A DNA stretch of 64,000 nucleotides, from contig NZ_CP083740.1 in NCBI RefSeq assembly GCF_020150455.1, positions 3,906,001-3,970,000 of the forward strand, given 5' to 3'. Below, one piece after another: positions 1-64,000 of this stretch. Within the stretch, counting starts at the first letter, position 1. Each line of letters starts with the position of its first letter. The position numbers were made by a program, and so were the translations under genes. The notes under the pieces are model-generated. The model made no database searches and was not told where the DNA came from. It saw nothing but the letters and a program-made list of their open reading frames with translations. This DNA comes from Bremerella sp. TYQ1 (lineage in GTDB: Bacteria > Planctomycetota > Planctomycetia > Pirellulales > Pirellulaceae).

Positions 1-1099
1 GCGCTTCGACGTTTGGTGCCACGGCGAAAGCGGTTTCGCGATCGATCAGTTCTTTGTCAATCAGCGACTTGAGGCTCATCGTGAAGTCTTGCATACCGTC
101 ATCTTTACCGATACGAATCGCGTCCGGCAGCTTGCTGTCTTTCGCTTCCAGAATCAGCTTCTGGACCGTCGGGTTCATCGTCATGATCTCGACCGTTGGC
201 ACACGGCCGACGCCAGGCTTGATCGACTTGAGCAGCTTCTGAGCGACGATCCCCTTCATATTGAACGCGATAGCACTACGGATCGAGCCATGCATTTCTT
301 CAGGGAACAAGTCGAGAATACGGCCGATCGTACTGGAAGCACTCGAAGCGTGAATCGTTCCGAACACCAAGTGACCGGTTTCCGCCGCGTGAATGGCCGT
401 GAGGAACGTTTCTTGATCACGCATTTCACCGATGAGGATGATGTCGGGGTCTTCACGCACGGCGTGGCCCATCGCGATCTCGAAGTTCTTCACATCCTGT
501 CCGATCTCGCGCTGATTGATCAGGCACTTCTCTTCCGTATAGACAAATTCGATCGGATCTTCGAGTGTCAGAATGTGCTTTGAGTAGTTGCGGTTGATCC
601 AGTTGAGCATCGACGCAATCGTCGTACTCTTACCAGAACCGGTCACCCCCGCCAGCAGAATCATGCCCTGGTCGAACTTGCACAGATCTTCCATGACAGG
701 AGGGATGTTGAGCCCTTCGAAGTTCGGAATCCAGTTGTTAATACGTCGAGCCACCAGCCCGATGTTGCCCAGCTGGGTGAACATGTTCACACGGAAACGC
801 CACTTCTCGCCGTCGACATCGACCACATGCGCAAAGTCAGCACCGCCGTTTTCTTTGAAGATGTTCTGGTTACGCTCGTCCATCAGCGGCCACAACAGGC
901 GGAGCATTTCCTCGGCTTCAATCGGCCCGCGATTCAAGTTCTTCAGCGTACCATTCACACGCACAATCGGTGGACGTCCCACTTTCATGTGCAAGTCGGA
1001 GCCTTCCAGCTTCACCAAGGCGCGGAAGATCTTGTCGACTTCATATTCTTTATCTTGCGAGAGAAACTTCTCGGCTATCGCTGCGTCGATTTCTGCCAT
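1..1099 (-). CDS. pilT: Type IV pilus twitching motility ATPase PilT, 3' end cut by window edge
   Basis: Hexameric ATPase of the PilT/VirB11 secretion superfamily that powers pilus retraction at the inner membrane. Translating the minus strand from the ATG at 1099 gives 366 codons before the left edge with no stop. The usual PilT is about 350-370 residues, so little is missing. Visible are an N-terminal PAS-like region (LHMKVGRPPIVRVNG, 36-50), Walker A GVTGSGKST (151-159), the Asp box around 180-186, Walker B DIILIGEMRD (219-228) and the His box GTIHAS (247-252). A purine-rich GAGGTAGAAGAG lies just upstream of the ATG. hisF sits 67 bp upstream on the same strand, so cotranscription is possible. 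PilT is separated here from any other pilus genes, and a PilM-like gene lies at the far right edge. Confidence 0.95.
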   Translation of the reverse strand, partial: MAEIDAAIAEKFLSQDKEYEVDKIFRALVKLEGSDLHMKVGRPPIVRVNGTLKNLNRGPIEAEEMLRLLWPLMDERNQNIFKENGGADFAHVVDVDGEKWRFRVNMFTQLGNIGLVARRINNWIPNFEGLNIPPVMEDLCKFDQGMILLAGVTGSGKSTTIASMLNWINRNYSKHILTLEDPIEFVYTEEKCLINQREIGQDVKNFEIAMGHAVREDPDIILIGEMRDQETFLTAIHAAETGHLVFGTIHASSASSTIGRILDLFPEEMHGSIRSAIAFNMKGIVAQKLLKSIKPGVGRVPTVEIMTMNPTVQKLILEAKDSKLPDAIRIGKDDGMQDFTMSLKSLIDKELIDRETAFAVAPNVEA

Positions 1100-1166
1100 G
1101 ACTCTTCTACCTCAGTTCCTGGGTTCGAGGGCAAGCCCTCTATTTTGATTCGCGGCCGCTTCGAAA

Positions 1167-1934
1167 TCAAAGCCTTACGCAAATTCCTCGGTCGCGCATT
1201 AACTCTTTGGTTTCGTGAATCGTGAACTGGCCAAAATGGAAAATACTTGCCGCGAGCGCGGCGTCGGCTTTGCCCTGTTGAATTGCATCGGCCAAGTGTT
1301 CGGGGTGCCCTGCTCCGCCGCTGGCGACGACCGGAATGGTCACCGCCTCGCTGACAGCCTTGGTGACTTCCAAGTCGTAACCATCTTTGGTTCCGTCGCG
1401 ATCCATGCTGGTCAGCACAATTTCACCAGCCCCGAGGGCTTCGACCTCTTTCGCCCAGCTCACCGCTTCGAGTCCTGTGGGCGTGCGACCGCCGTGGATG
1501 TGGACTTCCCACACTTCCTGGCCATCCTTCATGATCCGCTTCGGATCGATGTTCACCACAATACACTGGCTGCCGAATCGCTTGGCGGCCTGGCGAACAA
1601 ACTCTGGATCTTTGCATGCGGCTGAATTGATCGAGACTTTGTCTGCCCCGGCATTGAGCAGCGAGCGAATGTCTTCCATCGTCCGGATCCCACCGCCCAC
1701 CGTCAGCGGCATGAACACCACTTCGGCCGTTCGGCGGACGACATCCAGGATAATATCGCGCTGCTGATGACTGGCAGTAATATCGAGAAAGACCAGCTCG
1801 TCGGCCCCCTCGCGTTCGTAGCGCGCAGCGACTTCGACCGGGTCTCCGGCGTCGCGAAGCTGAACGAAGTTCGTTCCTTTGACGACACGCCCCTGGTCGA
1901 CGTCCAAACACGGAATCACACGGCTGGCCAACAT
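1167..1934 (-). CDS. hisF: Imidazole glycerol phosphate synthase cyclase subunit HisF
   Basis: Cyclase subunit of the HisFH complex. It closes the imidazole ring of imidazole glycerol phosphate using ammonia supplied by HisH, and releases AICAR, in cytoplasmic histidine biosynthesis. At 255 residues the length is normal for the (beta/alpha)8 barrel. The catalytic pair is present: Asp11 in [16 protein letters not shown] and Asp130 in IVVNIDPKR. The phosphate-binding loops GGGIRT (80-85) and ASGGAG near residue 225 are also visible. No other his gene is in the window, so the pathway genes are dispersed. The gene is divergent from the azoreductase (238 bp gap) and upstream of pilT on the same strand. 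Confidence 0.97.
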
Positions 1935-2172
1935 CGATGCTAACCGCAGCTTTCAGAAAGGGTTGCACGGAAAATTCGAACCCAGAAAAGGGCCCGTAGA
2001 AAGGCAAATCTACTGTAAGCCGGACAGCTGCCAGGGTCAACTAACCCCACCTGGGTATGGCCGGCAATCGTCGGTAATCCTCCAGTTTGCAACCAATGGC
2101 TCCACGATGGCATCCTAGCCGCGAAACGCCCTGCCCCTTCCATTGTCATTATCGCAAGAAAGAGCCCCACTC

Positions 2173-2832
2173 ATGAGCCATATCCTCCTCATTGAAGCCA
2201 GTGCTCGCCAAAACCGATCGCTTAGCCGTGATCTTGCCCAGCGATTCGCTTCGGCGTGGAATTCGCTTGCCCCCAGCGACGAAATCATCCGTCGCGATGT
2301 CGGAGCGAATCCTCCGCCGGCAATTGATGAAAGCTGGATCGCAGCTGTCTTCAAGCCGGAGCATGCCCGCAGCGACGCTGAAAAGCAGGCTCTTAAGCTG
2401 TCCGACGAACTGATATCCGAAGTGCTTCACTCCGATATCGTTGTTATCGCGACGCCCATGTACAACTATGGAATGCCGGCGTCGCTCAAAGCCTGGTTCG
2501 ATCAAGTCATTCGTATTAACGAGACATTCACGTTTGATCTGGCTCGAGGCGACCATCCGATCGAGCCGGTCCAGAACGGAAAGACCCTCGTGATGTTAAC
2601 CGCGTCTGGCGAAGGGGGACTGCTGGACAGCTTTGCTTCCCATAAGAACCACCTCCATCCTCACATCATCGAGGCATCTCGACTGATTGGGGTCGAACGG
2701 CACGAGACGATTCATATCGAATACCAGGAATTTGGCGATCAGCGTTTCGAGGATTCTCAAGCACAAGCCATTTCGGCAATCGGCCCGCTCGTCGAACGCT
2801 TGCTCGAAGAAACGAGTTGCCCGAACGCCTAA
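2173..2832 (+). CDS. azoR: FMN-dependent NADH-azoreductase / quinone reductase (AzoR family)
   Basis: Flavodoxin-fold oxidoreductase that transfers electrons from NAD(P)H through FMN to quinones or azo compounds; a likely role is detoxification of quinones in the cytoplasm. The 219-residue product has the family's N-terminal FMN loop (IEASARQNRSLS), the conserved LSDELISE segment, the ATPMYNYGMPASLKAWFDQV flavin-binding motif near residue 95, and a TASGEGG loop. I chose the ATG at 2173 because the purine run AAGAAAGAG precedes it; an upstream in-frame ATG at 2143 would add ten residues with no family match. The gene converges on the dinG-like gene with only 10 bp between the two stops. Confidence 0.9.
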   Translation: MSHILLIEASARQNRSLSRDLAQRFASAWNSLAPSDEIIRRDVGANPPPAIDESWIAAVFKPEHARSDAEKQALKLSDELISEVLHSDIVVIATPMYNYGMPASLKAWFDQVIRINETFTFDLARGDHPIEPVQNGKTLVMLTASGEGGLLDSFASHKNHLHPHIIEASRLIGVERHETIHIEYQEFGDQRFEDSQAQAISAIGPLVERLLEETSCPNA

Positions 2833-2842
2833 GCATTTGCAA

Positions 2843-4867
2843 CTAGATGTAATCGTCCCAAGCCGGACCTGCCGAGCCTGCTCCGGCGAAGCTGTCTTCC
2901 ACCAACTGGCACTCCGGGAGCGCCTTCAGAAAAGCCCGGCCATATCCCTTAGTTTGAACACGGGGATCGAGAATGACCACGATTCCTTTGTCGGAGTGCC
3001 CGCGGATAAGTCGTCCGAAGCCTTGCCGCAGCTTGATAATCGCTTCGGGAAGTTGGTACTCCGAAAACGGCTGACCACCTCGTTCTTTGATTTGATTCAA
3101 CCGAGCCTGTAGCAGCGGGTGATCTGGCACACTGAACGGCAATTTCGTGATGATCACGTTTTGCAGAGCATCTCCCGGAACGTCCACCCCTTGCCAGAAG
3201 CTATCGGTCCCGAACAGCACTGAGCCTGGGGTCTCCTTAAACTTCTGCACCATCTGCCCCCGCGGCATGCCGTCGGACTGGCTGAACAGCGTGTAGCCGT
3301 TCTGATTCATCCACCGAGAAACACGCGAAGCACAGTTTCGCAGCATGTCGTAACTGGTAAACAAAACGAACGCGTGCCCTTGGGTTTGCTCGACATACCG
3401 CTTCACCATATCGGCAAGGGCCTGATCGTAGTCGCGGCGATTGCTCGGATCTGGCATTCCCTTAACGAGAACCAGCTTCACGTTTTTCTTATAGTCAAAC
3501 GGACTGCCGGCGGTCAGCTCGTCGTTCCGGGTGATACCGACACGATCTTTGTAGAACTCAAACCCCTGATTCGGCGAAGAGGAAAGCGTTGCACTGGTCA
3601 GAATGACACTATCAACCTTTTGAAAGAGCTCTTCCCGTAAAACAGGGCCGACTTCGATCGGTGTCGCGAACAGTTTCACATGGCGGTACGGACCTCGCTG
3701 CTGACTGCTTTCGACCCAATATACGGTATGCTCCATCTTCTGCATCCGCCAAGCTTCGATCGAATCCGCCATTAAGAAGATGCGATCCGACAGCGAATGA
3801 AAGTCTTGTCGAGTCCCTTCTTCCTCGAATCGATCCCCTTCCATTTTCACCAGGGAAGCCAACTTGGCCATTGCTGGAGAAAGGACATTTGGCACCAATT
3901 CTGGTACCGTGACGCGACCGTTTCCGCCAGGGTTTTCCTCGAGCCATCCATCTAGCTCGTTAAAAAACTGCTGAGCACGATATCGCGTATGTACGACCTG
4001 ATTCATTGCATCGGTGCATTCGTGATGGACCAGCAATCCCTTCTGGGTTCGCTCGTTGAACAGTTTGTTCAAAGCGAAATCGATCTGTGTCGACGTGACC
4101 GACATCCCCAAGTGATCGCCTGCCACGCCTTCCAGCGTATGGGCTTCGTCGAAGATCACCGCGTCGTACGAAGGCAACAAGCTGACACCACTTCGCCGCA
4201 GTGCCAAGTCGCTGAAGAACAACGCGTGATTCACGATCAGCACCTGAGCGTTCTGCATCCGGCGACGTGCTTTGTAGTAGAAACAGTCGTCGTACGAGGG
4301 ACATTTCCGTCCCAGGCAATTGCCACTGTCACTCGCGATTTCATCCCAAACGCGGATCGCAGGTCGGTAATCCAAATCGCTGAGCGAGCCATCGGCGGTG
4401 TTCTTGGACCATTCCTTCAGCATCCGCAGTTGGGCCGTTTCGTCATCTTTATCGAAGAGACTCGCACTGCGAAGTGCGGCCGAGCCTAATCGTCGGAGGC
4501 TGACATAGTTTCCACGTCCCTTGGCCAGGACAGCGGTAAATTCCAGAGGAATCGAGGCATTGATCAGCGGGATGTCCTTTTCCAGCAGCTGTTCCTGCAG
4601 GCTGATCGTGTGCGTCGAAATCACGACGCGGCGCGACTTCTCGCCGTTTCCTTGCTGACCGCAAGCCCACAGAATGGATGGCACCAGATATGCAAAGCTC
4701 TTTCCCACCCCCGTTCCCGCTTCAACGACCAGGTGACGGTTTTTCGCGAGCGCTTTGCCGACCGCCTCGGCCATGGCCATCTGCTCGGGGCGATCTTCGT
4801 ACTGTTTTAATCGACGTGCGATCAGCCCCTGAGGACCTAAGACATCGCCGATTGAAAGGTTATCCAT
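2843..4867 (-). CDS. dinG: ATP-dependent DNA helicase, DinG/XPD-like superfamily 2, with an altered Fe-S site
   Basis: Superfamily 2 helicase (674 residues) of the DinG/YoaA/XPD group, which unwinds 5'-overhang DNA and R- or D-loops in replication and repair. Walker A is EAGTGVGKS (49-57), the DEAH box is FDEAHTLE (about 239-246), and motif VI is QGFGRLIRG near residue 640. Three cysteines of the Fe-S domain are present at 184, 189 and 195, with the same 5- and 6-residue spacing as E. coli DinG. The position of the first cluster cysteine, in the KGRGNYVS segment, is Ser123 (codon AGC). The cluster may therefore be absent, or may use another ligand. The gene is divergent from the zinc-ribbon array. 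Confidence 0.9.
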   Translation of the reverse strand: MDNLSIGDVLGPQGLIARRLKQYEDRPEQMAMAEAVGKALAKNRHLVVEAGTGVGKSFAYLVPSILWACGQQGNGEKSRRVVISTHTISLQEQLLEKDIPLINASIPLEFTAVLAKGRGNYVSLRRLGSAALRSASLFDKDDETAQLRMLKEWSKNTADGSLSDLDYRPAIRVWDEIASDSGNCLGRKCPSYDDCFYYKARRRMQNAQVLIVNHALFFSDLALRRSGVSLLPSYDAVIFDEAHTLEGVAGDHLGMSVTSTQIDFALNKLFNERTQKGLLVHHECTDAMNQVVHTRYRAQQFFNELDGWLEENPGGNGRVTVPELVPNVLSPAMAKLASLVKMEGDRFEEEGTRQDFHSLSDRIFLMADSIEAWRMQKMEHTVYWVESSQQRGPYRHVKLFATPIEVGPVLREELFQKVDSVILTSATLSSSPNQGFEFYKDRVGITRNDELTAGSPFDYKKNVKLVLVKGMPDPSNRRDYDQALADMVKRYVEQTQGHAFVLFTSYDMLRNCASRVSRWMNQNGYTLFSQSDGMPRGQMVQKFKETPGSVLFGTDSFWQGVDVPGDALQNVIITKLPFSVPDHPLLQARLNQIKERGGQPFSEYQLPEAIIKLRQGFGRLIRGHSDKGIVVILDPRVQTKGYGRAFLKALPECQLVEDSFAGAGSAGPAWDDYI

Positions 4868-5065
4868 CCGTGTCTGCTTGACTGATTGTTACCGTTTTGC
4901 ATGCTTGCCAATCCATCACTCTATCGGGATTCGCCCTCACTGCCCACCACAAACGGAAAAGTGTCGACGTAAGCTGGAGCGGCCACACGATTTGGAATAA
5001 ACTGGGGCACGGTCACTCTCAGACCACTTTTCGTCTCCTTTTCTGCATTGGGAAAGTCAGCCACG

Positions 5066-5755
5066 ATGCCGATCGATTTCGATTGCGCTGTTTGCAAGCA
5101 CCGGATTCGTGTCCCGGATGGAGCCGAGGGGAAGCGAACCAAATGCCCCAAATGCCAAGCCATCCAACCGGTCCCCTCCGAGACCGACGAGCTTCGCCTG
5201 AAGGATGCCCCCGAAGGATCCTCACATGGCCGATCTCCTGGAGCGGAGGACGTTTTTGGTTCGTTTGAACCGAAGCCTTCCCCGACCCGCGGAGCATTTG
5301 CCCCGCGCGAACCGGCCGAAGATGCGAATCCGTTTGCCGCTCCGGCCGCAACCGAAGAGGCGGTTCGTGTGAATACCGCACGAATGGATGCCATCGAAAA
5401 GCTGCAAACTCCGGTTTTAATCTGCCTGGTCTTTGCCGGCCTTGGCATTGCCGCGAACTTGATCACGCTGATCATTTCGGTGGTCAATATCGTGGGCGAA
5501 GGGGCACGCGGAAACGATGTCGTTATTCAGCTGACCAGCTACGCGATCGGCTTCGCGTTTTCGATCGGGCTGTTGGGTTTTGCCTTTTTCGGACTCCTCC
5601 AAGCGCGTGACTTGAAAAACTACGGCCTGGCCTGGGCCGGATTTATCATCACGATGCTGCCTTGTTCCTGCTGTTTCCCCTTGGCGTTACCGATTAGCAT
5701 TTGGGGAATGATTGTTCTCGCCGATAGCTCTGTTCAACGGCAATTTACTTCCTGA
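5066..5755 (+). CDS. Zinc-ribbon membrane protein, paralogue 1 of 4
   Basis: Unknown function. The 229-residue product starts with a CxxC-x16-CxxC zinc ribbon (Cys7, 10, 27, 30) with the signature IRVPDGAEGK between the pairs. A Pro/Ala-rich acidic linker (about 40-110) follows, then three hydrophobic stretches (about 115-141, 156-178 and 188-217) that should span the membrane. The ribbon resembles the MJ0042-type zinc finger. The start at 5066 places the ribbon at the extreme N terminus as in the three following paralogues, and GGGAAAG lies upstream. The gene is first in a four-gene same-strand array and is divergent from dinG. The ribbon is expected to face the cytoplasm, since there is no signal peptide. 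Confidence 0.85.
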   Translation: MPIDFDCAVCKHRIRVPDGAEGKRTKCPKCQAIQPVPSETDELRLKDAPEGSSHGRSPGAEDVFGSFEPKPSPTRGAFAPREPAEDANPFAAPAATEEAVRVNTARMDAIEKLQTPVLICLVFAGLGIAANLITLIISVVNIVGEGARGNDVVIQLTSYAIGFAFSIGLLGFAFFGLLQARDLKNYGLAWAGFIITMLPCSCCFPLALPISIWGMIVLADSSVQRQFTS

Positions 5756-5809
5756 AAGGTCGCCTGACCTGACACCATGAAAACTCCTTGAACCGGTTAG
5801 GTACGCACC

Positions 5810-6544
5810 ATGTCGATCGATTTCTCCTGCTCCAGTTGTCGCCGAACAATCCGCGTGCCAGACGGCACCGAAGGTAAGAAGACCAAGTGCCCGCAGTGCC
5901 AGCAAGTTCAAGTCATCCCGGACAAAAACGCTCTCGGCACCCCGCCTGCTTCGACCCCTCCGCCGTCGCAGCCAAGTCCACCTCCGACGAACCAAGACTC
6001 GCTATTCGCCGACTTGGAACCAACAAAGGACTCCGGCAGCAGCTCTCCTGCGGCAAATCCTTTCGGAGACGCCCCTGACCCATTCGGAGCTCCGCAGCAA
6101 AACCCTTACAGCTCGCCATCCAGCGCCGCTGTGTACGGACGACCGACCGTTTCGCGCGATGCGGCTCGCTCCAAGCTTATGGGCCCGGCCATCGGCATTC
6201 TGATTACGACAACGCTTGGCCTGCTGGCCATCATCGCATGGCTGATCGCGACGATCGTCGAGATTCAAAACCAAGGCGAAATCAACGACCCCGCCGAAAT
6301 GTTCGGCGCTACGATCGCTCTGCTGCTGATGTTTGGGCTTCCAATTTTGCTAAGCCTGCTTTGCATCGGAGCGATGATCCGGGCGTTTGCGGTGCGGAAT
6401 TATGCGTTGGTGATGACCGGGTTCATCCTTTCATTGACCCCCTTCGCAGGCTGCTTCGGTTGCATCCTGGGACTACCCTTGGGTATCTGGGGAATCATTG
6501 TCATGGCCGACGACTCAGTGAAAGCAGCGTTCCGACAACCTTAG
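5810..6544 (+). CDS. Zinc-ribbon membrane protein, paralogue 2 of 4
   Basis: Unknown function; paralogue of the gene 54 bp upstream. The 244-residue product has Cys7, Cys10, Cys27 and Cys30 in identical spacing, with IRVPDGTEGKKTKCPQC. It has the longest Pro-rich linker of the four (about 43-110, with runs of Pro, Ser and Gln). Hydrophobic segments lie at about 124-151, 164-190 and 199-232. The C-terminal motif LGIWGIIVMADDSV matches ISIWGMIVLADSSV of paralogue 1. The N-terminal 30 residues are the best conserved part, which suggests that the ribbon and the membrane core are under selection and the linker is not. Confidence 0.85.
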   Translation: MSIDFSCSSCRRTIRVPDGTEGKKTKCPQCQQVQVIPDKNALGTPPASTPPPSQPSPPPTNQDSLFADLEPTKDSGSSSPAANPFGDAPDPFGAPQQNPYSSPSSAAVYGRPTVSRDAARSKLMGPAIGILITTTLGLLAIIAWLIATIVEIQNQGEINDPAEMFGATIALLLMFGLPILLSLLCIGAMIRAFAVRNYALVMTGFILSLTPFAGCFGCILGLPLGIWGIIVMADDSVKAAFRQP

Positions 6545-6572
6545 CTTCGTCCTGTCTTTTCATGCTTGCTTT

Positions 6573-7268
6573 ATGCCCATTATCTTCAAGTGCACCAGCT
6601 GCAAAGAAAAGATACGAGTTCGAACCAAACACCAGGGAAAGAAGGTCCGCTGTCCGCAATGCCAAGACGCGCAGCGGATCCCCATTGCTCCGCCCGATAA
6701 ACTTTCGCCGAAACCAGCCCCTGAGGTTTCATCGATCGACTTAGCCCCGGAAAGCCTTTCTCAGGAAGATGCGTCGTTCTGGGATGTCTCGCCGCAAGAT
6801 CCGGCCCCAGTCGAGAGCAAGTCAAGTTCGACTTACCCGACGCCCAATCAGATCCCCGGCCTTAGCACCGCTCGCGTAATTTCGACTAAGCCATCGCAAG
6901 ATGCCAAATACTTGCAATACTGTGCCAAAGTCTTGATCGTCATCCTATGGATCTTGTTCGGATTGCAGGGCCTCGGAATCAGTCTGCAGCTCCTAGCCGC
7001 CATCGCCACGTTGCAATTTCCTATCCAGAGCATGACGTCGCTGATGATATTCGTGTTTACCATCGCGTACATGGGATTAGAGTTTTTCACGATCCTCAAC
7101 CTGATGCACGCCCAGAAACTACGTGAGCGTTCAAAAGCATGGCTCGGGTTTATAATGTCGTTGGTCACCTTTACGCTGTTATTCTTAATCCTCCCTGTGC
7201 TTCCGTTCTGCGTGATGGGACTTTGGCATCTCAGCAAGCCGGACGTGCAAAAATCGTTTCGCAACTGA
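6573..7268 (+). CDS. Zinc-ribbon membrane protein, paralogue 3 of 4
   Basis: Unknown function; third member of the array, 28 bp after the previous stop. The 231-residue product keeps Cys7, 10, 27 and 30, but the inter-pair signature has diverged to IRVRTKHQGKKVRCPQC. The middle (about 40-105) is a Ser/Pro-rich linker, followed by hydrophobic stretches at about 112-145, 150-177 and 190-217. It ends in a shorter version of the family tail (MGLWHLSKPDVQKSF). No clear Shine-Dalgarno is visible, so translational coupling to the upstream gene is possible. Confidence 0.83.
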   Translation: MPIIFKCTSCKEKIRVRTKHQGKKVRCPQCQDAQRIPIAPPDKLSPKPAPEVSSIDLAPESLSQEDASFWDVSPQDPAPVESKSSSTYPTPNQIPGLSTARVISTKPSQDAKYLQYCAKVLIVILWILFGLQGLGISLQLLAAIATLQFPIQSMTSLMIFVFTIAYMGLEFFTILNLMHAQKLRERSKAWLGFIMSLVTFTLLFLILPVLPFCVMGLWHLSKPDVQKSFRN

Positions 7269-7307
7269 GCTCGTCTCTGCGTTTAGTTCCTGCGATGAAA
7301 GAAGACT

Positions 7308-8027
7308 ATGTCGATCCGCTTTCACTGCGACACCTGCCGGCGGCCGATTCGCGTTCCGGATGGCTCGGAAGGCAAAAAGGCTCGCTGTCCGGAATGCTTC
7401 TCGATCGTACGGATTCCGTTCGAAGATGGTGCCATTAGCAGCAGCGATTTCGATCTGGCGATTCCTAACGAAGAAGACCCGCTGGGAATCAAAGACCCCG
7501 AGAACATTCGCCTGGAAGCCGAGCCGACGCCGCAAGCCGAAAGCAACCCATTTGCGGCGACCATCGAAGCTTCAAAGATCGACTACGAGCCGGACGTCGC
7601 AGATACCTCCTTCCCTGGCACCTCATCCAAAAAGTTCAAACAGTACCGCTTCGAGCTTCGCCTCTGCACAACGGTGGTCATGATTTGCTGCCTGATCGCG
7701 CTGGTACTTATGACGATTGGTGTCGGTGTTGAGCTGATGGAGTTCTTCGAAGGCAAGCGGCATGAAGGCATTCTTTATCGCACCGTGGGACTGTTGCCGG
7801 TCATCTTACTGCATATCGGGACACTACTTTGCTTGAGCGAAGCCCGACTGATGAGGAACCTCCGCATCGCCTGGCTGGGGCTGATCTTGTCGCTGATCCC
7901 CTTTGCTAACTATTCGGTCTGCCTGCTTTTTCCGGCCGCGTTTACCTTTTGGGCGATGCATACGCTCAATCGGGACGAGATTACTTTCGCGTTTCAAAGC
8001 GTCACCGAGAAATCCTCGCCGGAATGA
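7308..8027 (+). CDS. Zinc-ribbon membrane protein, paralogue 4 of 4
   Basis: Unknown function; last member of the array, 39 bp after the previous stop and preceded by GAAAGAAG as a ribosome-binding site. The 239-residue product has the four ribbon cysteines at 7, 10, 27 and 30 with IRVPDGSEGKKARCPEC. The linker is acidic, and the hydrophobic segments lie at about 120-145, 155-180 and 190-220. The C-terminal tail (THTLN-type, then EITFAFQS) is the most diverged of the four. A Gfo/Idh/MocA gene begins 90 bp downstream with its own strong ribosome-binding site and is probably a separate unit. Confidence 0.83.
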   Translation: MSIRFHCDTCRRPIRVPDGSEGKKARCPECFSIVRIPFEDGAISSSDFDLAIPNEEDPLGIKDPENIRLEAEPTPQAESNPFAATIEASKIDYEPDVADTSFPGTSSKKFKQYRFELRLCTTVVMICCLIALVLMTIGVGVELMEFFEGKRHEGILYRTVGLLPVILLHIGTLLCLSEARLMRNLRIAWLGLILSLIPFANYSVCLLFPAAFTFWAMHTLNRDEITFAFQSVTEKSSPE

Positions 8028-8117
8028 CACGCCCCGCCTGGTGTGATAAAACTAGCGTTCCCTATCGAATTAACCCCTTAGCTTTGCCAGTTCTATTCTC
8101 TGAGGAGATTTGCCCCC

Positions 8118-9314
8118 ATGGCTACCAACGGTGATCTGAATCGTAAATTGCGAATGGCTTTGGTCGGCGGTGGTTCCGGCTCGTTTATCGGCCGCGTCCA
8201 TGCCACGGCTGCCGTGCTGGATAACCGTGCTGCATTGGTGGCAGGCGCGCTGAGCTCCAATCCGGAACGTGCCAAATCCTCGGCTCCCGACTACGACATC
8301 CCCGAAGCTCGGGCCTACACCAGCTACCAAGAGATGATCGAAAAGGAACTCGCCCTTCCCGAAGATCAACGAATCGACTTCGTCTCGGTTGCTACTCCTA
8401 ACCACATGCATTTCCCCGTTGCCAAAGCCGCTTTAGAAGCAGGCTTCAACGTCATGTGCGACAAGCCCATGACGCTGACCATGGACGAAGCCGAAGAGCT
8501 TTACCAGGTCGTGCAAAAGTCGGGCGCTGTTTTTGCCGTTACCCACAACTACACCGGCTACCCTCTCATCCGCCAGGCTCGCGAGATGATCCTCAACGGT
8601 GACCTGGGCGAAATCAACGCCATCCGTGTTCAGTACATCCAAGGCTGGCTTCGCACCAAGCTGGAAGATACCGACCAAAAGCAAGCCGCATGGCGTAGCG
8701 ACCCGAAGAAAAGTGGTGCCGCTGGTGCCTATGGCGATATCGGTACCCACGCTTATAACCTCGGTCGCTACATGACCGGACTTCTGCCGGACAAAGTCAG
8801 CACGCACCTGAAAACCTTCGTCGAAGGCCGCACGCTCGACGACTACGGCACCACCGTTATCCGCTACGAAAACGGAGCCCTTGGTACGCTGACCGCTTCG
8901 CAGATCAGCCATGGTCGCGAAAACGACCTGGCCATCGAAATCGACGGCACCAAGGGTGCTTTGCAGTGGCGACAGGAAAACCCGAACGAAATGATCGTTC
9001 GCCAAAATGGTGAGCCACACAAAATCTATACGCGAAACCCCGATGCCGATTTCATGACGCCCAACGGCAAAGCGGCGTGCCGCATCCCTGCCGGCCATCC
9101 GGAAGGTTTCTTTGAAGCCTTCGCCAATATCTATCGCGGTGCCTACGACGCGATGGCGCTGCGTGCGACCGGCAAGGACTTCGAGAAGAAGGACACCATC
9201 TACCCGAACATCCATGACGGCGTGGAAGGCATGTACTTCATCCAACAGTGCGTCGCCAGCAGCCAGCAAGACGGTGCCTGGCTGCCACTGAAGCACGAAG
9301 CGGCTCGCCGTTAA
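8118..9314 (+). CDS. Gfo/Idh/MocA family NAD(P)-dependent oxidoreductase
   Basis: A 398-residue dehydrogenase with an N-terminal Rossmann fold (ALVGGGSGSFIGRVHA, about 13-28) and the family motif VMCDKPMTLTMDEAEEL near residue 115, where the lysine of the CDKP motif is catalytic. The C-terminal alpha/beta dimerisation domain contains GDIGTHAYNL. Family members oxidise or reduce sugars, inositols and their derivatives; the substrate cannot be told from sequence. The GAGGAG at 8101-8106 fits the chosen ATG. A strong hairpin terminator follows. Two more members of the superfamily are in the window (11567 and 21093) but they are not close duplicates. Confidence 0.92.
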   Translation: MATNGDLNRKLRMALVGGGSGSFIGRVHATAAVLDNRAALVAGALSSNPERAKSSAPDYDIPEARAYTSYQEMIEKELALPEDQRIDFVSVATPNHMHFPVAKAALEAGFNVMCDKPMTLTMDEAEELYQVVQKSGAVFAVTHNYTGYPLIRQAREMILNGDLGEINAIRVQYIQGWLRTKLEDTDQKQAAWRSDPKKSGAAGAYGDIGTHAYNLGRYMTGLLPDKVSTHLKTFVEGRTLDDYGTTVIRYENGALGTLTASQISHGRENDLAIEIDGTKGALQWRQENPNEMIVRQNGEPHKIYTRNPDADFMTPNGKAACRIPAGHPEGFFEAFANIYRGAYDAMALRATGKDFEKKDTIYPNIHDGVEGMYFIQQCVASSQQDGAWLPLKHEAARR

Positions 9315-9336
9315 TTGCTTACCGAGATGCCCATCT

Positions 9337-9374
9337 TACGCCGCTTCCTGAACGTCAGGGAGCGGCGTTTTTTA
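9337..9374 (+). terminator. Rho-independent terminator
   Basis: ACGCCGCTTCCTGA at 9338 pairs with TCAGGGAGCGGCGT across an ACG loop, with G-T and one weak pair, and is followed by a run of seven T. It closes the oxidoreductase transcript before the VOC gene. Confidence 0.85.
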
Positions 9375-9399
9375 TGCCTTCACTTGCCGAACCCCCTTC

Positions 9400-9789
9400 A
9401 TGAAAATCGAACACTTCGCGCTTCAAGTTGCTGATCCGATTGCGGTTGCTCGTTGGTATGTTGTCCACTTGGGAATGACCATCCAAAAGGGGAGCAGCCA
9501 GCCGCCGTTTGCTCATTTCTTGGCGGACGACAGTGGGCAGATGCTGATCGAGCTTTATTACAACGATCAGTTCGATGTCCCCGACCAATCCCAGGTCCCT
9601 CCGGCCCACTTCCACTTGGCACTTGTATCGGAAAACATCGAGCAAGATCGAGCTCGACTCATTGAAGCCGGGGCGAAAGAAGAAGGCCCGATCAATACGC
9701 AGCCAAACGGCGACTTGGTCTGTTTTCTCCGCGATCCGTGGGGCCTAACCCTACAACTGGTGACCAGGGTCGAGAAGCTTTTGCGTTAG
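9400..9789 (+). CDS. VOC family (glyoxalase/bleomycin-resistance-like) protein
   Basis: A 129-residue protein of the vicinal oxygen chelate fold made of two beta-alpha-beta3 modules. The start MKIEHFALQVADP with a later WYVVHLGM is typical of module 1. Module 2 contains HFHLALVSENIEQ and ends with FLRDPWGLTLQLVTR, the classic C-terminal VOC motif. Possible metal ligands are His5, the conserved acidic residue in MLIELYY, and His in AHFHLAL. The family includes glyoxalase I, dioxygenases and resistance proteins, so the reaction is undefined. It is a single gene between a terminator upstream and a 380-bp gap downstream. Confidence 0.85.
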   Translation: MKIEHFALQVADPIAVARWYVVHLGMTIQKGSSQPPFAHFLADDSGQMLIELYYNDQFDVPDQSQVPPAHFHLALVSENIEQDRARLIEAGAKEEGPINTQPNGDLVCFLRDPWGLTLQLVTRVEKLLR

Positions 9790-10026
9790 AGAACGCTTCG
9801 GTTGCCAAAGAAATAGATTTTGCACGCATTCTACACAAATACGTGTACACGTTACCAACACTTTCTAAGAATGTGTGTTTTCCCCGAGAGTTACGCATCG
9901 GGCAATTGCGCTAGTCGTGCAAGCTGTCGTTAACGGCCTCTGAATCATGACTCAGCGTGACCCATTTTTCGTGCATCTCTCATGCATTCCACGGCAACAC
10001 CTTAGCAATAATTTGCCAATATTTCC

Positions 10027-10055
10027 TCGACGCTTGGTCAATACTTGTTTATAAT
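10027..10055 (+). promoter_or_regulatory. Putative sigma-70-type promoter
   Basis: A TCGACG -35 (four of six matches) lies 17 bp before a perfect TATAAT -10 at 10050-10055, about 115 bp upstream of the FG-GAP gene start at 10172. The rest of the 9790-10171 gap holds no gene or repeat that I can support. Confidence 0.45.
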
Positions 10056-10171
10056 AGGCGCAGCGACACTGTGGGCGGCTCTTCCTGGCTGCCCGTTCTT
10101 TCCCGGTTTGCTTTCGCCACCTCTTTGCCCGATAATTGCTGGCATTGCCCTTTTCCCTGGAGGTGCCACTC

Positions 10172-11392
10172 ATGCGATTGCTGCCAGTTGTTCTACTTGC
10201 CCTGACTTTGCTCCCCTGCCCTCTTTTTGCAGATGAACTTTCATTCGAGCCGCAGCAGTTGAAGACTGAGCTCGGGGTTGGGTACGCCGTTCGGTTAATC
10301 GACATGAACGAGGATGACAAACTCGATATTTGTATCGTCGATCAAGATCGAATTGTCTGGCTCGAAAATCCCAATTGGAACGAACACGAGATCCTCGGTC
10401 CTGGGCAAACCAATCAAGACAACGTCGCATTTGCCCCGGCCGATATCGACGGAGACGGCAAGCTCGACTTCGCCGTTGCAGCCGGTTGGGGTGGCGGCAA
10501 AACGCAGCGAGGCACCATTCAGTGGATCACTTCTAACGGTAGCCAAGCGAATGGCAGCAGCGCGAAGCACTGGGCCGTGCATCCGATCCGCAACGAGCAC
10601 AGCACGCATCGCATCAAATTCGCGAACGTCGTCGGAGATGACAAGCCGGAATTGATCGTCGGTCCGCTGTTCGGCCCAAACACCACAGGGCCTCACTTCG
10701 CCGAACATGGCGTTCGCCTGGTCGCACTCGAGATCCCCGAAAATCCGACGACAGAGCCTTGGCCGCTGCACATGATCGATAACTCGCTGCACGTGATGCA
10801 CAACTTCCTGCCGATCGATTTCACCGGCAACGGACAAACCGACATCATCACTGCCAGCTACGAAGGCGTGTTTCTGCTCGAACGCCAAGCGGATGGAAGC
10901 TGGACGAAGTCGCAACTCGGGAGCGGCGATCAAGAGTCGAGCCCCAGCCGAGGAGCCAGCGAAGTAAAAGTGGGCCGGCTCGCCAATGGCGACCGTTACA
11001 TCGCCACCATCGAACCATGGCATGGCAATCAGGTCGTCGTTTATACCAAGCCACAAGATCAGCCGCTGCGGAGCCTTTGGAAGCGGCAAGTGCTTGACGA
11101 TCAACTGAAATGGGGGCACGCCGTCTGGTGCGTCAACTTAGACGCCGATGCCGACGAAGAACTGGTCATCGGCGTGCGGGACGATCAAACCGACAGCACG
11201 CGTCGCGGGGTGCGAATCTTCGATCCGCAGGATGCTAACGGATCTCAATTCAAGCGTTATGTGGTCGATCCCGGGGCGGTTGCAGTCGAAGATTTAGCCG
11301 TGGCAGATCTCAACGCCAACGGCCAGCCCGACATCGTCGCCGTCGGGCGGCAAACGCACAACGTGAAGATCTATTGGAATAAAACTCAATAG
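10172..11392 (+). CDS. Secreted FG-GAP/VCBS repeat beta-propeller protein
   Basis: A 406-residue exported protein. The N terminus MRLLPVVLLALTLLPCPLFA is a signal peptide, with cleavage likely after FADE or just before it. The body carries repeated calcium-loop motifs of the FG-GAP type: DMNEDDKLDICIVD, DIDGDGKLDFAVA, NGQTDIITASYEGVF, DADADEELVIGV and DLNANGQPDIVAVG. These predict a seven-bladed propeller. The start at 10172 has a good GGAGGTG ribosome-binding site; an in-frame ATG at 10136 would place extra residues before the signal peptide. The role is unknown. Such proteins in planctomycetes are often annotated only as VCBS repeat proteins. Confidence 0.88.
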   Translation: MRLLPVVLLALTLLPCPLFADELSFEPQQLKTELGVGYAVRLIDMNEDDKLDICIVDQDRIVWLENPNWNEHEILGPGQTNQDNVAFAPADIDGDGKLDFAVAAGWGGGKTQRGTIQWITSNGSQANGSSAKHWAVHPIRNEHSTHRIKFANVVGDDKPELIVGPLFGPNTTGPHFAEHGVRLVALEIPENPTTEPWPLHMIDNSLHVMHNFLPIDFTGNGQTDIITASYEGVFLLERQADGSWTKSQLGSGDQESSPSRGASEVKVGRLANGDRYIATIEPWHGNQVVVYTKPQDQPLRSLWKRQVLDDQLKWGHAVWCVNLDADADEELVIGVRDDQTDSTRRGVRIFDPQDANGSQFKRYVVDPGAVAVEDLAVADLNANGQPDIVAVGRQTHNVKIYWNKTQ

Positions 11393-11566
11393 CTGCAAGC
11401 ATAATTCTCAAACATTGCCTTTTATCCGGTAGGTTCCTAGTATTTTTTGCCGCAAAATTTCAATAACGCTGGGTGAAAACAGACTCGATCGTTAAACTGA
11501 AATGCACCTGCCACCCGCCAGATCTTTTCTCCCCACATCATGACGAAAGAAATAGGAACAGACCCG

Positions 11567-12574
11567 ATGAGTAAAGTTCGTTGGGGTGTACTGAGCACCG
11601 CGAAAATAGGCACGGTTAAAGTCATCCCTGGAATGCAGCGGGGGCAATACTGCGAAGTGTCCGGTATCGCGTCCCGAAATCTGGACAATGCCCAAGCGGC
11701 AGCCGATGAGCTGAACATTCCCAAAGCGTACGGCTCGTACGAAGCTTTGCTGGAAGATCCAGAGATCGATGCGGTCTACATTCCGCTGCCTAACCACATG
11801 CATGTGGCGTGGGCGATCAAAGCGATCGAAGCCGGCAAGCATGTGCTGTGCGAAAAACCGATCGGGCTGAACACCGAAGAAGCGCGGCACCTGGCCGATA
11901 TCGCCTATCAGCACCCCAACTTGAAGGTGATGGAAGCGTTCATGTATCGCCATCACCCGCAATGGCAGAAGGCTCGCGAGATCGTTCGCGAAGGTGGCAT
12001 CGGTACTCCGGTCACCATCCAGTGCTTCTTCTCCTACTTCAACAACAATCCTTCCGACATCCGCAACAATCCGGAATGGGGTGGCGGCGGCATCATGGAC
12101 ATCGGCTGCTATCCGATTTCGTTGTCGCGGTTCATCTTTGAAGGCGAGCCTGAAAAAGTGATGGCCGCCATCACGCGGGACGAAGAATTCAAGACCGACG
12201 TGGTCGCTTCGGTGATGATCGACTTCGGCGGCTTGATGAGCACGTTTACTTGCGGCACGAAGATCGCCCCGTACCAACGCGTGCATATCGTCGGCACCGA
12301 AGGACGCGTCGAAATTCAAATTCCGTTCAACGCTCCGCCTGACAAGCCATGCATCCTGTGGCATCAGCAAGGGGAAGAGATCACCCAGATCGAACTGCCG
12401 ATCGCCGATCAGTACACCATCCAGGGCGACCTCATGTCTCAGGCCATCCTGGAAGACACCGAAGTCCCCACCCCCATTAGCGACGCGGTTGCCAATATGG
12501 AAGTGATCGAAGCGATCTTCCGCAGCGAACGCACCGGCCGCTGGGAATCGATTAACCACATGGTGGCCAAGTAA
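11567..12574 (+). CDS. Gfo/Idh/MocA family oxidoreductase
   Basis: A 335-residue NAD(P)-dependent dehydrogenase with the Rossmann start VRWGVLSTAKIGTVKVIPGM. The catalytic motif VLCEKPIGLNTEEARHLAD lies near residue 92, and the central MDIGCYPISLSRF motif is also present. The length and the pattern EAFMYRHHPQW resemble the glucose-fructose or dihydrodiol dehydrogenase-like branch, but the substrate is not certain. I favour the ATG at 11567, which has AGGAACAG upstream, over the in-frame ATG at 11540, which has no ribosome-binding site. It stands alone: neither neighbour is metabolically linked in an obvious way. Confidence 0.9.
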   Translation: MSKVRWGVLSTAKIGTVKVIPGMQRGQYCEVSGIASRNLDNAQAAADELNIPKAYGSYEALLEDPEIDAVYIPLPNHMHVAWAIKAIEAGKHVLCEKPIGLNTEEARHLADIAYQHPNLKVMEAFMYRHHPQWQKAREIVREGGIGTPVTIQCFFSYFNNNPSDIRNNPEWGGGGIMDIGCYPISLSRFIFEGEPEKVMAAITRDEEFKTDVVASVMIDFGGLMSTFTCGTKIAPYQRVHIVGTEGRVEIQIPFNAPPDKPCILWHQQGEEITQIELPIADQYTIQGDLMSQAILEDTEVPTPISDAVANMEVIEAIFRSERTGRWESINHMVAK

Positions 12575-12643
12575 CCACAAGCGACCGACTTATTCCCAAG
12601 GGCGCGTCTCGACACACTGGAATCGCCCCGACAACTTCAAACC

Positions 12644-12699
12644 ACCGAGCCCCAACGAAGCCGCCGCCATCAACCTCGGCCGCCCCGTTGGGGCTCGGT
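12644..12699. repeat. Perfect 14-bp inverted repeat, related to the 33.6-kb repeat
   Basis: ACCGAGCCCCAACG (12644-12657) is exactly inverted as CGTTGGGGCTCGGT (12686-12699) around a 28-base GC-rich loop. The right half (GCCGCCCCGTTGGGGCTC) closely matches the inner arm of the nested repeat at 33561-33762 (GTCGCCCCGTTGGGGCTT), so both look like members of one dispersed family. No T-run follows, so it is a poor terminator candidate. The 12575-12960 gap otherwise holds only the palindrome at 12806. Confidence 0.75.
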
Positions 12700-12805
12700 T
12701 CGTTCTTGCCCGCAATCCCCCCACATCGACGCAGGCCCTGCTGCAGTACAACACGTCACAGCATTTGCCATTTCTATCGCATGCAGCAAAGTAGCCGATG
12801 CTTAA

Positions 12806-12825
12806 TGCGTCGAGACGCACCCTAC
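12806..12825 (-). repeat. REP-like palindrome, single copy
   Basis: TGCGTCGAGACGCACCCTAC: read on the minus strand it starts with GTAGGG and forms the same hairpin as the paired elements at 16842 and 19830. The following 30 bases (GCGGGGATGGGAACTGGCCG) resemble those after the copy at 13873 (GTGGGGCTCGGAATTGGTCG), so the two copies share more than the palindrome. They flank the membrane-protein gene 12961-13860 in direct orientation. Confidence 0.75.
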
Positions 12826-12960
12826 GCGGGGATGGGAACTGGCCGATTTCGGCACGGTTTGGAATAGTTGGCCTGGTAGTGCTTTTGAAGATGCGACCTG
12901 ATACCGTAGGAAGTTGCTGTTGGTGGCCTTGGTTTTGATGATCTTACGCATGCTTGCTTT

Positions 12961-13860
12961 ATGGAAGTTGAATCGGACGACGATCTGGACATGGACGCGT
13001 CGTTACCAGGGGACGACGAATCTAGCTCAGGCGAATCGTTGACGCGTTCGATTCCGGTCCGCATCCTTGGGGCGGTGACGCTAATCATCTGGCTTCAGAT
13101 TGCGTTTGCCGTGCTCTTCTCTATCCCTGGCCCGCCCAGCATTTCTTTAACTGCGGCACTGTTCGGCGTGATGACGCTGACCAGCTTTTTTCTGGCGTGT
13201 GGCAATATTCGTTTTCGGTGGCGATTGCTTCTGGCGATCGGCCTCTGCACACTCCTGACTTTGGTGTTACCGTACAGTCGCCTGGCCGGATTTGTTGTCG
13301 TGATGGGCATGGGGCTGGCATCCATCGGCCTGACATTATTCAACCGCTTTCTGGTCTCCCTAGTCTTCGGTGAGAAAAGCCTCAAATGGCGATTCACACT
13401 GTTTGGACTGATGGCCTTCACTACCATCGTGGCGTTGGTTGCTTTTGCGGTGAAAAGCTTGATGCCGCATGTCGTCCCGCTTGATGTTTTGATCGGTCTT
13501 TTGGTCCTGGTCTTTCTAGCTTGGGTCCTGGCGTTTCAATGCGTGCCGCTATGGTCACGAAATTACGCGGAAGCGCTTTGCCTGGTCGGCAGTGCAATGA
13601 TGCTGGCGTTGACTGCTCCGGCGATCGCTCACGAATGCCTAAGCGCGGCCCTGCAGAACCCACCAACGTTCCTGCAAGTACAACTTCCGACGTGGTCGGC
13701 GATTGGTTTGATTTGGCTGCTGCTATATCCGCTGTGGCTTGGGTTCTACGCTCTCGATTGGTCGCTGGTCCACCCGAACTGGAAACAGCACGCGTCCCCG
13801 ATCCCCCCAACTTCAACCGCCGCCACAACGGAAGCAGCGGACGTACTGATGGACGATTGA
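12961..13860 (+). CDS. Multi-pass membrane protein of unknown function
   Basis: A 299-residue protein that I do not recognise. An acidic N-terminal tail (about 1-25, rich in Asp, Glu and Ser) precedes seven or eight hydrophobic segments spread from about 35 to 270. A short C-terminal tail rich in Thr and Ala ends in acidic residues. It contains no catalytic motif, no ABC or transporter signature and no zinc site. The start lacks a clear ribosome-binding site; an ATG at 12991 is an alternative. The gene lies between two REP-like palindromes in direct orientation, so it may have moved with them or may simply be bordered by them. Confidence 0.7.
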   Translation: MEVESDDDLDMDASLPGDDESSSGESLTRSIPVRILGAVTLIIWLQIAFAVLFSIPGPPSISLTAALFGVMTLTSFFLACGNIRFRWRLLLAIGLCTLLTLVLPYSRLAGFVVVMGMGLASIGLTLFNRFLVSLVFGEKSLKWRFTLFGLMAFTTIVALVAFAVKSLMPHVVPLDVLIGLLVLVFLAWVLAFQCVPLWSRNYAEALCLVGSAMMLALTAPAIAHECLSAALQNPPTFLQVQLPTWSAIGLIWLLLYPLWLGFYALDWSLVHPNWKQHASPIPPTSTAATTEAADVLMDD

Positions 13861-13872
13861 ACTGCGACCAAA

Positions 13873-13898
13873 GCAGGGTGCGTCTCGACGCACCCTAC
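13873..13898 (-). repeat. REP-like palindrome, single copy
   Basis: This copy is almost fully palindromic over 26 bases: GCAGGGTGCGTC and GACGCACCCTAC flank a TC centre. It lies 13 bp after the stop of the membrane-protein gene. On the minus strand it carries the GTAGGG foot. The position could also let it act as a transcription barrier. Confidence 0.75.
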
Positions 13899-14034
13899 GT
13901 GGGGCTCGGAATTGGTCGCTTTACTTATGCTGTTGAATGGCTGGTCTGATCGCTAGAGACTTCCCCTGCATAGAGATGCAATAACCCCTACATCAACTAT
14001 TTGTACAATTTTGCGTCTTTCGTGGACAATTCTC

Positions 14035-14063
14035 TTGACCGTCGGTTGCAATATGGGCATATT
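14035..14063 (+). promoter_or_regulatory. Putative sigma-70-type promoter
   Basis: TTGACC (five of six) is separated by 17 bp from CATATT (four of six), about 220 bp upstream of the pseudopilin gene at 14284. The remainder of the gap 13899-14283 shows no gene. Confidence 0.35.
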
Positions 14064-14283
14064 CAGCCTCGTCCGCGAAACGCACTCGATAAATCGGCCA
14101 TTTTTTGGCCAGTTCGCCTATTTGACCACGATTGTAAATCAGGCGATTTATTGGGTGGCGGCTTGTGCGACGACTATTCCTTAGCTTTTCAGCCCCTTTT
14201 CGCTTGGTTCGCCAGGCCTTTTTCCTTTACTTCTTATGGCCGCGGCAATGCCCGGCTTTTCTTCGTTGGAAAGGACTTATCTC

Positions 14284-15237
14284 ATGTCTTCTTCGCCCAA
14301 AACGCGAGGCTTTACGCTCGTGGAATTGTTGGTGGTGATCGCCATTATCGGTGTCTTGATCGCGCTGCTGTTGCCGGCTGTGCAGCAGGCCCGGGAAGCG
14401 GCTCGGCGGATGCAGTGCACCAACCAGATGAAGCAGCTCGGCTTGGCAATGCACAACTATCACGACACCTTCCTGCAGCTTCCGCCGGGCAACTCCGAGA
14501 TCGAAGCGTTAGGCCGGCCGCGCCGCGAATGGGGCTGGGCACCGCGGATCATGAACTTCATGGAGCAGACCGCGATCGCCGACCATATCGACTTCAAAAA
14601 GCCGTCGTACGATCGCCCCAGCGGTTGGAACAACACGATGATGGACGACCCGAGCGTGATTTGTAATTACAAATTCATGCGCATGGTGCACGATCAATTC
14701 CTGTGCCCCTCGAATTCCCAGGGAGGCGAAGCGGCCGTGGAAGATCACTTCAGTGCCAGCTGGGAGATCTCGCAGTCTGACTATGCGGCGAACATTGGCG
14801 ACTATCCCAATGCGACCGGAGTCGCTGGCGTTGGCGTCACGCACACCGGGGCCGGCAACTCCGAAGAGCGTGTCCGCGGCGTGATCGGCACGCGCGACTA
14901 TGCGGCAAAGTTTTCGGAAATCACCGATGGGCTTTCCAACACCTATTTGCTGGGCGAATGCATCGGAGCATGGAGCCACTGGCAGAACTGGGGTTCCGCT
15001 TGCTTCTCGAGCACGGCCTATCCGATCAATCATCGCAATCGCGACTTCATGAATGGCACGCTCGGCCCGACGGTAAGTCACTGGCAAGAGAATATCGCCT
15101 TCCGCAGCTTTCATCCCGGCGGTGCGAACTTTCTGATGTGCGACGGCTCGGTGACGTTCTTGCCGGAAACGATGGATGGCGCGGCCTATCGTGCAGGCGC
15201 CTCGAAGTCCGGCGGCGAAGTCGCGCAGCTTCCGTAG
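14284..15237 (+). CDS. DUF1559 pseudopilin-like protein
   Basis: A 317-residue planctomycete-type DUF1559 protein. The N terminus has a prepilin signature, [20 protein letters not shown], with a Gly-Phe cleavage site, a conserved Glu at +5 and a hydrophobic helix; a PilD-like peptidase should process it. The segment AVQQAREAARRMQCTNQMKQ is the family hallmark, and the C terminus carries the HPGGANFLMCDGSVTF motif. GGAAAGGA precedes the ATG at 14284. These proteins are greatly expanded in planctomycetes, and their role (pseudopilus subunits, surface adhesion or secretion) is not settled. A lipoprotein gene follows 70 bp downstream. Confidence 0.93.
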   Translation: MSSSPKTRGFTLVELLVVIAIIGVLIALLLPAVQQAREAARRMQCTNQMKQLGLAMHNYHDTFLQLPPGNSEIEALGRPRREWGWAPRIMNFMEQTAIADHIDFKKPSYDRPSGWNNTMMDDPSVICNYKFMRMVHDQFLCPSNSQGGEAAVEDHFSASWEISQSDYAANIGDYPNATGVAGVGVTHTGAGNSEERVRGVIGTRDYAAKFSEITDGLSNTYLLGECIGAWSHWQNWGSACFSSTAYPINHRNRDFMNGTLGPTVSHWQENIAFRSFHPGGANFLMCDGSVTFLPETMDGAAYRAGASKSGGEVAQLP

Positions 15238-15307
15238 GCCTCGCGTCGGTTTCGGCACGTGTCGGTTCCCTTCATTCCCTGCTTCCCTACTTCCAAGGAA
15301 ACGAACC

Positions 15308-15763
15308 ATGCTTTTTGCAATGCAGCCGCGTTCGACTTACTTGCTGCTGCTTTTCGGCATGTTGATCTTCAGCGTTGGCTGCGACAGCGGTCCGCAGCTA
15401 GGCCAAGTGACCGGCAAAGTTACCTACCAGGGGAAACCTCTTAAAAAAGGTACGATCATTTTCGAGGTGCCTGGCTCGCGATCATCGTTCGGCGAAATCG
15501 AAGGAGGCCAGATCGTGAACGTTTCTACGTTCGAATCGGGCGATGGCGTTCCAATTGGCGAGGCGAACGTGGCGATCAACTCCTACGACGATAGCGCCCC
15601 GTCGGCCCAGCCAAGCTCGCAGGGGAATGCCTCTGCCCCTGGTGGAGCAAGCCAAATGGTGGTCGGCAAAAACCTTCTGCCGAGTCGATACGCCAATCCG
15701 GCGACCAGCAATCTGACGGTTACCATCGCCGCGGGTGATAATGTAATCGACTTTGATTTGTAA
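15308..15763 (+). CDS. Lipoprotein with carboxypeptidase-regulatory-like (beta-sandwich) domain
   Basis: A 151-residue lipoprotein. The signal is YLLLLFGMLIFSVGCDSG, with lipobox FSVGC and Cys near residue 22. The body begins VTGKVTYQGKPLKKGTIIFE, the start of a transthyretin-like or carboxypeptidase regulatory-like domain. A low-complexity stretch rich in Ser, Ala and Gly follows. A short beta-sandwich ends in TVTIAAGDNVIDFDL. In planctomycetes such proteins commonly follow a DUF1559 gene, as here, which suggests a shared surface function. AAGGAAACG precedes the ATG. Confidence 0.85.
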   Translation: MLFAMQPRSTYLLLLFGMLIFSVGCDSGPQLGQVTGKVTYQGKPLKKGTIIFEVPGSRSSFGEIEGGQIVNVSTFESGDGVPIGEANVAINSYDDSAPSAQPSSQGNASAPGGASQMVVGKNLLPSRYANPATSNLTVTIAAGDNVIDFDL

Positions 15764-15826
15764 CAGCAAAGTAGGGTACGTGACCTAGCTGTTTTCGTTG
15801 CGGTGCGAAATGGTTGGTTTGGCAGG

Positions 15827-15922
15827 CAGTGGCCACAGCGGTGGGGCTACTCCTCTTCGTCGTCGTCAATGCGACGCTCGGTCCAGTATTCGTAGCTGGC
15901 GAGCGTTTCGCCGACGGCTTCG
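15827..15922 (-). pseudogene. Duplicated C-terminal fragment of the zinc-ribbon gene at 16278-16835
   Basis: These 96 bases repeat 16259-16353 in direct orientation with a few substitutions and one indel. On the minus strand they encode the last roughly 24 codons of the neighbouring gene (ending ERRIDDDEEE, stop) without a start. A complete small ORF sits between the two copies. It is best read as a remnant of a tandem duplication or the scar of a cassette insertion, and is not a gene. Confidence 0.85.
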
Positions 15923-15923
15923 G

Positions 15924-16253
15924 CTAAGGTTTACTCACCCTGCGAAGAATCCATGCCGCGGCGGCGATGATAGTTCCAGAAATTGCACCAAGCAATGAAT
16001 AGACTAGCCAGGATTCAGGCATGCGGATGAGACTTGCTAGAATCCCCACGACTGTCGCTACACATGCCGTCAAAGAATACAACATAACGGCACGCCAGGT
16101 TTTTATTTCCCCTTGTGCTGCAAGGGTGCTGGCTCCGATTGCAACAAGCAGAAAAGTTTCCGCTTGGAGATCGTTGCCAAACAGCCTTGCCGCTATCGAC
16201 GACACAACGCCTAGCAGGATGCCTACGGCACAACAGGAAGGAAAGCTTGGCAT
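15924..16253 (-). CDS. Small membrane protein between direct repeats
   Basis: A product of 109 residues from the ATG at 16253, or 114 from a GTG at 16268 inside the repeat. It has two clear and perhaps three hydrophobic helices: CAVGILLGVVSSIAARLF, then LLVAIGASTLAAQ, AVMLYSLTACVATVVGILAS and WLVYSLLGAISGTIIAAAAW. It ends with basic RRVSKP. I do not recognise the family. The ORF fills almost exactly the 336 bases between the two 96-bp copies, and its stop abuts the distal copy, so it looks like a self-contained inserted unit. No ribosome-binding site stands out. Confidence 0.6.
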   Translation of the reverse strand: MPSFPSCCAVGILLGVVSSIAARLFGNDLQAETFLLVAIGASTLAAQGEIKTWRAVMLYSLTACVATVVGILASLIRMPESWLVYSLLGAISGTIIAAAAWILRRVSKP

Positions 16254-16258
16254 GGACG

Positions 16259-16353
16259 CAGTGGCCACAGCGGCGGTCTACTCCTCTTCGTCGTCGTCAA
16301 TACGACGCTCGGTCCAGTATTCGTAGCTGGCGAGCGTTTCGCCGACGGCTTCG
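16259..16353. repeat. Second copy of the 96-bp direct repeat
   Basis: This is the functional copy: it contains the 3' end of the zinc-ribbon gene 16278-16835 plus about 19 bases beyond its stop (CAGTGGCCACAGCGG). The partner is 15827-15922, and the distance between copies is 432 bp. Confidence 0.85.
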
Positions 16354-16835
16354 TCGGAGGTGAGGCCTTCGACTTGAGGGACTCGGGCAAATTGGTGGTG
16401 GGCGTAGATGCCGTCGAACTCGAAGTTTTCGAGGTTGGCCGGAATGTAGTTGCCGTCGATGTAGACGCACAGCTGCCCTTCTTCAAGCCCTTCCATTTCG
16501 GTCCGCATGTAATCGATCCAAATCTCGATATCTTCGTCCTCTGGCGGCTCGTCGTAGCGCGTGTCGAGGTCGTGATGGGCCAGTTCTTCCCACGTCAAAT
16601 CGCAAGGAGCGACGACGGCGAACGTGTAAGCCTTGCGGCACTGGGGACAGATAATCAGCCAGCCGCAGCCACACCAAGGGCAATCGAGTTGACCCGGCGC
16701 GGCGACCCAAGTGGGCGTGCATTCACAATGGGAAACCAGATCGTCGTTTGCCTTCTTAAGAAAGAGGCCAGCCTTTTCATTCTTCACTTGCTTGTACCTT
16801 TGCGGATACGTTTTCAAACGTTGCAGATTCCCCAT
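16278..16835 (-). CDS. Cytoplasmic zinc-ribbon protein of unknown function
   Basis: The 185-residue product has a Cys-rich section HCECTPTW...CPWCGCGW...CPQC (about 37-70) that can bind zinc. An acidic C-terminal half follows, containing YDEPPEDEDIEIWID, and the protein ends in a run of Asp and Glu (IDDDEEE). I do not recognise the family. I start at the ATG at 16835 because an in-frame GTG 30 bases upstream lies inside a REP-like palindrome and would translate repeat DNA (RRDAPYA). There is no signal peptide or membrane segment. The 3' end is duplicated downstream. Confidence 0.75.
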   Translation of the reverse strand: MGNLQRLKTYPQRYKQVKNEKAGLFLKKANDDLVSHCECTPTWVAAPGQLDCPWCGCGWLIICPQCRKAYTFAVVAPCDLTWEELAHHDLDTRYDEPPEDEDIEIWIDYMRTEMEGLEEGQLCVYIDGNYIPANLENFEFDGIYAHHQFARVPQVEGLTSDEAVGETLASYEYWTERRIDDDEEE

Positions 16836-16841
16836 CGTAGC

Positions 16842-16940
16842 GTAGGGTGCGTCTCGACGCACCACGAATCACCCAACCGGAAAACAATAACGGCGCAACG
16901 CGCATGACTAGCAGGACAGGTGCGTCGAGACGCACCCTAT
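16842..16940. repeat. REPIN-like pair of inverted REP palindromes
   Basis: The left arm at 16842-16863 is GTAG, then GG, then the hairpin of TGCGTC/GACGCA with a TC centre. The right arm at 16919-16940 is its inverse, ending CCCTAT instead of CCCTAC. The arms enclose 55 bases, giving a 99-bp element. Bases just inside the left arm (CGAATCACCCAACCGG) match those inside the left arm of the pair at 19830 (AGAATCATCCAATCGG), so more than the palindrome is shared. Confidence 0.8.
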
Positions 16941-17104
16941 GTTTTGTGATTGGCACGCAGCTTTTTGAGTTTTATTCGCTGACGAGTCGTGAAACCTGCG
17001 TGAAAGTGGCGAGCGACTCGATTTTCGCATTCCCCTCGTCTGGACGTCGGTGCATAATCGGAGGCGTGGATTGCATTGGCCCGCTTTTTCTATTTGACCT
17101 ACTC

Positions 17105-18595
17105 ATGTCTCGAATGATTCGAACTCTTGTGGTGGCCGTGGTCGTTTCGCTGACCGCCGTCGATCTTGTTTTTGCTCAGCTGAGTGATTCGCCTTGGCTG
17201 AATTCGTCGGATATATCGATCCCGGCTGGGGAAAAAGCCCAGATCACTGTCGGCCCCTTCGGCTGCCCTGTGGTGGTCGTCGATCGCGAGGCGTGGCACA
17301 TCAAGTCGAAGAAGGTCGTCCAAACCATCCCTGGCGATACCGAGATCGGCGAGTATCGCTGTTTGAGTGGCAACGGAATGTACTTCGCCGCCTACGAAGG
17401 AACCCACTGGGACAAGGGCAGCAGTATTAACGTCTGGAACCTGGTCACCGGGGAACTTATTTCGCGGGTACCTGGCAAGCAAAGCAGCTACTACCCAGTG
17501 ATGAAGATCATGTACAACCGCTATCTGCTGGCGGCCCCCAACACCGGACAATCGCTGTTGATCTGGGATATCCAAGAGAGCAAAAAGGTGCGCGACGTAC
17601 TTTGCCGTACCGAAAACATTGAAGAAGGCCAGCTGACCGTTTCGCCCGATGGCAAGTTCCTGGCATTGGTCGAAGGGGACAAAGTTTCTGTACTGAACTT
17701 GGCCGATGGACGCTATGTCGGCAACCTGGCCGCTCCGCTACGTGACCCTAGCAGCACTTACAACTACACGCTGGGCGCCAGTGGCGTGGAAGACCTCGAG
17801 TTTTCGCCGGACGGTCAAGAGATGGCGGCGATCTACAACACCTACGGTAGGCAGCGCTTGGTGGTCTGGAATGGTCGCGGCCAGATCATATACGACATCA
17901 GCATGTTCATTCCATGGGGACGTTTAAACGAATACAGTCTTTCGTGGTTGCCAGACAAGAAGGGCTGGATCGTCGATGGAAATGTGATTCATCGCGACTC
18001 GAAGAAGACGACGGTTCAGTTCAAGCGACCCCGCTACGATACGGACGAAATTGGCGTGCTGGATCAATACTTTGTGATCGGTCGCTTCGGGGAAGATGCC
18101 GAGTCGATCACGATGATCGGGATTCCTTGGGAAGAAGTCGACCGTTCGTTCGAGGCGATGGAATCGGTCGAGAATGCGATCCTTGGCCCCGGCGTGAAGG
18201 TCTCGTTGATGGTTTACATGCGTGGCCAGACTGGCGAAACGATCAACAAGGCCCGAGCCGCGATCGGCGATGCGATTGTGGCTCGCCTGAAAGCGGACAA
18301 GATGTTGTTCGCGCCAGACCAGGAGGTCTACCTCCGCTTCAACTGCGAACCAGCGTCGCTCGAACATTCTTACGGCGTCGCAAAGCTCGACTTATTCATC
18401 AAGGGCTCCGACGAACCGATTTGGTCGCACGAGTTTACCAGTGGCAGTTCGCGTAGCTTCCTGCAAGGACTCGACGGAGGCACCATCGCCGACGGAGCGA
18501 CCGAATCGCTTGCTCGCGAGATCGCCCTGATCCAGATCCCTTACTTCATTCCCCGCACGGCGGAACATTTACCGCTGCCGCTGGTGATTCAGTAG
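17105..18595 (+). CDS. Secreted WD40-like beta-propeller protein
   Basis: A 496-residue exported protein. The N terminus MSRMIRTLVVAVVVSLTAV with VFAQ forms a signal peptide. The middle holds WD40-like blades recognisable as LTVSPDGKFLALVEG...VSVLNL and LEFSPDGQEMAAIYN...LVVWNG, plus NVWNLVTGELISR. The last 150 residues are not propeller-like and contain VKVSLMVYMRGQTG and EVYLRFNCEPASLEHSYG, possibly a second domain. The reading frame is open well upstream through the REPIN, but no signal is encoded there; an ATG at 17114 is equally possible as start. The role is unknown. Confidence 0.8.
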   Translation: MSRMIRTLVVAVVVSLTAVDLVFAQLSDSPWLNSSDISIPAGEKAQITVGPFGCPVVVVDREAWHIKSKKVVQTIPGDTEIGEYRCLSGNGMYFAAYEGTHWDKGSSINVWNLVTGELISRVPGKQSSYYPVMKIMYNRYLLAAPNTGQSLLIWDIQESKKVRDVLCRTENIEEGQLTVSPDGKFLALVEGDKVSVLNLADGRYVGNLAAPLRDPSSTYNYTLGASGVEDLEFSPDGQEMAAIYNTYGRQRLVVWNGRGQIIYDISMFIPWGRLNEYSLSWLPDKKGWIVDGNVIHRDSKKTTVQFKRPRYDTDEIGVLDQYFVIGRFGEDAESITMIGIPWEEVDRSFEAMESVENAILGPGVKVSLMVYMRGQTGETINKARAAIGDAIVARLKADKMLFAPDQEVYLRFNCEPASLEHSYGVAKLDLFIKGSDEPIWSHEFTSGSSRSFLQGLDGGTIADGATESLAREIALIQIPYFIPRTAEHLPLPLVIQ

Positions 18596-18793
18596 ATCCT
18601 GCGATGGGCTGGTACCGATTTTTAACTCGGTATCGGCGTAATCGACAAGATGCCATTGCAAGCAGTCGGACCTGAGAGTCACGCTTCTATGCGGACGCTA
18701 GCCGCATTCCATGGCTTCCTGTGGTCTTCGGCCATCCGAGATTAAAACCGAGACCATCCGACGAATGCAAAGTGATAAAGCAATGCGTTGGGC

Positions 18794-19777
18794 TTAAGCC
18801 TTCCGCGTCGGGAATGGAATGACTTCTTCGATCGACTTCGCTCCAAGGGCAACCATTACCAGGCGATCCAAACCTAATGCGCAGCCGCTGCAGGCCGGCA
18901 GTCCGCTGCGCATCGCTTCGATCAACTGACTTGCCTCAGGCAGGCGTGGCTTGCCGAGCTGCTGTCGGGCCTCGTTGTTGATTCGATTACGCTGGACAAG
19001 CACCTCGGCGTCGAGAAGTTCGTCGTAGCCGTTGGCCAATTCCATACCGTCAACAAACAACTCAAAGCGGCACGCGACGCGCGGATTGTCTTCGTCCAAC
19101 CGAGCCAATGCGGCTTGCGATGCGGGATAGTGATACAAGATCACCGGCGAATCGAAACCAAGCTTCGGCTGAATGAGTTCCCCCATCAGCAGCTCTAAGA
19201 GGCCATCGAGATCGTCGTTCGAAAATGATTTTGGCACATTGACGTTTTGCGCACTCGCCACGTCGCGCAGTGCCTCGGCAGTGACTGACAAAGGATCGAA
19301 GCCAAGATGAGATTGAAACAGTTCTTGATAGCTGACCAGTTGGGCCGGACCACGCTTTAAAACGGCTTCGGCGAGGTCGGAAAGCAGCTGCATGCCGGCC
19401 TTCAAATCGTCGCCGACGCGGTACCATTCGACCAGGGTGAATTCGACGTTGTGCTGCGAACCAACTTCGGCCAATCGAAATGCTTTAGCGATCTGAAAGA
19501 TGGCTTCCGCGCCGTCCGCCACAAGCCGCTTCATGGCGAACTCTGGCGACGTCTGCAGATAGAAGGCGTCACCATGCTGAGGCTCGGCCGGGTTCCAGGA
19601 AAGCGTGACCGGCACCGGATCGAGATGCGTGTCGATGACCGTATCGCGCGAGAGCAGCGGCGTCTCGACTTCCCAGAAGCCCAGCGAAAGAAAGAACTGC
19701 CGCACCGCTTGAGTGATCTCGTGACGACGCTTCAAGTGATCAAGCGACGCCGTCGGTCGCCAGGAATCTTGTGACAT
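18794..19777 (-). CDS. epmA: EF-P lysine ligase EpmA (PoxA/GenX, class II LysRS paralogue)
   Basis: A tRNA-synthetase paralogue that attaches (R)-beta-lysine to a lysine of elongation factor P, relieving polyproline stalling. The 327 residues match the E. coli protein in length. Class II motif 1 is visible around ITQAVRQFFLSLGFWEVETP. Motif 2 is LAEVGSQHNVEFTLVEWYR, and motif 3 is CSGCALGLDRLVML near the C terminus. The anticodon-binding domain of true LysRS is missing, as expected. The ATG at 19777 (MSQDSWRP) aligns with the E. coli start, so the in-frame upstream start is unlikely. No efp or epmB gene is in the window. A C-terminal proline/basic FPTRKA tail ends the protein. Confidence 0.9.
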   Translation of the reverse strand: MSQDSWRPTASLDHLKRRHEITQAVRQFFLSLGFWEVETPLLSRDTVIDTHLDPVPVTLSWNPAEPQHGDAFYLQTSPEFAMKRLVADGAEAIFQIAKAFRLAEVGSQHNVEFTLVEWYRVGDDLKAGMQLLSDLAEAVLKRGPAQLVSYQELFQSHLGFDPLSVTAEALRDVASAQNVNVPKSFSNDDLDGLLELLMGELIQPKLGFDSPVILYHYPASQAALARLDEDNPRVACRFELFVDGMELANGYDELLDAEVLVQRNRINNEARQQLGKPRLPEASQLIEAMRSGLPACSGCALGLDRLVMVALGAKSIEEVIPFPTRKA

Positions 19778-19829
19778 GGGATTGATTTCGATGGTGGACT
19801 TGGGCTCATTCAAACCGGGGTGGCAACAG

Positions 19830-19980
19830 GTAGGGTGCGTCTCGACGCACCAGAATCATCCAATCGGTTTCCACCCACTATGCTTGGCAATGCATTTTCT
19901 TTCGGGATCAATTACGTTGTCATGAGCAGCGTGGCGTCACGACGGTTTGCCAGGGCATGGTGCGTCGAGACGCACCCTAC
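19830..19980. repeat. REPIN-like pair of inverted REP palindromes
   Basis: The left arm 19830-19851 has GTAGGG plus the hairpin. The right arm 19959-19980 is its exact inverse and ends in CCCTAC. The arms enclose 107 bases with no gene, and the whole element is 151 bp. It lies in the gap between epmA and the NRDE gene. It is the most perfect pair in the window: all 22 bases of the arms are complementary. Confidence 0.85.
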
Positions 19981-19994
19981 GCTGTGGTGGGGCA

Positions 19995-20029
19995 TAAAAA
20001 AAGAGCACATCGTATGGCGATGTGCTCTT
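19995..20029 (-). terminator. Rho-independent terminator of the NRDE gene
   Basis: AAGAGCACATCG and CGATGTGCTCTT form a 12-bp perfect stem around TATGG. On the minus strand the stem is followed by seven T. It lies 28 bp past the stop of the minus-strand gene at 20058. Confidence 0.9.
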
Positions 20030-20057
20030 AGGTTGGTTGATGCTCGCCGGAGGGCGA

Positions 20058-20834
20058 TTAGGCTTCGGCTCGCGAAGCTCGGGCTTCTCGCAGACCGCGG
20101 CTGAGGATGTCTCGCAGCAGTGGCGAGTAATCTTCATAGCCCACTTTGGTCGGAGCGCCTTCAGCGTATTGGAAGATGGCGTCGCGTGGCTTCTTACCCA
20201 GCGAAACGAGCGTACTGCTGACAGTACCCCATTCCTTGCCTTCGATGACCATGCCGGGGCGGCCTTGGGCTGCCGGTGGACGAGCGAAGACTTTGCTGGA
20301 AACGGCGAGAAACTTGACGGCCGAATCGAGCGTCTGCAGCGTCATCAGGCGATGAGCAAGCTGGACACGTTCGTCACGCGAGTCGTTCAAGTCGTGACCG
20401 CCGATCAGGTTCAAGCCTTCTTCCAATCGTTGGGCGTTGACGTCGTCGCCACCATGAACGACCCAGCCGCTGTCGGCATCGGCCATTACGAAGTTCACGC
20501 CGTCGTACTGCTCGGACATCAAACCTTCCATCGCAATTTCGACGGCGGCTTGAGCACTGCTGGCACGCAGCAGTTCACGGCAAAGCAGTCCCCGCGAACG
20601 AGGGACCGGCGGACGCTTCATCTTGCGACGATTGGTGCAACCTACGACAAGCCCGTGCTGATTGACGCCGAGCCAGGTTCCCCCGGCTTGTTGATCAATT
20701 CCGCACAGTGCTCGAGGCTTCCCCGATTGAATCGAAGGTGCCAACGTGGGACGATCATAAAACTCTTCCCGGTTAGCCGCGACAAGGATCGGTGCTTCGG
20801 GAACGCTTCGGTATTGAATTGCCAATAGGCACAT
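20058..20834 (-). CDS. NRDE (TANGO2-like) family protein
   Basis: A 258-residue protein of the NRDE/TANGO2 family, whose members are cytoplasmic and may have an N-terminal-nucleophile fold. The start MCLLAIQYR gives an N-terminal Cys after Met removal. The signature ANREEFYDRP replaces the usual N-R-D-E with N-R-E-E. GGTWLGVNQHGLVVGCTNRR is the second hallmark. The last part contains GTVSSTLVSL, also typical. I start at 20834 because Met-Cys is the conserved N terminus; an upstream in-frame start would add 35 unrelated residues. The biochemical role is unsettled (heme trafficking has been proposed for TANGO2). The gene is divergent from the oxidoreductase at 21093. Confidence 0.87.
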   Translation of the reverse strand: MCLLAIQYRSVPEAPILVAANREEFYDRPTLAPSIQSGKPRALCGIDQQAGGTWLGVNQHGLVVGCTNRRKMKRPPVPRSRGLLCRELLRASSAQAAVEIAMEGLMSEQYDGVNFVMADADSGWVVHGGDDVNAQRLEEGLNLIGGHDLNDSRDERVQLAHRLMTLQTLDSAVKFLAVSSKVFARPPAAQGRPGMVIEGKEWGTVSSTLVSLGKKPRDAIFQYAEGAPTKVGYEDYSPLLRDILSRGLREARASRAEA

Positions 20835-21092
20835 ATTGTTAAAGAGCGGGGCTAAAGGTAAGAAAAAGCGAGCACCCTGGTCACGCCCCAAGGCTGAACT
20901 AATCCTTTTGAGTCTATTCTTTTTTCCCCATTCGGACACCCTTTAATGGGGGTCGAGTACCTAAATTTTTGTTAAAACAAGTTTCTCGAAGGGCTCCTTG
21001 AAGGACGTGTGAACAGTGGGGCTGAAAAAGGCCCACTACCCCCACTTTTAAGGTATCCCCTCTGTCAGGTTATCAGGAAAGAGTTTGCCCCC

Positions 21093-22214
21093 ATGCCCCA
21101 GTATTCTTCGGAAAACCCCGTAAAAATCGGCATCGTCGGCGCTGGCGCGGTCAGCGACTACCATCACGTTCCCGGCATCAAGCTCGACTCGCGAGCGACG
21201 CTGGCATCGGTTTGTGACGCCAGTAGCGACCTTCTCGAGAAGCGCAAATCGGACTGGGGCGTGAAGAAGACCACCACAAGTGTGGAAGAGATTTGTACCG
21301 ACCCGGAAGTCGACGCCATCATCATTGCGACTCCGAATTTCACCCACAAAGAGATCTCGCTTTTGGCGACCCAAAACGGCAAGCACGTGATGTGCGAAAA
21401 GCCACTTGGATTGAACGCCGGAGAAGTCCGCGAGATGTATCACTCGGCACGCGATAACAAAGTGGTCCACATGACCGCATTCACGTATCGCTTTGCCCCT
21501 TCGATGCGATACATGCGTAGCCTGTTGAACTCAGGTCAGCTGGGCGAACCTCGCCATTTCCGCAGCCAGCGTTTCCTCGATTGGCCTGAAACCAGCTGGG
21601 GCTGGCGTCAATACAAAGACAAAGCAGGCGCCGGCGACTTGTTCGACATGACGATCCATCGTCTCGACTTCGCCCGTGACTTGTTGGGCCCGATCAAAAG
21701 TGTCTGCGGTGCGGTGGCTCAGTTCACCAAGCGCGATAAAACCATCGATGGTAAGGATTGCCCACCGAGCGAAGTCGATGACTGGTCGTCGCTGATCGGC
21801 GAGTTTGAATGTGGTGCCGTAGGCGTCTGGGAAGGCACGACGCTCGCCAAAGGTTACCACCGCAATGGTTTCGGTCACGAATGGGCCGAAGTGAACGGCA
21901 GCGAAGGATCCGCCGTCTATCAGCTGCACGAGCCAAACAAGATTTTGCTCGGCAAAACAGGTGACGATCTTCACCCGGTAGAAGTGCCCAAAGAATTCCT
22001 GACGCCTGAGGGAAGCCCCCGCACCACCGATATGGGTGAAGCTGCGACAATTTTCCGTTATGATTTGATGTGGGAATTCGTCTCGGCGATCAGTGAAGAG
22101 CGCGAGTGCGTGCCAAGCTACTACGAAGGGCTGATGGCCCAAATCGTGGCAGACTCGGTCTTGGAGTCGTACGAAAAGCGAGCCTGGGTCGATATTCCCG
22201 ACGAGCCTGTTTAA
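21093..22214 (+). CDS. Gfo/Idh/MocA family oxidoreductase
   Basis: A 373-residue dehydrogenase. The Rossmann motif is IGIVGAGAVSDYHHVPG near residue 13. The catalytic motif HVMCEKPLGLNAGEVREMY is near residue 96, and the domain-2 motif GDLFDMTIHRLDFARD is near residue 182. The substrate is not identifiable. AGGAAAGAG precedes the ATG at 21093; an in-frame ATG at 21009 would add 28 residues of no family resemblance. The upstream gap shared with the NRDE gene (258 bp) must hold two divergent promoters. Together with 8118 and 11567 this makes three members in 13 kb, probably independent paralogues. Confidence 0.9.
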   Translation: MPQYSSENPVKIGIVGAGAVSDYHHVPGIKLDSRATLASVCDASSDLLEKRKSDWGVKKTTTSVEEICTDPEVDAIIIATPNFTHKEISLLATQNGKHVMCEKPLGLNAGEVREMYHSARDNKVVHMTAFTYRFAPSMRYMRSLLNSGQLGEPRHFRSQRFLDWPETSWGWRQYKDKAGAGDLFDMTIHRLDFARDLLGPIKSVCGAVAQFTKRDKTIDGKDCPPSEVDDWSSLIGEFECGAVGVWEGTTLAKGYHRNGFGHEWAEVNGSEGSAVYQLHEPNKILLGKTGDDLHPVEVPKEFLTPEGSPRTTDMGEAATIFRYDLMWEFVSAISEERECVPSYYEGLMAQIVADSVLESYEKRAWVDIPDEPV

Positions 22215-22368
22215 AGAGCGTCCCTGGGTGCTGCTGGCCATGCCGGTGGCGCCCTGAGATTTGCTGGACTTCACAGCAGCTTCAGGCCAGCTAAGCATCA
22301 GGTGCGCATTTCTGCGCGCCTGTGCCCTTTTCAATAGCCATTCGGAACAGCAAATTGGGAGAGGCAGC

Positions 22369-22728
22369 ATGTCCTCAGGCAAATATGCCGGCGCGGTCGA
22401 TTTGAGCGGCCCAGACCGGCTTCAGGTCTTCATTCGTAAAGTCGGCGAAACCAAAGAACTTTGGGGGTTGTACGTCGACGGCTGGGCCGAAGCGACCGAC
22501 GACGACGGCAAGAAGGGTTTAGTCGTTTGGCCGGACGAACAACATGCGACCCTTTGCGCTACCGATAAGTGGCGACAACACACCCCTAAGCAAATCAAGC
22601 TGTCCAGCTTCAACGATCGTTGGGTCGATAAGCTTGTCAAAATGCGAATGAAAGTGGCCGTGTTTCCTACCCCTTTCGATGGGCCAGTGTTTGTCGACCC
22701 GGTAGCCTTGCGGGCAGAACTTCTATAA
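22369..22728 (+). CDS. DUF2750-like small protein
   Basis: A 119-residue cytoplasmic protein. The pattern LWGLYVDGWAEATDDDGKKG, WPDEQHATLCA, then KLSSFNDRWVDKLVKMRMKVAVFPTP followed by a FVDP...LRAELL tail fits the DUF2750 family from memory; its function is unknown. GGGAGAGG precedes the ATG at 22369. The next gene, fabH, starts 122 bp downstream and is probably separate. Confidence 0.65.
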   Translation: MSSGKYAGAVDLSGPDRLQVFIRKVGETKELWGLYVDGWAEATDDDGKKGLVVWPDEQHATLCATDKWRQHTPKQIKLSSFNDRWVDKLVKMRMKVAVFPTPFDGPVFVDPVALRAELL

Positions 22729-22850
22729 TTGCTACGGTGTGAACTCCCTAAGTTTTCAGCCTACGGCCAACCGAAATAGGCATGAGAACTTGGGGCATTT
22801 GTGCTACAGTACATCGTTTTCCCGCTCCGCTTCCCTCACGAAACGAAAGC

Positions 22851-23912
22851 ATGGCGACGGCGCAACCTAATTCCTCTTCCCGCAGTGATTCGACCTCTCC
22901 GCGCCCTGTTCCCTCAGGCCGAAGTCATCTTCGCTCGCTAACTGGCATTCAGATCCTGGGAACCGGCAGCTACGTGCCTGAGAAAGTGGTCCCGAACGAA
23001 GACCTCTCTTCGCTCGGCTGCGATCCTCAGTGGATTATTCAGCGAACGGGAATTCGCGAGCGACGTCATGCCCCTGAGGGCATCGCTACCAGCGACATGG
23101 CTTACGAAAGCGCGATTGCGGCGCTCAAGTCGGCCGGCGTCGATGCCAGCGAGATCGACTTGATCGTTGTCGGAACGTTCACGCCTGACTCGTCGACCCC
23201 GTCCACCGCGTGCCGCTTGCAAGAGCGTCTCGGCATTCGCGCCGCCGCGATGGATGTCAGTGCGGCGTGTGCCGGCTTCCTTTATGCGATGATCACCGCG
23301 GCTCAGTTCATCAAGACCGGAACCAGCCAACGAGCACTGGTCGTCGGGGCCGATCTTCTTTCGCGGATTGCCAATCCAGAAGATAAGAAGACCTATCCGC
23401 TGTTCGGCGACGGAGCCGGAGCGGTGGTTCTCGGGCCTGGTAGTGACGAACAAGGGATGCTTTCTTACACGCTCGGTAGCGAAGGCGATGGCGGTCCGCT
23501 GCTGTGTGTTCCTGGGGGTGGTTCCCGAGAACCGCTCACGCCGGAAGCACTTTCCGAAGGGAAGCAGTACCTGTACATGGATGGCCGAAGTGTCTTCAAG
23601 TGGGCCGTCCGCGTGATTGAAGACTCGATCCGCGACGTACTGCACCATGCCGAACTGACGCCGGACGATATCTCGCTGGTACTTCTGCATCAGGCCAACG
23701 TCCGTATCATCGACGCGGCGTGCGATAACCTTGGCTTTCCGCGTGAGAAGATGGTGGTCAACTTAGACCTTTACGGCAACACGTCGGCTGGAAGTGTCCC
23801 GCTTGTCTTGGACGAAGCGATGGAGAAAGGGCTCATCCAACGAGGCGATCGCATCTTGCTGTGCGGCTTCGGTGCCGGGCTGTCGTGGGGCACGACCGTT
23901 TTTCAGTGGTAA
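22851..23912 (+). CDS. fabH: Beta-ketoacyl-ACP synthase III (FabH)
   Basis: Thiolase-fold enzyme that condenses an acyl-CoA with malonyl-ACP to start fatty acid synthesis. The 353-residue product has a normal core preceded by about 33 extra N-terminal residues rich in Ser and Pro. The catalytic triad is Cys140 (VSAACAGF), His280 (LLHQAN) and Asn310 (LYGNTSAG). The tail ends GAGLSWGTTVFQW, typical of FabH. It stands alone here, with no fab cluster beside it, so an extra or specialised KAS III is also possible. A strong terminator follows. Confidence 0.93.
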   Translation: MATAQPNSSSRSDSTSPRPVPSGRSHLRSLTGIQILGTGSYVPEKVVPNEDLSSLGCDPQWIIQRTGIRERRHAPEGIATSDMAYESAIAALKSAGVDASEIDLIVVGTFTPDSSTPSTACRLQERLGIRAAAMDVSAACAGFLYAMITAAQFIKTGTSQRALVVGADLLSRIANPEDKKTYPLFGDGAGAVVLGPGSDEQGMLSYTLGSEGDGGPLLCVPGGGSREPLTPEALSEGKQYLYMDGRSVFKWAVRVIEDSIRDVLHHAELTPDDISLVLLHQANVRIIDAACDNLGFPREKMVVNLDLYGNTSAGSVPLVLDEAMEKGLIQRGDRILLCGFGAGLSWGTTVFQW

Positions 23913-23948
23913 GAGACCCACGACTCAAAACGAAAACGAACTCACGAG

Positions 23949-23972
23949 AGGGCATCCAAGATGCCCTTTTTT
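23949..23972 (+). terminator. Rho-independent terminator after fabH
   Basis: AGGGCATC, loop CAA, GATGCCCT, then a T-run at 23967-23972. It lies 36 bp past the fabH stop and directly abuts the REPIN-like element that begins at 23974. Confidence 0.88.
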
Positions 23973-23973
23973 C

Positions 23974-24140
23974 GTAGGGCCCGCGTGTCGCGGGTCGATA
24001 ATCCAAGATTCCAGTTGCTGCCATCCGGGTACCACTGGCTATGCCACTGTTCACGTGGGACTGTCGTTTACTACCGCGCTGGCACCCGAAATTTTGGATA
24101 CCGAATATCATGTTCAAGACCCGCGACACGCGGGCCCTAC
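23974..24140. repeat. REPIN-like inverted pair, second sequence type
   Basis: The left arm 23974-23996 is GTAGGG, then a hairpin of CCCGCG/CGCGGG with a TGT loop, ending TC. The right arm 24118-24140 is its exact inverse and ends in CCCTAC. The arms enclose 121 bases with no gene. The sequence differs from the type at 16842 and 19830, but the GTAGGG...CCCTAC frame is the same. The rest of the gap up to 24293 holds nothing else that I can support. Confidence 0.85.
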
Positions 24141-24293
24141 GGCTGGGCCTTCGATGCCGATTCGGTTGGCCTAGCTTCTTACTGAAAACCGAACACGGAA
24201 AACGGAAAACTAAGCTAACCTTTATCTGTACGCTTTAACGCGGTACGATTGGCTTCGAGATTGCCGACTAGAGAAACCAGAGAAGGAACTACC

Positions 24294-26114
24294 ATGGCCA
24301 AAGCTGCCAAGAAGTCTGTGAAGAAGACCCTCACGCGTGACGAAGTTGCTATCGAGAACACCTGGGACTTGAGCAGCTTGTATCCCGATCCGGAAGCGTG
24401 GGAAAAGGACTTCAAAAAGCTGGCCAAGAAGGAAGAAGGGTTCGACAAGTTTCGCGGCACGCTCGCCCAAGGACCGAAAGAGCTGTTGGCCTGTTTGAAG
24501 TTCGATACGCAAGTCGACCGACTGGGCGAAAAGCTGGGCATCTATGCGTTCCTAAAGACGACCGAAGACCAGGCCAACGACGACAACCAACGCCGCATGG
24601 CTCGCTTTCAAGCGGTGGCCAGCAAACTGGGACAAGCGGCCAGTTATATCGCGCCGGAAATCCAAGCGATTCCCGCTAAGCGATTGCAGGAACTGATGGA
24701 CGATCCTGTCTTGAAGGGATATCGCCTCGTCCTGGAACGGATGACGCGTTACAAGAAGTACACGCTCGGCAAGAAAGAAGAACGCATCCTCGCGATGCAA
24801 AGCGAAATGGCAGGCGCCGCAGGCAAAGCGTTCCGCCAACTGCTGGATGCCGATATGAAGTTTGGCAGCGTCAAGAACGAAAATGGCGAAGAGCAGGAAC
24901 TGACCAACTCGACGCTGATGGAGTTCCTCCTTTCTCCGGAACGCAAAGTCCGCAAGAAAGCGTTCGAGCAATACTACGCTCAGTTTGAAGGGCATGAAAA
25001 CACGCTCGCGGCGACACTTTCTGGTTCGATCCAAAAAGACGTTTACTACGCCAAGGTTCGTGGCTACGAAAGTGCTCGTGGTCAGGCATTGTATGCCGAC
25101 AACATTCCGGAATCGGTTTACGACAATCTGATCGATTCAGTCCATAACCACTTGCCGGCCGTGCATCGCTACTTCGAGCTGCGTCGCCGCAAGATGAAGC
25201 TGAAGGATATCCATCACTACGACACCTACGTGCCAATCTTGAACAACATCAAGAAGAAGCACACGTGGGACGAAGCGGTCGACGTGATCATGGACGCAAT
25301 GATTCCGCTCGGTCCCGAATATTGCGACGTGCTGAAAGATGGTTTGACAAAGGCCCGCTGGTGCGATCGTTACCCCAACGCCGGCAAGCAGAGCGGCGCG
25401 TTCAGCTGCGGAAGCTTCGACGCTGCCCCGTTCATTCTGATGAACTACAAGCAAGACGTTCTGGACGACGTCTTCACGTTGGCTCACGAAGCGGGGCACT
25501 CGATGCACAGCTATTATTCGTCGAAGAGCCAGCCGTATCAGTACTACAACTACGTCATTTTCGTGGCGGAAGTGGCCAGCACGTTCAATGAACAGCTGCT
25601 AAGCCAGTACCTGCAAGAGAACGCGACGACCGACGAAGAACGGGCTTACCTGATCAATCGCGACATCGACGCCATCCGCGGCACGATCATCCGCCAGACG
25701 ATGTTCGCCGAGTTCGAGAAGATCACCCACGCGATGTGCGAAGCAGGCGAACCGCTCACGTCGAAGTCGCTACAGGAAGTCTACCAAGGCTTGCTCGAGA
25801 AATACTTCGGCCCAGACTTCGCGATCGATCCGCAACTGAAGCTGGAATGCCTCCGCATCCCACACTTCTACCGTGCGTTCTATGTTTATAAGTACGCGAC
25901 CGGATTGTCGGCCGCGATTGCTTTGAGCATGCGAGTGCTCAACGGCGGCAAGCAGGAACTGGACGATTACCTGTCGTTCCTCAAAGGGGGCTGCTCGAAG
26001 TATCCGCTCGACCTCCTGCGAGATGCCGGCGTCGACATGGAAAGCCCCAAACCAGTCGACATGGCCCTGAGCCACTTCGAAAGCCTCGTCGATCAACTGA
26101 ACGACTTGCTATAA
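24294..26114 (+). CDS. pepF: Oligoendopeptidase F (M3 family)
   Basis: A zinc metallopeptidase that cleaves short peptides in the cytoplasm. The 606-residue product has the M3 signature AHEAGHSMHSYYSS with His398, Glu399 and His402 as zinc ligands and base. The third ligand is expected about 25 residues later, in the FVAEVASTFNEQL segment. The N-terminal WDLSSLYPDPEAWEKDF is the usual family start. GAAGGA precedes the ATG at 24294, where the protein opens with a Lys/Ala-rich stretch (AKAAKKSVKKT). An in-frame ATG at 24249 is less likely. No signal peptide is present. Confidence 0.95.
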   Translation: MAKAAKKSVKKTLTRDEVAIENTWDLSSLYPDPEAWEKDFKKLAKKEEGFDKFRGTLAQGPKELLACLKFDTQVDRLGEKLGIYAFLKTTEDQANDDNQRRMARFQAVASKLGQAASYIAPEIQAIPAKRLQELMDDPVLKGYRLVLERMTRYKKYTLGKKEERILAMQSEMAGAAGKAFRQLLDADMKFGSVKNENGEEQELTNSTLMEFLLSPERKVRKKAFEQYYAQFEGHENTLAATLSGSIQKDVYYAKVRGYESARGQALYADNIPESVYDNLIDSVHNHLPAVHRYFELRRRKMKLKDIHHYDTYVPILNNIKKKHTWDEAVDVIMDAMIPLGPEYCDVLKDGLTKARWCDRYPNAGKQSGAFSCGSFDAAPFILMNYKQDVLDDVFTLAHEAGHSMHSYYSSKSQPYQYYNYVIFVAEVASTFNEQLLSQYLQENATTDEERAYLINRDIDAIRGTIIRQTMFAEFEKITHAMCEAGEPLTSKSLQEVYQGLLEKYFGPDFAIDPQLKLECLRIPHFYRAFYVYKYATGLSAAIALSMRVLNGGKQELDDYLSFLKGGCSKYPLDLLRDAGVDMESPKPVDMALSHFESLVDQLNDLL

Positions 26115-26268
26115 CGAAGAAGTATCGTGCATCAGGGGTAGCCCAGATCGGAAACGAGGGGAGACCGCAGCGGATCACTTCTTACGAAAGCCTGATTCAA
26201 ACGTTCGCGTAATTCTCCTATCATCAAACGCATAAGCCTGGTCGCGTTTTCTGATAGGAGCTGCGAAC

Positions 26269-26844
26269 GTGGGATCTGCTTATTCTTGGTTGGCTGTACA
26301 GGGGAAGTCGGCAGAGGAAACGCTTAAAGGGCTGGGGCTCGAACGAGGTGAACCGTTCGAAGGTTTCCCCAACGGCTCGCTTTCCGGCATTGCCCTTCCC
26401 TCGGGCTGGTACCTGGTCGTTTCGGATCGATGCGACTATGCCTATTCGCGTTGGCTGAGCCGTCTTTCGCGTCAGTGCGATCTGGTCACATGCGCGGTCG
26501 AAGAGTACGCGATGTATGCCACCGCTTCCGGCTGGCACAACGGCCGCCGAACCTGGGAAATCACCCACGACAGCCAGGAACGTGAAGGGAAGCATCACTT
26601 AGTCGCATTGGGAACGCCTCCGGAAATGTTCGACACGATTCGGCGAACCTTCACCGCCGAGCAAGCCTCTTTCGACGAAAAGAACCAACCGGTCGATTGC
26701 ATCATGGAAATCCCCATCGAGACGGCTCGGCAAATCACCGGATTCTCGTTCCACCAGCCCCTCCCCGAAGGCAACGCCGTCTGCTTTCAACATTTGCACC
26801 GCGATCGAAAAGCGAAGCAGTGGTGGCAAGTCTGGCGTCGTTAA
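26269..26844 (+). CDS. Conserved hypothetical protein
   Basis: A 191-residue protein that I do not recognise. It starts at a GTG 8 bp after ATAGGAG. It is soluble, has no signal peptide, and is rich in Trp, His and Cys near the end, with no classic metal motif. The segment AVQGKSAEETLKGLGL and the pattern DLVTCAVEEYAMYATASGWHNGRRTWEI suggest a small alpha/beta fold. Neighbours are oligoendopeptidase F upstream and an M28 peptidase 49 bp downstream on the same strand, but nothing links it to proteolysis. Confidence 0.7.
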   Translation: MGSAYSWLAVQGKSAEETLKGLGLERGEPFEGFPNGSLSGIALPSGWYLVVSDRCDYAYSRWLSRLSRQCDLVTCAVEEYAMYATASGWHNGRRTWEITHDSQEREGKHHLVALGTPPEMFDTIRRTFTAEQASFDEKNQPVDCIMEIPIETARQITGFSFHQPLPEGNAVCFQHLHRDRKAKQWWQVWRR

Positions 26845-26893
26845 GTCGATCCTTAGCGGCCGTAGCGTCCCTCTATGATGAAGCCGCAGTACG

Positions 26894-27784
26894 ATGAACC
26901 CACCAAACAAAGACGCATTACGCGAGCGCCTTTACCGCCACGTTGACTGCCTGGCTGGGCTGATCGGTCCACGCTGCTTCGCAAGGCCTGGCAGCATGGA
27001 AGCCGCCATGGGATATATCCGTCAGCAATGGGTCGGCATGGGCTACGAAGTCGAAGAAGAATCGTACGACGCGCTTTCCAACGTCGCAACTAACCTGATT
27101 GTCCGTACGCCTGGCACGTCTCGTTCCGATGAAATCGTTGTGCTGGGTGGTCACTACGATACGGTTTCGTCCACCCCAGGTGCCGACGATAACGCTTCCG
27201 CAGTGGCGGTGCTGTTGGAAGTGAGTCGACTGCTGAAAGAACATCTCGGCAAACGCACCGCACATTATGTGGCATTCGCATGCGAAGAACCTCCCTACTT
27301 CAACGTCGACTCGATGGGCAGCCAACACCATGCGCGGTCCGCGAAGCTTCGTGATGAAAAGATCGTCGGCATGCTTTGCCTCGAGATGGTGGGCTATTTC
27401 CGGGATGAAGAGGGCTCGCAGCCTTACCCGGAAGAGATCCCGCGCTGGCTTACCTGGCCGATGCCGAACCGCGGGAATTTCCTCACAGCACTGGGGAACT
27501 TAGATTCCTGGAAGCTCGCTTACCAGTTTCATCGCGGGTTCAAACGTGGCACTAAGCTCCCGCTATGGTCGTTGCCCCTGCCGGATCGATTCGAGTTTAT
27601 CTTCCTCAGCGACAATCGAGCCTTCTGGGAACAAGGCTATCCAGCCCTTATGCTTACAGATACAGCATTTGTGCGGAATCCGAACTATCACCAAGCCAGC
27701 GATACGCCAGACACGCTCGACTACGAGCGAATGGCCGAGGTCACCCTCGGAGTTTCCGCAGCCATGAAGCGATTGCTGAAATAG
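26894..27784 (+). CDS. M28-family zinc peptidase
   Basis: A 296-residue aminopeptidase-like protein of the M28 family (two-zinc, co-catalytic). The ligands and base are visible as GGHYDT near residue 84, GADDNASAVAVL near 98 with the bridging Asp, the CEEPPYF Glu-Glu pair near 136, and the late His of NYHQASDTPDTLDYE. The N-terminal part resembles other small cytoplasmic M28 proteins; there is no signal peptide. It follows the 191-residue hypothetical by 49 bp and precedes another by 45 bp, so the three may form one transcript. Aminopeptidase or glutaminyl-cyclase-like activity are both possible. Confidence 0.88.
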   Translation: MNPPNKDALRERLYRHVDCLAGLIGPRCFARPGSMEAAMGYIRQQWVGMGYEVEEESYDALSNVATNLIVRTPGTSRSDEIVVLGGHYDTVSSTPGADDNASAVAVLLEVSRLLKEHLGKRTAHYVAFACEEPPYFNVDSMGSQHHARSAKLRDEKIVGMLCLEMVGYFRDEEGSQPYPEEIPRWLTWPMPNRGNFLTALGNLDSWKLAYQFHRGFKRGTKLPLWSLPLPDRFEFIFLSDNRAFWEQGYPALMLTDTAFVRNPNYHQASDTPDTLDYERMAEVTLGVSAAMKRLLK

Positions 27785-27829
27785 CCAGGCAATCGCAGAC
27801 GATCGAAAACAGACAGGGGCGGCAAGCGC

Positions 27830-28333
27830 ATGAGTTCGACGGTAAAGTCCATCCAACTGGAAACGGCTGGGCTAGGCATCATCTTTTATTCGCCGGAAAA
27901 CGCGAAACATATCGAACAGGGCGATGACTACTTAAGTGTCCATTACACGAGCGTGCCGAATGTGCGGCGGCATGTTCGCGAAGGAACGATTGTCGGGTTC
28001 GCCACAGGAACGCCTGGGAAGTTTCGCCTGCGGATCCAGCGAGGCAAACCGGCCATGTGTTCCGAGAACCACGAGTTCAACTTGACGCTTCCGTTTCGCT
28101 GCATCGGCGGACGAGTCTGTTTCCGAGATCTGTACGACTTGATGGACTGGAATGTCGAGTGCCCTCGCGACCAGGAACTGCTGCTGCGGGACGGAGCTTA
28201 CCGGGTGATGGTCTGTTCCAACACGCCTCCGTCGGGGCAGTTGGGGGACAACCAGATGATTGACATCTATTTCCAACGTGTCGACGAGCTTCCCGAAGTG
28301 TCCCTGCCAGGGGCACCTTATCTGTGTCCTTAA
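27830..28333 (+). CDS. Conserved hypothetical protein
   Basis: A 167-residue soluble protein with no known domain that I can name. It contains four Cys in the second half (MCSENHEF, RCIGGRVCF, VECPRDQ) and a clear beta-rich segment YRVMVCSNTPPSGQLGDNQM followed by IDIYFQRVDELPEV. The ATG at 27830 comes 45 bp after the M28 gene stop, consistent with operon membership. A 222-bp gap follows before the small secreted gene set. Confidence 0.65.
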   Translation: MSSTVKSIQLETAGLGIIFYSPENAKHIEQGDDYLSVHYTSVPNVRRHVREGTIVGFATGTPGKFRLRIQRGKPAMCSENHEFNLTLPFRCIGGRVCFRDLYDLMDWNVECPRDQELLLRDGAYRVMVCSNTPPSGQLGDNQMIDIYFQRVDELPEVSLPGAPYLCP

Positions 28334-28555
28334 CAAAAATTCTATCGTTCGTCACGACATCGATCGTTGATCGATCAGATCGCGCAAATCGAGTTCAGCC
28401 AAGTTGCGAAGCCATGGCGAACGTTCCCCGAAGAGGTTGGGATTTTGGTTTGCCTATTTTGAAATTGACCAAATTTCCGGCGAAGCGGCACACGACATGC
28501 AAACGGTGACCAACACGTTAAGTCACCTTGTTATGCACCTACGGAGGGAAAAATC

Positions 28556-28780
28556 ATGTTTCGCTCGTTACTTATTGCTGCCGTGCTAATTGCTGGACTC
28601 TCCATGGTTTCCACCGCCGACGCAGGCTGGCGCCACCGTCATCATCGGGGTCACCATGGCTGGCATCGACACCATGCTCGTCACCATCACCACTACCGAC
28701 ATCACCATCGCAAGATCCATCGCGCTGGATACGACTGGTATGGTCCGAGCTATTACCGAGGCCCTGGCATTTACTGGTAG
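28556..28780 (+). CDS. Small secreted His-rich protein
   Basis: A 74-residue protein. A signal peptide MFRSLLIAAVLIAGL is followed by cleavage after TADA. The mature part of about 51 residues holds 16 His in clusters such as HRHHRGHHG and RHHHHYRHHH, with a few Arg, and ends in Tyr/Pro/Gly-rich WYGPSYYRGPGIYW. Such composition can bind Zn, Cu or Ni, but nothing shows that it does so here. A strong GGAGGG ribosome-binding site lies 7 bp before the ATG. It is the first of three small secreted proteins with similar signal peptides and unusual mature parts, separated from the next by a hairpin terminator. Confidence 0.85.
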   Translation: MFRSLLIAAVLIAGLSMVSTADAGWRHRHHRGHHGWHRHHARHHHHYRHHHRKIHRAGYDWYGPSYYRGPGIYW

Positions 28781-28796
28781 TCCGTAACAACGAAAT

Positions 28797-28856
28797 GCGC
28801 GTCGAGACACGCCGTGTGATGTTGCCCCACGCGCGGCGTGTCTTGCACGCGTATTT
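28797..28856 (+). terminator. Hairpin terminator between small secreted genes
   Basis: GACACGCCG (28806-28814) pairs perfectly with CGGCGTGTC (28834-28842), with outer pairing GCG/CGCGT and then ATTTTG. The loop is GC-rich and about 19 bases long. It is a moderately good terminator. Confidence 0.6.
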
Positions 28857-28959
28857 TGTCCTTGATTTTGAGTGAAGGCTCTTTCCCAATCGCCGCAGGT
28901 GCGAAGAATAAACTCAGGCGAGCATGCGATTCGCCGTCACACTCTTTGGGAGAAGAGCC

Positions 28960-29268
28960 ATGTTCCGGACTCTGCTGCTGGCCGCCATCGTTACCGGTGG
29001 TTTCATGTTCGCTTCCACCTCTTCCGCCGATGCTGGCGGGCGACGCTATTACCGACCGCAAGTCGCATACTACGGCTACTACAGTCGGCCTGCTCGCGTG
29101 TCGACCTACTATCGCAGTTCTTACTATCGCGGCTATGCATCGCCGTACTATTACGGCCCGCGGTATTACTATCAGCCACGTCCGTATGGCTACTACGGAT
29201 ATCCTGGCTACGGTTATGGATATGGCTACGGATACGGCCCCGGGGTCAGCATCCGAGTCGGATTCTAG
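28960..29268 (+). CDS. Small secreted Tyr/Gly-rich protein
   Basis: A 102-residue protein. A signal peptide MFRTLLLAAIVTGGFMFA with a SSADAG cleavage region is followed by a mature part of about 78 residues with about 26 Tyr plus Arg, Pro and Gly, ending in YGYGYGYGYGPGVSIRVGF. The composition resembles surface or matrix proteins, but no function is known. GGGAGAAGAG precedes the ATG at 28960. An upstream in-frame ATG at 28924 lies outside the signal peptide. It shares the MFR-LL-A signal-peptide pattern and the A-D-A-G cleavage region with the preceding His-rich protein, suggesting descent from one secreted-protein scaffold. Confidence 0.82.
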   Translation: MFRTLLLAAIVTGGFMFASTSSADAGGRRYYRPQVAYYGYYSRPARVSTYYRSSYYRGYASPYYYGPRYYYQPRPYGYYGYPGYGYGYGYGYGPGVSIRVGF

Positions 29269-29292
29269 CCATAACGAAATCGCCTCACTCAA

Positions 29293-29330
29293 GGGCGGCA
29301 TTCATTACGCGATGAGTGCCGCTCTTTTTT
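29293..29330 (+). terminator. Rho-independent terminator
   Basis: GGGCGGCATTCAT pairs with ATGAGTGCCGCTC around TACGCG with two wobble-type positions, then six T (29325-29330). It follows the Tyr/Gly-rich gene. Confidence 0.8.
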
Positions 29331-29369
29331 CATAGCTCTCCCCTGCCCTGCAGCATGAGAAAGAATCGC

Positions 29370-29615
29370 ATGAATCGTTGCTCGATATTGCTCGTCGTCC
29401 TGATCGCCGTTGCCGCCCACACCTCACTTGCCGAAGCAGGCTGGCGGCGTGGCTTTCGAGCCAACAGCAGTACGGCTCGGACGTTCTATACGCCGCGACG
29501 TTCATCGATACCCACGGACCATGCTATTCCGTATCGCGGCAACTACCGTGGGTTCGGTTTTGGTGGATATGGTTACGGCGTTGGCTTTGGTCCAGACTTT
29601 CGGCCTGGCCGTTAG
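29370..29615 (+). CDS. Small secreted Arg/Gly/Tyr-rich protein
   Basis: An 81-residue protein. A signal peptide MNRCSILLVVLIAVAAHTS with SLAEAG is followed by a basic, Gly- and Tyr-rich mature part that ends in FGFGGYGYGVGFGPDFRPGR. AGAAAGAA precedes the ATG at 29370. It is the third of the small secreted set and ends 3 bp from the stop of the convergent metzincin gene (29619). Its mature part has less Tyr and His than the others. The function is unknown. Confidence 0.75.
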   Translation: MNRCSILLVVLIAVAAHTSLAEAGWRRGFRANSSTARTFYTPRRSSIPTDHAIPYRGNYRGFGFGGYGYGVGFGPDFRPGR

Positions 29616-29618
29616 CGT

Positions 29619-31055
29619 TTAAGGAACGACCGTGGTGGTTTGAACCGTCGTGATGTTGCCACCTTGGTCGATCACTTTGGCTTGCAGGCGAACTTCTTTC
29701 TTTTCGCCATCAGCGGCAAGTTCCAGCTCGCGTTCGTCGCTGTCCTTGGCTCCTTCCAGCTTGACGCCATCGGCAACGCTTCCCCGGACGTCGTCGTAAT
29801 AAAGAACGGCTTTCACTCCGCGGTCGTCGCTTGCGTTCACTTTGACTCGATAGTGATTCGGCTTGTCGGCCGGTTCCACGGTCAGCTCTACCTTCGGCGG
29901 CTTGCTGTCTTTCAGATCGACCTCAGGATTCAGCAGTCGCGACGAAGCAAGAATGTTCGCATTGGCATCCGAGAACTGAGCCCGATCGGTTACGCGCGTC
30001 TTGCGATTCAAGTTGGCCTGCATGCGTCGGAAACCGTTGGCCATGATGTAGTGCCGGTCGTCACGCAGATCGTGCGGTAGTCCCAATGCGTGTCCCACCT
30101 CATGAACGACCGCGCCGAATCCATCTTCAATGAACTCGTATCTGGGCGAGTTCGGTCGACCATGCCCCAGCGCCGTACGCCCTTCAATCGGCGTGCGATC
30201 GAAGAACAGCTTGCGCTGCGCGGCGATTGTCTTCGCGCAGAACATATCTTGTAAGATCCAAGCTGAGAAGTTGGCTGTCCCGCCGTCTGCCGAACGCCAA
30301 CCGCCCAGGGCAATCCCGCCAGGCCATTCAAACTGGTTAGGACCGCCGTCGTAGGTTTCGGCGAACGTCACCACCAGATGAGTCGTCTGCGAACCAATCG
30401 AACGGGGAATCTCTGGCTGAAGCTGACGCAGTTGGAAGTAGGGATCGTAGTTCGGAGCTCCGTTGTAATGCTTCGCAGGATGCTTTCCACGAACCAGGTG
30501 CACAATCGGCACACCCTTGTCGTCCGTTTGAAAGACCAAACCACGATCGGGCAAACCGCGCCGACGAAACTCGAACTTGTAGGTTTCGTTGACAAAGTGC
30601 ATCAGCGTGTTGATCTTTTCGCGATACCCTGGCTTCGGCTCGCGATCGGTCGGGACGAAGTAGATCAAACGAACTTTGTGATCGACCGGCGAGACTTTCG
30701 CGTATTCAGGAAGCGTATCGAGAGCCTTCCATTCCCCTTGCAGCCATCGAGCATACGGCCGGCCGTTGGCAGACAGCTCGGCATATTCAGGGCGAAGCCA
30801 GATTTTAATCTGTCGACCGCGATCGATGATCTCGACATTGTCGCCGTCACGCTGCAGTTCTTCGAAACGAAGCGTTCCCCCTTCGGAATCGACTTCCAGC
30901 CACTTGCCGTTGCCACTGTCGATGAAGTAACTCTCGTTGCCGCCCGACTTCTTCCAAGCTTTGGTTTCTTCTGCCGATAGCGAAGTCGACAGGCAAAGCC
31001 CCATGAAAAGTACCAGGCAAGTCGCAGCGCGCGGATAGATCGAATTCAGATTCAT
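29619..31055 (-). CDS. Secreted metzincin-type metalloprotease with C-terminal Ig-like domain
   Basis: A 478-residue exported protein. A signal peptide (about 1-28: NLNSIYPRAATCLVLFMG then LSAEE) is followed by a long N-terminal region with beta character and a catalytic domain. The zinc motif is HEVGHALGLPH at about 318-328, followed by HD, and a Met-turn candidate IMANGFRRM lies 13 residues later. These are the marks of metzincins (matrixin- or astacin-like). The last 100 residues (PPKVELTVEPADKPNHYRV, then DDRGVKAVLYYDD) look like an Ig-like or Big domain. I begin at the ATG at 31055. It may cleave surface or environmental proteins; the substrate is unknown. Confidence 0.85.
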   Translation of the reverse strand: MNLNSIYPRAATCLVLFMGLCLSTSLSAEETKAWKKSGGNESYFIDSGNGKWLEVDSEGGTLRFEELQRDGDNVEIIDRGRQIKIWLRPEYAELSANGRPYARWLQGEWKALDTLPEYAKVSPVDHKVRLIYFVPTDREPKPGYREKINTLMHFVNETYKFEFRRRGLPDRGLVFQTDDKGVPIVHLVRGKHPAKHYNGAPNYDPYFQLRQLQPEIPRSIGSQTTHLVVTFAETYDGGPNQFEWPGGIALGGWRSADGGTANFSAWILQDMFCAKTIAAQRKLFFDRTPIEGRTALGHGRPNSPRYEFIEDGFGAVVHEVGHALGLPHDLRDDRHYIMANGFRRMQANLNRKTRVTDRAQFSDANANILASSRLLNPEVDLKDSKPPKVELTVEPADKPNHYRVKVNASDDRGVKAVLYYDDVRGSVADGVKLEGAKDSDERELELAADGEKKEVRLQAKVIDQGGNITTVQTTTVVP

Positions 31056-31168
31056 AGGTCGAACAACGCCCAAGGAAGAAAGCTGGCCAGTCTTTGCTGG
31101 GACAAACCCAACAAGCACTGCGTTATTCTATACAGGACGCAACTTGCTTCGCCAACGCTGGGCCAAAA

Positions 31169-32197
31169 TTAACCACGTTTGGCGGACGTCACCCACAAGA
31201 AAGGCTGTCCCGCTTCGTCCACTTTCAAGTCAACGCTTAAGAAGGCCTGGTACAAAATGTGATCCAGGATCTTCTTGTAGAACGTCTTGTCTTTGGGAAA
31301 GCGAACGTCGATGTCGGTATCGATGTTGTCTTGGGCAATCTTGTAATGATCGCGGAAGATGGCCGTCTGCAGACGTGGCGTGATTGCCCCCAACGCTTTT
31401 TCGAGAGGCGTGCGGTTGATTTCGACTTCAATGAATTGAAACAGCACCGGGCACGTTTGAGCGGGGCTCTTCTTTAGCGGTTGACCGATCGGCCAGGCAT
31501 CGTCACTGCTGCCGATCTCTTGAACGTGCAAGTTCACAACGCCGCCAACTTCACGCTTTGGGACGACGATCAAGCCATGGGCACGCAACAAAATGGCCAT
31601 GGCAGTGCCGGCGCTGACGCCTTTCAGTTCGTCTTCCGACTTCGCCATCTTCGCGCGGGCAATGATCGAAGGAGACGCATCGAAGTTGAGCCCGGTCAGT
31701 TCGCGAATTGAGCCGAGCGTTTCGGCAAGCGGCTTACCACTCGTTTCGAAGTCGAGTGGTTTCGACAGCGTGGCAAGCACGTCCGCTTTTTCGTTTCGAG
31801 TCATGCCGCCGCTGACAGGCTGGCGTTTAAGTTCGTCTTCGCCACCCACTTTAATTTTGTGAAACCATTGCGGTAGTTCGTTGATGTTGCGTTTGGTGAA
31901 TCGCTTGCCGTCCGGCATGTGCAACGTTTCGTCACGCGAAAGGATAGCGGTCACTTTGTACGACTTGCTGGAACCGAGTTCGGTTTCCGAGATGCCTGCT
32001 TTCTCCCCTTCGCGCCCATTGCGCAGCCGAACTGAGTCGGCCCCTTTGCCGTTTAGTAACTTCGTCCAGGCTTGCAGCGCCGTGATCGAAACACCTTTCA
32101 TGGTGATGACTTCCAGCGTGACCCGATTGTCCGCGTGCGCAGCGGCGGGAATCGCAAAGAGCATCAACATGGCTAAGAGAGTGCGGAGCTTGGTCAT
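31169..32197 (-). CDS. Secreted protein with STN-like repeats
   Basis: A 342-residue exported protein of unknown role. A signal peptide TKLRTLLAMLMLFAIPAAAHA precedes an N-terminal half that I cannot place. Two regions resemble the short domain found in secretins and TonB receptors: KPLAETLGSIRELTGLNFD near residue 165 and RTPLEKALGAITPRLQTAI near 265. The start at 32197 has AAGGACC upstream; an in-frame ATG at 32233 is less likely. The gene is upstream of the metzincin (113 bp) on the same strand, so the two may be cotranscribed, and is divergent from the sugar isomerase. Confidence 0.72.
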   Translation of the reverse strand: MTKLRTLLAMLMLFAIPAAAHADNRVTLEVITMKGVSITALQAWTKLLNGKGADSVRLRNGREGEKAGISETELGSSKSYKVTAILSRDETLHMPDGKRFTKRNINELPQWFHKIKVGGEDELKRQPVSGGMTRNEKADVLATLSKPLDFETSGKPLAETLGSIRELTGLNFDASPSIIARAKMAKSEDELKGVSAGTAMAILLRAHGLIVVPKREVGGVVNLHVQEIGSSDDAWPIGQPLKKSPAQTCPVLFQFIEVEINRTPLEKALGAITPRLQTAIFRDHYKIAQDNIDTDIDVRFPKDKTFYKKILDHILYQAFLSVDLKVDEAGQPFLWVTSAKRG

Positions 32198-32418
32198 CGC
32201 CTGAGGTCCTTTCGGTTCGCGTTCACGTTTCAATATAGCACCCTAATAGGGCGCGACCGCGAAATTGGCAGAATCGTTACCCTTGGAAAACGGCTACCGG
32301 CGTGCTCTGTCTGGTTGCAAGGCGGTCTGCCAAGGGCCAAAATACCGGTTCTGTGTGTTCTGCACACTTTTCCATTGACATACCATCGACGCGTTTTCAC
32401 CCCGCAAAGGAGCACAGC

Positions 32419-33423
32419 ATGGCTCGCGCAGTCACGATGTTCACCGGCCAATGGGCCGATATGAAGTTGGACGATTTGGCCAAGACGATGAAAGGTTTTG
32501 GCTTCGACGGTCTGGAACTCGCTTGTTGGGGCGACCACTTTGAAGTCGATCGCGCCGTCACCGAGGACGACTACTGCGACAAGAAACGCGAACAGCTCGA
32601 TAAGTTCGACCTCGGTTGTTGGTCGATCAGCACGCACCTTTGCGGACAAGCCGTGTGCGATATCATCGACGAACGCCACAAGTCGATTCTGCCGGAATCG
32701 GTTTGGGGCGACGGCGATCCGGCCAGCGTCAACGATCGCGCCGCCGAAGCGGTTAAGAACGCGGCCCGCGCGGCTCAGAAGTTTGGCGTGCCGGTCGTGA
32801 ATGGCTTCACCGGCAGCAGCATCTGGCATCTGCTTTACAGCTTTCCCCCAGTTCCTCCGAAGATGATCGACGATGGCTTCAAGCTGTTTGCCGATCGCTG
32901 GAACCCGATCATGGACGTGTTCGGCGAATGCGGGATCAAGTTCGGTCTGGAAGTTCACCCGACCGAAATCGCGTTCGATATTTACAGTGCCGAAAAGGCG
33001 CTCGATGCGATCGGCCACCGGGAAGAGTTCGGTTTCAACTTCGACCCCAGCCACTTGCTATGGCAAGGGATCGACCCAGTTGAATTCATTCGCTACTTCC
33101 CTGATCGCATCTACCACGTCCACATCAAAGACGCGATCACGACGCTTAATGGCCGCACGGGGATCCTCGGCAGCCACATCGACTTTGGCGATCACCGCCG
33201 CGGTTGGAACTTCCGCAGCCCAGGCCATGGCGGCGTGAACTTTGAAGAAATCATCCGAGCGTTGAACGACATCCAGTACACCGGCCCGCTGAGCATCGAG
33301 TGGGAAGACAGCGGCATGGACCGTCTGCATGGTGCCGAAGAGTCGTGCGAGTTCGTCCGCAGCATCGACTTCGCCCCGAGCGACGTCGCATTCGATTCGG
33401 CATTCGACAAAGAGAAGCAATAA
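32419..33423 (+). CDS. Sugar phosphate isomerase/epimerase (xylose isomerase-like TIM barrel)
   Basis: A 334-residue TIM-barrel enzyme of the AP-endonuclease 2/xylose isomerase-like family. The expected metal ligands are visible: Glu in LEVHPTE near residue 175, Asp in [12 protein letters not shown] near 210, His in VHIKDA near 236, and Glu in LSIEWED near 294. The opening [18 protein letters not shown] and the helix [13 protein letters not shown] fit family members. AAAGGAG precedes the ATG at 32419. In planctomycetes such enzymes often work beside Gfo/Idh/MocA dehydrogenases on inositol-like or sulfated sugars; here none is adjacent. The substrate is unknown. Confidence 0.92.
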
Positions 33424-33455
33424 CGCGATCCCTCAAATCGCTACAATCGAAACAA

Positions 33456-33489
33456 GCCGAGCAGGTCGAAATGGCCTGCTCGGTTTTTT
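33456..33489 (+). terminator. Rho-independent terminator
   Basis: CCGAGCAGG (33457-33465) and CCTGCTCGG form a 9-bp perfect stem around TCGAAATGG, followed by six T (33484-33489). It ends the isomerase transcript. Confidence 0.9.
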
Positions 33490-33560
33490 CATGCGCAACG
33501 GCCAGAAGTTGGCAAGGACCCCGCTTTGACATCACACTAGAGTGTAAACGAATATGGCTC

Positions 33561-33762
33561 TTAGCCCTGAAAGGGCGGCAGAAAATAGCCAGGGGTGCAA
33601 GCCCCTGGTCGGGTAGTAATAACACCCAAGCCCCAACGGGGCGACAGAAATTCAGCTTCCAGCAAATGATTCTGTCGCCCCGTTGGGGCTTACCAAGACC
33701 TTTGTACGCTTTCCAGGGGTTAACACCCCTGGCTATTTTCTGTCGCCCTTCCAGGGCTTAGG
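33561..33762. repeat. 202-bp nested inverted repeat, planctomycete repeat family
   Basis: Two layers of inversion. The outer arms (33561-33607 and 33713-33762) each contain AGCCCTG, GGCGRCAGAAAATAGCC and CCAGGGG...CCCCTGG in mirrored order, about 85 percent complementary. The inner arms (33628-33650 and 33670-33691) are AAGCCCCAACGGGGCGACAG and its inverse. Each arm has its own small hairpin. The element is gene-free and ends 47 bp before the next gene's start. One inner arm is related to the inverted repeat at 12644. No terminal duplication or transposase is visible. Confidence 0.85.
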
Positions 33763-33808
33763 CAAGAGCCTCGGATTGAGACTGCTTTTCGCTGCCCAGG
33801 AAACCATC

Positions 33809-35629
33809 GTGCAACTTTCGACTGCCGCTATCTTGATAATCTCTGCCGTGACGATGCAGACTGAAGCACCGTCTCGGGTCGAGATCGATGCGCGGTTTCA
33901 ATCGCAGCTGAACGAACTCGCTTTGAAGTGCGACGAAGTGAAGCTGCCGCAACAGGCAGAAATCACACGGCAGTGGATCATTCCGAGCTATGGCGAGGCA
34001 AACGTCTTTTACCTGGTTCCCGAAACGGATCCGACCGAGCCGACTGAAGATGCTCCGCAGCTGGTCAAGTTCTGGCATCAGAAGTTTCGCGCGATCCGCA
34101 ACGCGCACGCGGAGAACCTGTTCCGATATTCCCAGGAACTGCTTATCGCTAAAGAGGGCGGAAAATCTTACCAAACGCTGCACGAAGTGTTGCGGCAAAA
34201 TCCCGATCATCCTGACGCGCGGCGAATCTTGGGCTACGCCAATGTCAACGGAACATGGCGACGCCCTGGCGTGGTGACGCGCGCGAAACAGCCACGCTAC
34301 GAACACCCAAAGTATGGCTGGCCGGCGCGAACGTTCTGGCAAATCGATACGCCTCACTTCCAAATCATGACCAATTTGAGCGAAGCGGAAGGCCTGCGTC
34401 TAGGCGAACGTCTGGAGGTGGTTTATTCGGCGTGGGAACAGATGTTCTTTTCGTTCTGGAGCAACGAACTGCAACTGGCCGGCTACTTCGATGGCGGATC
34501 GCCCAGCCCGGTGCGGAAGAAGTTTGAAGTTGTCCTCTTCAAGTCGCGTGGCGAATACGTCAACTACTTGGAGCAAGTCCAACCGAGAATCGGCATCACG
34601 CTGGGTATCTACCAGTTCGATGAAGAGAAGGTTTATCTCTTTCATGACGACAGCGACGCAGCCCATGCTACGTGGTACCACGAAGTTTCCCATCAGCTGT
34701 TTCAGGAGTATCGTTCCGCCTCGAAGGACATCGGGGTGAACTATAACTTCTGGGCGATCGAAGGCGTGGCGATGTATATGGAGTCGCTCCGAATCTACGA
34801 TGGCTACGTAACGCTGGGCGGCATCGATGCCTCGCGACTGCAGTTTGCGAGGAATCGCCGTTTGATTGGCGACTTCTATATTTCACTGACGAAACTGACC
34901 GCCATGGGACGTGAAGAGATTCAGCAAAGTCCCGACATCAGCGCGATCTACAGTCAGTCGGCAGGGCTGGCTCAGATGTTTTTAGACGGACAGAACGGCA
35001 AGTACCGTGAACCGTTCATTCAATTCCTCGTCGAAATTTACAAACAGGATGACATCCTGCATACGCTGGCCCAGAAACTGGGCGAGAGCAACATAGGTCG
35101 GCAAGACTTGCATTACATGGCTTGGCTGGGCGTCTCGCGCGAGCAGATTTTGGCTCTTCCGAAAGATGGCCGCACCAGCGAGCTGGCGCTCGGTAAGTGT
35201 ACCGCGATCAATGACGAAGTCATGCCGCACATCGGAACGTTCTCGGAGCTTACCTGGCTAGATCTCACGACGACGAACGTCTCAAGCCGAGGTGTTGCTC
35301 ATTTGGGCAACTGTCGAAAACTGATCGACCTAAGTATTGCGACGCCTACGATGGACGACCAGGCGATGAAGACGATCGCCAACTTGACCGACCTGGAAGA
35401 GCTCGATATCAGCGGTACGCGAATCACGGATGAGGGGCTGAATGCAATTGGGCGACTTCAAAACTTGAAAGTGCTCCGCATGGCAGTGACACAGATCACC
35501 GACGAAGGTCTCTTGAAGCTTTCGCGGCTGAAAGATTTGAAGATGATCGACGCACGGCAGTCACGCGTCACCACGCAAGGCATCGAGCGATTAAAGCAAT
35601 CGCTTCCTCAGGTGGTGGTTCACCATTAA
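33809..35629 (+). CDS. Secreted metallopeptidase-like protein (DUF1570 type) with C-terminal leucine-rich repeats
   Basis: A 606-residue protein. I start at the GTG at 33809, preceded by AGGAAA, because it gives a short signal peptide (QLSTAAILIISAVTMQTEA) and avoids translating the neighbouring inverted repeat, in which the in-frame ATG 33683 lies. The middle holds TWYHEVSHQLFQEY with HEVSH at about 291-295, the zinc-binding motif of gluzincin-like families (DUF1570 is the closest that I know). Residues about 470-600 carry leucine-rich repeats, for example LTDLEELDISGTRITDEGL and LKVLRMAVTQITDEGLLKL. The combination of a protease-like domain with LRRs is unusual but seen in planctomycetes. 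The substrate is unknown. Confidence 0.8.
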   Translation: MQLSTAAILIISAVTMQTEAPSRVEIDARFQSQLNELALKCDEVKLPQQAEITRQWIIPSYGEANVFYLVPETDPTEPTEDAPQLVKFWHQKFRAIRNAHAENLFRYSQELLIAKEGGKSYQTLHEVLRQNPDHPDARRILGYANVNGTWRRPGVVTRAKQPRYEHPKYGWPARTFWQIDTPHFQIMTNLSEAEGLRLGERLEVVYSAWEQMFFSFWSNELQLAGYFDGGSPSPVRKKFEVVLFKSRGEYVNYLEQVQPRIGITLGIYQFDEEKVYLFHDDSDAAHATWYHEVSHQLFQEYRSASKDIGVNYNFWAIEGVAMYMESLRIYDGYVTLGGIDASRLQFARNRRLIGDFYISLTKLTAMGREEIQQSPDISAIYSQSAGLAQMFLDGQNGKYREPFIQFLVEIYKQDDILHTLAQKLGESNIGRQDLHYMAWLGVSREQILALPKDGRTSELALGKCTAINDEVMPHIGTFSELTWLDLTTTNVSSRGVAHLGNCRKLIDLSIATPTMDDQAMKTIANLTDLEELDISGTRITDEGLNAIGRLQNLKVLRMAVTQITDEGLLKLSRLKDLKMIDARQSRVTTQGIERLKQSLPQVVVHH

Positions 35630-35685
35630 GCGTCGCTTTAAAATCGAGAGCTCCACTTCCCTTCCTACCTGCTGGAGCCACATCG

Positions 35686-36495
35686 ATGACTGCCCCTCGT
35701 CCCTGGAAACTTTCGGAAGTTAACTACGGCCAAGTCAAAAACACCCAGTACGAAGTGGCCGTGCTGCCGCTGGGGGCGACCGAGCCGCATAATCTTCACC
35801 TGCCGTACGGAACCGACGACTACGAAGGAACGTTCATCGGGGAACAGATCTGCGAGGCGGCCCATGCTCAAGGGGCGAAAGTCATGCTGCTGCCGACGAT
35901 TCCCTACGGCACAGAAACCAACATGCGCGAGTTTCCCTTCGCGATGAATCTTGACCCATCGACGCTGTTTGCCGTGGTTACCGATCTCATCCAGTCGCTC
36001 GTCCAAAGTGGTATCAAGAAGGTGTTGCTCCTCAACAGCCATGGCGGCAACGAGATGAAACCCCTGCTCCGCGAGCTGTACGGCAAAACGGAAGCTCAGG
36101 TCTTTCTGTGCAACTGGTTTAAAGCGTTCAGCGAAGAAGAATACCACGAGATATTCACGCATAAAGAAGACCATGCCGGCGAGATGGAGACCTCGATGAT
36201 CTTGGCGTACCGGCCCGAGTTGGTCGCCCGACGACCAGATGGGTCGCTCGACGCTGATTCTGGCGCGACCAGGCCCATGCAGATGGAGGCTCTGCAAAAT
36301 GGTTGGGTTTCGATCACGCGGCCATGGCATTTGCTGACCACTAACAGCGGATCAGGCAATCCCCACGAAGCTTCTGCCGATAAAGGAGAGCGTCTGTTAC
36401 AGCTTTTGGTGAACCGCTTGGCCCCCTTCCTGGTCCAACTTTCCGAAGCGAACGTGGATGAAACGTTCCCCTTTAAGATAGACGAGGCGACGTAA
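35686..36495 (+). CDS. Creatininase-family amidohydrolase
   Basis: A 269-residue metal-dependent amidohydrolase of the creatininase/FAPy-amidohydrolase-like family. The expected metal ligands are visible: Glu in GATEPHNLHLP near residue 34, His36 or 39, Asp in YGTDDYEG near 45, His in NSHGGNE near 118, and Glu in DHAGEMETSM near 165. Family members act on creatinine or on formamide-like intermediates of riboflavin and F420 synthesis, so the substrate is open. No cofactor-biosynthesis neighbour helps. It is followed, 90 bp downstream, by the tRNA-His gene. Confidence 0.88.
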   Translation: MTAPRPWKLSEVNYGQVKNTQYEVAVLPLGATEPHNLHLPYGTDDYEGTFIGEQICEAAHAQGAKVMLLPTIPYGTETNMREFPFAMNLDPSTLFAVVTDLIQSLVQSGIKKVLLLNSHGGNEMKPLLRELYGKTEAQVFLCNWFKAFSEEEYHEIFTHKEDHAGEMETSMILAYRPELVARRPDGSLDADSGATRPMQMEALQNGWVSITRPWHLLTTNSGSGNPHEASADKGERLLQLLVNRLAPFLVQLSEANVDETFPFKIDEAT

Positions 36496-36540
36496 GTGCC
36501 CAATTTGGCGAATCTTGCGAAAATTGAGCAGGGGTGCCGA

Positions 36541-36569
36541 TTGACGAGATTCGTAGCGGCATTTAAACT
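36541..36569 (+). promoter_or_regulatory. Putative promoter of tRNA-His
   Basis: TTGACG (five of six) and TAAACT (four of six) with a 17-bp spacer. The -10 element ends 16 bp before the first tRNA base. It is well placed for a tRNA promoter. Confidence 0.55.
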
Positions 36570-36585
36570 AAGTCGCTTGCCTTAT

Positions 36586-36661
36586 GGTGGGTATAGCTCA
36601 GTTGGTTAGAGCACTGGATTGTGGTTCCAGGGGTCGTGGGTTCGAATCCCTCTATCCACCC
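36586..36661 (+). tRNA. tRNA-His (anticodon GTG)
   Basis: A complete cloverleaf. The acceptor is GTGGGTA/TATCCAC with one G-T pair, plus the extra 5' G-1 opposite C73 that marks tRNA-His. The D arm contains AGCTCAGTTGGTTAGAGC. The anticodon arm CTGGA/TCCAG encloses TTGTGGT with GTG, and the T arm contains GTGGGTTCGAATCCC. The CCA end is not encoded (CTTT follows), so it must be added by the CCA-adding enzyme. Confidence 0.96.
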
Positions 36662-36735
36662 TTTCTTTTTTATTGCCAAATTGCCAAAGCACTTGTTATC
36701 TCGCTTTGGCTTCTCTGGGAAGGCGTTTCTGCCGT

Positions 36736-36969
36736 ATGTCCGAATTGCCAAGCGATTTGCCGCTGCCAGGACGATATCGCCACTACAAAGGCCCAGAATA
36801 CGTTGTGCTGGGCGTTGCACGGCATAGCGAGACCGAAGAGCCGCTGGTGGTCTACCGGAAAGACTACGGCGACAAGAGCCTGTGGGTGCGTCCGCTGGAG
36901 ATGTTCCAGGAAACGGTCACCGTCGGCGGTCAAGTGATTCCTCGCTTCAAGTACCTCGGCGAAGCGTAG
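36736..36969 (+). CDS. DUF1653 protein
   Basis: A 77-residue protein. GRYRHYKGPEYVVLGVARHS, EEPLVVYRKDYGDKSLWVRPLEMF and the later VPRFKYLG-like end (IPRFKYL) match the small DUF1653 family, whose function is unknown. I start at the ATG at 36736. Longer in-frame readings would include the tRNA-His sequence and are not credible. It lies 75 bp downstream of the tRNA on the same strand, with a bidirectional terminator between it and the convergent YTV gene. Confidence 0.85.
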   Translation: MSELPSDLPLPGRYRHYKGPEYVVLGVARHSETEEPLVVYRKDYGDKSLWVRPLEMFQETVTVGGQVIPRFKYLGEA

Positions 36970-37001
36970 AGCCACGACGCACTTGCTTGAACACCGCGCA
37001 T

Positions 37002-37042
37002 AAAAAACCTGCGACCGAAACCGATCGCAGGCTTTTGTTTTA
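37002..37042. terminator. Bidirectional Rho-independent terminator
   Basis: CCTGCGA (37008-37014) and TCGCAGG (37025-37031) with a CCGAAACCGA loop. CTTTTGTTTT follows on the plus strand, and six A lie before the stem for the minus strand. It serves both the DUF1653 gene and the YTV-repeat gene. Confidence 0.8.
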
Positions 37043-37065
37043 TCTTCGCTTATGCGTGGGCCAAA

Positions 37066-38694
37066 TTAGGCGCCGCAGCTGCTGCAAGCTGGAGCGGCAG
37101 TCGCACAGCTGTTGCAAGCCGAAGTGGTACCGCAAGCGGGAACCTGGATGGTCTTAGGAACCATCTTGCAGACAGGAACCTGGACTTCTTCGGTGACCTG
37201 GTGTGGAACCATGACGGTGTAGGTGCGAACTTTGTCTTCGTACACAGTCTTATAGGTCGTGACAGGAACTTCCTTCGAGCGAGTTTCCGTCTTGCAGACC
37301 ATGTGCTTGACTTCTTTGGTTCGCGTTTCAGGAACCATGTTGCAGACCTTGTAGGTGTATTCCTGCTGCTGAGGAACACATTCGGTGTACTGCACTTCCT
37401 TCTGCTTGGTTTCGGTCACGTAGTTGCACACCTGGTAGGTGTACTCACGCTGTTCCGGCACGCATTCGGTGTACTGCACGTCCTTCTGCTTGGTTTCGGT
37501 CACGTAGTTGCACACCTGATAGGTGTACTCACGTTGTTCCGGCACGCATTCGGTGTACTGAACTTCCTTCTGCTTGGTTTCCGTCACGTAGTTGCACACC
37601 TGGTAGGTGTACTCACGCGTTTCCGGCTTGCACACCATGTGCTTGACTTCTTTCTGCTTGGTCTCAGTGACCATGTTACAGACTTTGTAAGTCTGGGTGC
37701 GTTCTTCCGGCTTCATGACACACACGGTATACGTGTAAGCCACTTCTTCGGTGACAGGCTTCATGACGGTGCAGTCGTAAGCTTCTTCGACGACGTTAGG
37801 AACCCAGACTTTGCAAGTCGTTGGGCAACCGCAGCAGTCGGTGCTCGTCTTGGTTTGCCAGCAACCCTTGTCGACGCAACGGGTCTTGGTGACGGTTTCA
37901 GGAACCATCTTGCAAACGGTCTTCGTCCCGGTGCGTTCTTCTTGATGAGGAACCATCACGGTGCAAGTCTTCGTCTTGGTTTCCCAGACTGGCTTGCTGA
38001 CGGTGTAGTCGACCACTTTGGTTTCCCAAGTTGGAACCATGACGGTCTTCGTGCCGGTCTTGGTTTCGTAAACTGGCTTGCGAACGCAGTAGTCAACCAT
38101 TTTGGTCTTCGTGACAGGAACCATGACGGTCTTCGTACCGGTCTTGGTTTCGTAGACTGGCTTGCGAACGTTGTAGTTCACCGTCTTCGTCTTCGTCACA
38201 GGAACCATAACGGTCTTGGTGCCGGTCTTGGTTTCGTAGACTGGCTTACGAACGCTGTAGTCGACCATTTTGGTCTTCTGCACAGGCACCATGACGGTCT
38301 TCGTACCGGTCTTGGTTTCGTAAACTGGCTTGTTGACGGTGTATTCGACGACTTTGGTTTCCCAAGTCGGAACCGTCACAGTGTACTCTTTGGTGACGTA
38401 GCTGGTTTCTGGAACGCGCTTGCAAACCTTGTAGGTCTGTTCACGAGTTTCAGGCTTGCAGACGGTCTTCGTAACGGTGCGGGTTTCCATTACGGTGGTT
38501 GGGACCATGACGGTCTTTTCAACCATTTCGACCGGGGCCGCTTCGCCACAAGAAGCGCAAGTGGATGTGCCACAACCAGTGTCACATGCGGAAACGCAAG
38601 GCGACGCACATGCGTGGCGATGCCGTTTCCCTGCTTCCGCGAGCTGCGGAAACATCAAGAAGGTCATTGTCAGGACTAAAACAACACGGAGCAT
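37066..38694 (-). CDS. YTV-domain Cys-rich repeat protein, likely cell-surface or wall protein
   Basis: A 542-residue exported protein. A signal peptide LRVVLVLTMTFLMFPQLAEA is followed by a Cys-rich segment (Cys 29, 33, 37, 41, 46, 49). The rest is built from two blocks of 28-residue tandem repeats. Block A (about 119-231) has units with KPVYETKTGTKTVMVP. Block B (about 345-456) has units with TECVPEQREYTYQVCNYVTE. The tail contains several CxxC. The family matches the YTV motif described in planctomycete proteins. Frequent Tyr-Thr-Val, conserved Cys and Pro suggest a disulfide-linked, beta-rich surface layer. GGGGGAAAG precedes the ATG at 38694. A terminator lies downstream. Confidence 0.85.
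   Translation of the reverse strand: MLRVVLVLTMTFLMFPQLAEAGKRHRHACASPCVSACDTGCGTSTCASCGEAAPVEMVEKTVMVPTTVMETRTVTKTVCKPETREQTYKVCKRVPETSYVTKEYTVTVPTWETKVVEYTVNKPVYETKTGTKTVMVPVQKTKMVDYSVRKPVYETKTGTKTVMVPVTKTKTVNYNVRKPVYETKTGTKTVMVPVTKTKMVDYCVRKPVYETKTGTKTVMVPTWETKVVDYTVSKPVWETKTKTCTVMVPHQEERTGTKTVCKMVPETVTKTRCVDKGCWQTKTSTDCCGCPTTCKVWVPNVVEEAYDCTVMKPVTEEVAYTYTVCVMKPEERTQTYKVCNMVTETKQKEVKHMVCKPETREYTYQVCNYVTETKQKEVQYTECVPEQREYTYQVCNYVTETKQKDVQYTECVPEQREYTYQVCNYVTETKQKEVQYTECVPQQQEYTYKVCNMVPETRTKEVKHMVCKTETRSKEVPVTTYKTVYEDKVRTYTVMVPHQVTEEVQVPVCKMVPKTIQVPACGTTSACNSCATAAPACSSCGA
37327..37662 (-). repeat. Tandem 84-bp coding repeats, block B
   Basis: Four 84-bp units encode residues about 345-456 of the YTV protein. 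Two inner units differ by a few bases only. Conservation at synonymous sites suggests recent expansion or conversion. Confidence 0.85.
38002..38340 (-). repeat. Tandem 84-bp coding repeats, block A
   Basis: Four 84-bp units encode residues about 119-231 of the YTV protein. The ETKTGTKTVMVP core recurs at exactly 28-residue spacing, and the flanking half of each unit varies (VQKTKMVDY, VTKTKTVNY, VTKTKMVDY, TWETKVVDY). Confidence 0.85.
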
Positions 38695-38980
38695 AATCAA
38701 TCTTTCCCCCAGAAACATTCTGAAAACAAGTAGGTCTTATGGGTGCCTCACCCAGCACCACTTCAACAGTAGGTCATATATCAGTCTGAACTGGCAAGTT
38801 CCGATTCTAACGGCTGCGATGGTCGGGTTAAATTAGGTTCCTGTGTATTTTGGGCAAAATATACAAGCCACCGAGCCATGCAACCTGAGGGAGGGGCAGA
38901 TTCGACCGTGGTAGGGTGTTAAGAACAAACCATACAGAATCTTTTCCCTCGCAATTTCGCCGCGTCCATGGGAGCAATCC

Positions 38981-39925
38981 GTGCGAGCCAACTCGTTTTG
39001 TTGCATTGCGATCGCTACGCTCGGTTTTTTGGCCGCGGCGGGAGGCCTTAGTGCATCCCTCATGCCAATGGTTGTCCCAAGTCTCGTAGCGACAACCATT
39101 TTCGCACTTTTGGCAATCGCGATTGTTGCCCTGGCAATCTTCAGCCTGACCGGCAACCGCCCTGCGGAGACAACCGATTGGGTAAACTCTGACGAGACTT
39201 CCGCGAAACTTCAGCAAGAGATCGAGACGCTCAAACAGTTCCATCTGCAGCTGTTGGAAGACAAAGCGTTTCTGCAATTTTTAAAGTCCGATCAAGATCG
39301 CGAACGACAACTGTTGGCCCTCGATCTGCACGATTTGACTTTGCCGAATCTAACGTCTGCCCTGTTTCAACTGGAAACACTTTCCCAGCGTGCCGACGTT
39401 TCCAGCGAAACGCTCGAGGCAGCCGTTGAACTGATTCGCGAAAGCTTGCTGCAAGCTCGTCGTGTGATGAACTGCTTGTCCCCTTCCCTGGTGCAAGACG
39501 AAGGAGTGATCGCAAGCTTACAGCGACTTGCCGATCAGTTGAGTACGAGCGTCGCCACGGTCGAGTTTCAGCACGACGTCGACTTCGATCGCCTGACGCC
39601 CCTCAGCGAGTGTGCGTTAGTGCAGCTTGTTCGCGAGGCTTTCGACACCATTCGCCGCAACCGCTCGGCCGCGCATGTCCATCTCGATCTACGGCAAAAC
39701 GACGATCGCTTGTCGCTAATAATCTCGGACGATGGACGCTCCGATCCCTTTCAAGAAGCCGAAGCGGCAAGCCAGCAGTGCATCCGAGAATGCGTGGAAC
39801 TTCTGGCGGGGCATTTGGAGATTGAATGCCCTCGAGACGGCGGAACGATCACCCGCATAGATTTTTCCGTCACCGATTTGACTCAATCGGACACGTTAAG
39901 CGAAAAATCTCAGGCAATCAGTTGA
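38981..39925 (+). CDS. Membrane-anchored NarL-type histidine-kinase-like protein, degenerate
   Basis: A 314-residue protein starting at a GTG with GGGAG upstream. Two hydrophobic segments (about 5-27 and 33-56) are followed by a linker with coiled-coil character and a DHp-like helix carrying LLALDLHDLTLPNLTSAL, with His117 at the place of the phosphorylatable residue in HisKA_3 kinases. The C-terminal part has the fold of a HATPase (LRQNDDRLSLIISDDGRS fits the G1 region). However, the N-box (EALTNAxRH in active kinases) reads EAFDTIRRNRS, and only one glycine is seen in G1. ATP binding may be weak or lost. No response regulator is adjacent, and lutABC begins 92 bp downstream. Confidence 0.65.
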   Translation: MRANSFCCIAIATLGFLAAAGGLSASLMPMVVPSLVATTIFALLAIAIVALAIFSLTGNRPAETTDWVNSDETSAKLQQEIETLKQFHLQLLEDKAFLQFLKSDQDRERQLLALDLHDLTLPNLTSALFQLETLSQRADVSSETLEAAVELIRESLLQARRVMNCLSPSLVQDEGVIASLQRLADQLSTSVATVEFQHDVDFDRLTPLSECALVQLVREAFDTIRRNRSAAHVHLDLRQNDDRLSLIISDDGRSDPFQEAEAASQQCIRECVELLAGHLEIECPRDGGTITRIDFSVTDLTQSDTLSEKSQAIS

Positions 39926-40017
39926 TCTGCGTCGGAAAGATCGGCTAAGCGGTTATACTAAGAGGTCCCTCCAACCTCGAATTTGCTTCTTAGTTACACC
40001 CCCTTTTCTAAATAACC

Positions 40018-40767
40018 ATGCGTGTTGCCCTGTTTGTCCCGTGCTATGTCGACCAGCTCTATCCGCGCGTCGCCATGGCCACGCTCGATCTGCTGGAAAG
40101 CTTGGGCGTCGAGGTCGACTTTCCGGAAGCCCAAACATGTTGTGGGCAACCGATGCTGAACTCTGGCTGCGATACCGACGCACTTCCATTGGCTCAGCGG
40201 TTTGTCGACATCTTTACCGGCTACGATGCGATCGTTTGTCCCAGCGGAAGCTGCGTGTCGATGGTCAAGAACCACTACGCTCACTTGCTGCACGACAACG
40301 CTCCGTACGAAGCGATGCGGACTCAGGTCTACGAGCTGTGCGAGTTCCTTGTCGATGTCCTGAAAGTCGAGCAGCTGCCGGTCAAGTTTCCTTACAAAGT
40401 AGGTCTGCACTCCAGCTGCCATGGCCTGCGAGAACTTCGCCTGGCAAGCGACACCGAACGCAACACCGAATGCTTCAACAAACCGCGGCAATTGCTGGAG
40501 ATGCTCGAAGGTGTCGAGTTCTCCGAGCTTCGCCGCGTGGACGAGTGCTGTGGATTTGGAGGAACGTTTGCGGTTTCTGAAGAAGCGGTAAGCTGCACGA
40601 TGGGACGCGACCGTGTCGCCGACCATCTGCAGGCAGGCACCCAGGTTCTTACGGCAGGTGATATGTCGTGCTTGATGCATCTTGCGGGATTGATTCGCCG
40701 TGACAAGCGACCGATCCACGTGATGCACATTGCCGAGATCCTTGCCGGATACGAGGTACCCCAATGA
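40018..40767 (+). CDS. lutA: Lactate utilisation Fe-S protein LutA
   Basis: A 249-residue subunit of the LutABC L-lactate oxidation complex. It has two CCG (cysteine-rich) domains typical of LutA/GlcF: CYVDQLYPR, then CCGQPMLNSGC near residue 41, and ECCGFGGTF near residue 180. These motifs ligate Fe-S clusters or heterodisulfide-like sites. Its stop overlaps the lutB start (ATGA at 40764-40767), showing translational coupling. The first gene of a three-gene operon, it starts 92 bp after the kinase-like gene. No lactate permease or lutR regulator is nearby in the window. Confidence 0.93.
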   Translation: MRVALFVPCYVDQLYPRVAMATLDLLESLGVEVDFPEAQTCCGQPMLNSGCDTDALPLAQRFVDIFTGYDAIVCPSGSCVSMVKNHYAHLLHDNAPYEAMRTQVYELCEFLVDVLKVEQLPVKFPYKVGLHSSCHGLRELRLASDTERNTECFNKPRQLLEMLEGVEFSELRRVDECCGFGGTFAVSEEAVSCTMGRDRVADHLQAGTQVLTAGDMSCLMHLAGLIRRDKRPIHVMHIAEILAGYEVPQ

Positions 40768-42161
40768 GCGCCGTCAAAAACTACGACCATCCCAGCAACG
40801 CGCGTCAGTTCAACGAGAACCAAGACCGCACGCACTGGCACGACTCCGCTTTGTGGTTCATCCGCGAAAAGCGGGACCGCATGTCGAAGAGTCTTCCCGA
40901 GTGGGAAACACTGCGGGCATGCGCGTCGCAAATCAAAGCTCACACCGTCAGCAAGCTGGCCGACTACCTCGAAGAGTTCGAGAAGAACGCGACCGCTCGT
41001 GGTGTCACCGTGCATTGGGCCAAAGATGCCGAAGAGCATAACCGCATCGTGTTGGAAATCCTGCAGAAGCACGACACCAAGCGGATCGTCAAATCCAAAT
41101 CGATGCTGACCGAAGAGTGCCACTTAAACCCATGGCTCGAAAAGCATGGCATCGAAGTGGTCGACACCGACTTGGGCGAACGCATTGTCCAGCTTCGCGA
41201 AGAACCCCCTTCGCACATCGTCATGCCGGCGATTCACCTGAAGAAGGAAGACGTCAGCGACACATTCCACACGCACCTGAATACCGAACAGGGCAACAAC
41301 GACCCGAACTACCTGACCGAGTCGGCTCGACAGCATCTGCGTCAGAAATTTTGCCAGGCCGACGTCGGCATCACCGGCGTCAACTTCGCCATTGCCGAGA
41401 CCGGAGGCTTCGTCGTCTGCACCAACGAAGGGAACGCGGACTTAGGCGTTTCGTTGCCGAAGGTTCACATCGCGTGCATGGGGATCGAGAAGCTAATCCC
41501 GAAAGCGGATCACCTGAGCATCTTCCTGCGGTTACTCGCCCGCAGCGCGACCGGACAACCGATCACGACGTACTCGTCCCACTTCCACGGCCCTGTCGAA
41601 GGAGGCGAACTGCATATCGTGTTGGTCGACAACGGCCGCAGCAAGTTGATGAACAGCGACGACTATCGCAACTCGCTGAAGTGCATTCGCTGTGGTGCGT
41701 GCATGAATACGTGTCCGGTCTATCGCCGCAGCGGTGGACATAGCTACGCGGCAACGGTTCCTGGTCCGATCGGTTCGATCTTAAATCCACTGCGTGACGC
41801 CAAGCACCATAAGTCGCTTCCCTTTGCATGCACGCTGTGCGGAAGCTGCTCGGATGTTTGCCCGGTGAAGATCAATCTGCACGAGCAACTGCTGACACTT
41901 CGCACGGAAGTGAAAAACCAGAAGCAACTGCCGATGTCGAAGACCATGCCGATGCGGATAGCCTCGTACGTGTTCCAACGCCCCAAGCTGTATGCCTGGC
42001 TCGGCGGGATCGGCAAGTTCTTCCTCCGCACGATGCCGCGGTTTTTGATCTACAACTCGCTGAATCCGTGGGGACGCAATCGCGAGATGCCAGAGTCTCC
42101 GCCGGAAAGCTTCCGTCAGCAATATGCCCAGCGTGCCAAAAAGAAGAACGACCACCGATGA
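40764..42161 (+). CDS. lutB: Lactate utilisation Fe-S protein LutB
   Basis: A 465-residue subunit of the LutABC complex. The N-terminal alpha/beta domain (about 1-300, with a KSMLTEECHLN segment) is followed by two 4Fe-4S motifs near residues 311 and 357: CIRCGACMNTCPVY and CTLCGSCSDVCPV. The C-terminal LQ-rich region is short. The gene overlaps both neighbours by a few bases (ATGA start with lutA; the lutC ATG lies across its TGA at 42159). The ETGGFVVCTNEGNADLGV segment is the hallmark of LutB. Confidence 0.95.
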   Translation: MSAVKNYDHPSNARQFNENQDRTHWHDSALWFIREKRDRMSKSLPEWETLRACASQIKAHTVSKLADYLEEFEKNATARGVTVHWAKDAEEHNRIVLEILQKHDTKRIVKSKSMLTEECHLNPWLEKHGIEVVDTDLGERIVQLREEPPSHIVMPAIHLKKEDVSDTFHTHLNTEQGNNDPNYLTESARQHLRQKFCQADVGITGVNFAIAETGGFVVCTNEGNADLGVSLPKVHIACMGIEKLIPKADHLSIFLRLLARSATGQPITTYSSHFHGPVEGGELHIVLVDNGRSKLMNSDDYRNSLKCIRCGACMNTCPVYRRSGGHSYAATVPGPIGSILNPLRDAKHHKSLPFACTLCGSCSDVCPVKINLHEQLLTLRTEVKNQKQLPMSKTMPMRIASYVFQRPKLYAWLGGIGKFFLRTMPRFLIYNSLNPWGRNREMPESPPESFRQQYAQRAKKKNDHR

Positions 42162-42763
42162 GTAGCAAAGATCAAATCCTGAAGTCAGTTCGCAACCAGC
42201 TTGTGCCTTCGGCGGAACTACCTGACTTGAATCAAGAGTGGATCCACTACGAAGATGCTGTCGCTCAGTTTGGCGAAGTATTGCAAGCCGTCGGCGGAAC
42301 CGCCGTTGTCGTCGAAGGCATCGACGGGCTCACGTCCGAGCTCGCCAAAATTCCCTTCTATACCGACGCCAAGAAGACCGTTAGCTGCATCGAAGGCCTG
42401 GTCGGGACAACCGATCTTGATCGCGTAGAAGACCCTCACGAACTGGAAGATGTCGACTACGCCGTTTTGCCAGGCGAGTTTGCCGTGGCCGAGAATGCCG
42501 CCGTTTGGGTGACCGATGCGAAGATTCGGCATCGCGTCGTGCTGTTCATTCCGCAGCACATCGCCTTGGTCATTCACTGCCCCGACGGCAACGTCGAAGG
42601 GGCGATCGTGCATCAGATGGCCGAAGCGTACGAGCGCCTAGCTTTCGATAAGAACCAGTTTGGCTGCTTCGTTTCCGGTCCCTCGAAGACTGCTGACATC
42701 GAGCAATCGCTCGTCATCGGCGCGCATGGGGCGAGATCGCTTCACGTCTTTTTCGTTGTCTGA
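42158..42763 (+). CDS. lutC: Lactate utilisation protein LutC
   Basis: A 201-residue third subunit of LutABC, with the LutC/YkgG fold. Segments DYAVLPGEFAVAENAAVWVT and FVSGPSKTADIEQSLVIGAHGARSLHVF are diagnostic. The ATG at 42158 overlaps the lutB stop. The 3' end (42638-42763) is antisense to the C-terminal coding region of the next gene, a 126-bp convergent overlap. Confidence 0.92.
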   Translation: MSSKDQILKSVRNQLVPSAELPDLNQEWIHYEDAVAQFGEVLQAVGGTAVVVEGIDGLTSELAKIPFYTDAKKTVSCIEGLVGTTDLDRVEDPHELEDVDYAVLPGEFAVAENAAVWVTDAKIRHRVVLFIPQHIALVIHCPDGNVEGAIVHQMAEAYERLAFDKNQFGCFVSGPSKTADIEQSLVIGAHGARSLHVFFVV

Positions 42764-43519
42764 TTGCGTGATGTTCTCTGCTTCGCGCTGAGCCCGCTTT
42801 TGTTCGCGGCGTTCGTCCCGCGAAACGTTTTTCGTCGACTTCGGCTCTTTCGCGACTGCCACTTCCGACTTGTTCTTTTCGCGCTGACGTTCTTCCCAGC
42901 GCTCACGCATCCGTTTCCATTCTTCCATCTGCTCTGGGGTCGGATGCCAGTCACGGTTCCAACCACGTCGTCGACGATCGCCGTCGGAATCGCGTCGTCG
43001 TGGGGGACCATGTTGCCAATCCCACTCTGGTTGAATATCGCGAATCTCGCTGTCGACCATGGCGATCTGGTCGCCGGTAACTTGGAAGTGCAGAATCTCG
43101 GCCTGACGTCGATTATCCGGCACGTTGCGGACGACCTCTAACATGGCGTAGCCTTCTTGCGGGCTGAGGTGCGTGCTGCGGATGGCGCCGACGTCGGTCG
43201 TCAACTTGCGATCGACCACTTTGGCCCACTTGTTGACCAGCAGAAGTTCTTCCCGATTGGTTGCTTCGTTCTTGGCAGGATCGAGATCGGTCAGCACGTA
43301 CACTTCACAGCCATCGCCATTCTCGGCAGTGAAATCAGCTTTCAATCGCACGTGGTATTTCACAGGACCGAACAACGTATCGCGCTGCATGCTGTGTGCT
43401 AGCAGTTTCTTCTGAAAGAACGCGACGTAACTTGGCCCATGCATGTAAGCCAACGCGCCGAAAAGAAATAGCCCGGGAATCACCAACTGGGTAATGCTCT
43501 TCCAGGTCGATTCCTTCAT
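42638..43519 (-). CDS. Membrane-anchored protein with a charged C-terminal tail
   Basis: A 293-residue protein that I do not recognise. One N-terminal transmembrane segment (ITQLVIPGLFLFGALAYMHG) is followed by a globular domain (about 35-175, with CEVYVLTDLDPAKNEATNREE) and a long, highly charged tail. The tail contains RRRDSDGDRRRRGWNRD and WKRMRERWEERQREKNK, likely a coiled coil. AAGAGG precedes three consecutive ATGs; the third, at 43519, has the best spacing. The last 42 codons overlap lutC on the opposite strand. If the overlap is not a frame artefact, the two transcripts can interact. Confidence 0.7.
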   Translation of the reverse strand: MKESTWKSITQLVIPGLFLFGALAYMHGPSYVAFFQKKLLAHSMQRDTLFGPVKYHVRLKADFTAENGDGCEVYVLTDLDPAKNEATNREELLLVNKWAKVVDRKLTTDVGAIRSTHLSPQEGYAMLEVVRNVPDNRRQAEILHFQVTGDQIAMVDSEIRDIQPEWDWQHGPPRRRDSDGDRRRRGWNRDWHPTPEQMEEWKRMRERWEERQREKNKSEVAVAKEPKSTKNVSRDERREQKRAQREAENITQSDNEKDVKRSRPMRADDERLLDVSSLRGTGNEAAKLVLIES

Positions 43520-43701
43520 CATCATGCCTCTTGTCACTCTATCCGTCTCTGTTCTGATGGAAGGCGGCCAAGGTGGGTCGTGTGTGCCGCCATGTAAGAA
43601 TAAACCGCGCAGAACTGCGCAGGTGTCGCCTCTCTGCGAACGATTCTCACCGAATCTGCAAAGTGGTCAAGCGATTCGTAGACTAAGGACCGCAGATCGA
43701 A

Positions 43702-44031
43702 CTAGAAATCAACGCCCAAATCGCCTGCGCGTTTTCGCATGGCGGCTTCGAAGTAGTAGTAACGACGACCCTTGTCGTACTGTCTGGCCCATTTAAAGGT
43801 GGAGTAAACCAACTTCAGAGAAAGCTCGTCTTGCTCGACTTTAAAAACCACCCGCGCAATGAACTCATATTGTTCCGGCAAACGAGCGTACAGACCGCGC
43901 TCCAACGTGTCTTTCAAGTCGGCCGAATCCGCGGCGTGAAGCGATGTCGGTGCGAAGCATTTTCCTCCTAGGACGTAAGCCGTCCCCAGAGCAAAACTGC
44001 CGGCAATCCATTTCAGCATTCGACGTCGCAT
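43702..44031 (-). CDS. Small exported hypothetical protein
   Basis: A 109-residue protein. The basic N terminus RRRMLKWIAGSFALGTAYVLGG is a signal peptide or anchor, and the cleavage site could be in the LHAAD region. The mature part is helical and basic, with ARLPEQYEFIARVVFKVEQ and WARQYDKGRRYYYFEAAMRKRAG. AAGGAGTG precedes the ATG at 44031. The stop is 183 bp upstream of the charged-tail gene. The function is unknown. Confidence 0.65.
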   Translation of the reverse strand: MRRRMLKWIAGSFALGTAYVLGGKCFAPTSLHAADSADLKDTLERGLYARLPEQYEFIARVVFKVEQDELSLKLVYSTFKWARQYDKGRRYYYFEAAMRKRAGDLGVDF

Positions 44032-44190
44032 CGTTGGCACTCCTTAGACCCAAAGAAATTTCGGTCGCAGTACGTACCAAATCGAAAGCTCCCGACGCAA
44101 GTCCAACATAGCCGATTCTTCCGCTAGCAATTGCATGGCTGCACGCAGTAAAGAAAACAGCCCCCGTAAAATGCATGGAGGATGCGTAGC

Positions 44191-44219
44191 TTGACATTAC
44201 CCCCGGAAAGCGTCATACT
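44191..44219 (+). promoter_or_regulatory. Putative sigma-70-type promoter
   Basis: A perfect TTGACA at 44191-44196, a 17-bp spacer and CATACT at 44214-44219 (four of six). It fits the DUF1501 gene at 44446 with a leader of about 220 bases. The rest of the 44032-44445 gap shows no gene. Confidence 0.55.
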
Positions 44220-44445
44220 CCCTCGAAAGGCATGTTATTGAGGGGTTTTTCCTAACACGCCCTTTGGACCGAGGACCGCGTTATCCCCACAAACGCCGGA
44301 TGTCCGTAGAGAGAACCACTTCTCTCGCGTCATTGCCCACTTGATGACGTACGGCCAAACGCCAGTTCATCCTACCTCCGCTCGTTTGCCGTTGCTTGGT
44401 TTCATGCGACGACATTCGTCCTATTTGACCCATGGAGCATTTGTC

Positions 44446-45921
44446 ATGCTGGTCATTCCTGGAAGCAAAGCGAAGGACGTTTGCGATCCTCACTTGGCGC
44501 CAACTCGACGCGACCTATTGCGCGTCGGTGGTTCGGCCATGTTGGGTTTGTCGCTTGGTCAATTGTTGAATCTCCAATCAGGACAAGCGCTCGGAGCGGA
44601 AGCCACTTCGCACGGGCCGAACTTCGGCAAAGCGAAAAGCATTATCCTGGTCTACCTGCAAGGTGGCCCCAGCCATCTCGACTTGTGGGACCCCAAAGAC
44701 AACGTGCCCGATAACGTTCGTAGCGCGTTCAAACGAATCGGCAGTAAAGTTCCCGGCATGGACCTCACCGAGAACATGCCGAAGCTGGCCCAGGAAACCG
44801 ACAAGCTGACGCTGATTCGCTCGATGAGCTATACGCCGGTCGGTCTGTTTAATCACACCGCGGCCATCTATCAGATGCACACCGGCTACACTGCCGACAA
44901 AGTCAGTCCCAGTGGACAGTTAGAACCGCCCACGCCCAAAGACTTCCCCAACTTCGGCTGCAACATCATCAAGTTCAAGCCGCCGGAAGTCCCTATGCTT
45001 CCGTTCGTGATGATGCCGCGACCGCTGCAGGAAAGCAACGTCGTCAACAAGTCTGGCACCGCGGGCTTCCTGGGTCGCGCTTACGATCCGTATTATCTCT
45101 TCCCCAGCGGAGATGATATGGACATGAACAAGATGGATCGCATCAATGTCGACGACTTGAAACTGCGTCCCGAGATCAGCAGCACGCGCTTAAACCGACG
45201 AGCCCGCCTGCGAGACATGATCAACGCGGGGATGCCGACGCTCGACAAAGCAGTCGAATCGTACGACTTAGACAAATACTACGAAACCGCTTTGAACCTG
45301 ATTTCCAGTGGCCGCGCACGCGACGCGTTCGACCTCTCTAAAGAATCGGACAAAACGCGTGATCGTTACGGCAGAAATACATTCGGCCAAAGCTTACTGC
45401 TCGCGCGGCGTTTAGTCGAAGCAGGTACCCGGGTCGTTGAAGTGATCTGGCCCAAAGTCGCCAACAGCAATAACCACAGCTGGGATCATCACGTCGATTT
45501 GACCAAACGCATGAAAGACCAATCAGCCCCAATGCTGGACTCTGGTCTTTCTTCGCTGATCGCCGACATGGACGACCGCGGCTTGCTCGAAGAAACATTA
45601 GTCGTCGCCGTTGGCGAGTTCGGCCGAAGCCCTCAGCGAGGCGTCAGCACTTCCGGCAACAACAACAGCGCTGATGGCCGCGACCATTGGCCGTATTGTT
45701 ACACCGCTTGCCTCGCAGGCGCCGGGATCGGCCGCGGTCAGGTCTATGGCGAATCAGACGAAACCGCTTCCGCTCCGAAGAACGACCCCGTACATCCGAC
45801 GGAACTGTTAGCGACGATGTACCACGCCATCGGTATCGATCCTCAGACCATCGTTTACAACCATTTGAATCAACCCCGCGAGCTAGTGAAAGCTGAAGCC
45901 GTTACCGGACTATTCAGCTAA
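44446..45921 (+). CDS. DUF1501 protein with twin-arginine-like signal
   Basis: A 491-residue planctomycete-type DUF1501 protein. The N terminus has [20 protein letters not shown] with a twin-arginine motif, so Tat export is expected. The catalytic-like region has [20 protein letters not shown]. Later [10 protein letters not shown] and [18 protein letters not shown] are the typical DUF1501 motifs; the family is related to the alkaline-phosphatase/sulfatase superfamily. DUF1501 genes usually sit next to a DUF1549/DUF1553 cytochrome-like gene; none is adjacent here. The ATG at 44446 has GGAG eight bases upstream and is preferred to ATGs at 44341, 44344 and 44404. A clear promoter lies upstream. 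Confidence 0.9.
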
Positions 45922-45972
45922 CGCGAACTCCACCCCATCTTTTCTGCAATCCTCCTAATCCTTTTCACGAAA

Positions 45973-46012
45973 TGGCCTCGGTGACCACCCATCCCACCGA
46001 GGCCATTTTTTT
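45973..46012 (+). terminator. Rho-independent terminator
   Basis: TGGCCTCGGTG and CACCGAGGCCA pair across ACCACCCATCC, then TTTTTTT (46006-46012). It ends the DUF1501 transcript. The rest of the gap to the kinase gene at 46239 shows no gene or repeat. Confidence 0.88.
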
Positions 46013-46238
46013 GTGGTTGCCCGCAGCCTGAGGCGTTCGACAAGCGCTCTCGGGCTAATTCTGCGGAAAGTCTTTGGCAAAGGTAGCCAATCGGGTAGAA
46101 CTAGACAGTACGGGTTGCTGGGGCATCTTCTTCCCGGGTAATTATCCGCTCTAACTATCTTTACTTCGGATGGCGGCCAAGGCCTTCTGTTGCTTTCAGG
46201 CCGCATTACAGGTTTATCCTAGGGGCAGTACTATCTCC

Positions 46239-48812
46239 ATGACTTGCGATCCATCATCCCCCGAGGGCGATTGGAATATCGATGAAGTCCTGACTACGGA
46301 AACACTCGCCCAACGTCCGGAAAGACCGCCGAATCACGCCGCAGAGAACCAGGCATTAATTGAACTTGCCCAAGTTCTCGCAGAATCTCCTGCTGCTGTG
46401 CTGCAAAAGCTTGTCGATACAGCTCTCGAACTTTGCGACGCCGGCTCTGCAGGAATCAGTATTGCTGAAACCGAAGATGATAAGCCGATTTTTCGTTGGC
46501 GAGCCACGGCCGGGGAATACAAAAAATATCACCTCGGGACCATGCCACGAGACTTTAGCCCGTGCGGCATTGTCGTGAAGCGAGATGCATTTCAGTTGAT
46601 GAATGATCCCGTGCGTGCATTTCCGTACATAGACTCTATCTCACCTGCTCCTGTTGAAATCCTGCTGGTTCCTTTTTATCGAGACAATCAAGCCATTGGG
46701 ACCGTCTGGATCGTATCTCACTCGGCAGACAAGAAATTCGATACCGAAGACGCGCGAATTGTCACCAATCTCGCCACGTTCGCTTCCACGGTGATACAAA
46801 ACCTGGAAGCGGTTGAAGCAGCGCAATCGGCGACGGACGCCATGGCTTCGCAGCAACTGACCCTTGAACAAGTCGAACGCGATTTGCGCGATACGCAGCA
46901 GCGGCTGCAGTCAACACTAGAAGCGGCGGAAGTTGCCACGTGGACCTGGGAAATCGCTTCCAATCGTGTCGTTGGCGATAGAAACCTGATTCAGCTTTTC
47001 GACGTTTCACCAGAGGTCGCCGCAGGAGGACCTATCGAAGCTTTCTTCTCGGCAATTCACCCCGACGATCAAGCCGAAGTGGAACGCAAAGTCCTACGAG
47101 CAATCGAGACTTGCACCGACTACGAAGCGATCTATCGGGTACGAAATCGCGAAGGACGCTATCGATGGGTCATTGCCCGAGGTTCAGTTGAATGTGAAGA
47201 GTCGGGAATTGCCGTACGGCTACCCGGCATTATCGTTGACGTGACACGCCAGAAAGAAGCGGAAGAGTTGGCCAACCGCCTGGCGAGCGAATCGGATCAG
47301 CTTCGTCGAACCTATGAAAATGCCCTATCGAATACGGCCGACTTAAACTTTGTTTGCGATCACGATGGCAAATTTTTGTATGTAAACCGAGCGTTTCTCA
47401 ATCTTTGGAAAAAAGAGATGGGGGACGTCGTCGGTCAATCAGCGATCCCTTCGCAAACCTCTTCGGACATCGCCCAACGATTTCAGGCTCAAGTTCAAAA
47501 GGTCATCAAAACCAAGCAAAGTCTTCGTGATGAGGCGACCTACCAGACCCCGGAAGGAACGCGGCAATACGAATCAATTCTACAGCCGGTTCTGGGAACC
47601 AATGGCGAGATCGAAGCGGTCGTGGGCTCTTCGCGAGACATTACCGATCGGAAAGAGTTTGAACGGCATCTGCTCGAAACCCATCGTCAGAAAGATGAGT
47701 TTCTCGCCACACTCGCCCACGAACTGAGAAATCCACTTGCTCCTATTCGGACGGGGCTTCAGCTTCTTAAGTTTGCCCATGGCTCTGCGGAAGATGTCGC
47801 CGAATCGGTGGAAATCATGGAGCAGCAAGTCGCTCACTTGGTTCGACTTGTCGACGATCTTCTTGACGTGTCGCGTGTCACCAGCGGCAAGATCAACTTG
47901 CGGAACGATTCCATTGACCTGCGTGCCACGTTAAAGTCGGCCTTGGAGATGTGCCTGAGCAACTTGCGCGAGCAAGAACATCAATGGTCGATCGATGTTC
48001 CTGAAACTCCCGTAGCAATCGAAGGCGATAGCGTTCGGCTCACCCAGATTTTTTCCAACGTCATCAATAATGCCTGCAAGTACACTCCTCGCGAGGGAAC
48101 GATCGCTATCTCGCTGACCCACGACGAAGAACAAGCGACCGTTACCGTCAAAGATAATGGCATTGGAATTCCTGAAGACATGCTTCCCAAGATCTTCGAT
48201 ATCTTCAAGCAGGTCGAACCATCGCTGGATCGGGCTCAGGGTGGTCTCGGATTAGGACTGACGCTCTCTCAGCGTCTCGTTGAGATGCACGGCGGGACCA
48301 TCTCGGCGGCAAGTCCAGGCGTCGGCCAAGGGACCACCATCACGGTTACATTGCCGGTTCCCGCCAACGCCAGTTCGTTACTTCCGGCATCCCTCACACC
48401 GAAAGAAGCATCCAGCACGCGTTCGCTTAAAATCCTTGCCGTCGATGACAATGTTGGAGCAGCAGTTCTGTTGAGCAAACTGCTACGCAAGCTTGGCGAT
48501 CACTCGGTCGAAGTGGCTCACTCTGGCTCGACCGTACTTGAAAAGGCTCCCATGTTTCGTCCCGATTTAATCCTGATGGACATCGGCATGCCGGGGATGA
48601 GTGGTTACGAAGTCGCCAAGAAGCTGCGGCAAATGCAGGAAACACAAGATGTATTTCTCGTCGCCTTGACAGGCTACGGACAAGATGCCGATCGTGCCGA
48701 AGCCCGCCAAGCGGGATTTGACGAGCATATGACCAAGCCGCCATCGTTAGACGTGTTACGCGACATGCTGGAACATCCCAAGCTGACCTCTGGCTCTGAT
48801 AAGAGCAAATAA
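46239..48812 (+). CDS. Hybrid sensor histidine kinase with GAF, PAS and receiver domains
   Basis: An 857-residue soluble hybrid kinase. The order is a GAF-like domain (about 45-190), two PAS domains (about 215-345, including WTWEIASNRVVGD; about 365-470, including NLWKKEMGDVVGQS), HisKA with LAHELRNPLAP (phospho-His494), and HATPase with N-box NVINNACKYTPREGT, DNGIGIPEDMLPKIFD and GGLGLGLTLSQRLVEMHGG. A C-terminal receiver has KILAVDDNVGAAVL and LILMDIGMPGMSG with Asp781. No membrane segment is visible, so the input is likely cytoplasmic. No downstream response regulator lies nearby. The ATG at 46239 is followed directly by a Ser/Pro/Glu-rich N-terminal tail. A terminator follows. Confidence 0.93.
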   Translation: MTCDPSSPEGDWNIDEVLTTETLAQRPERPPNHAAENQALIELAQVLAESPAAVLQKLVDTALELCDAGSAGISIAETEDDKPIFRWRATAGEYKKYHLGTMPRDFSPCGIVVKRDAFQLMNDPVRAFPYIDSISPAPVEILLVPFYRDNQAIGTVWIVSHSADKKFDTEDARIVTNLATFASTVIQNLEAVEAAQSATDAMASQQLTLEQVERDLRDTQQRLQSTLEAAEVATWTWEIASNRVVGDRNLIQLFDVSPEVAAGGPIEAFFSAIHPDDQAEVERKVLRAIETCTDYEAIYRVRNREGRYRWVIARGSVECEESGIAVRLPGIIVDVTRQKEAEELANRLASESDQLRRTYENALSNTADLNFVCDHDGKFLYVNRAFLNLWKKEMGDVVGQSAIPSQTSSDIAQRFQAQVQKVIKTKQSLRDEATYQTPEGTRQYESILQPVLGTNGEIEAVVGSSRDITDRKEFERHLLETHRQKDEFLATLAHELRNPLAPIRTGLQLLKFAHGSAEDVAESVEIMEQQVAHLVRLVDDLLDVSRVTSGKINLRNDSIDLRATLKSALEMCLSNLREQEHQWSIDVPETPVAIEGDSVRLTQIFSNVINNACKYTPREGTIAISLTHDEEQATVTVKDNGIGIPEDMLPKIFDIFKQVEPSLDRAQGGLGLGLTLSQRLVEMHGGTISAASPGVGQGTTITVTLPVPANASSLLPASLTPKEASSTRSLKILAVDDNVGAAVLLSKLLRKLGDHSVEVAHSGSTVLEKAPMFRPDLILMDIGMPGMSGYEVAKKLRQMQETQDVFLVALTGYGQDADRAEARQAGFDEHMTKPPSLDVLRDMLEHPKLTSGSDKSK

Positions 48813-48855
48813 AAAAACGCGTCCTACCGCAATCGAGCTGTAGGACGCGTTTTTG
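48811..48855. terminator. Bidirectional Rho-independent terminator
   Basis: ACGCGTCCTAC (48817-48827) and GTAGGACGCGT (48840-48850) form an 11-bp perfect stem around CGCAATCGAGCT. A T-run follows on the plus strand, and an A-run lies before it for the minus-strand KatG gene. It separates the kinase from katG. Confidence 0.9.
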
Positions 48856-48878
48856 TTTTTGGCATGACCGTTTGTCGT

Positions 48879-51737
<2,859 letters not shown>

Positions 51738-53177
51738 ATGCTCCAAAACACATCCGGAAAGCCACTCGATACGCACCAAAAAGCGCTCAGCGTTAACTTG
51801 GACAACCGACGATACGGAACCTTCGCGGAAATCGGCGCCGGACAGGAAGTCGTTCGGTGGTTCTTTCGTGTCGGTGGCGCCGCCGGCACGATCGCCAAGA
51901 GTATGTCCGCTTACGATATGCAGGTGAGCGACGCGATCTACGGCCGCGCGAAGCGTTACGTCTGTCGCGAACGGCTGCAAGCGATGCTCGATCAAGAGCA
52001 CGCGTTGAACCTGGAACGCTTGACCGACATCCGCGGCGAAACAAGCACGTTCTTCGCGTTCGCCGACACGGTCAAAGCACGCGGCTACAAAGGTGGCTCG
52101 GAATGTCACGGCTGGATGGGCATTAAATTCCAGGCTCACCCCCGCGACGAAGACAGCCAGGTGATCATCCATGTCCGCATGCTGGACAACGAGATGGCAT
52201 TGCAGCAGGAAGCCCTCGGCATTGTCGGCGTGAACCTGGTGTACGGGGCGTTCAACTACCATCACGAGCCAGAGCTACTCGTCGATTCGTTGCTGGACGG
52301 ACTATCGACGTCGCGTATCGAAATCGACATGATCGAGTTCTCCGGCATCGCCTTCCGCCGTGTCGACAATCGCCTGATGAGCTTGAAGCTGGTCGAACTG
52401 GGCCTGAGCGGTGCCGCCATGTTCGCGGCCAACGGCGAAGTGCTTCAGCCGTCGGAATTCCTCTACAAGAAACCAATCCTGGTCGAACGCGGCAGCTTCC
52501 GTCCTGTTTGCAACGTGAACTTGGACATGCTCCGGTGTGCCCACGAGAAGTTCTCGGAGCTTCCCGATGTGAAAGGGAAAGAAGTGGCCCAGATCATGGA
52601 AATCACCATGAGAAATCTGAAGGCCGAAGGCGAGATCGATCGCCGCGACTTCTTAGCGCGTGCCGACGTGATGGCGGCCTGCGGCATGAACGTGCTGATC
52701 TCCGATTACTTCGAGTACTACCGCTTGGGCGCCTACCTCGCTCGATGCACCAACGAGCACATCGGCGTGGTGATGGGTGCTGCCAGCTTGCGGGAACTGT
52801 TCGACGAAAAGTATTACCTCAAACTCGACGGCGGTATCTTGGAATCGTTTGGTCGTCTGTTCAAGAACGACTTGAAGATCTACTGCTATCCGCTGAAGGA
52901 TCGTCAATCGGACGAGTTGCTGACCAGCGAGACCCTCGACATCAAACCAGAACTTCAAAAGCTGTTCCGCTATCTGATAGAACGAGACGGGATCAGCGAC
53001 TTGGACAACTACAACCCGGAATGCCTCGGCATCTTCTCGCGGGACGTTCTCAAGAAGATCAGCGAGTGCGATCCAACCTGGGAAACGATGGTTCCAAGTC
53101 CCGTGGCGAAAGTGATCAAAGAACGCAAGTTCTTCGACTACCAATGCCCCGACGACGACTCGTGTGCGGTCTCGTAG
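51738..53177 (+). CDS. Conserved protein of unknown function, about 480 residues
   Basis: A 479-residue soluble protein. I recognise the family by its segments YGTFAEIGAGQEVVRWFFRV, KSMSAYDMQVSDAIYG, HVRMLDNEMALQQEALGI and LVERGSFRPVCNVN, but I cannot name a biochemical role. From memory, homologues in cyanobacteria and elsewhere carry conflicting names (for example TonB receptor or nicotinate-mononucleotide adenylyltransferase) that the sequence does not support: there is no signal peptide, plug or barrel here, and no adenylyltransferase HxGH. The last 10 residues (CPDDDSCAVS) contain two Cys. The ATG at 51738 lacks a strong ribosome-binding site. No operon partner is adjacent. Confidence 0.75.
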   Translation: MLQNTSGKPLDTHQKALSVNLDNRRYGTFAEIGAGQEVVRWFFRVGGAAGTIAKSMSAYDMQVSDAIYGRAKRYVCRERLQAMLDQEHALNLERLTDIRGETSTFFAFADTVKARGYKGGSECHGWMGIKFQAHPRDEDSQVIIHVRMLDNEMALQQEALGIVGVNLVYGAFNYHHEPELLVDSLLDGLSTSRIEIDMIEFSGIAFRRVDNRLMSLKLVELGLSGAAMFAANGEVLQPSEFLYKKPILVERGSFRPVCNVNLDMLRCAHEKFSELPDVKGKEVAQIMEITMRNLKAEGEIDRRDFLARADVMAACGMNVLISDYFEYYRLGAYLARCTNEHIGVVMGAASLRELFDEKYYLKLDGGILESFGRLFKNDLKIYCYPLKDRQSDELLTSETLDIKPELQKLFRYLIERDGISDLDNYNPECLGIFSRDVLKKISECDPTWETMVPSPVAKVIKERKFFDYQCPDDDSCAVS

Positions 53178-53592
53178 CAGACGCGACCGTTGGCCTAATT
53201 GCCCCAAAGAAAAACGGGGCATGCCCGAAAACAATGCCGCCTGTGACACCCTTATTCCTCGGGCGGAGCGGCCGGCAAAGCGAACAGGCGCATTCTAACC
53301 AAGTATGCGCCTAATCTACAACAACTTTGCGCATTATTCTAACGAAGTCTTGCGTTTTCCGAGCGTAGATTGCGTAAAAACAGGTGGTCTAAGCCCCGAA
53401 ATTAAGGGCAACCATTTTCACATGGCCGCTTCGTGAACCGCAGGCATATGCCGCTTTCCTACGAGCGAGTGTCTTAAGATATTCGTAGACAACTGTTCGC
53501 AATTTATGCGACAATGCCAACATAACCAAGGCTCTCTGCGACGGCTATTTGGCAATTGAATGACGTATCTCAAACGCTTGCAACCACAAGCG
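53178..53592. other. Convergent intergenic region
   Basis: No gene that I can support. Two imperfect direct copies of a motif lie at 53288 (GCGCATTCTAACCAAGT) and 53329 (GCGCATTATTCTAACGAAGT). A GGGCATGCCC palindrome lies near 53218 after the stop. Confidence 0.45.
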
Positions 53593-54309
53593 TTACTCTT
53601 CTTCCGCAGGCGTTTCGTCCGCTTCGCGATCGTTTGATTCTTCGTCTGCTTTCGGCTCTGGGTTTTCCTCTGCCTCCGCAGCAGCTTCTGGTGCTGAGGC
53701 CGCTTCGACTTTCAAGTCCGCGGCAAAACGGTAGAGGGCCGGCAGGAACTTGTCCTTCTCTTCGGTATACGTCAAGAGTTCGATCGAGTAGCGTTTGTCG
53801 CCACGGACCGTTTCTAGAAAAACGCCACGGGCCGATTGGCTGCGAAACGACATGACTTTTTCGTAACGCACGAACCAATTGTCACCCACATTGACGACCG
53901 TCAGCGCGGCATCTTTATCGCTGCCCACTTCTTCGGTGATCTTGGCGGCGAGCGCCTTGGCCTCTTCGGCAGAAGTCGTCTGCGGCAGATCTCCTGAATC
54001 TGCTTGTCGCAACACCAAGCGAGGCACGCCTGCTTTCTCTTCGTAATAAGCGGCGAAGAGATAGTCGTTGGCACGGGGCAGGAACTTCCACCCTTCCGGC
54101 ATGTTCGACTGCACGCGACCACCATCGAGCGGAGGTGTTGGATCTCCGGTCGGTGCGAGAGAGATTTTAGGCGACTTGGCCGCCGGGGCAGTTGGCTTCG
54201 GCGTTTCCCCTTCGCCTGGCTGAGGTGCCGGCGCCGGCGGTTCGCTTGTGCATCCGAGCACCGCGACAGAAAGCACGGCGCATATCCAAAGACTCGTTCG
54301 CAGCATCAT
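53593..54309 (-). CDS. Lipoprotein with charged low-complexity tail
   Basis: A 238-residue lipoprotein. The signal ends in SVAVLGCTSE with the lipid-anchored Cys near residue 20. A Pro-rich stretch (about 23-60) precedes a conserved core: MPEGWKFLPRANDYLFAAYY, then LVLRQADSGDLPQTTSAEEA and VNVGDNWFVRYEKVMSFRSQ, resembling a family of small secreted planctomycete proteins. The C-terminal 40 residues are very acidic (EAEENPEPKADEES, then DETPAEEE). Two start codons (54309 and 54306) are adjacent; I use 54309. The substrate or partner is unknown. Confidence 0.75.
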   Translation of the reverse strand: MMLRTSLWICAVLSVAVLGCTSEPPAPAPQPGEGETPKPTAPAAKSPKISLAPTGDPTPPLDGGRVQSNMPEGWKFLPRANDYLFAAYYEEKAGVPRLVLRQADSGDLPQTTSAEEAKALAAKITEEVGSDKDAALTVVNVGDNWFVRYEKVMSFRSQSARGVFLETVRGDKRYSIELLTYTEEKDKFLPALYRFAADLKVEAASAPEAAAEAEENPEPKADEESNDREADETPAEEE

Positions 54310-54415
54310 CGTGGGGGCTCCCGCACTCAAACAGGTGAGATGTTGGTACTAGGACGAGGCAACTACGAAAACGGCACGGTCGAACATGGGGCTGGCGACC
54401 GGCAAAGTCGATTGC

Positions 54416-54724
54416 TTACTCGATCGTTTCTTCGATCGTCTCTTTGACTTTTTGCACGAAGTGAGGCGGCTTGCCCGACTTGCTGAGGTCGGCAGCTTTC
54501 GCTTCGGCTTCTTCTTTTTGGTCGAAGTCGTAAAGGGCGACCCGCTTCATCGACTGGTTGAAAACCCCCCAGAACATTTTCATGCGGACTTCGGTGGTTT
54601 TCTTACTGCGGGACTTGCGCTTCGCCTTTTTCTTTTTGGGTGCTCCTTCGTCCTGAGCTTCGGCGGCTTCCGCAGCCTCCACCTGGGCGCGCAACTCTTT
54701 ACGATTAGCGACTTTTCGAGCCAT
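54416..54724 (-). CDS. Small Lys/Glu-rich cytoplasmic protein
   Basis: A 102-residue protein. The first 47 residues are Ala/Glu then Lys/Arg rich (QVEAAEAAEAQDEGAPKKKK, then RKSRSKK). The second half, MKMFWGVFNQSMKRVALYDF, EEAEAKAADLSKSGKPPHFV and KVKETIEETIE, looks like a small folded helical domain. The basic tail could bind nucleic acid. The ATG at 54724 begins MARKVANRKELR; an in-frame start 33 bases upstream is less likely. It is 107 bp upstream of the lipoprotein gene on the same strand. It is a recurrent small planctomycete protein by look, with no known function. Confidence 0.65.
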   Translation of the reverse strand: MARKVANRKELRAQVEAAEAAEAQDEGAPKKKKAKRKSRSKKTTEVRMKMFWGVFNQSMKRVALYDFDQKEEAEAKAADLSKSGKPPHFVQKVKETIEETIE

Positions 54725-54917
54725 AGTGCAATCTTGCCGTTGTGGGAAGTTGACCAAGTAGTTGCGAAGAGGAGAATCTACTAAAGAGGAGTTCGCTTAG
54801 TAGACCTACCCTCGCAATGGGTTGAATTTAGCTAATATAACGGATTCTGTATCCATTCACCATGGGCAGCCCGTTTTCCCGAATTTTGCCGCCCCCCTCT
54901 GATTGCGGCCCAAACGC

Positions 54918-55979
54918 ATGATTGATCTCGTAGAACAAATCGTCCGCCAGCAGTTGCCGGACACCATTAAAGAACTGGGACAGCCCAAGTTCCGTGCGAA
55001 ACAGCTGCGCGAGTGGATTGTGCAAAATCGGGTCGATTCGTTCGACGCGATGACCAACCTCCCCAAGGCTTTCCGGGAAAAGTTGGCCGAGGCGTGTCAG
55101 ATCTGGACGACTACGGTGGCCAAGCATACAACGGCCGACGACGGCACCGAAAAGCTGCTTGTCCAACTGCACGACGGCGGACGGATCGAATGCGTCCTGT
55201 TACGCGACGGCGATCGACGCACCATCTGCATCAGTTCCCAAGTCGGCTGCGCCATGGGGTGTGTTTTCTGCGCGTCAGGCCTCGACGGCGTCGAGCGCAA
55301 TTTGACGGCCGGAGAGATCGTCGAACAGATGCTGCGGCTGCAGATGCTGCTGCCCGAAGGGGAACGCCTCAGCCACATTGTGGTGATGGGAATGGGCGAA
55401 CCGCTGGCCAACGTCGACCGGCTGATCCCAGCCCTCGACTTCGCTTCGGCAGAAGACGGCCTTGGCATCAGCGCCCGACGAATCACCATCAGTACCGTTG
55501 GGCTTCCGCCGGCGATCGACAAGCTCTCGAAACTCGATACGCGTTATCACCTGGCCGTTTCGCTGCATGCCCCCAACGACGAATTGCGAACGAAGATTGT
55601 GCCTGTCAATAAAAGCATCGGCATCCAGAAGATCCTCGACGCGGCGGATCATTACTTCGACGTGAGTGGTCGCCGGCTGACGTTCGAGTACGTGCTTCTC
55701 TCCGAACTGAACGATCGCCCCGAGCATGCCCTGCAGTTGGCCAAACTCCTGAAAGGCCGCCCTGCTCTGCTGAACGTAATTCCTTATAACCCCGTCCCTG
55801 GCTTGCCGTACGAAACACCCACCGTCCAAGCCCAACAGCGATTCCGCGACATCCTGGAAAGCCAAGGCATCACCGTTAAGTTCCGCCACCGCAAAGGGGA
55901 CAAAATCAACGCCGCATGCGGCCAATTGCGGCGTTTATCGAAAGAGAACCTGGTACCACTGGAAGGTATGAACTCTTAG
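54918..55979 (+). CDS. rlmN: 23S rRNA (adenine2503-C2)-methyltransferase RlmN
   Basis: A radical SAM enzyme that methylates A2503 in 23S rRNA and A37 in some tRNAs. The 353-residue product has the CxxxCxxC motif CAMGCVFCAS near residue 115, the GMGEPLANVD motif, and the conserved tail Cys in KGDKINAACGQLR near 337, the one that forms the mixed-disulfide or thioether intermediate. There is no extra Cfr-specific signature, so RlmN is the better call. The ATG at 54918 begins with MIDLVEQ; an in-frame TTG at 54903 would add five residues. A terminator follows. Confidence 0.95.
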   Translation: MIDLVEQIVRQQLPDTIKELGQPKFRAKQLREWIVQNRVDSFDAMTNLPKAFREKLAEACQIWTTTVAKHTTADDGTEKLLVQLHDGGRIECVLLRDGDRRTICISSQVGCAMGCVFCASGLDGVERNLTAGEIVEQMLRLQMLLPEGERLSHIVVMGMGEPLANVDRLIPALDFASAEDGLGISARRITISTVGLPPAIDKLSKLDTRYHLAVSLHAPNDELRTKIVPVNKSIGIQKILDAADHYFDVSGRRLTFEYVLLSELNDRPEHALQLAKLLKGRPALLNVIPYNPVPGLPYETPTVQAQQRFRDILESQGITVKFRHRKGDKINAACGQLRRLSKENLVPLEGMNS

Positions 55980-56009
55980 CCCAAAAGCTTTCTAGGCTGG
56001 ATCACAAGA

Positions 56010-56052
56010 AACAAAAAACGCCCCGCTTAGTCAGCGAGGCGTTTTCTGTAAG
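56010..56052 (+). terminator. Terminator after rlmN
   Basis: ACGCCCCGCT and AGCGAGGCGT pair around TAGTC with one mismatch, then TTTTC. It is a moderately strong rho-independent type. Confidence 0.7.
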
Positions 56053-56053
56053 T

Positions 56054-56186
56054 AAACCTTCGGCCAGATGCGACGAGTGGAGTCGCTGCGAGAATTGCGC
56101 GTTTCTTAGCGTGCACTTGCACTAGCCGTTGGTGAAACGGGCAATCGCAAAAAATTGGTCCCTCAGCCGATGTGGGCCGAAGGTTT
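56054..56186. repeat. 12-bp inverted repeat, span 133 bp
   Basis: AAACCTTCGGCC (56054-56065) is exactly inverted as GGCCGAAGGTTT (56175-56186). The 109 bases between hold no gene. There is no GTAG foot, so it is not of the REP type, although a palindromic element is possible. The rest of the 55980-56354 gap shows nothing that I can support. Confidence 0.6.
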
Positions 56187-56354
56187 ATATCCATTGTTTT
56201 GGTTGCTCCCTATTTTACCTCACTTGGTCGTCGAGGGTAGGTCGGAAGCACGAAGAATATGTTCGGCCATTGCCGCCGCGAAGGATCAGTAAATCCAACG
56301 CTCATTTCATTTTGTGACCGATCTTGGCCGGTGGTAACCATTTAGCAAAATTTG

Positions 56355-57062
56355 CTAGCGAGTGGCTTTCTCGACACGCTTGCGAAATTCGCCTCTCCAA
56401 GATTCTGCTAAAACCTGGCAATTGGCCATTGCCTGGGCATCTTCGACGTTGCTTCGGTCGTGGTAAAAGAGCTCGTTCAGCCGCGCGATCGACCACTGCT
56501 CCATGGGCCGCTCGATGAGCCGCATCGCTTCCCCCGCCGAGACATCTCCCTCTTGAAGCACACGCACATACCAGCCCATGCGGCCGGTGGAGACCGCCAA
56601 TGCTGTCAGCTGCTTCATACGCCAGCGTCTGCCGAGTTTCCAGCAGGGCTGCCGTGGCTGCGACACCTCAATTTTTGCTGTTCCCAGCTCGTACACGTCT
56701 CCGAGGCAAACATTCCCTTCGCTGAGACCTTCCACGGTAAGATTCTCGCCAAACGCCCCAGGTCCGAACTCGTTGAGGGGAATTCGCGACGCAATGGCAT
56801 CGATTTGCTGAAATTCGTTCCGCCAAACTCGGTAATGTTCGGCCGCATAGCAAAGGACGGCCTTATCAACGCCACCATGATTGACGGTATCGGCCACACC
56901 ATCCCCCTCAAATCCGAGCCGTTTGAGCGGAACTGGCCCCTTCGCAGGAAGCTTGAAGAAGCCGGTTTCCCAGGCTTTGTCCATTGGATCGGTGGCCTCC
57001 GAGGAGCCGTACTGCTGGGGCATCCCTATGGCCAACTGGGCGATAACTCCTGAAACAGACAC
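56355..57062 (-). CDS. MOSC-domain protein, YiiM type
   Basis: A 235-residue protein of the MOSC and 3-alpha-domain type (YiiM family; molybdenum cofactor-dependent, N-hydroxylated base detoxification in E. coli). The candidate Cys lies in the RQPCWKLGRRW motif near residue 140, and NHGGVDKAVLCY and FGENLTVEGL precede it. The C-terminal SIARLNELFYHDR is the 3-alpha part. It starts at a GTG with AAAGG 6 bases upstream. A small unrecognised gene on the same strand ends 25 bp upstream, so the two may be cotranscribed. Confidence 0.88.
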   Translation of the reverse strand: MSVSGVIAQLAIGMPQQYGSSEATDPMDKAWETGFFKLPAKGPVPLKRLGFEGDGVADTVNHGGVDKAVLCYAAEHYRVWRNEFQQIDAIASRIPLNEFGPGAFGENLTVEGLSEGNVCLGDVYELGTAKIEVSQPRQPCWKLGRRWRMKQLTALAVSTGRMGWYVRVLQEGDVSAGEAMRLIERPMEQWSIARLNELFYHDRSNVEDAQAMANCQVLAESWRGEFRKRVEKATR

Positions 57063-57087
57063 AAGTTACCTTTCTCTATCGTTCTCG

Positions 57088-57489
57088 TTATCTCTCAATT
57101 CCACGCACGGTCGCTACGACTTGGATGTATGCTTTCACTTCAAGATTCGACAATTTAACGAGACGTTTTCCCCACGGCGATTGCTCGCCCAGAAAGTTTT
57201 CCGAATATTTCTGAACCAGCTCGAACCATTGGTATGAAGAGATCGTAACAAGATCATCGAGACATTTCCCTCCAAGAATGTTACGAAGTAAGTGTGAGTT
57301 CCAGGAAAAGGCCATCCAAGAGCGTTCGTTTAACGACGGGCGATGTTGGGTGGCCTTTCTCCTTTCTTGACCCGCTCGACTAATTCGCACGATCGCCTCA
57401 ACAGCGAAATAGCTACCGCGAGGCTGGCATCTGTAAACTTTCGCGCCAAATCGATCTTCTTTCTGCGCTTCTTCGAACAGTTGGAACAT
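57088..57489 (-). CDS. Small hypothetical protein upstream of the MOSC gene
   Basis: A 133-residue product from the ATG at 57489 that I do not recognise. It is helical and basic, with GAKVYRCQPRGSYFAVEAIV, WMAFSWNSHLLRNILGGKCL and a C-terminal RLVKLSNLEVKAYIQVVATV. It has no signal peptide and no metal motif. The frame is open to 57507, but the first codon there is TTG. AAGAGAAG lies 8 bases before the ATG. Its stop is 25 bp before the MOSC start, which gives some support as an operon gene. Conservation is not known to me, so I keep the call low. Confidence 0.45.
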   Translation of the reverse strand: MFQLFEEAQKEDRFGAKVYRCQPRGSYFAVEAIVRISRAGQERRKATQHRPSLNERSWMAFSWNSHLLRNILGGKCLDDLVTISSYQWFELVQKYSENFLGEQSPWGKRLVKLSNLEVKAYIQVVATVRGIER

Positions 57490-57784
57490 GCTCGAGCTTC
57501 TCTTCAAGCGAAGCCAATCATCGCTAAATCCGTTCTTAACAATTGCCCTTAAGAATACCCACTTATTCCCGACGGCAAGACGGGACGTCAGTAAGCAGAA
57601 AGCAATTCTGACTCAACATAGTTGACCAACCCGCATCCAGCCTGAGCTTGATCCACCGCTGTTCTAAATGTGGAACCGACGTGGGAATCTCGACTTGATG
57701 GAACGCCAGCGACTCGGAAGACAATCGGCTGTCGTCCGCAGCACGACAGCTTCCCTGGACTGCCAATTATTACGCAGGAACTCC

Positions 57785-58984
57785 ATGACACATACCATTT
57801 CGTTTTCCAAGCCTCGTCAAGGGTTCACGCTGGTCGAACTGCTCGTCGTGATTGCGATCATCGGCATTCTTGTCGGTCTTGTATTGCCGGCCGTTGCTAC
57901 GGCTCGGGCATCGGCTCGCCGCATGGAATGCCAATCCAATCTGAAACAAATCGGTATCGGCATGGTAAATTTCGCCGGCATCGACAAAGGCCGACGCCTT
58001 TGCTCTGGCGGGTTCAATTGGAAACGCGATGGTGCGGTGACCGAAGTCGGCTGGGTTGCTGACATGGTCAACACCAATATTGCCGTTGGCACAATGCTGT
58101 GTGCATCGAACGACTCGCAGCTTTCCAGTGCTTACGAAGAACTGATCTCCGAGCCCAACGTTGCCATTTCTGGGGATCAGGCGGCCTTCGCTGATGCCGA
58201 GGCAGATTCTCTCGGTTCCGAAACAATGGTCCTCGCCAGCGGCCTTTCTGGTTTGAATCCTTGCCGAGAAATCGCCGCGAACAACTATTCCCCTGGCAGT
58301 TCCGACCGTGACGCGATCGTTAAGACTCGTATTTATGATCAGCAGTACAACACCAACTACACCGCACATTGGTTCCTAATCCGCTCTCGAGTGAAGATGT
58401 CGTACGTCTCGAAGCAGCCCACCGGCACGGTCAGCAACCTGGCAACCGGCGAGCCAGCGATCTCCCTCGCTTCAACTCGCGGTCCTATCACTTCGGCCAT
58501 GCTCGATAACGCGACGACTTCCTCGAGCCTGGTACCGATCTTGGGTGATGGCCTTTCTGGCGGTGGCGGATTTTTAAGCCGAGGGCTTTCCAGCAAAGTT
58601 CAAGCTGGCGATTCCATGGTTCCGTTTTCGACGTTTGGTCCCATGGTTTCCAACACGACCGCTTACTCTGGCTGGACCCCATCCGCACTGATGGCTCCGC
58701 CGGCTTTTTCCGGAACACCAACTCCTGCTGTCTGGAAAGGTGTTTGGTGGGAGCGTTGCCGACAAGACTTGCGGCAATTTGGTGTTAATCATGGCGACGT
58801 CTGCAATGTCCTGATGGCCGACGGCAGCGTGCGGCCTCTATACGACACCGATGGTGACGGGTACTTGAATCCAGGCTTCGCGGCCGGCAACGAATATGTC
58901 GTCGGCTACGCCGGAACCGAAGCGGAAGTGCCTGAGACGGAATGCTATTCCCACTGGGACTTGAACCCAACGAAGTTCAAATAA
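57785..58984 (+). CDS. DUF1559-like pseudopilin with calcium-loop-like C terminus, copy 1
   Basis: A 399-residue protein. The prepilin signature is [20 protein letters not shown] with a Gly-Phe site and Glu at +5, followed by [19 protein letters not shown]. The body differs from the shorter DUF1559 protein at 14284. It includes [20 protein letters not shown] and ends [24 protein letters not shown]. The DTDGDGYLN loop has the spacing of a dockerin or EF-hand calcium loop. AGGAA precedes the ATG at 57785. It is a paralogue of the next gene (59334), which shares FDWRRDG...YGWVNDLVS and [12 protein letters not shown]. The role is unknown. Confidence 0.88.
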
Positions 58985-59333
58985 CTACCACTGATGGGGA
59001 CTTGCCGCTTAGAAATGGGCGGGAACGAACCTTAATCGAATTTTGCGTGCGAGATTCACACAACGTTGATATTCAACATCGAGAATATGTCCAAATCACT
59101 CATGTGAAAGGAGGCCTCAGTAGTAAGTCGGTTCCTAATCGTAGTTAAGCCAACCAGTTTCTGATCGCGTCTTTTGGACGTCTTCAAAACATCCACCCCC
59201 AAATGGAACACACACAGCACAAAAAAAGAGAGACCGAAGCACATGACTTGGAACTCCGTGCTCCGGCCCTCTGAAAAGCGTCTTACGACACTCTTTCCAC
59301 AATTGCTTGTAACTAAATCCTTGGAGATTTTCA
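58985..59333. other. Gap between paralogous pseudopilin genes
   Basis: No gene that I can support. A GTTGA-TAT-TCAAC palindrome lies at 59065-59077. The region near the second start carries TTGGAG as a ribosome-binding site. No clear -35/-10 pair stands out. Confidence 0.45.
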
Positions 59334-60623
59334 ATGAAGAAGCGTGGTTTCACGTTGATTGAACTGCTGGTGGTTATCGCCATCATCGGTATCCTCGTTG
59401 CCCTGCTGCTGCCTGCCGTTTCGCGTGCTCGCGAAGCTGCTCGTAACGCAGAATGCAAAAACAACCTGCGTCAGTTCGGTATCGGCCACTACATTTTCGC
59501 CGATCAAAATCCTTCCGGCCTGTTGGTCAGCGGTGCATTCGACTGGCGTCGTGATGGTTGCCCAGACACCTACGGTTGGGTCAACGACCTGGTCAGCACC
59601 GGTGCTGCTGCTCCTGCCGAAATGCTCTGCCCATCGAGCCCACTCCGCTCGACGGAAAAGCTGAATGACTTCATCGGTGACATTGACACGAATGACGGCA
59701 AAGACGGTGCCCCAACTGAACGTCTGAATGCAAGCATCTGCTCGCAATTGGCTTCGTTGGCTGGTGGTTCGGCTGATCGCGTCAACTTCGTCAAGACCGA
59801 ACTGCTGGATGCTGGCTACAACACGAACTACGCTCAAAGCTGGTTCGCTGCTCGTGAGCAGGCCAAGTTGACCCAAGGCACCGGCTACATCACTACCACC
59901 GAAAGCCTCAAAGGCTACGAAGGTGCTCGCTACGGTCTGCGTATGCGTACGGCTGAATCGGCTATCGTTCCTACCCAAGCGATTCCACTGCTCGGCTGTG
60001 GTGCTCCTGGCGACGTGAGTGAAGCTATTCTGTCCGCAGACGTCAGCGCTGAAATGGATCTGCTCGCAGACGCTCCACTTGCTGAAGCTTTCTGTGACGG
60101 TCCTGCCCAACTTGACAGCTCGGATGGCGAAACCCTGATCCTCGCTGGCGACTTCACCGAAGTTTTCAGCATCGGTGCTACCGCTGACGGCGAATGGGAC
60201 GGATACGCTGAAAAGGCCGGCTGGGGCAATCCAGACAAGACGAGCAACACTGGTACGGTTTCCAGTGGTACTGTTACGCCAACCTACAACACCGAAAACC
60301 AACGTGTTGCCGGTACTCTAGGTGGCGGAAATCAGTGGGCTCAAGACACACGTGACTGGTTCGCATGGCACGGTTCCACCCAAGGTGGCGGTACCTGTAA
60401 CATCCTTTGTGCTGATGGTGGCGTGAAGACTGTTTACGACCTGAACGGCGACGGTTTCCTGAACCCAGGTTTCAGCGTCAATGCTGACGGCCTGTCGGAC
60501 AAGAACCTGCTGATCTCGAAGACTGGTTTCACCGACGACGTTGTTGAACTCGATTGGTTCGATGTTTACAGCGGTGTCCAGATCGTTAGCCGTAAGAACA
60601 GCAAGGGTGAATTCGAGAACTAG
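59334..60623 (+). CDS. DUF1559-like pseudopilin with calcium-loop-like C terminus, copy 2
   Basis: A 429-residue protein. It starts [20 protein letters not shown] with the prepilin cut after Gly and Glu at +5. [20 protein letters not shown] and [22 protein letters not shown] parallel the preceding gene. It is rich in Ala, Asp and Gly in the central part (from about 100 to 270), unlike copy 1. Codons GGT, GCT and CGT dominate over the GGC, GCC and CGC used in neighbours, consistent with high expression. A GGAG ribosome-binding site sits 8 bases before the ATG. It is probably an abundant surface filament or adhesive subunit; the function is unproved. Confidence 0.87.
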
Positions 60624-60672
60624 TTCTCGAAATTGCTTACGCCGGAACCGAACTACGATGCCTTCTGAATGT

Positions 60673-60705
60673 CGAGCCTTGGGGATTTCTCCAAGGCTCG
60701 CTTTC
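60673..60705 (+). terminator. Terminator between pseudopilin copy 2 and DUF1573 gene
   Basis: CGAGCCTTGG (60673-60682) and CCAAGGCTCG (60691-60700) form a 10-bp perfect stem around GGATTTCT, followed by CTTTC only. The weak T-run may allow partial read-through to the next gene. Confidence 0.65.
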
Positions 60706-60748
60706 ATGAGGATGTCGCACACCTGTCAATCTACGAGACGATATTTCC

Positions 60749-62008
60749 ATGAGTCGCTTTGCTCCCCTGTTGATAGTTTGCTTCACCATTTTAGTAGGAG
60801 CGACGCTTTGGTTTGCCAACCCATTTGAAGCAAGCCAAAACTCGACGGCACACTCTCCTGAGCAGAGTGATAAAAAACAAAGTGACGACCCGAACAACTC
60901 TTCCTCTGCTGGCGAAACAAGTTCAGAAGTTCAGAAAGAAGACTCCGCTGAACCCCAGACGCAGCCAAAGGCAGTCACCAAAAGCACCCTTCACGACTTC
61001 GGCGTCAAACCACGGTTCACCAAAGGCTCGCACACGTTCGAGATCCACAATGAAGGCGATGCCCCGCTGGAGCTAGAACAAGGGCCAAGCTCTTGCAGTT
61101 GTACTTTGCTAGGGCTCGAGCAATCTTCCATTCCCCCAGGAGGTTCGGCGTCGATCGAATTGGACTGGGATTTGAAGTTCAAGTCAGGCCCCTTTCTCCA
61201 AAACGCAGTCGTCTATACCAATGACCCAGATCGAAAAGAGATCGCCTTCGAAGTGAAAGGGCTGATCGAAACACGACTAGGCCTCACCGACGACAACGTG
61301 ACGTTCACTGCTCTGTCAAGCGATGGCCCGCAGATGAAGGACGTCCTGCTATATTCCAAGACCTGGCAAGACTTGAAAGATGTCCAATACGAAATCAAAG
61401 CTGACATCCCCGGCATGAAGGTCGATTTCCTGCCTGCCACTGACGAGGAACGGAAATCGGTCAAAGCCCGGTCCGCCCGGAAAGTTAGAATTGAAGTCCC
61501 CTCCGAACTCGAATCAGGCTATCACGTTGGCCAAGTCGAAATAACCGCGAAGCCTTCTCAATCGGAATCAAGCGAAGCGCCGTCGAAAGAAGACTCGGAA
61601 CAGAGCCTCGGGGAAACGGTAAGCCTAAATGTATCCTTCAATGTCAAATCACCGGGCGCTAAGTTCTTTTCGACTTTGATCGATGGATATGGAGTGATCA
61701 CGCTCGGAAGAATTGATTCGGCGAAAGGGAGCGAACTGCTCAAGATCAACTTTCGCGTCGATCGGTTAACTCCAGCATGGAGTGTATCCTCCGTCGAAAC
61801 GTATCCCGAGTTTGTGGAAGCAAGCGTTATTCCCTTGGACGAAGAGATCGGACTCTACCAGCTTCAAATCCAAATTCCGCCTGGGGCCAAACCTGGAAAC
61901 TACTATTCCGAATATGCAGGGGGCGTTCGCATCAAATCCGATCACCCTCAGCTACCTCAGGTCCCCTCCCGCGAAAGTGGAATCATTTTGAAGTTCCATA
62001 TCGACTGA
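60749..62008 (+). CDS. DUF1573-domain exported protein
   Basis: A 419-residue exported or membrane-anchored protein. The N-terminal hydrophobic segment (SRFAPLLIVCFTILVGATLWF) can be an uncleaved anchor. Residues about 28-75 are a Ser/Gln/Asp-rich linker. The folded part begins with TLHDFGVKPRFTKGSHTFEI, LELEQGPSSCSCTLLGL and IPPGGSASIELDWD, the DUF1573 pattern of an Ig-like fold with a Cys-x-Cys. A second all-beta domain follows (about 190-390), with two ends resembling surface-protein domains. The gene follows the two pseudopilins (125-bp gap with a weak terminator) and precedes the PilM-like fusion by 39 bp. The context suggests a cell-surface or secretion role; this is inference. Confidence 0.8.
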   Translation: MSRFAPLLIVCFTILVGATLWFANPFEASQNSTAHSPEQSDKKQSDDPNNSSSAGETSSEVQKEDSAEPQTQPKAVTKSTLHDFGVKPRFTKGSHTFEIHNEGDAPLELEQGPSSCSCTLLGLEQSSIPPGGSASIELDWDLKFKSGPFLQNAVVYTNDPDRKEIAFEVKGLIETRLGLTDDNVTFTALSSDGPQMKDVLLYSKTWQDLKDVQYEIKADIPGMKVDFLPATDEERKSVKARSARKVRIEVPSELESGYHVGQVEITAKPSQSESSEAPSKEDSEQSLGETVSLNVSFNVKSPGAKFFSTLIDGYGVITLGRIDSAKGSELLKINFRVDRLTPAWSVSSVETYPEFVEASVIPLDEEIGLYQLQIQIPPGAKPGNYYSEYAGGVRIKSDHPQLPQVPSRESGIILKFHID

Positions 62009-62047
62009 TTCCCACACATTACCAGCCCCTGTCTTCACACAGCCTTC

Positions 62048-64000
62048 ATGATTCGCAAATACAATGGTGGAATGTCTCCCACTGAATCTAGCATCGACCC
62101 GTATGATCGTCTGCTTCGGATTAAGACCGAAGGTAAGCCGCTTAGCTTCTACGCGCTCTTGAAAGTCGAGGACTTCGAGAAAGACATCAATTACATTCGC
62201 AACCATGGCGAGAAGGCTCGCAAGCAGTTGCATTCGAAGTTTGGCGAAATCGATCCGGCTCTCTGGCGACAGGTTTTTAATCATGTCGAGGACGCCATCG
62301 CCACACTCACCGATGCCGAAAAGAAAGCGGAGTACGACAAGAAGTTAGACATCGAGCAGACCGGCAACTCGATTCAAGTCGCAGGAGGCAACAACGGATC
62401 GAGCCGTCACGGAATCACCAAACCAGTCGAGGCTGGGGACCGGATTCAGTGCCGCAAGTGCTCGACGCTCAATCCACCGTCACGACGCTTCTGCTCCGCA
62501 TGTGGCGACGCACTTTTCACGGCCTGCCCCGATTGCGGTGGCATGAACACGGTCCACGAAAAGTTCTGTGGACAGTGTGGCGTTAACCTACAAGCTTCGG
62601 TAAATGCTCAACGAGAAGCTCTGGAGTCCAAATTCGATGAAGCGGAAGCACTGCTGAAAGATGGCCGCCATGACCGTGCGTGCGATGTGCTTCGTCAGTT
62701 GACCAAAGCCCAGCACGAAGGGGAAATGGAATTCGCCAAGCGGGCCGCCACGATGATCACCCAGATCACGCTTGAGAAAGAGCGACTTATCAATCGTGCC
62801 CCTGAAGTAGAAGCTGAGGCCAAGCAACTTCGCGACGGAAAGCACGCCGAAAAGGCGGTCGCCCTCATTCGTGAAATTCCGAAGATCCTATGGCCTGAGT
62901 CGCTCAAAGAGCTTTACGACGAAGTCAACGAAACGAAGAAGCAGATCAAGCGGCTGGCCCAAGAGATTAAAACGGCCATCCAGGAACGTCGCACTTCGCG
63001 TCTGCTACCGAAAGTTGAACGTCTGTTGGAGCTGAAGCCACACGACATTTCCGCCCAACGCTTGGCCGAAAAGCTCCGCAAGTCGCAAGATCAAGCAGAT
63101 CGTTTGAAACGAGAAAAACTTGTCGAGAAAGCGAAGCAGTACATCAAGCAGTTCCGCTATGAACGTGCCCATCAAGTGCTGACGGAAGTTCCAGAGTCGG
63201 TTCGTACCGAGAACTTCCTGAACTTCTTCGACCAGGTTTCTGAGCTGGCGTTTCTGTCTGCGGACCTGCGACGCACGACGTATGCGGATCCAATCTTGGT
63301 GGGCATGGCAAGTCGCCTGGTCAAGCTCATGCCAAAGGACAAGCATTCGATAGATCGCTTGCATAAGATTACCCAGAAATGGGAAAACGCGAGAAAGAAT
63401 CCCGGGGCTTCGACGCCTGTCTGGAATGAGCCACCCAAGCAAACCACCCTGGGTATTCCAGTCGACTTGTATCCACGCTTTCGTAATTTTAACGTAGCCG
63501 CGGTTCGCGATAACGAACATTTCGATCACTTCTCGTCGGGATTTATCGTCGCGACAGGACTTGCTCTACAAGGGCTAGGGAAAAGCAAAGTAGAGACCAA
63601 CCTTCTTCCCAATAAGTCGGGCGGCGTATTCGGCTTGATCGGAGCCGGCAAGAAAGCTCCGACAGGCGACTTGGCTTGGGGCATCGATCTTAGCAACTCC
63701 GGCCTGAAAGCGATCCTGCTCCGCAAAGAAGTTAAAGGGGACAAAAAGGAAGCGGAAACGACCATCCATATCGAGCAAATGGTCAAAGTCGAATATAAAC
63801 GCCCGCTGTCCCGTGCCGACGATGCTGACCGCCGTGGTCTTATCCAGGACGCCGTTGAACAGTTCTTTGAAACGGTTGGCAAAGACGCATTCAACGACAA
63901 GCGTGGCAAACCCATCATTTGTTTGAGCTTGCCGGCCACTGAAGTTCTAGGACGCTTTCTGGCTCTTCCTCCGGTCGAGGACAAGAAGATTCCGAAGACC
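62048..64000 (+). CDS. J-domain-like, double zinc ribbon and PilM-like fusion protein, cut by window edge
   Basis: Open from 62048 through 651 codons to the right edge. The N terminus (about 18-103) looks like a degenerate J-domain (YDRLLRIKTEGKPLSFYALL, then IATLTDAEKKAEYDKKL). Two zinc ribbons follow: Cys135/138/149/152 and Cys160/163/174/177. Residues about 185-470 are helical and TPR-like with long charged coils. A segment SSGFIVATGLALQGLG with ETNLLP, like the end of PilM and the start of PilN, precedes the actin-like ATPase motif GDLAWGIDLSNSGLKAI at about 540. ICLSLPATEVLGRFLALPPV is the PilM hallmark. The start is uncertain (62048 or 62072). It is not a canonical PilM. Confidence 0.65.
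   Translation, partial: MIRKYNGGMSPTESSIDPYDRLLRIKTEGKPLSFYALLKVEDFEKDINYIRNHGEKARKQLHSKFGEIDPALWRQVFNHVEDAIATLTDAEKKAEYDKKLDIEQTGNSIQVAGGNNGSSRHGITKPVEAGDRIQCRKCSTLNPPSRRFCSACGDALFTACPDCGGMNTVHEKFCGQCGVNLQASVNAQREALESKFDEAEALLKDGRHDRACDVLRQLTKAQHEGEMEFAKRAATMITQITLEKERLINRAPEVEAEAKQLRDGKHAEKAVALIREIPKILWPESLKELYDEVNETKKQIKRLAQEIKTAIQERRTSRLLPKVERLLELKPHDISAQRLAEKLRKSQDQADRLKREKLVEKAKQYIKQFRYERAHQVLTEVPESVRTENFLNFFDQVSELAFLSADLRRTTYADPILVGMASRLVKLMPKDKHSIDRLHKITQKWENARKNPGASTPVWNEPPKQTTLGIPVDLYPRFRNFNVAAVRDNEHFDHFSSGFIVATGLALQGLGKSKVETNLLPNKSGGVFGLIGAGKKAPTGDLAWGIDLSNSGLKAILLRKEVKGDKKEAETTIHIEQMVKVEYKRPLSRADDADRRGLIQDAVEQFFETVGKDAFNDKRGKPIICLSLPATEVLGRFLALPPVEDKKIPKT

Follow-up and report, generated by a model that had tools for sequence, protein, structure and literature searches.

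A GTAG-footed inverted repeat in Bremerella sp. TYQ1 is very likely a REPIN, probably of an orphaned population

The window analysed here is a stretch of 64,000 nucleotides of the Bremerella sp. TYQ1 genome (contig NZ_CP083740.1, genome positions 3906001-3970000), and between two of its minus-strand genes lies a 151-bp inverted repeat at 19830-19980. One of these genes (18797-19777) encodes a class II tRNA-synthetase-like protein of 327 aa (PF00152), and the repeat starts 52 bp upstream of its assumed ATG at 19777. The other (20061-20867, start assumed) encodes a TANGO2-family protein (PF05742) and is followed at 20001-20029, also on the minus strand, by a terminator-like hairpin with 12-bp arms and then a minus-strand T run; this hairpin is separate from the repeat, which lies beyond it. 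The repeat is thus extragenic, being placed between two Pfam-supported genes in a spacer that is not conserved in congeners.

The ends of the element are two inverted REP units with their feet outwards, namely GTAGGGTGCGTCTCGACGCACC, a foot plus an 8-bp hairpin, at 19830-19851 on the plus strand, and its identical inverted partner at 19959-19980 on the minus strand. The original prediction described two exactly inverted arms of 22 bases; the inversion is indeed exact (100% complementary), and the arms are 23 nt long (19830-19852, GTAGGGTGCGTCTCGACGCACCA, and 19958-19980) with 105 nt between them. As it also stated, each arm begins with GTAG and carries a hairpin, GGTGCGTC-TC-GACGCACC, which has an 8-bp stem and a 2-nt loop, and this GTAG-type foot plus short palindrome is the REP unit that a REPIN is built from. 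Just inside the right REP, at 19948-19958 on the minus strand, is the subterminal sequence ATGCCCTGGCA, which is related to AAGCCCTGC of congener REPINs and to both ends of the RAYT unit in congener G127.

The 18-nt hairpin has 12 matches in the window (≤3 mismatches, both strands, palindrome counted twice), compared with a mean of 0.08 and a maximum of 1 in 100 dinucleotide shuffles. Genome-wide, the 22-base unit has 23 matches at ≤3 mismatches, against 0 for the reversed control, so that many dispersed copies exist above chance; the 23 matches represent 22 places, one hairpin having a foot at both ends. Against these two controls, a chance inverted repeat is practically inconceivable, and the count is also above the two or three copies that the original prediction regarded as too few for a REPIN. 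Compared with REPIN families in the literature, the copy number is low. The pair at 19830-19980 was the only one originally reported, and it is present but not alone, as the window has four places with a REP unit. The others are a degenerate REPIN at 12597-12825 (5 mismatches in the left unit and 2 in the right), a single REP of the double-foot form GCAGGG...CCCTAC at 13873-13898, with GCAG as one foot, and a second REPIN of the family, 99 bp long, at 16842-16940, of which the right foot is ATAG. A further stretch of the window, at ∼14304-14489, recurs many times across genomes of the genus with ∼80-86% identity, and probably corresponds to the conserved beginning of proteins from one common family.

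For the pairing census, 15 own-genome loci around known matches were scanned for neighbouring half-sites within 200 bp, with ≤2 mismatches in the foot and ≤5 in total; palindrome self-overlaps and the single double-foot hairpin were excluded. Eleven neighbours were head-to-head, one was tail-to-tail and none was tandem, which is the kind of pairing preference that the original prediction relied on, and the lone tail-to-tail pair falls between two adjacent REPINs. REPINs were aligned when gaps were 20-150 nt and each unit had ≤4 mismatches, which gave 10 own-genome elements and 13 from congener G123; the pair at 12597-12825 is outside this rule and was therefore left out of the ten. The ten own-genome pairs are 75-151 bp long, and ten of the 13 from G123 are 141-151 bp long, the other three being 92, 176 and 177 bp. 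All these pairs consist of inverted REPs and a spacer and could form a single long hairpin, and two of them were folded as DNA: the window REPIN gave z = -7.0, with 0 of 200 shuffles as good, and one G123 REPIN gave z = -5.7.

Most aligned REPINs share a plan in which the first REP is followed by an AGAA/AGAG..TGC stretch, then by an inner inverted repeat close to GCGTGGCAACGC / GCGTTACCACGC, by GCAGGGCTT and by the second REP. The window REPIN, with CTTGGCAATGC inside and GCCAGGGCAT adjoining its right REP, fits this plan loosely. The arms have a mean identity of 0.89 in the own genome and of 0.91 in G123. Interiors of own-genome elements, at 0.440, differ as much as shuffled ones do (0.435), and those of G123 reach 0.61, versus 0.54 when shuffled; the contrast between arms and interiors is inflated because the arms were located by motif. 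The own-genome REPINs, which are those found by searching for the ends, are linked mainly by these ends. The subterminal GCCCTGC (≤1 mismatch) is present in 12 of the 13 aligned G123 REPINs and in two of the ten own-genome REPINs, that of the window among them, and is missing from the other eight; its rate in shuffled arms is 0.004-0.007 per arm. It is also found beside several half-sites of congener G124, and is missing from the G127 half-sites away from the RAYT (L238, L242/L245, L254).

The distribution of the REP within the genus is patchy. Distinct places (≤3 mismatches, palindrome double hits dropped) number 53 in G123, 22 in the own genome, 12 in G124 and 9 in G127, and the other five of the nine genomes have 2, 1, 1, 0 and 0, where the reversed control gives 0-1. 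At ≤1 mismatch, the REP occurs in three of 100 sampled genomes of the family, own genome included. Among named genomes there are 97 exactly matching stretches, and 77 of the 80 listed carry a planctomycete label, among which we count Candidatus Brocadiales, presumably planctomycetes; the three remaining listed records are one Syntrophaceae and two loci of one bacterium isolate. One viral contig carries the motif.

Because tblastn of own-genome RAYT proteins and pieces against the 80 REP-match loci gave 0 hits, whole genomes were searched for RAYTs with a family model. REP_Tyr_transpos had matches in 26 of 28 genomes, 21 over the cut-off; most of the 28 had been chosen for holding the REP, and two are congeners without it. 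Among the 30 RAYT loci listed from them, four are bounded by this REP on both sides (L165, L166, L167 and L170). All four are outside the genus, in G080 of the same family and in G111, G113 and G114 (Brocadiales, Pirellulales and Phycisphaerae by record titles), and a further locus near a contig start (L190) has this REP on one side of the RAYT only. None of 20 further RAYT loci from REP-bearing genomes has it. In G100, with many listed REP matches, two of the four RAYT matches were inspected (L178 and L310), and this REP accompanies neither. Of 26 further RAYT loci of the genus set, one is bounded on both sides, that of G127 (L257), by a generic foot-plus-hairpin rule at positions 800-2700 of L257-L282 that a mismatched REP may escape. 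Comparison of REP and RAYT places in the draft assemblies of G123 and G124 revealed no RAYT with this REP. By the original prediction, lack of a RAYT gene in the genome and its close relatives would have told against a REPIN; RAYT genes with this REP at either side are present in one congener and in four genomes from elsewhere.

The units L165, L167, L170 and L257 are 611, 644, 651 and 784 bp long, respectively, and that of L166, with one REPIN per side, is 902 bp. GCCCTGC is present at both ends of the G127 unit and at none of the eight ends of the four outside the genus. Genes of the G127 and L170 types encode a Y1 HUH domain with REP_Tyr_transpos scores over the cut-off, the WQ and Y..NP motifs are visible in the aligned RAYTs, and the L170 protein matches the solved E. 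coli TnpA-REP structure 4er8 (E 6e-31). Judged from these sequence matches, the enzyme cognate to this REP would be a RAYT of the kind known from E. coli TnpA-REP. In a tree of 17 RAYTs, the six with the TGCGTC REP fall in two parts (L166/L170/L257 and L165/L167/L190), which does not favour a single clade of RAYTs with this REP, though several forks are weak; the three with the TCCGC REP cluster. The G127 frame contains one in-frame TAA. A single in-frame stop is found in four of the 17 RAYT frames (L171, L172, L190 and L257), at or beside the conserved RW motif in three of the four, and in two of these frames it is most simply read as a decayed TGG codon.

In the own genome, Y1/RAYT matches are located at genome positions 3220443, 3381851, 4385544 and 5701677, all outside the window, in agreement with the original statement that the window has no RAYT gene. 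The genome has three RAYTs; none of them has this REP beside it and no motif match is near them in this assembly of one contig, 96.5% complete. Hence the usual companion of a REPIN, a cognate RAYT in the same genome, was not found here, although it is not part of the structural definition. The best-scoring RAYT has an internal TGA and is bounded by a sister REP, GTAGGGTCCGCTGTGCGGACG, which is matched 42 times in the own genome and equally often in G123, where a stop-free RAYT adjoins the sister-REP stem. This sister family resembles the window family in its foot and its many head-to-head pairs, and differs in its stem and in having its own RAYT locus, TGA inside, kept in the own genome. Sister-REP variants such as GTAGGGTACGCTGTGCGTACC alter both stem sides together, which supports the hairpin; stem variants TACGC/GCGTA and TGCGC/GCGCA are present on G123 contigs C10, C30, C35 and C42. 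On both sides of this RAYT unit there is an 86-nt direct repeat, 91% identical (L027:1125-1210 and 2036-2121, within genome 4385222-4386218), which resembles the neighbouring gene's end. The other own-genome RAYTs, L025 and L026, each lie between inverted repeats of a different sequence, GGGTGGTACCGG... and CGGGTGGTCCGGG..., possibly a third and a fourth repeat family.

The match at 5701677 is over the IS200 cut-off, and the window repeat might accordingly be a miniature element of this IS200/IS605-type transposase instead of a RAYT. However, genome-wide no match of the motif (the GTAGGGTGCGTC hairpin) is near this gene, the inverted repeat flanking it is a different sequence, and the motif bounds RAYTs instead, which together make such an origin very improbable.

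The genes flanking the repeat are conserved in eight congeners, and the repeat is missing from the orthologous spacer in all of them. The comparison between strains that the original prediction suggested thus shows absence at the locus level, but the spacers (compared segments of 157-334 bases in congeners versus 341 in the own genome) are too diverged for an exact empty site to be read. A different palindromic sequence was seen by eye in the orthologous spacer of G126, G128 and G090 (L224, L227 and L225), and this spacer may be a favoured landing place for repeats. A rival reading takes the repeat for a cis-acting element at the RNA or DNA level, such as a terminator, an mRNA-end stabiliser or a protein-binding site, which is kept for its function and is not mobile. 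Selection for a hairpin would be expected to keep the arms almost perfect and leave the interior free, and the location between two same-strand genes would suit such a role. Nevertheless, the upstream gene already has the terminator-like hairpin at 20001-20029, which has a counterpart in all eight congener spacers (T run and counterparts judged by eye), whereas the repeat itself is missing from all eight; moreover, the REP bounds transposase genes, and window positions 12000-20600 have no Rfam match at E≤0.1. We therefore consider such a cis element improbable.

Copy number, head-to-head pairing, REP-bounded RAYTs and locus-level absence in congeners all support the REPIN-like design that was originally proposed, and we are confident, short of certainty, that it is a REPIN. 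Such an element is a non-autonomous hairpin element with two ends, each of them a REP of the kind that also terminates a RAYT (Y1 HUH transposase) unit. By analogy with E. coli TnpA-REP, the REPs would fold in single-stranded DNA, and a RAYT would recognise the GTAG foot and hairpin, then cut and rejoin the strand, thereby copying the element, or moving it, into spacers. Because the own genome yielded no RAYT that has this REP beside it, the REPIN population there is probably a remnant whose mobilisation is past, and the original remark that a RAYT must act in trans if it exists was an understatement. A G127-type RAYT lineage may once have mobilised these copies and later disappeared from this genome, so that the population left behind is orphaned and ageing.

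Alternatively, the population would not be orphaned if its copies are still mobilised in trans, either by the sister-REP RAYT of the own genome, an enzyme of the same model family with the same GTAGGG foot, or by an unassembled RAYT in the part beyond the 96.5% completeness of the assembly. According to PMC6006769, each tnpAREP has its own REP family; the sister-REP RAYT, besides its internal TGA, lies apart from L170 and L257 in the tree, and the own-genome copies look old. Continued mobilisation in trans thus seems unlikely, though it retains some plausibility, and a remnant REPIN population is the reading we prefer.

A text search for REPs together with Rhodopirellula baltica, which we take to be the planctomycete cited elsewhere as R. 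baltica, found no paper. In PMC3733652 (Di Nocera et al. 2013), GTAG repeats are reported for the Planctomycetes/Verrucomicrobia/Chlamydiae superphylum, and R. baltica is given many tyrosine transposase genes with flanking repeats. According to this text, the kind of element is already known, R. baltica included, and the original impression that it was undescribed in planctomycetes does not hold. Neither this family by sequence nor the 12-base motif was found in published text, a search that covers text apart from figures and supplements; this stem may or may not be among the 24 GTAG families of Figure 1 in PMC3733652.

The present elements share a GTAG foot, short stem, 2-nt loop and head-to-head order with the REPINs and GTAG-tagged REPs described before (Bertels and Rainey 2011, PMC3116915; PMC3733652). 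In most GTAG families of those studies, dimers are preferentially head-to-head; partners are mostly 20-100 bp apart, and dimers can form one hairpin. Full elements here (∼141-151 bp) are longer than the 71-bp GI spacing described for SBW25 in these sources (PMC3116915 / PMC3733652). The units with a RAYT gene bounded by inverted REPs are like the RAYT / TnpA-REP units (REPtrons) in the text of PMC6006769, unlike which the own genome is without a cognate RAYT gene. Double-foot REPs, tied there to subclass 2.4, are present here.

Four states of REP families are seen across the nine genomes: some families have a stop-free RAYT, some a stop-bearing one and some none, and in some genomes the family is absent. 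It is conceivable, and we put it forward tentatively, that turnover is fast for the REP families of the genus (at least the TGCGTC, TCCGC and TGGAATG types) as well as for their RAYTs, and that REPINs can outlast their own RAYT, perhaps by borrowing a sister RAYT. With these data, the anatomy of a complete REPIN is described for planctomycete REPs, together with their distribution across a genus and a cognate RAYT. The elements are otherwise ordinary, and the genus offers a natural genome series for seeing the fate of a REPIN population after transposase loss; if the turnover reading is true, the nine genomes would be a direct test of REPIN decay after RAYT loss.
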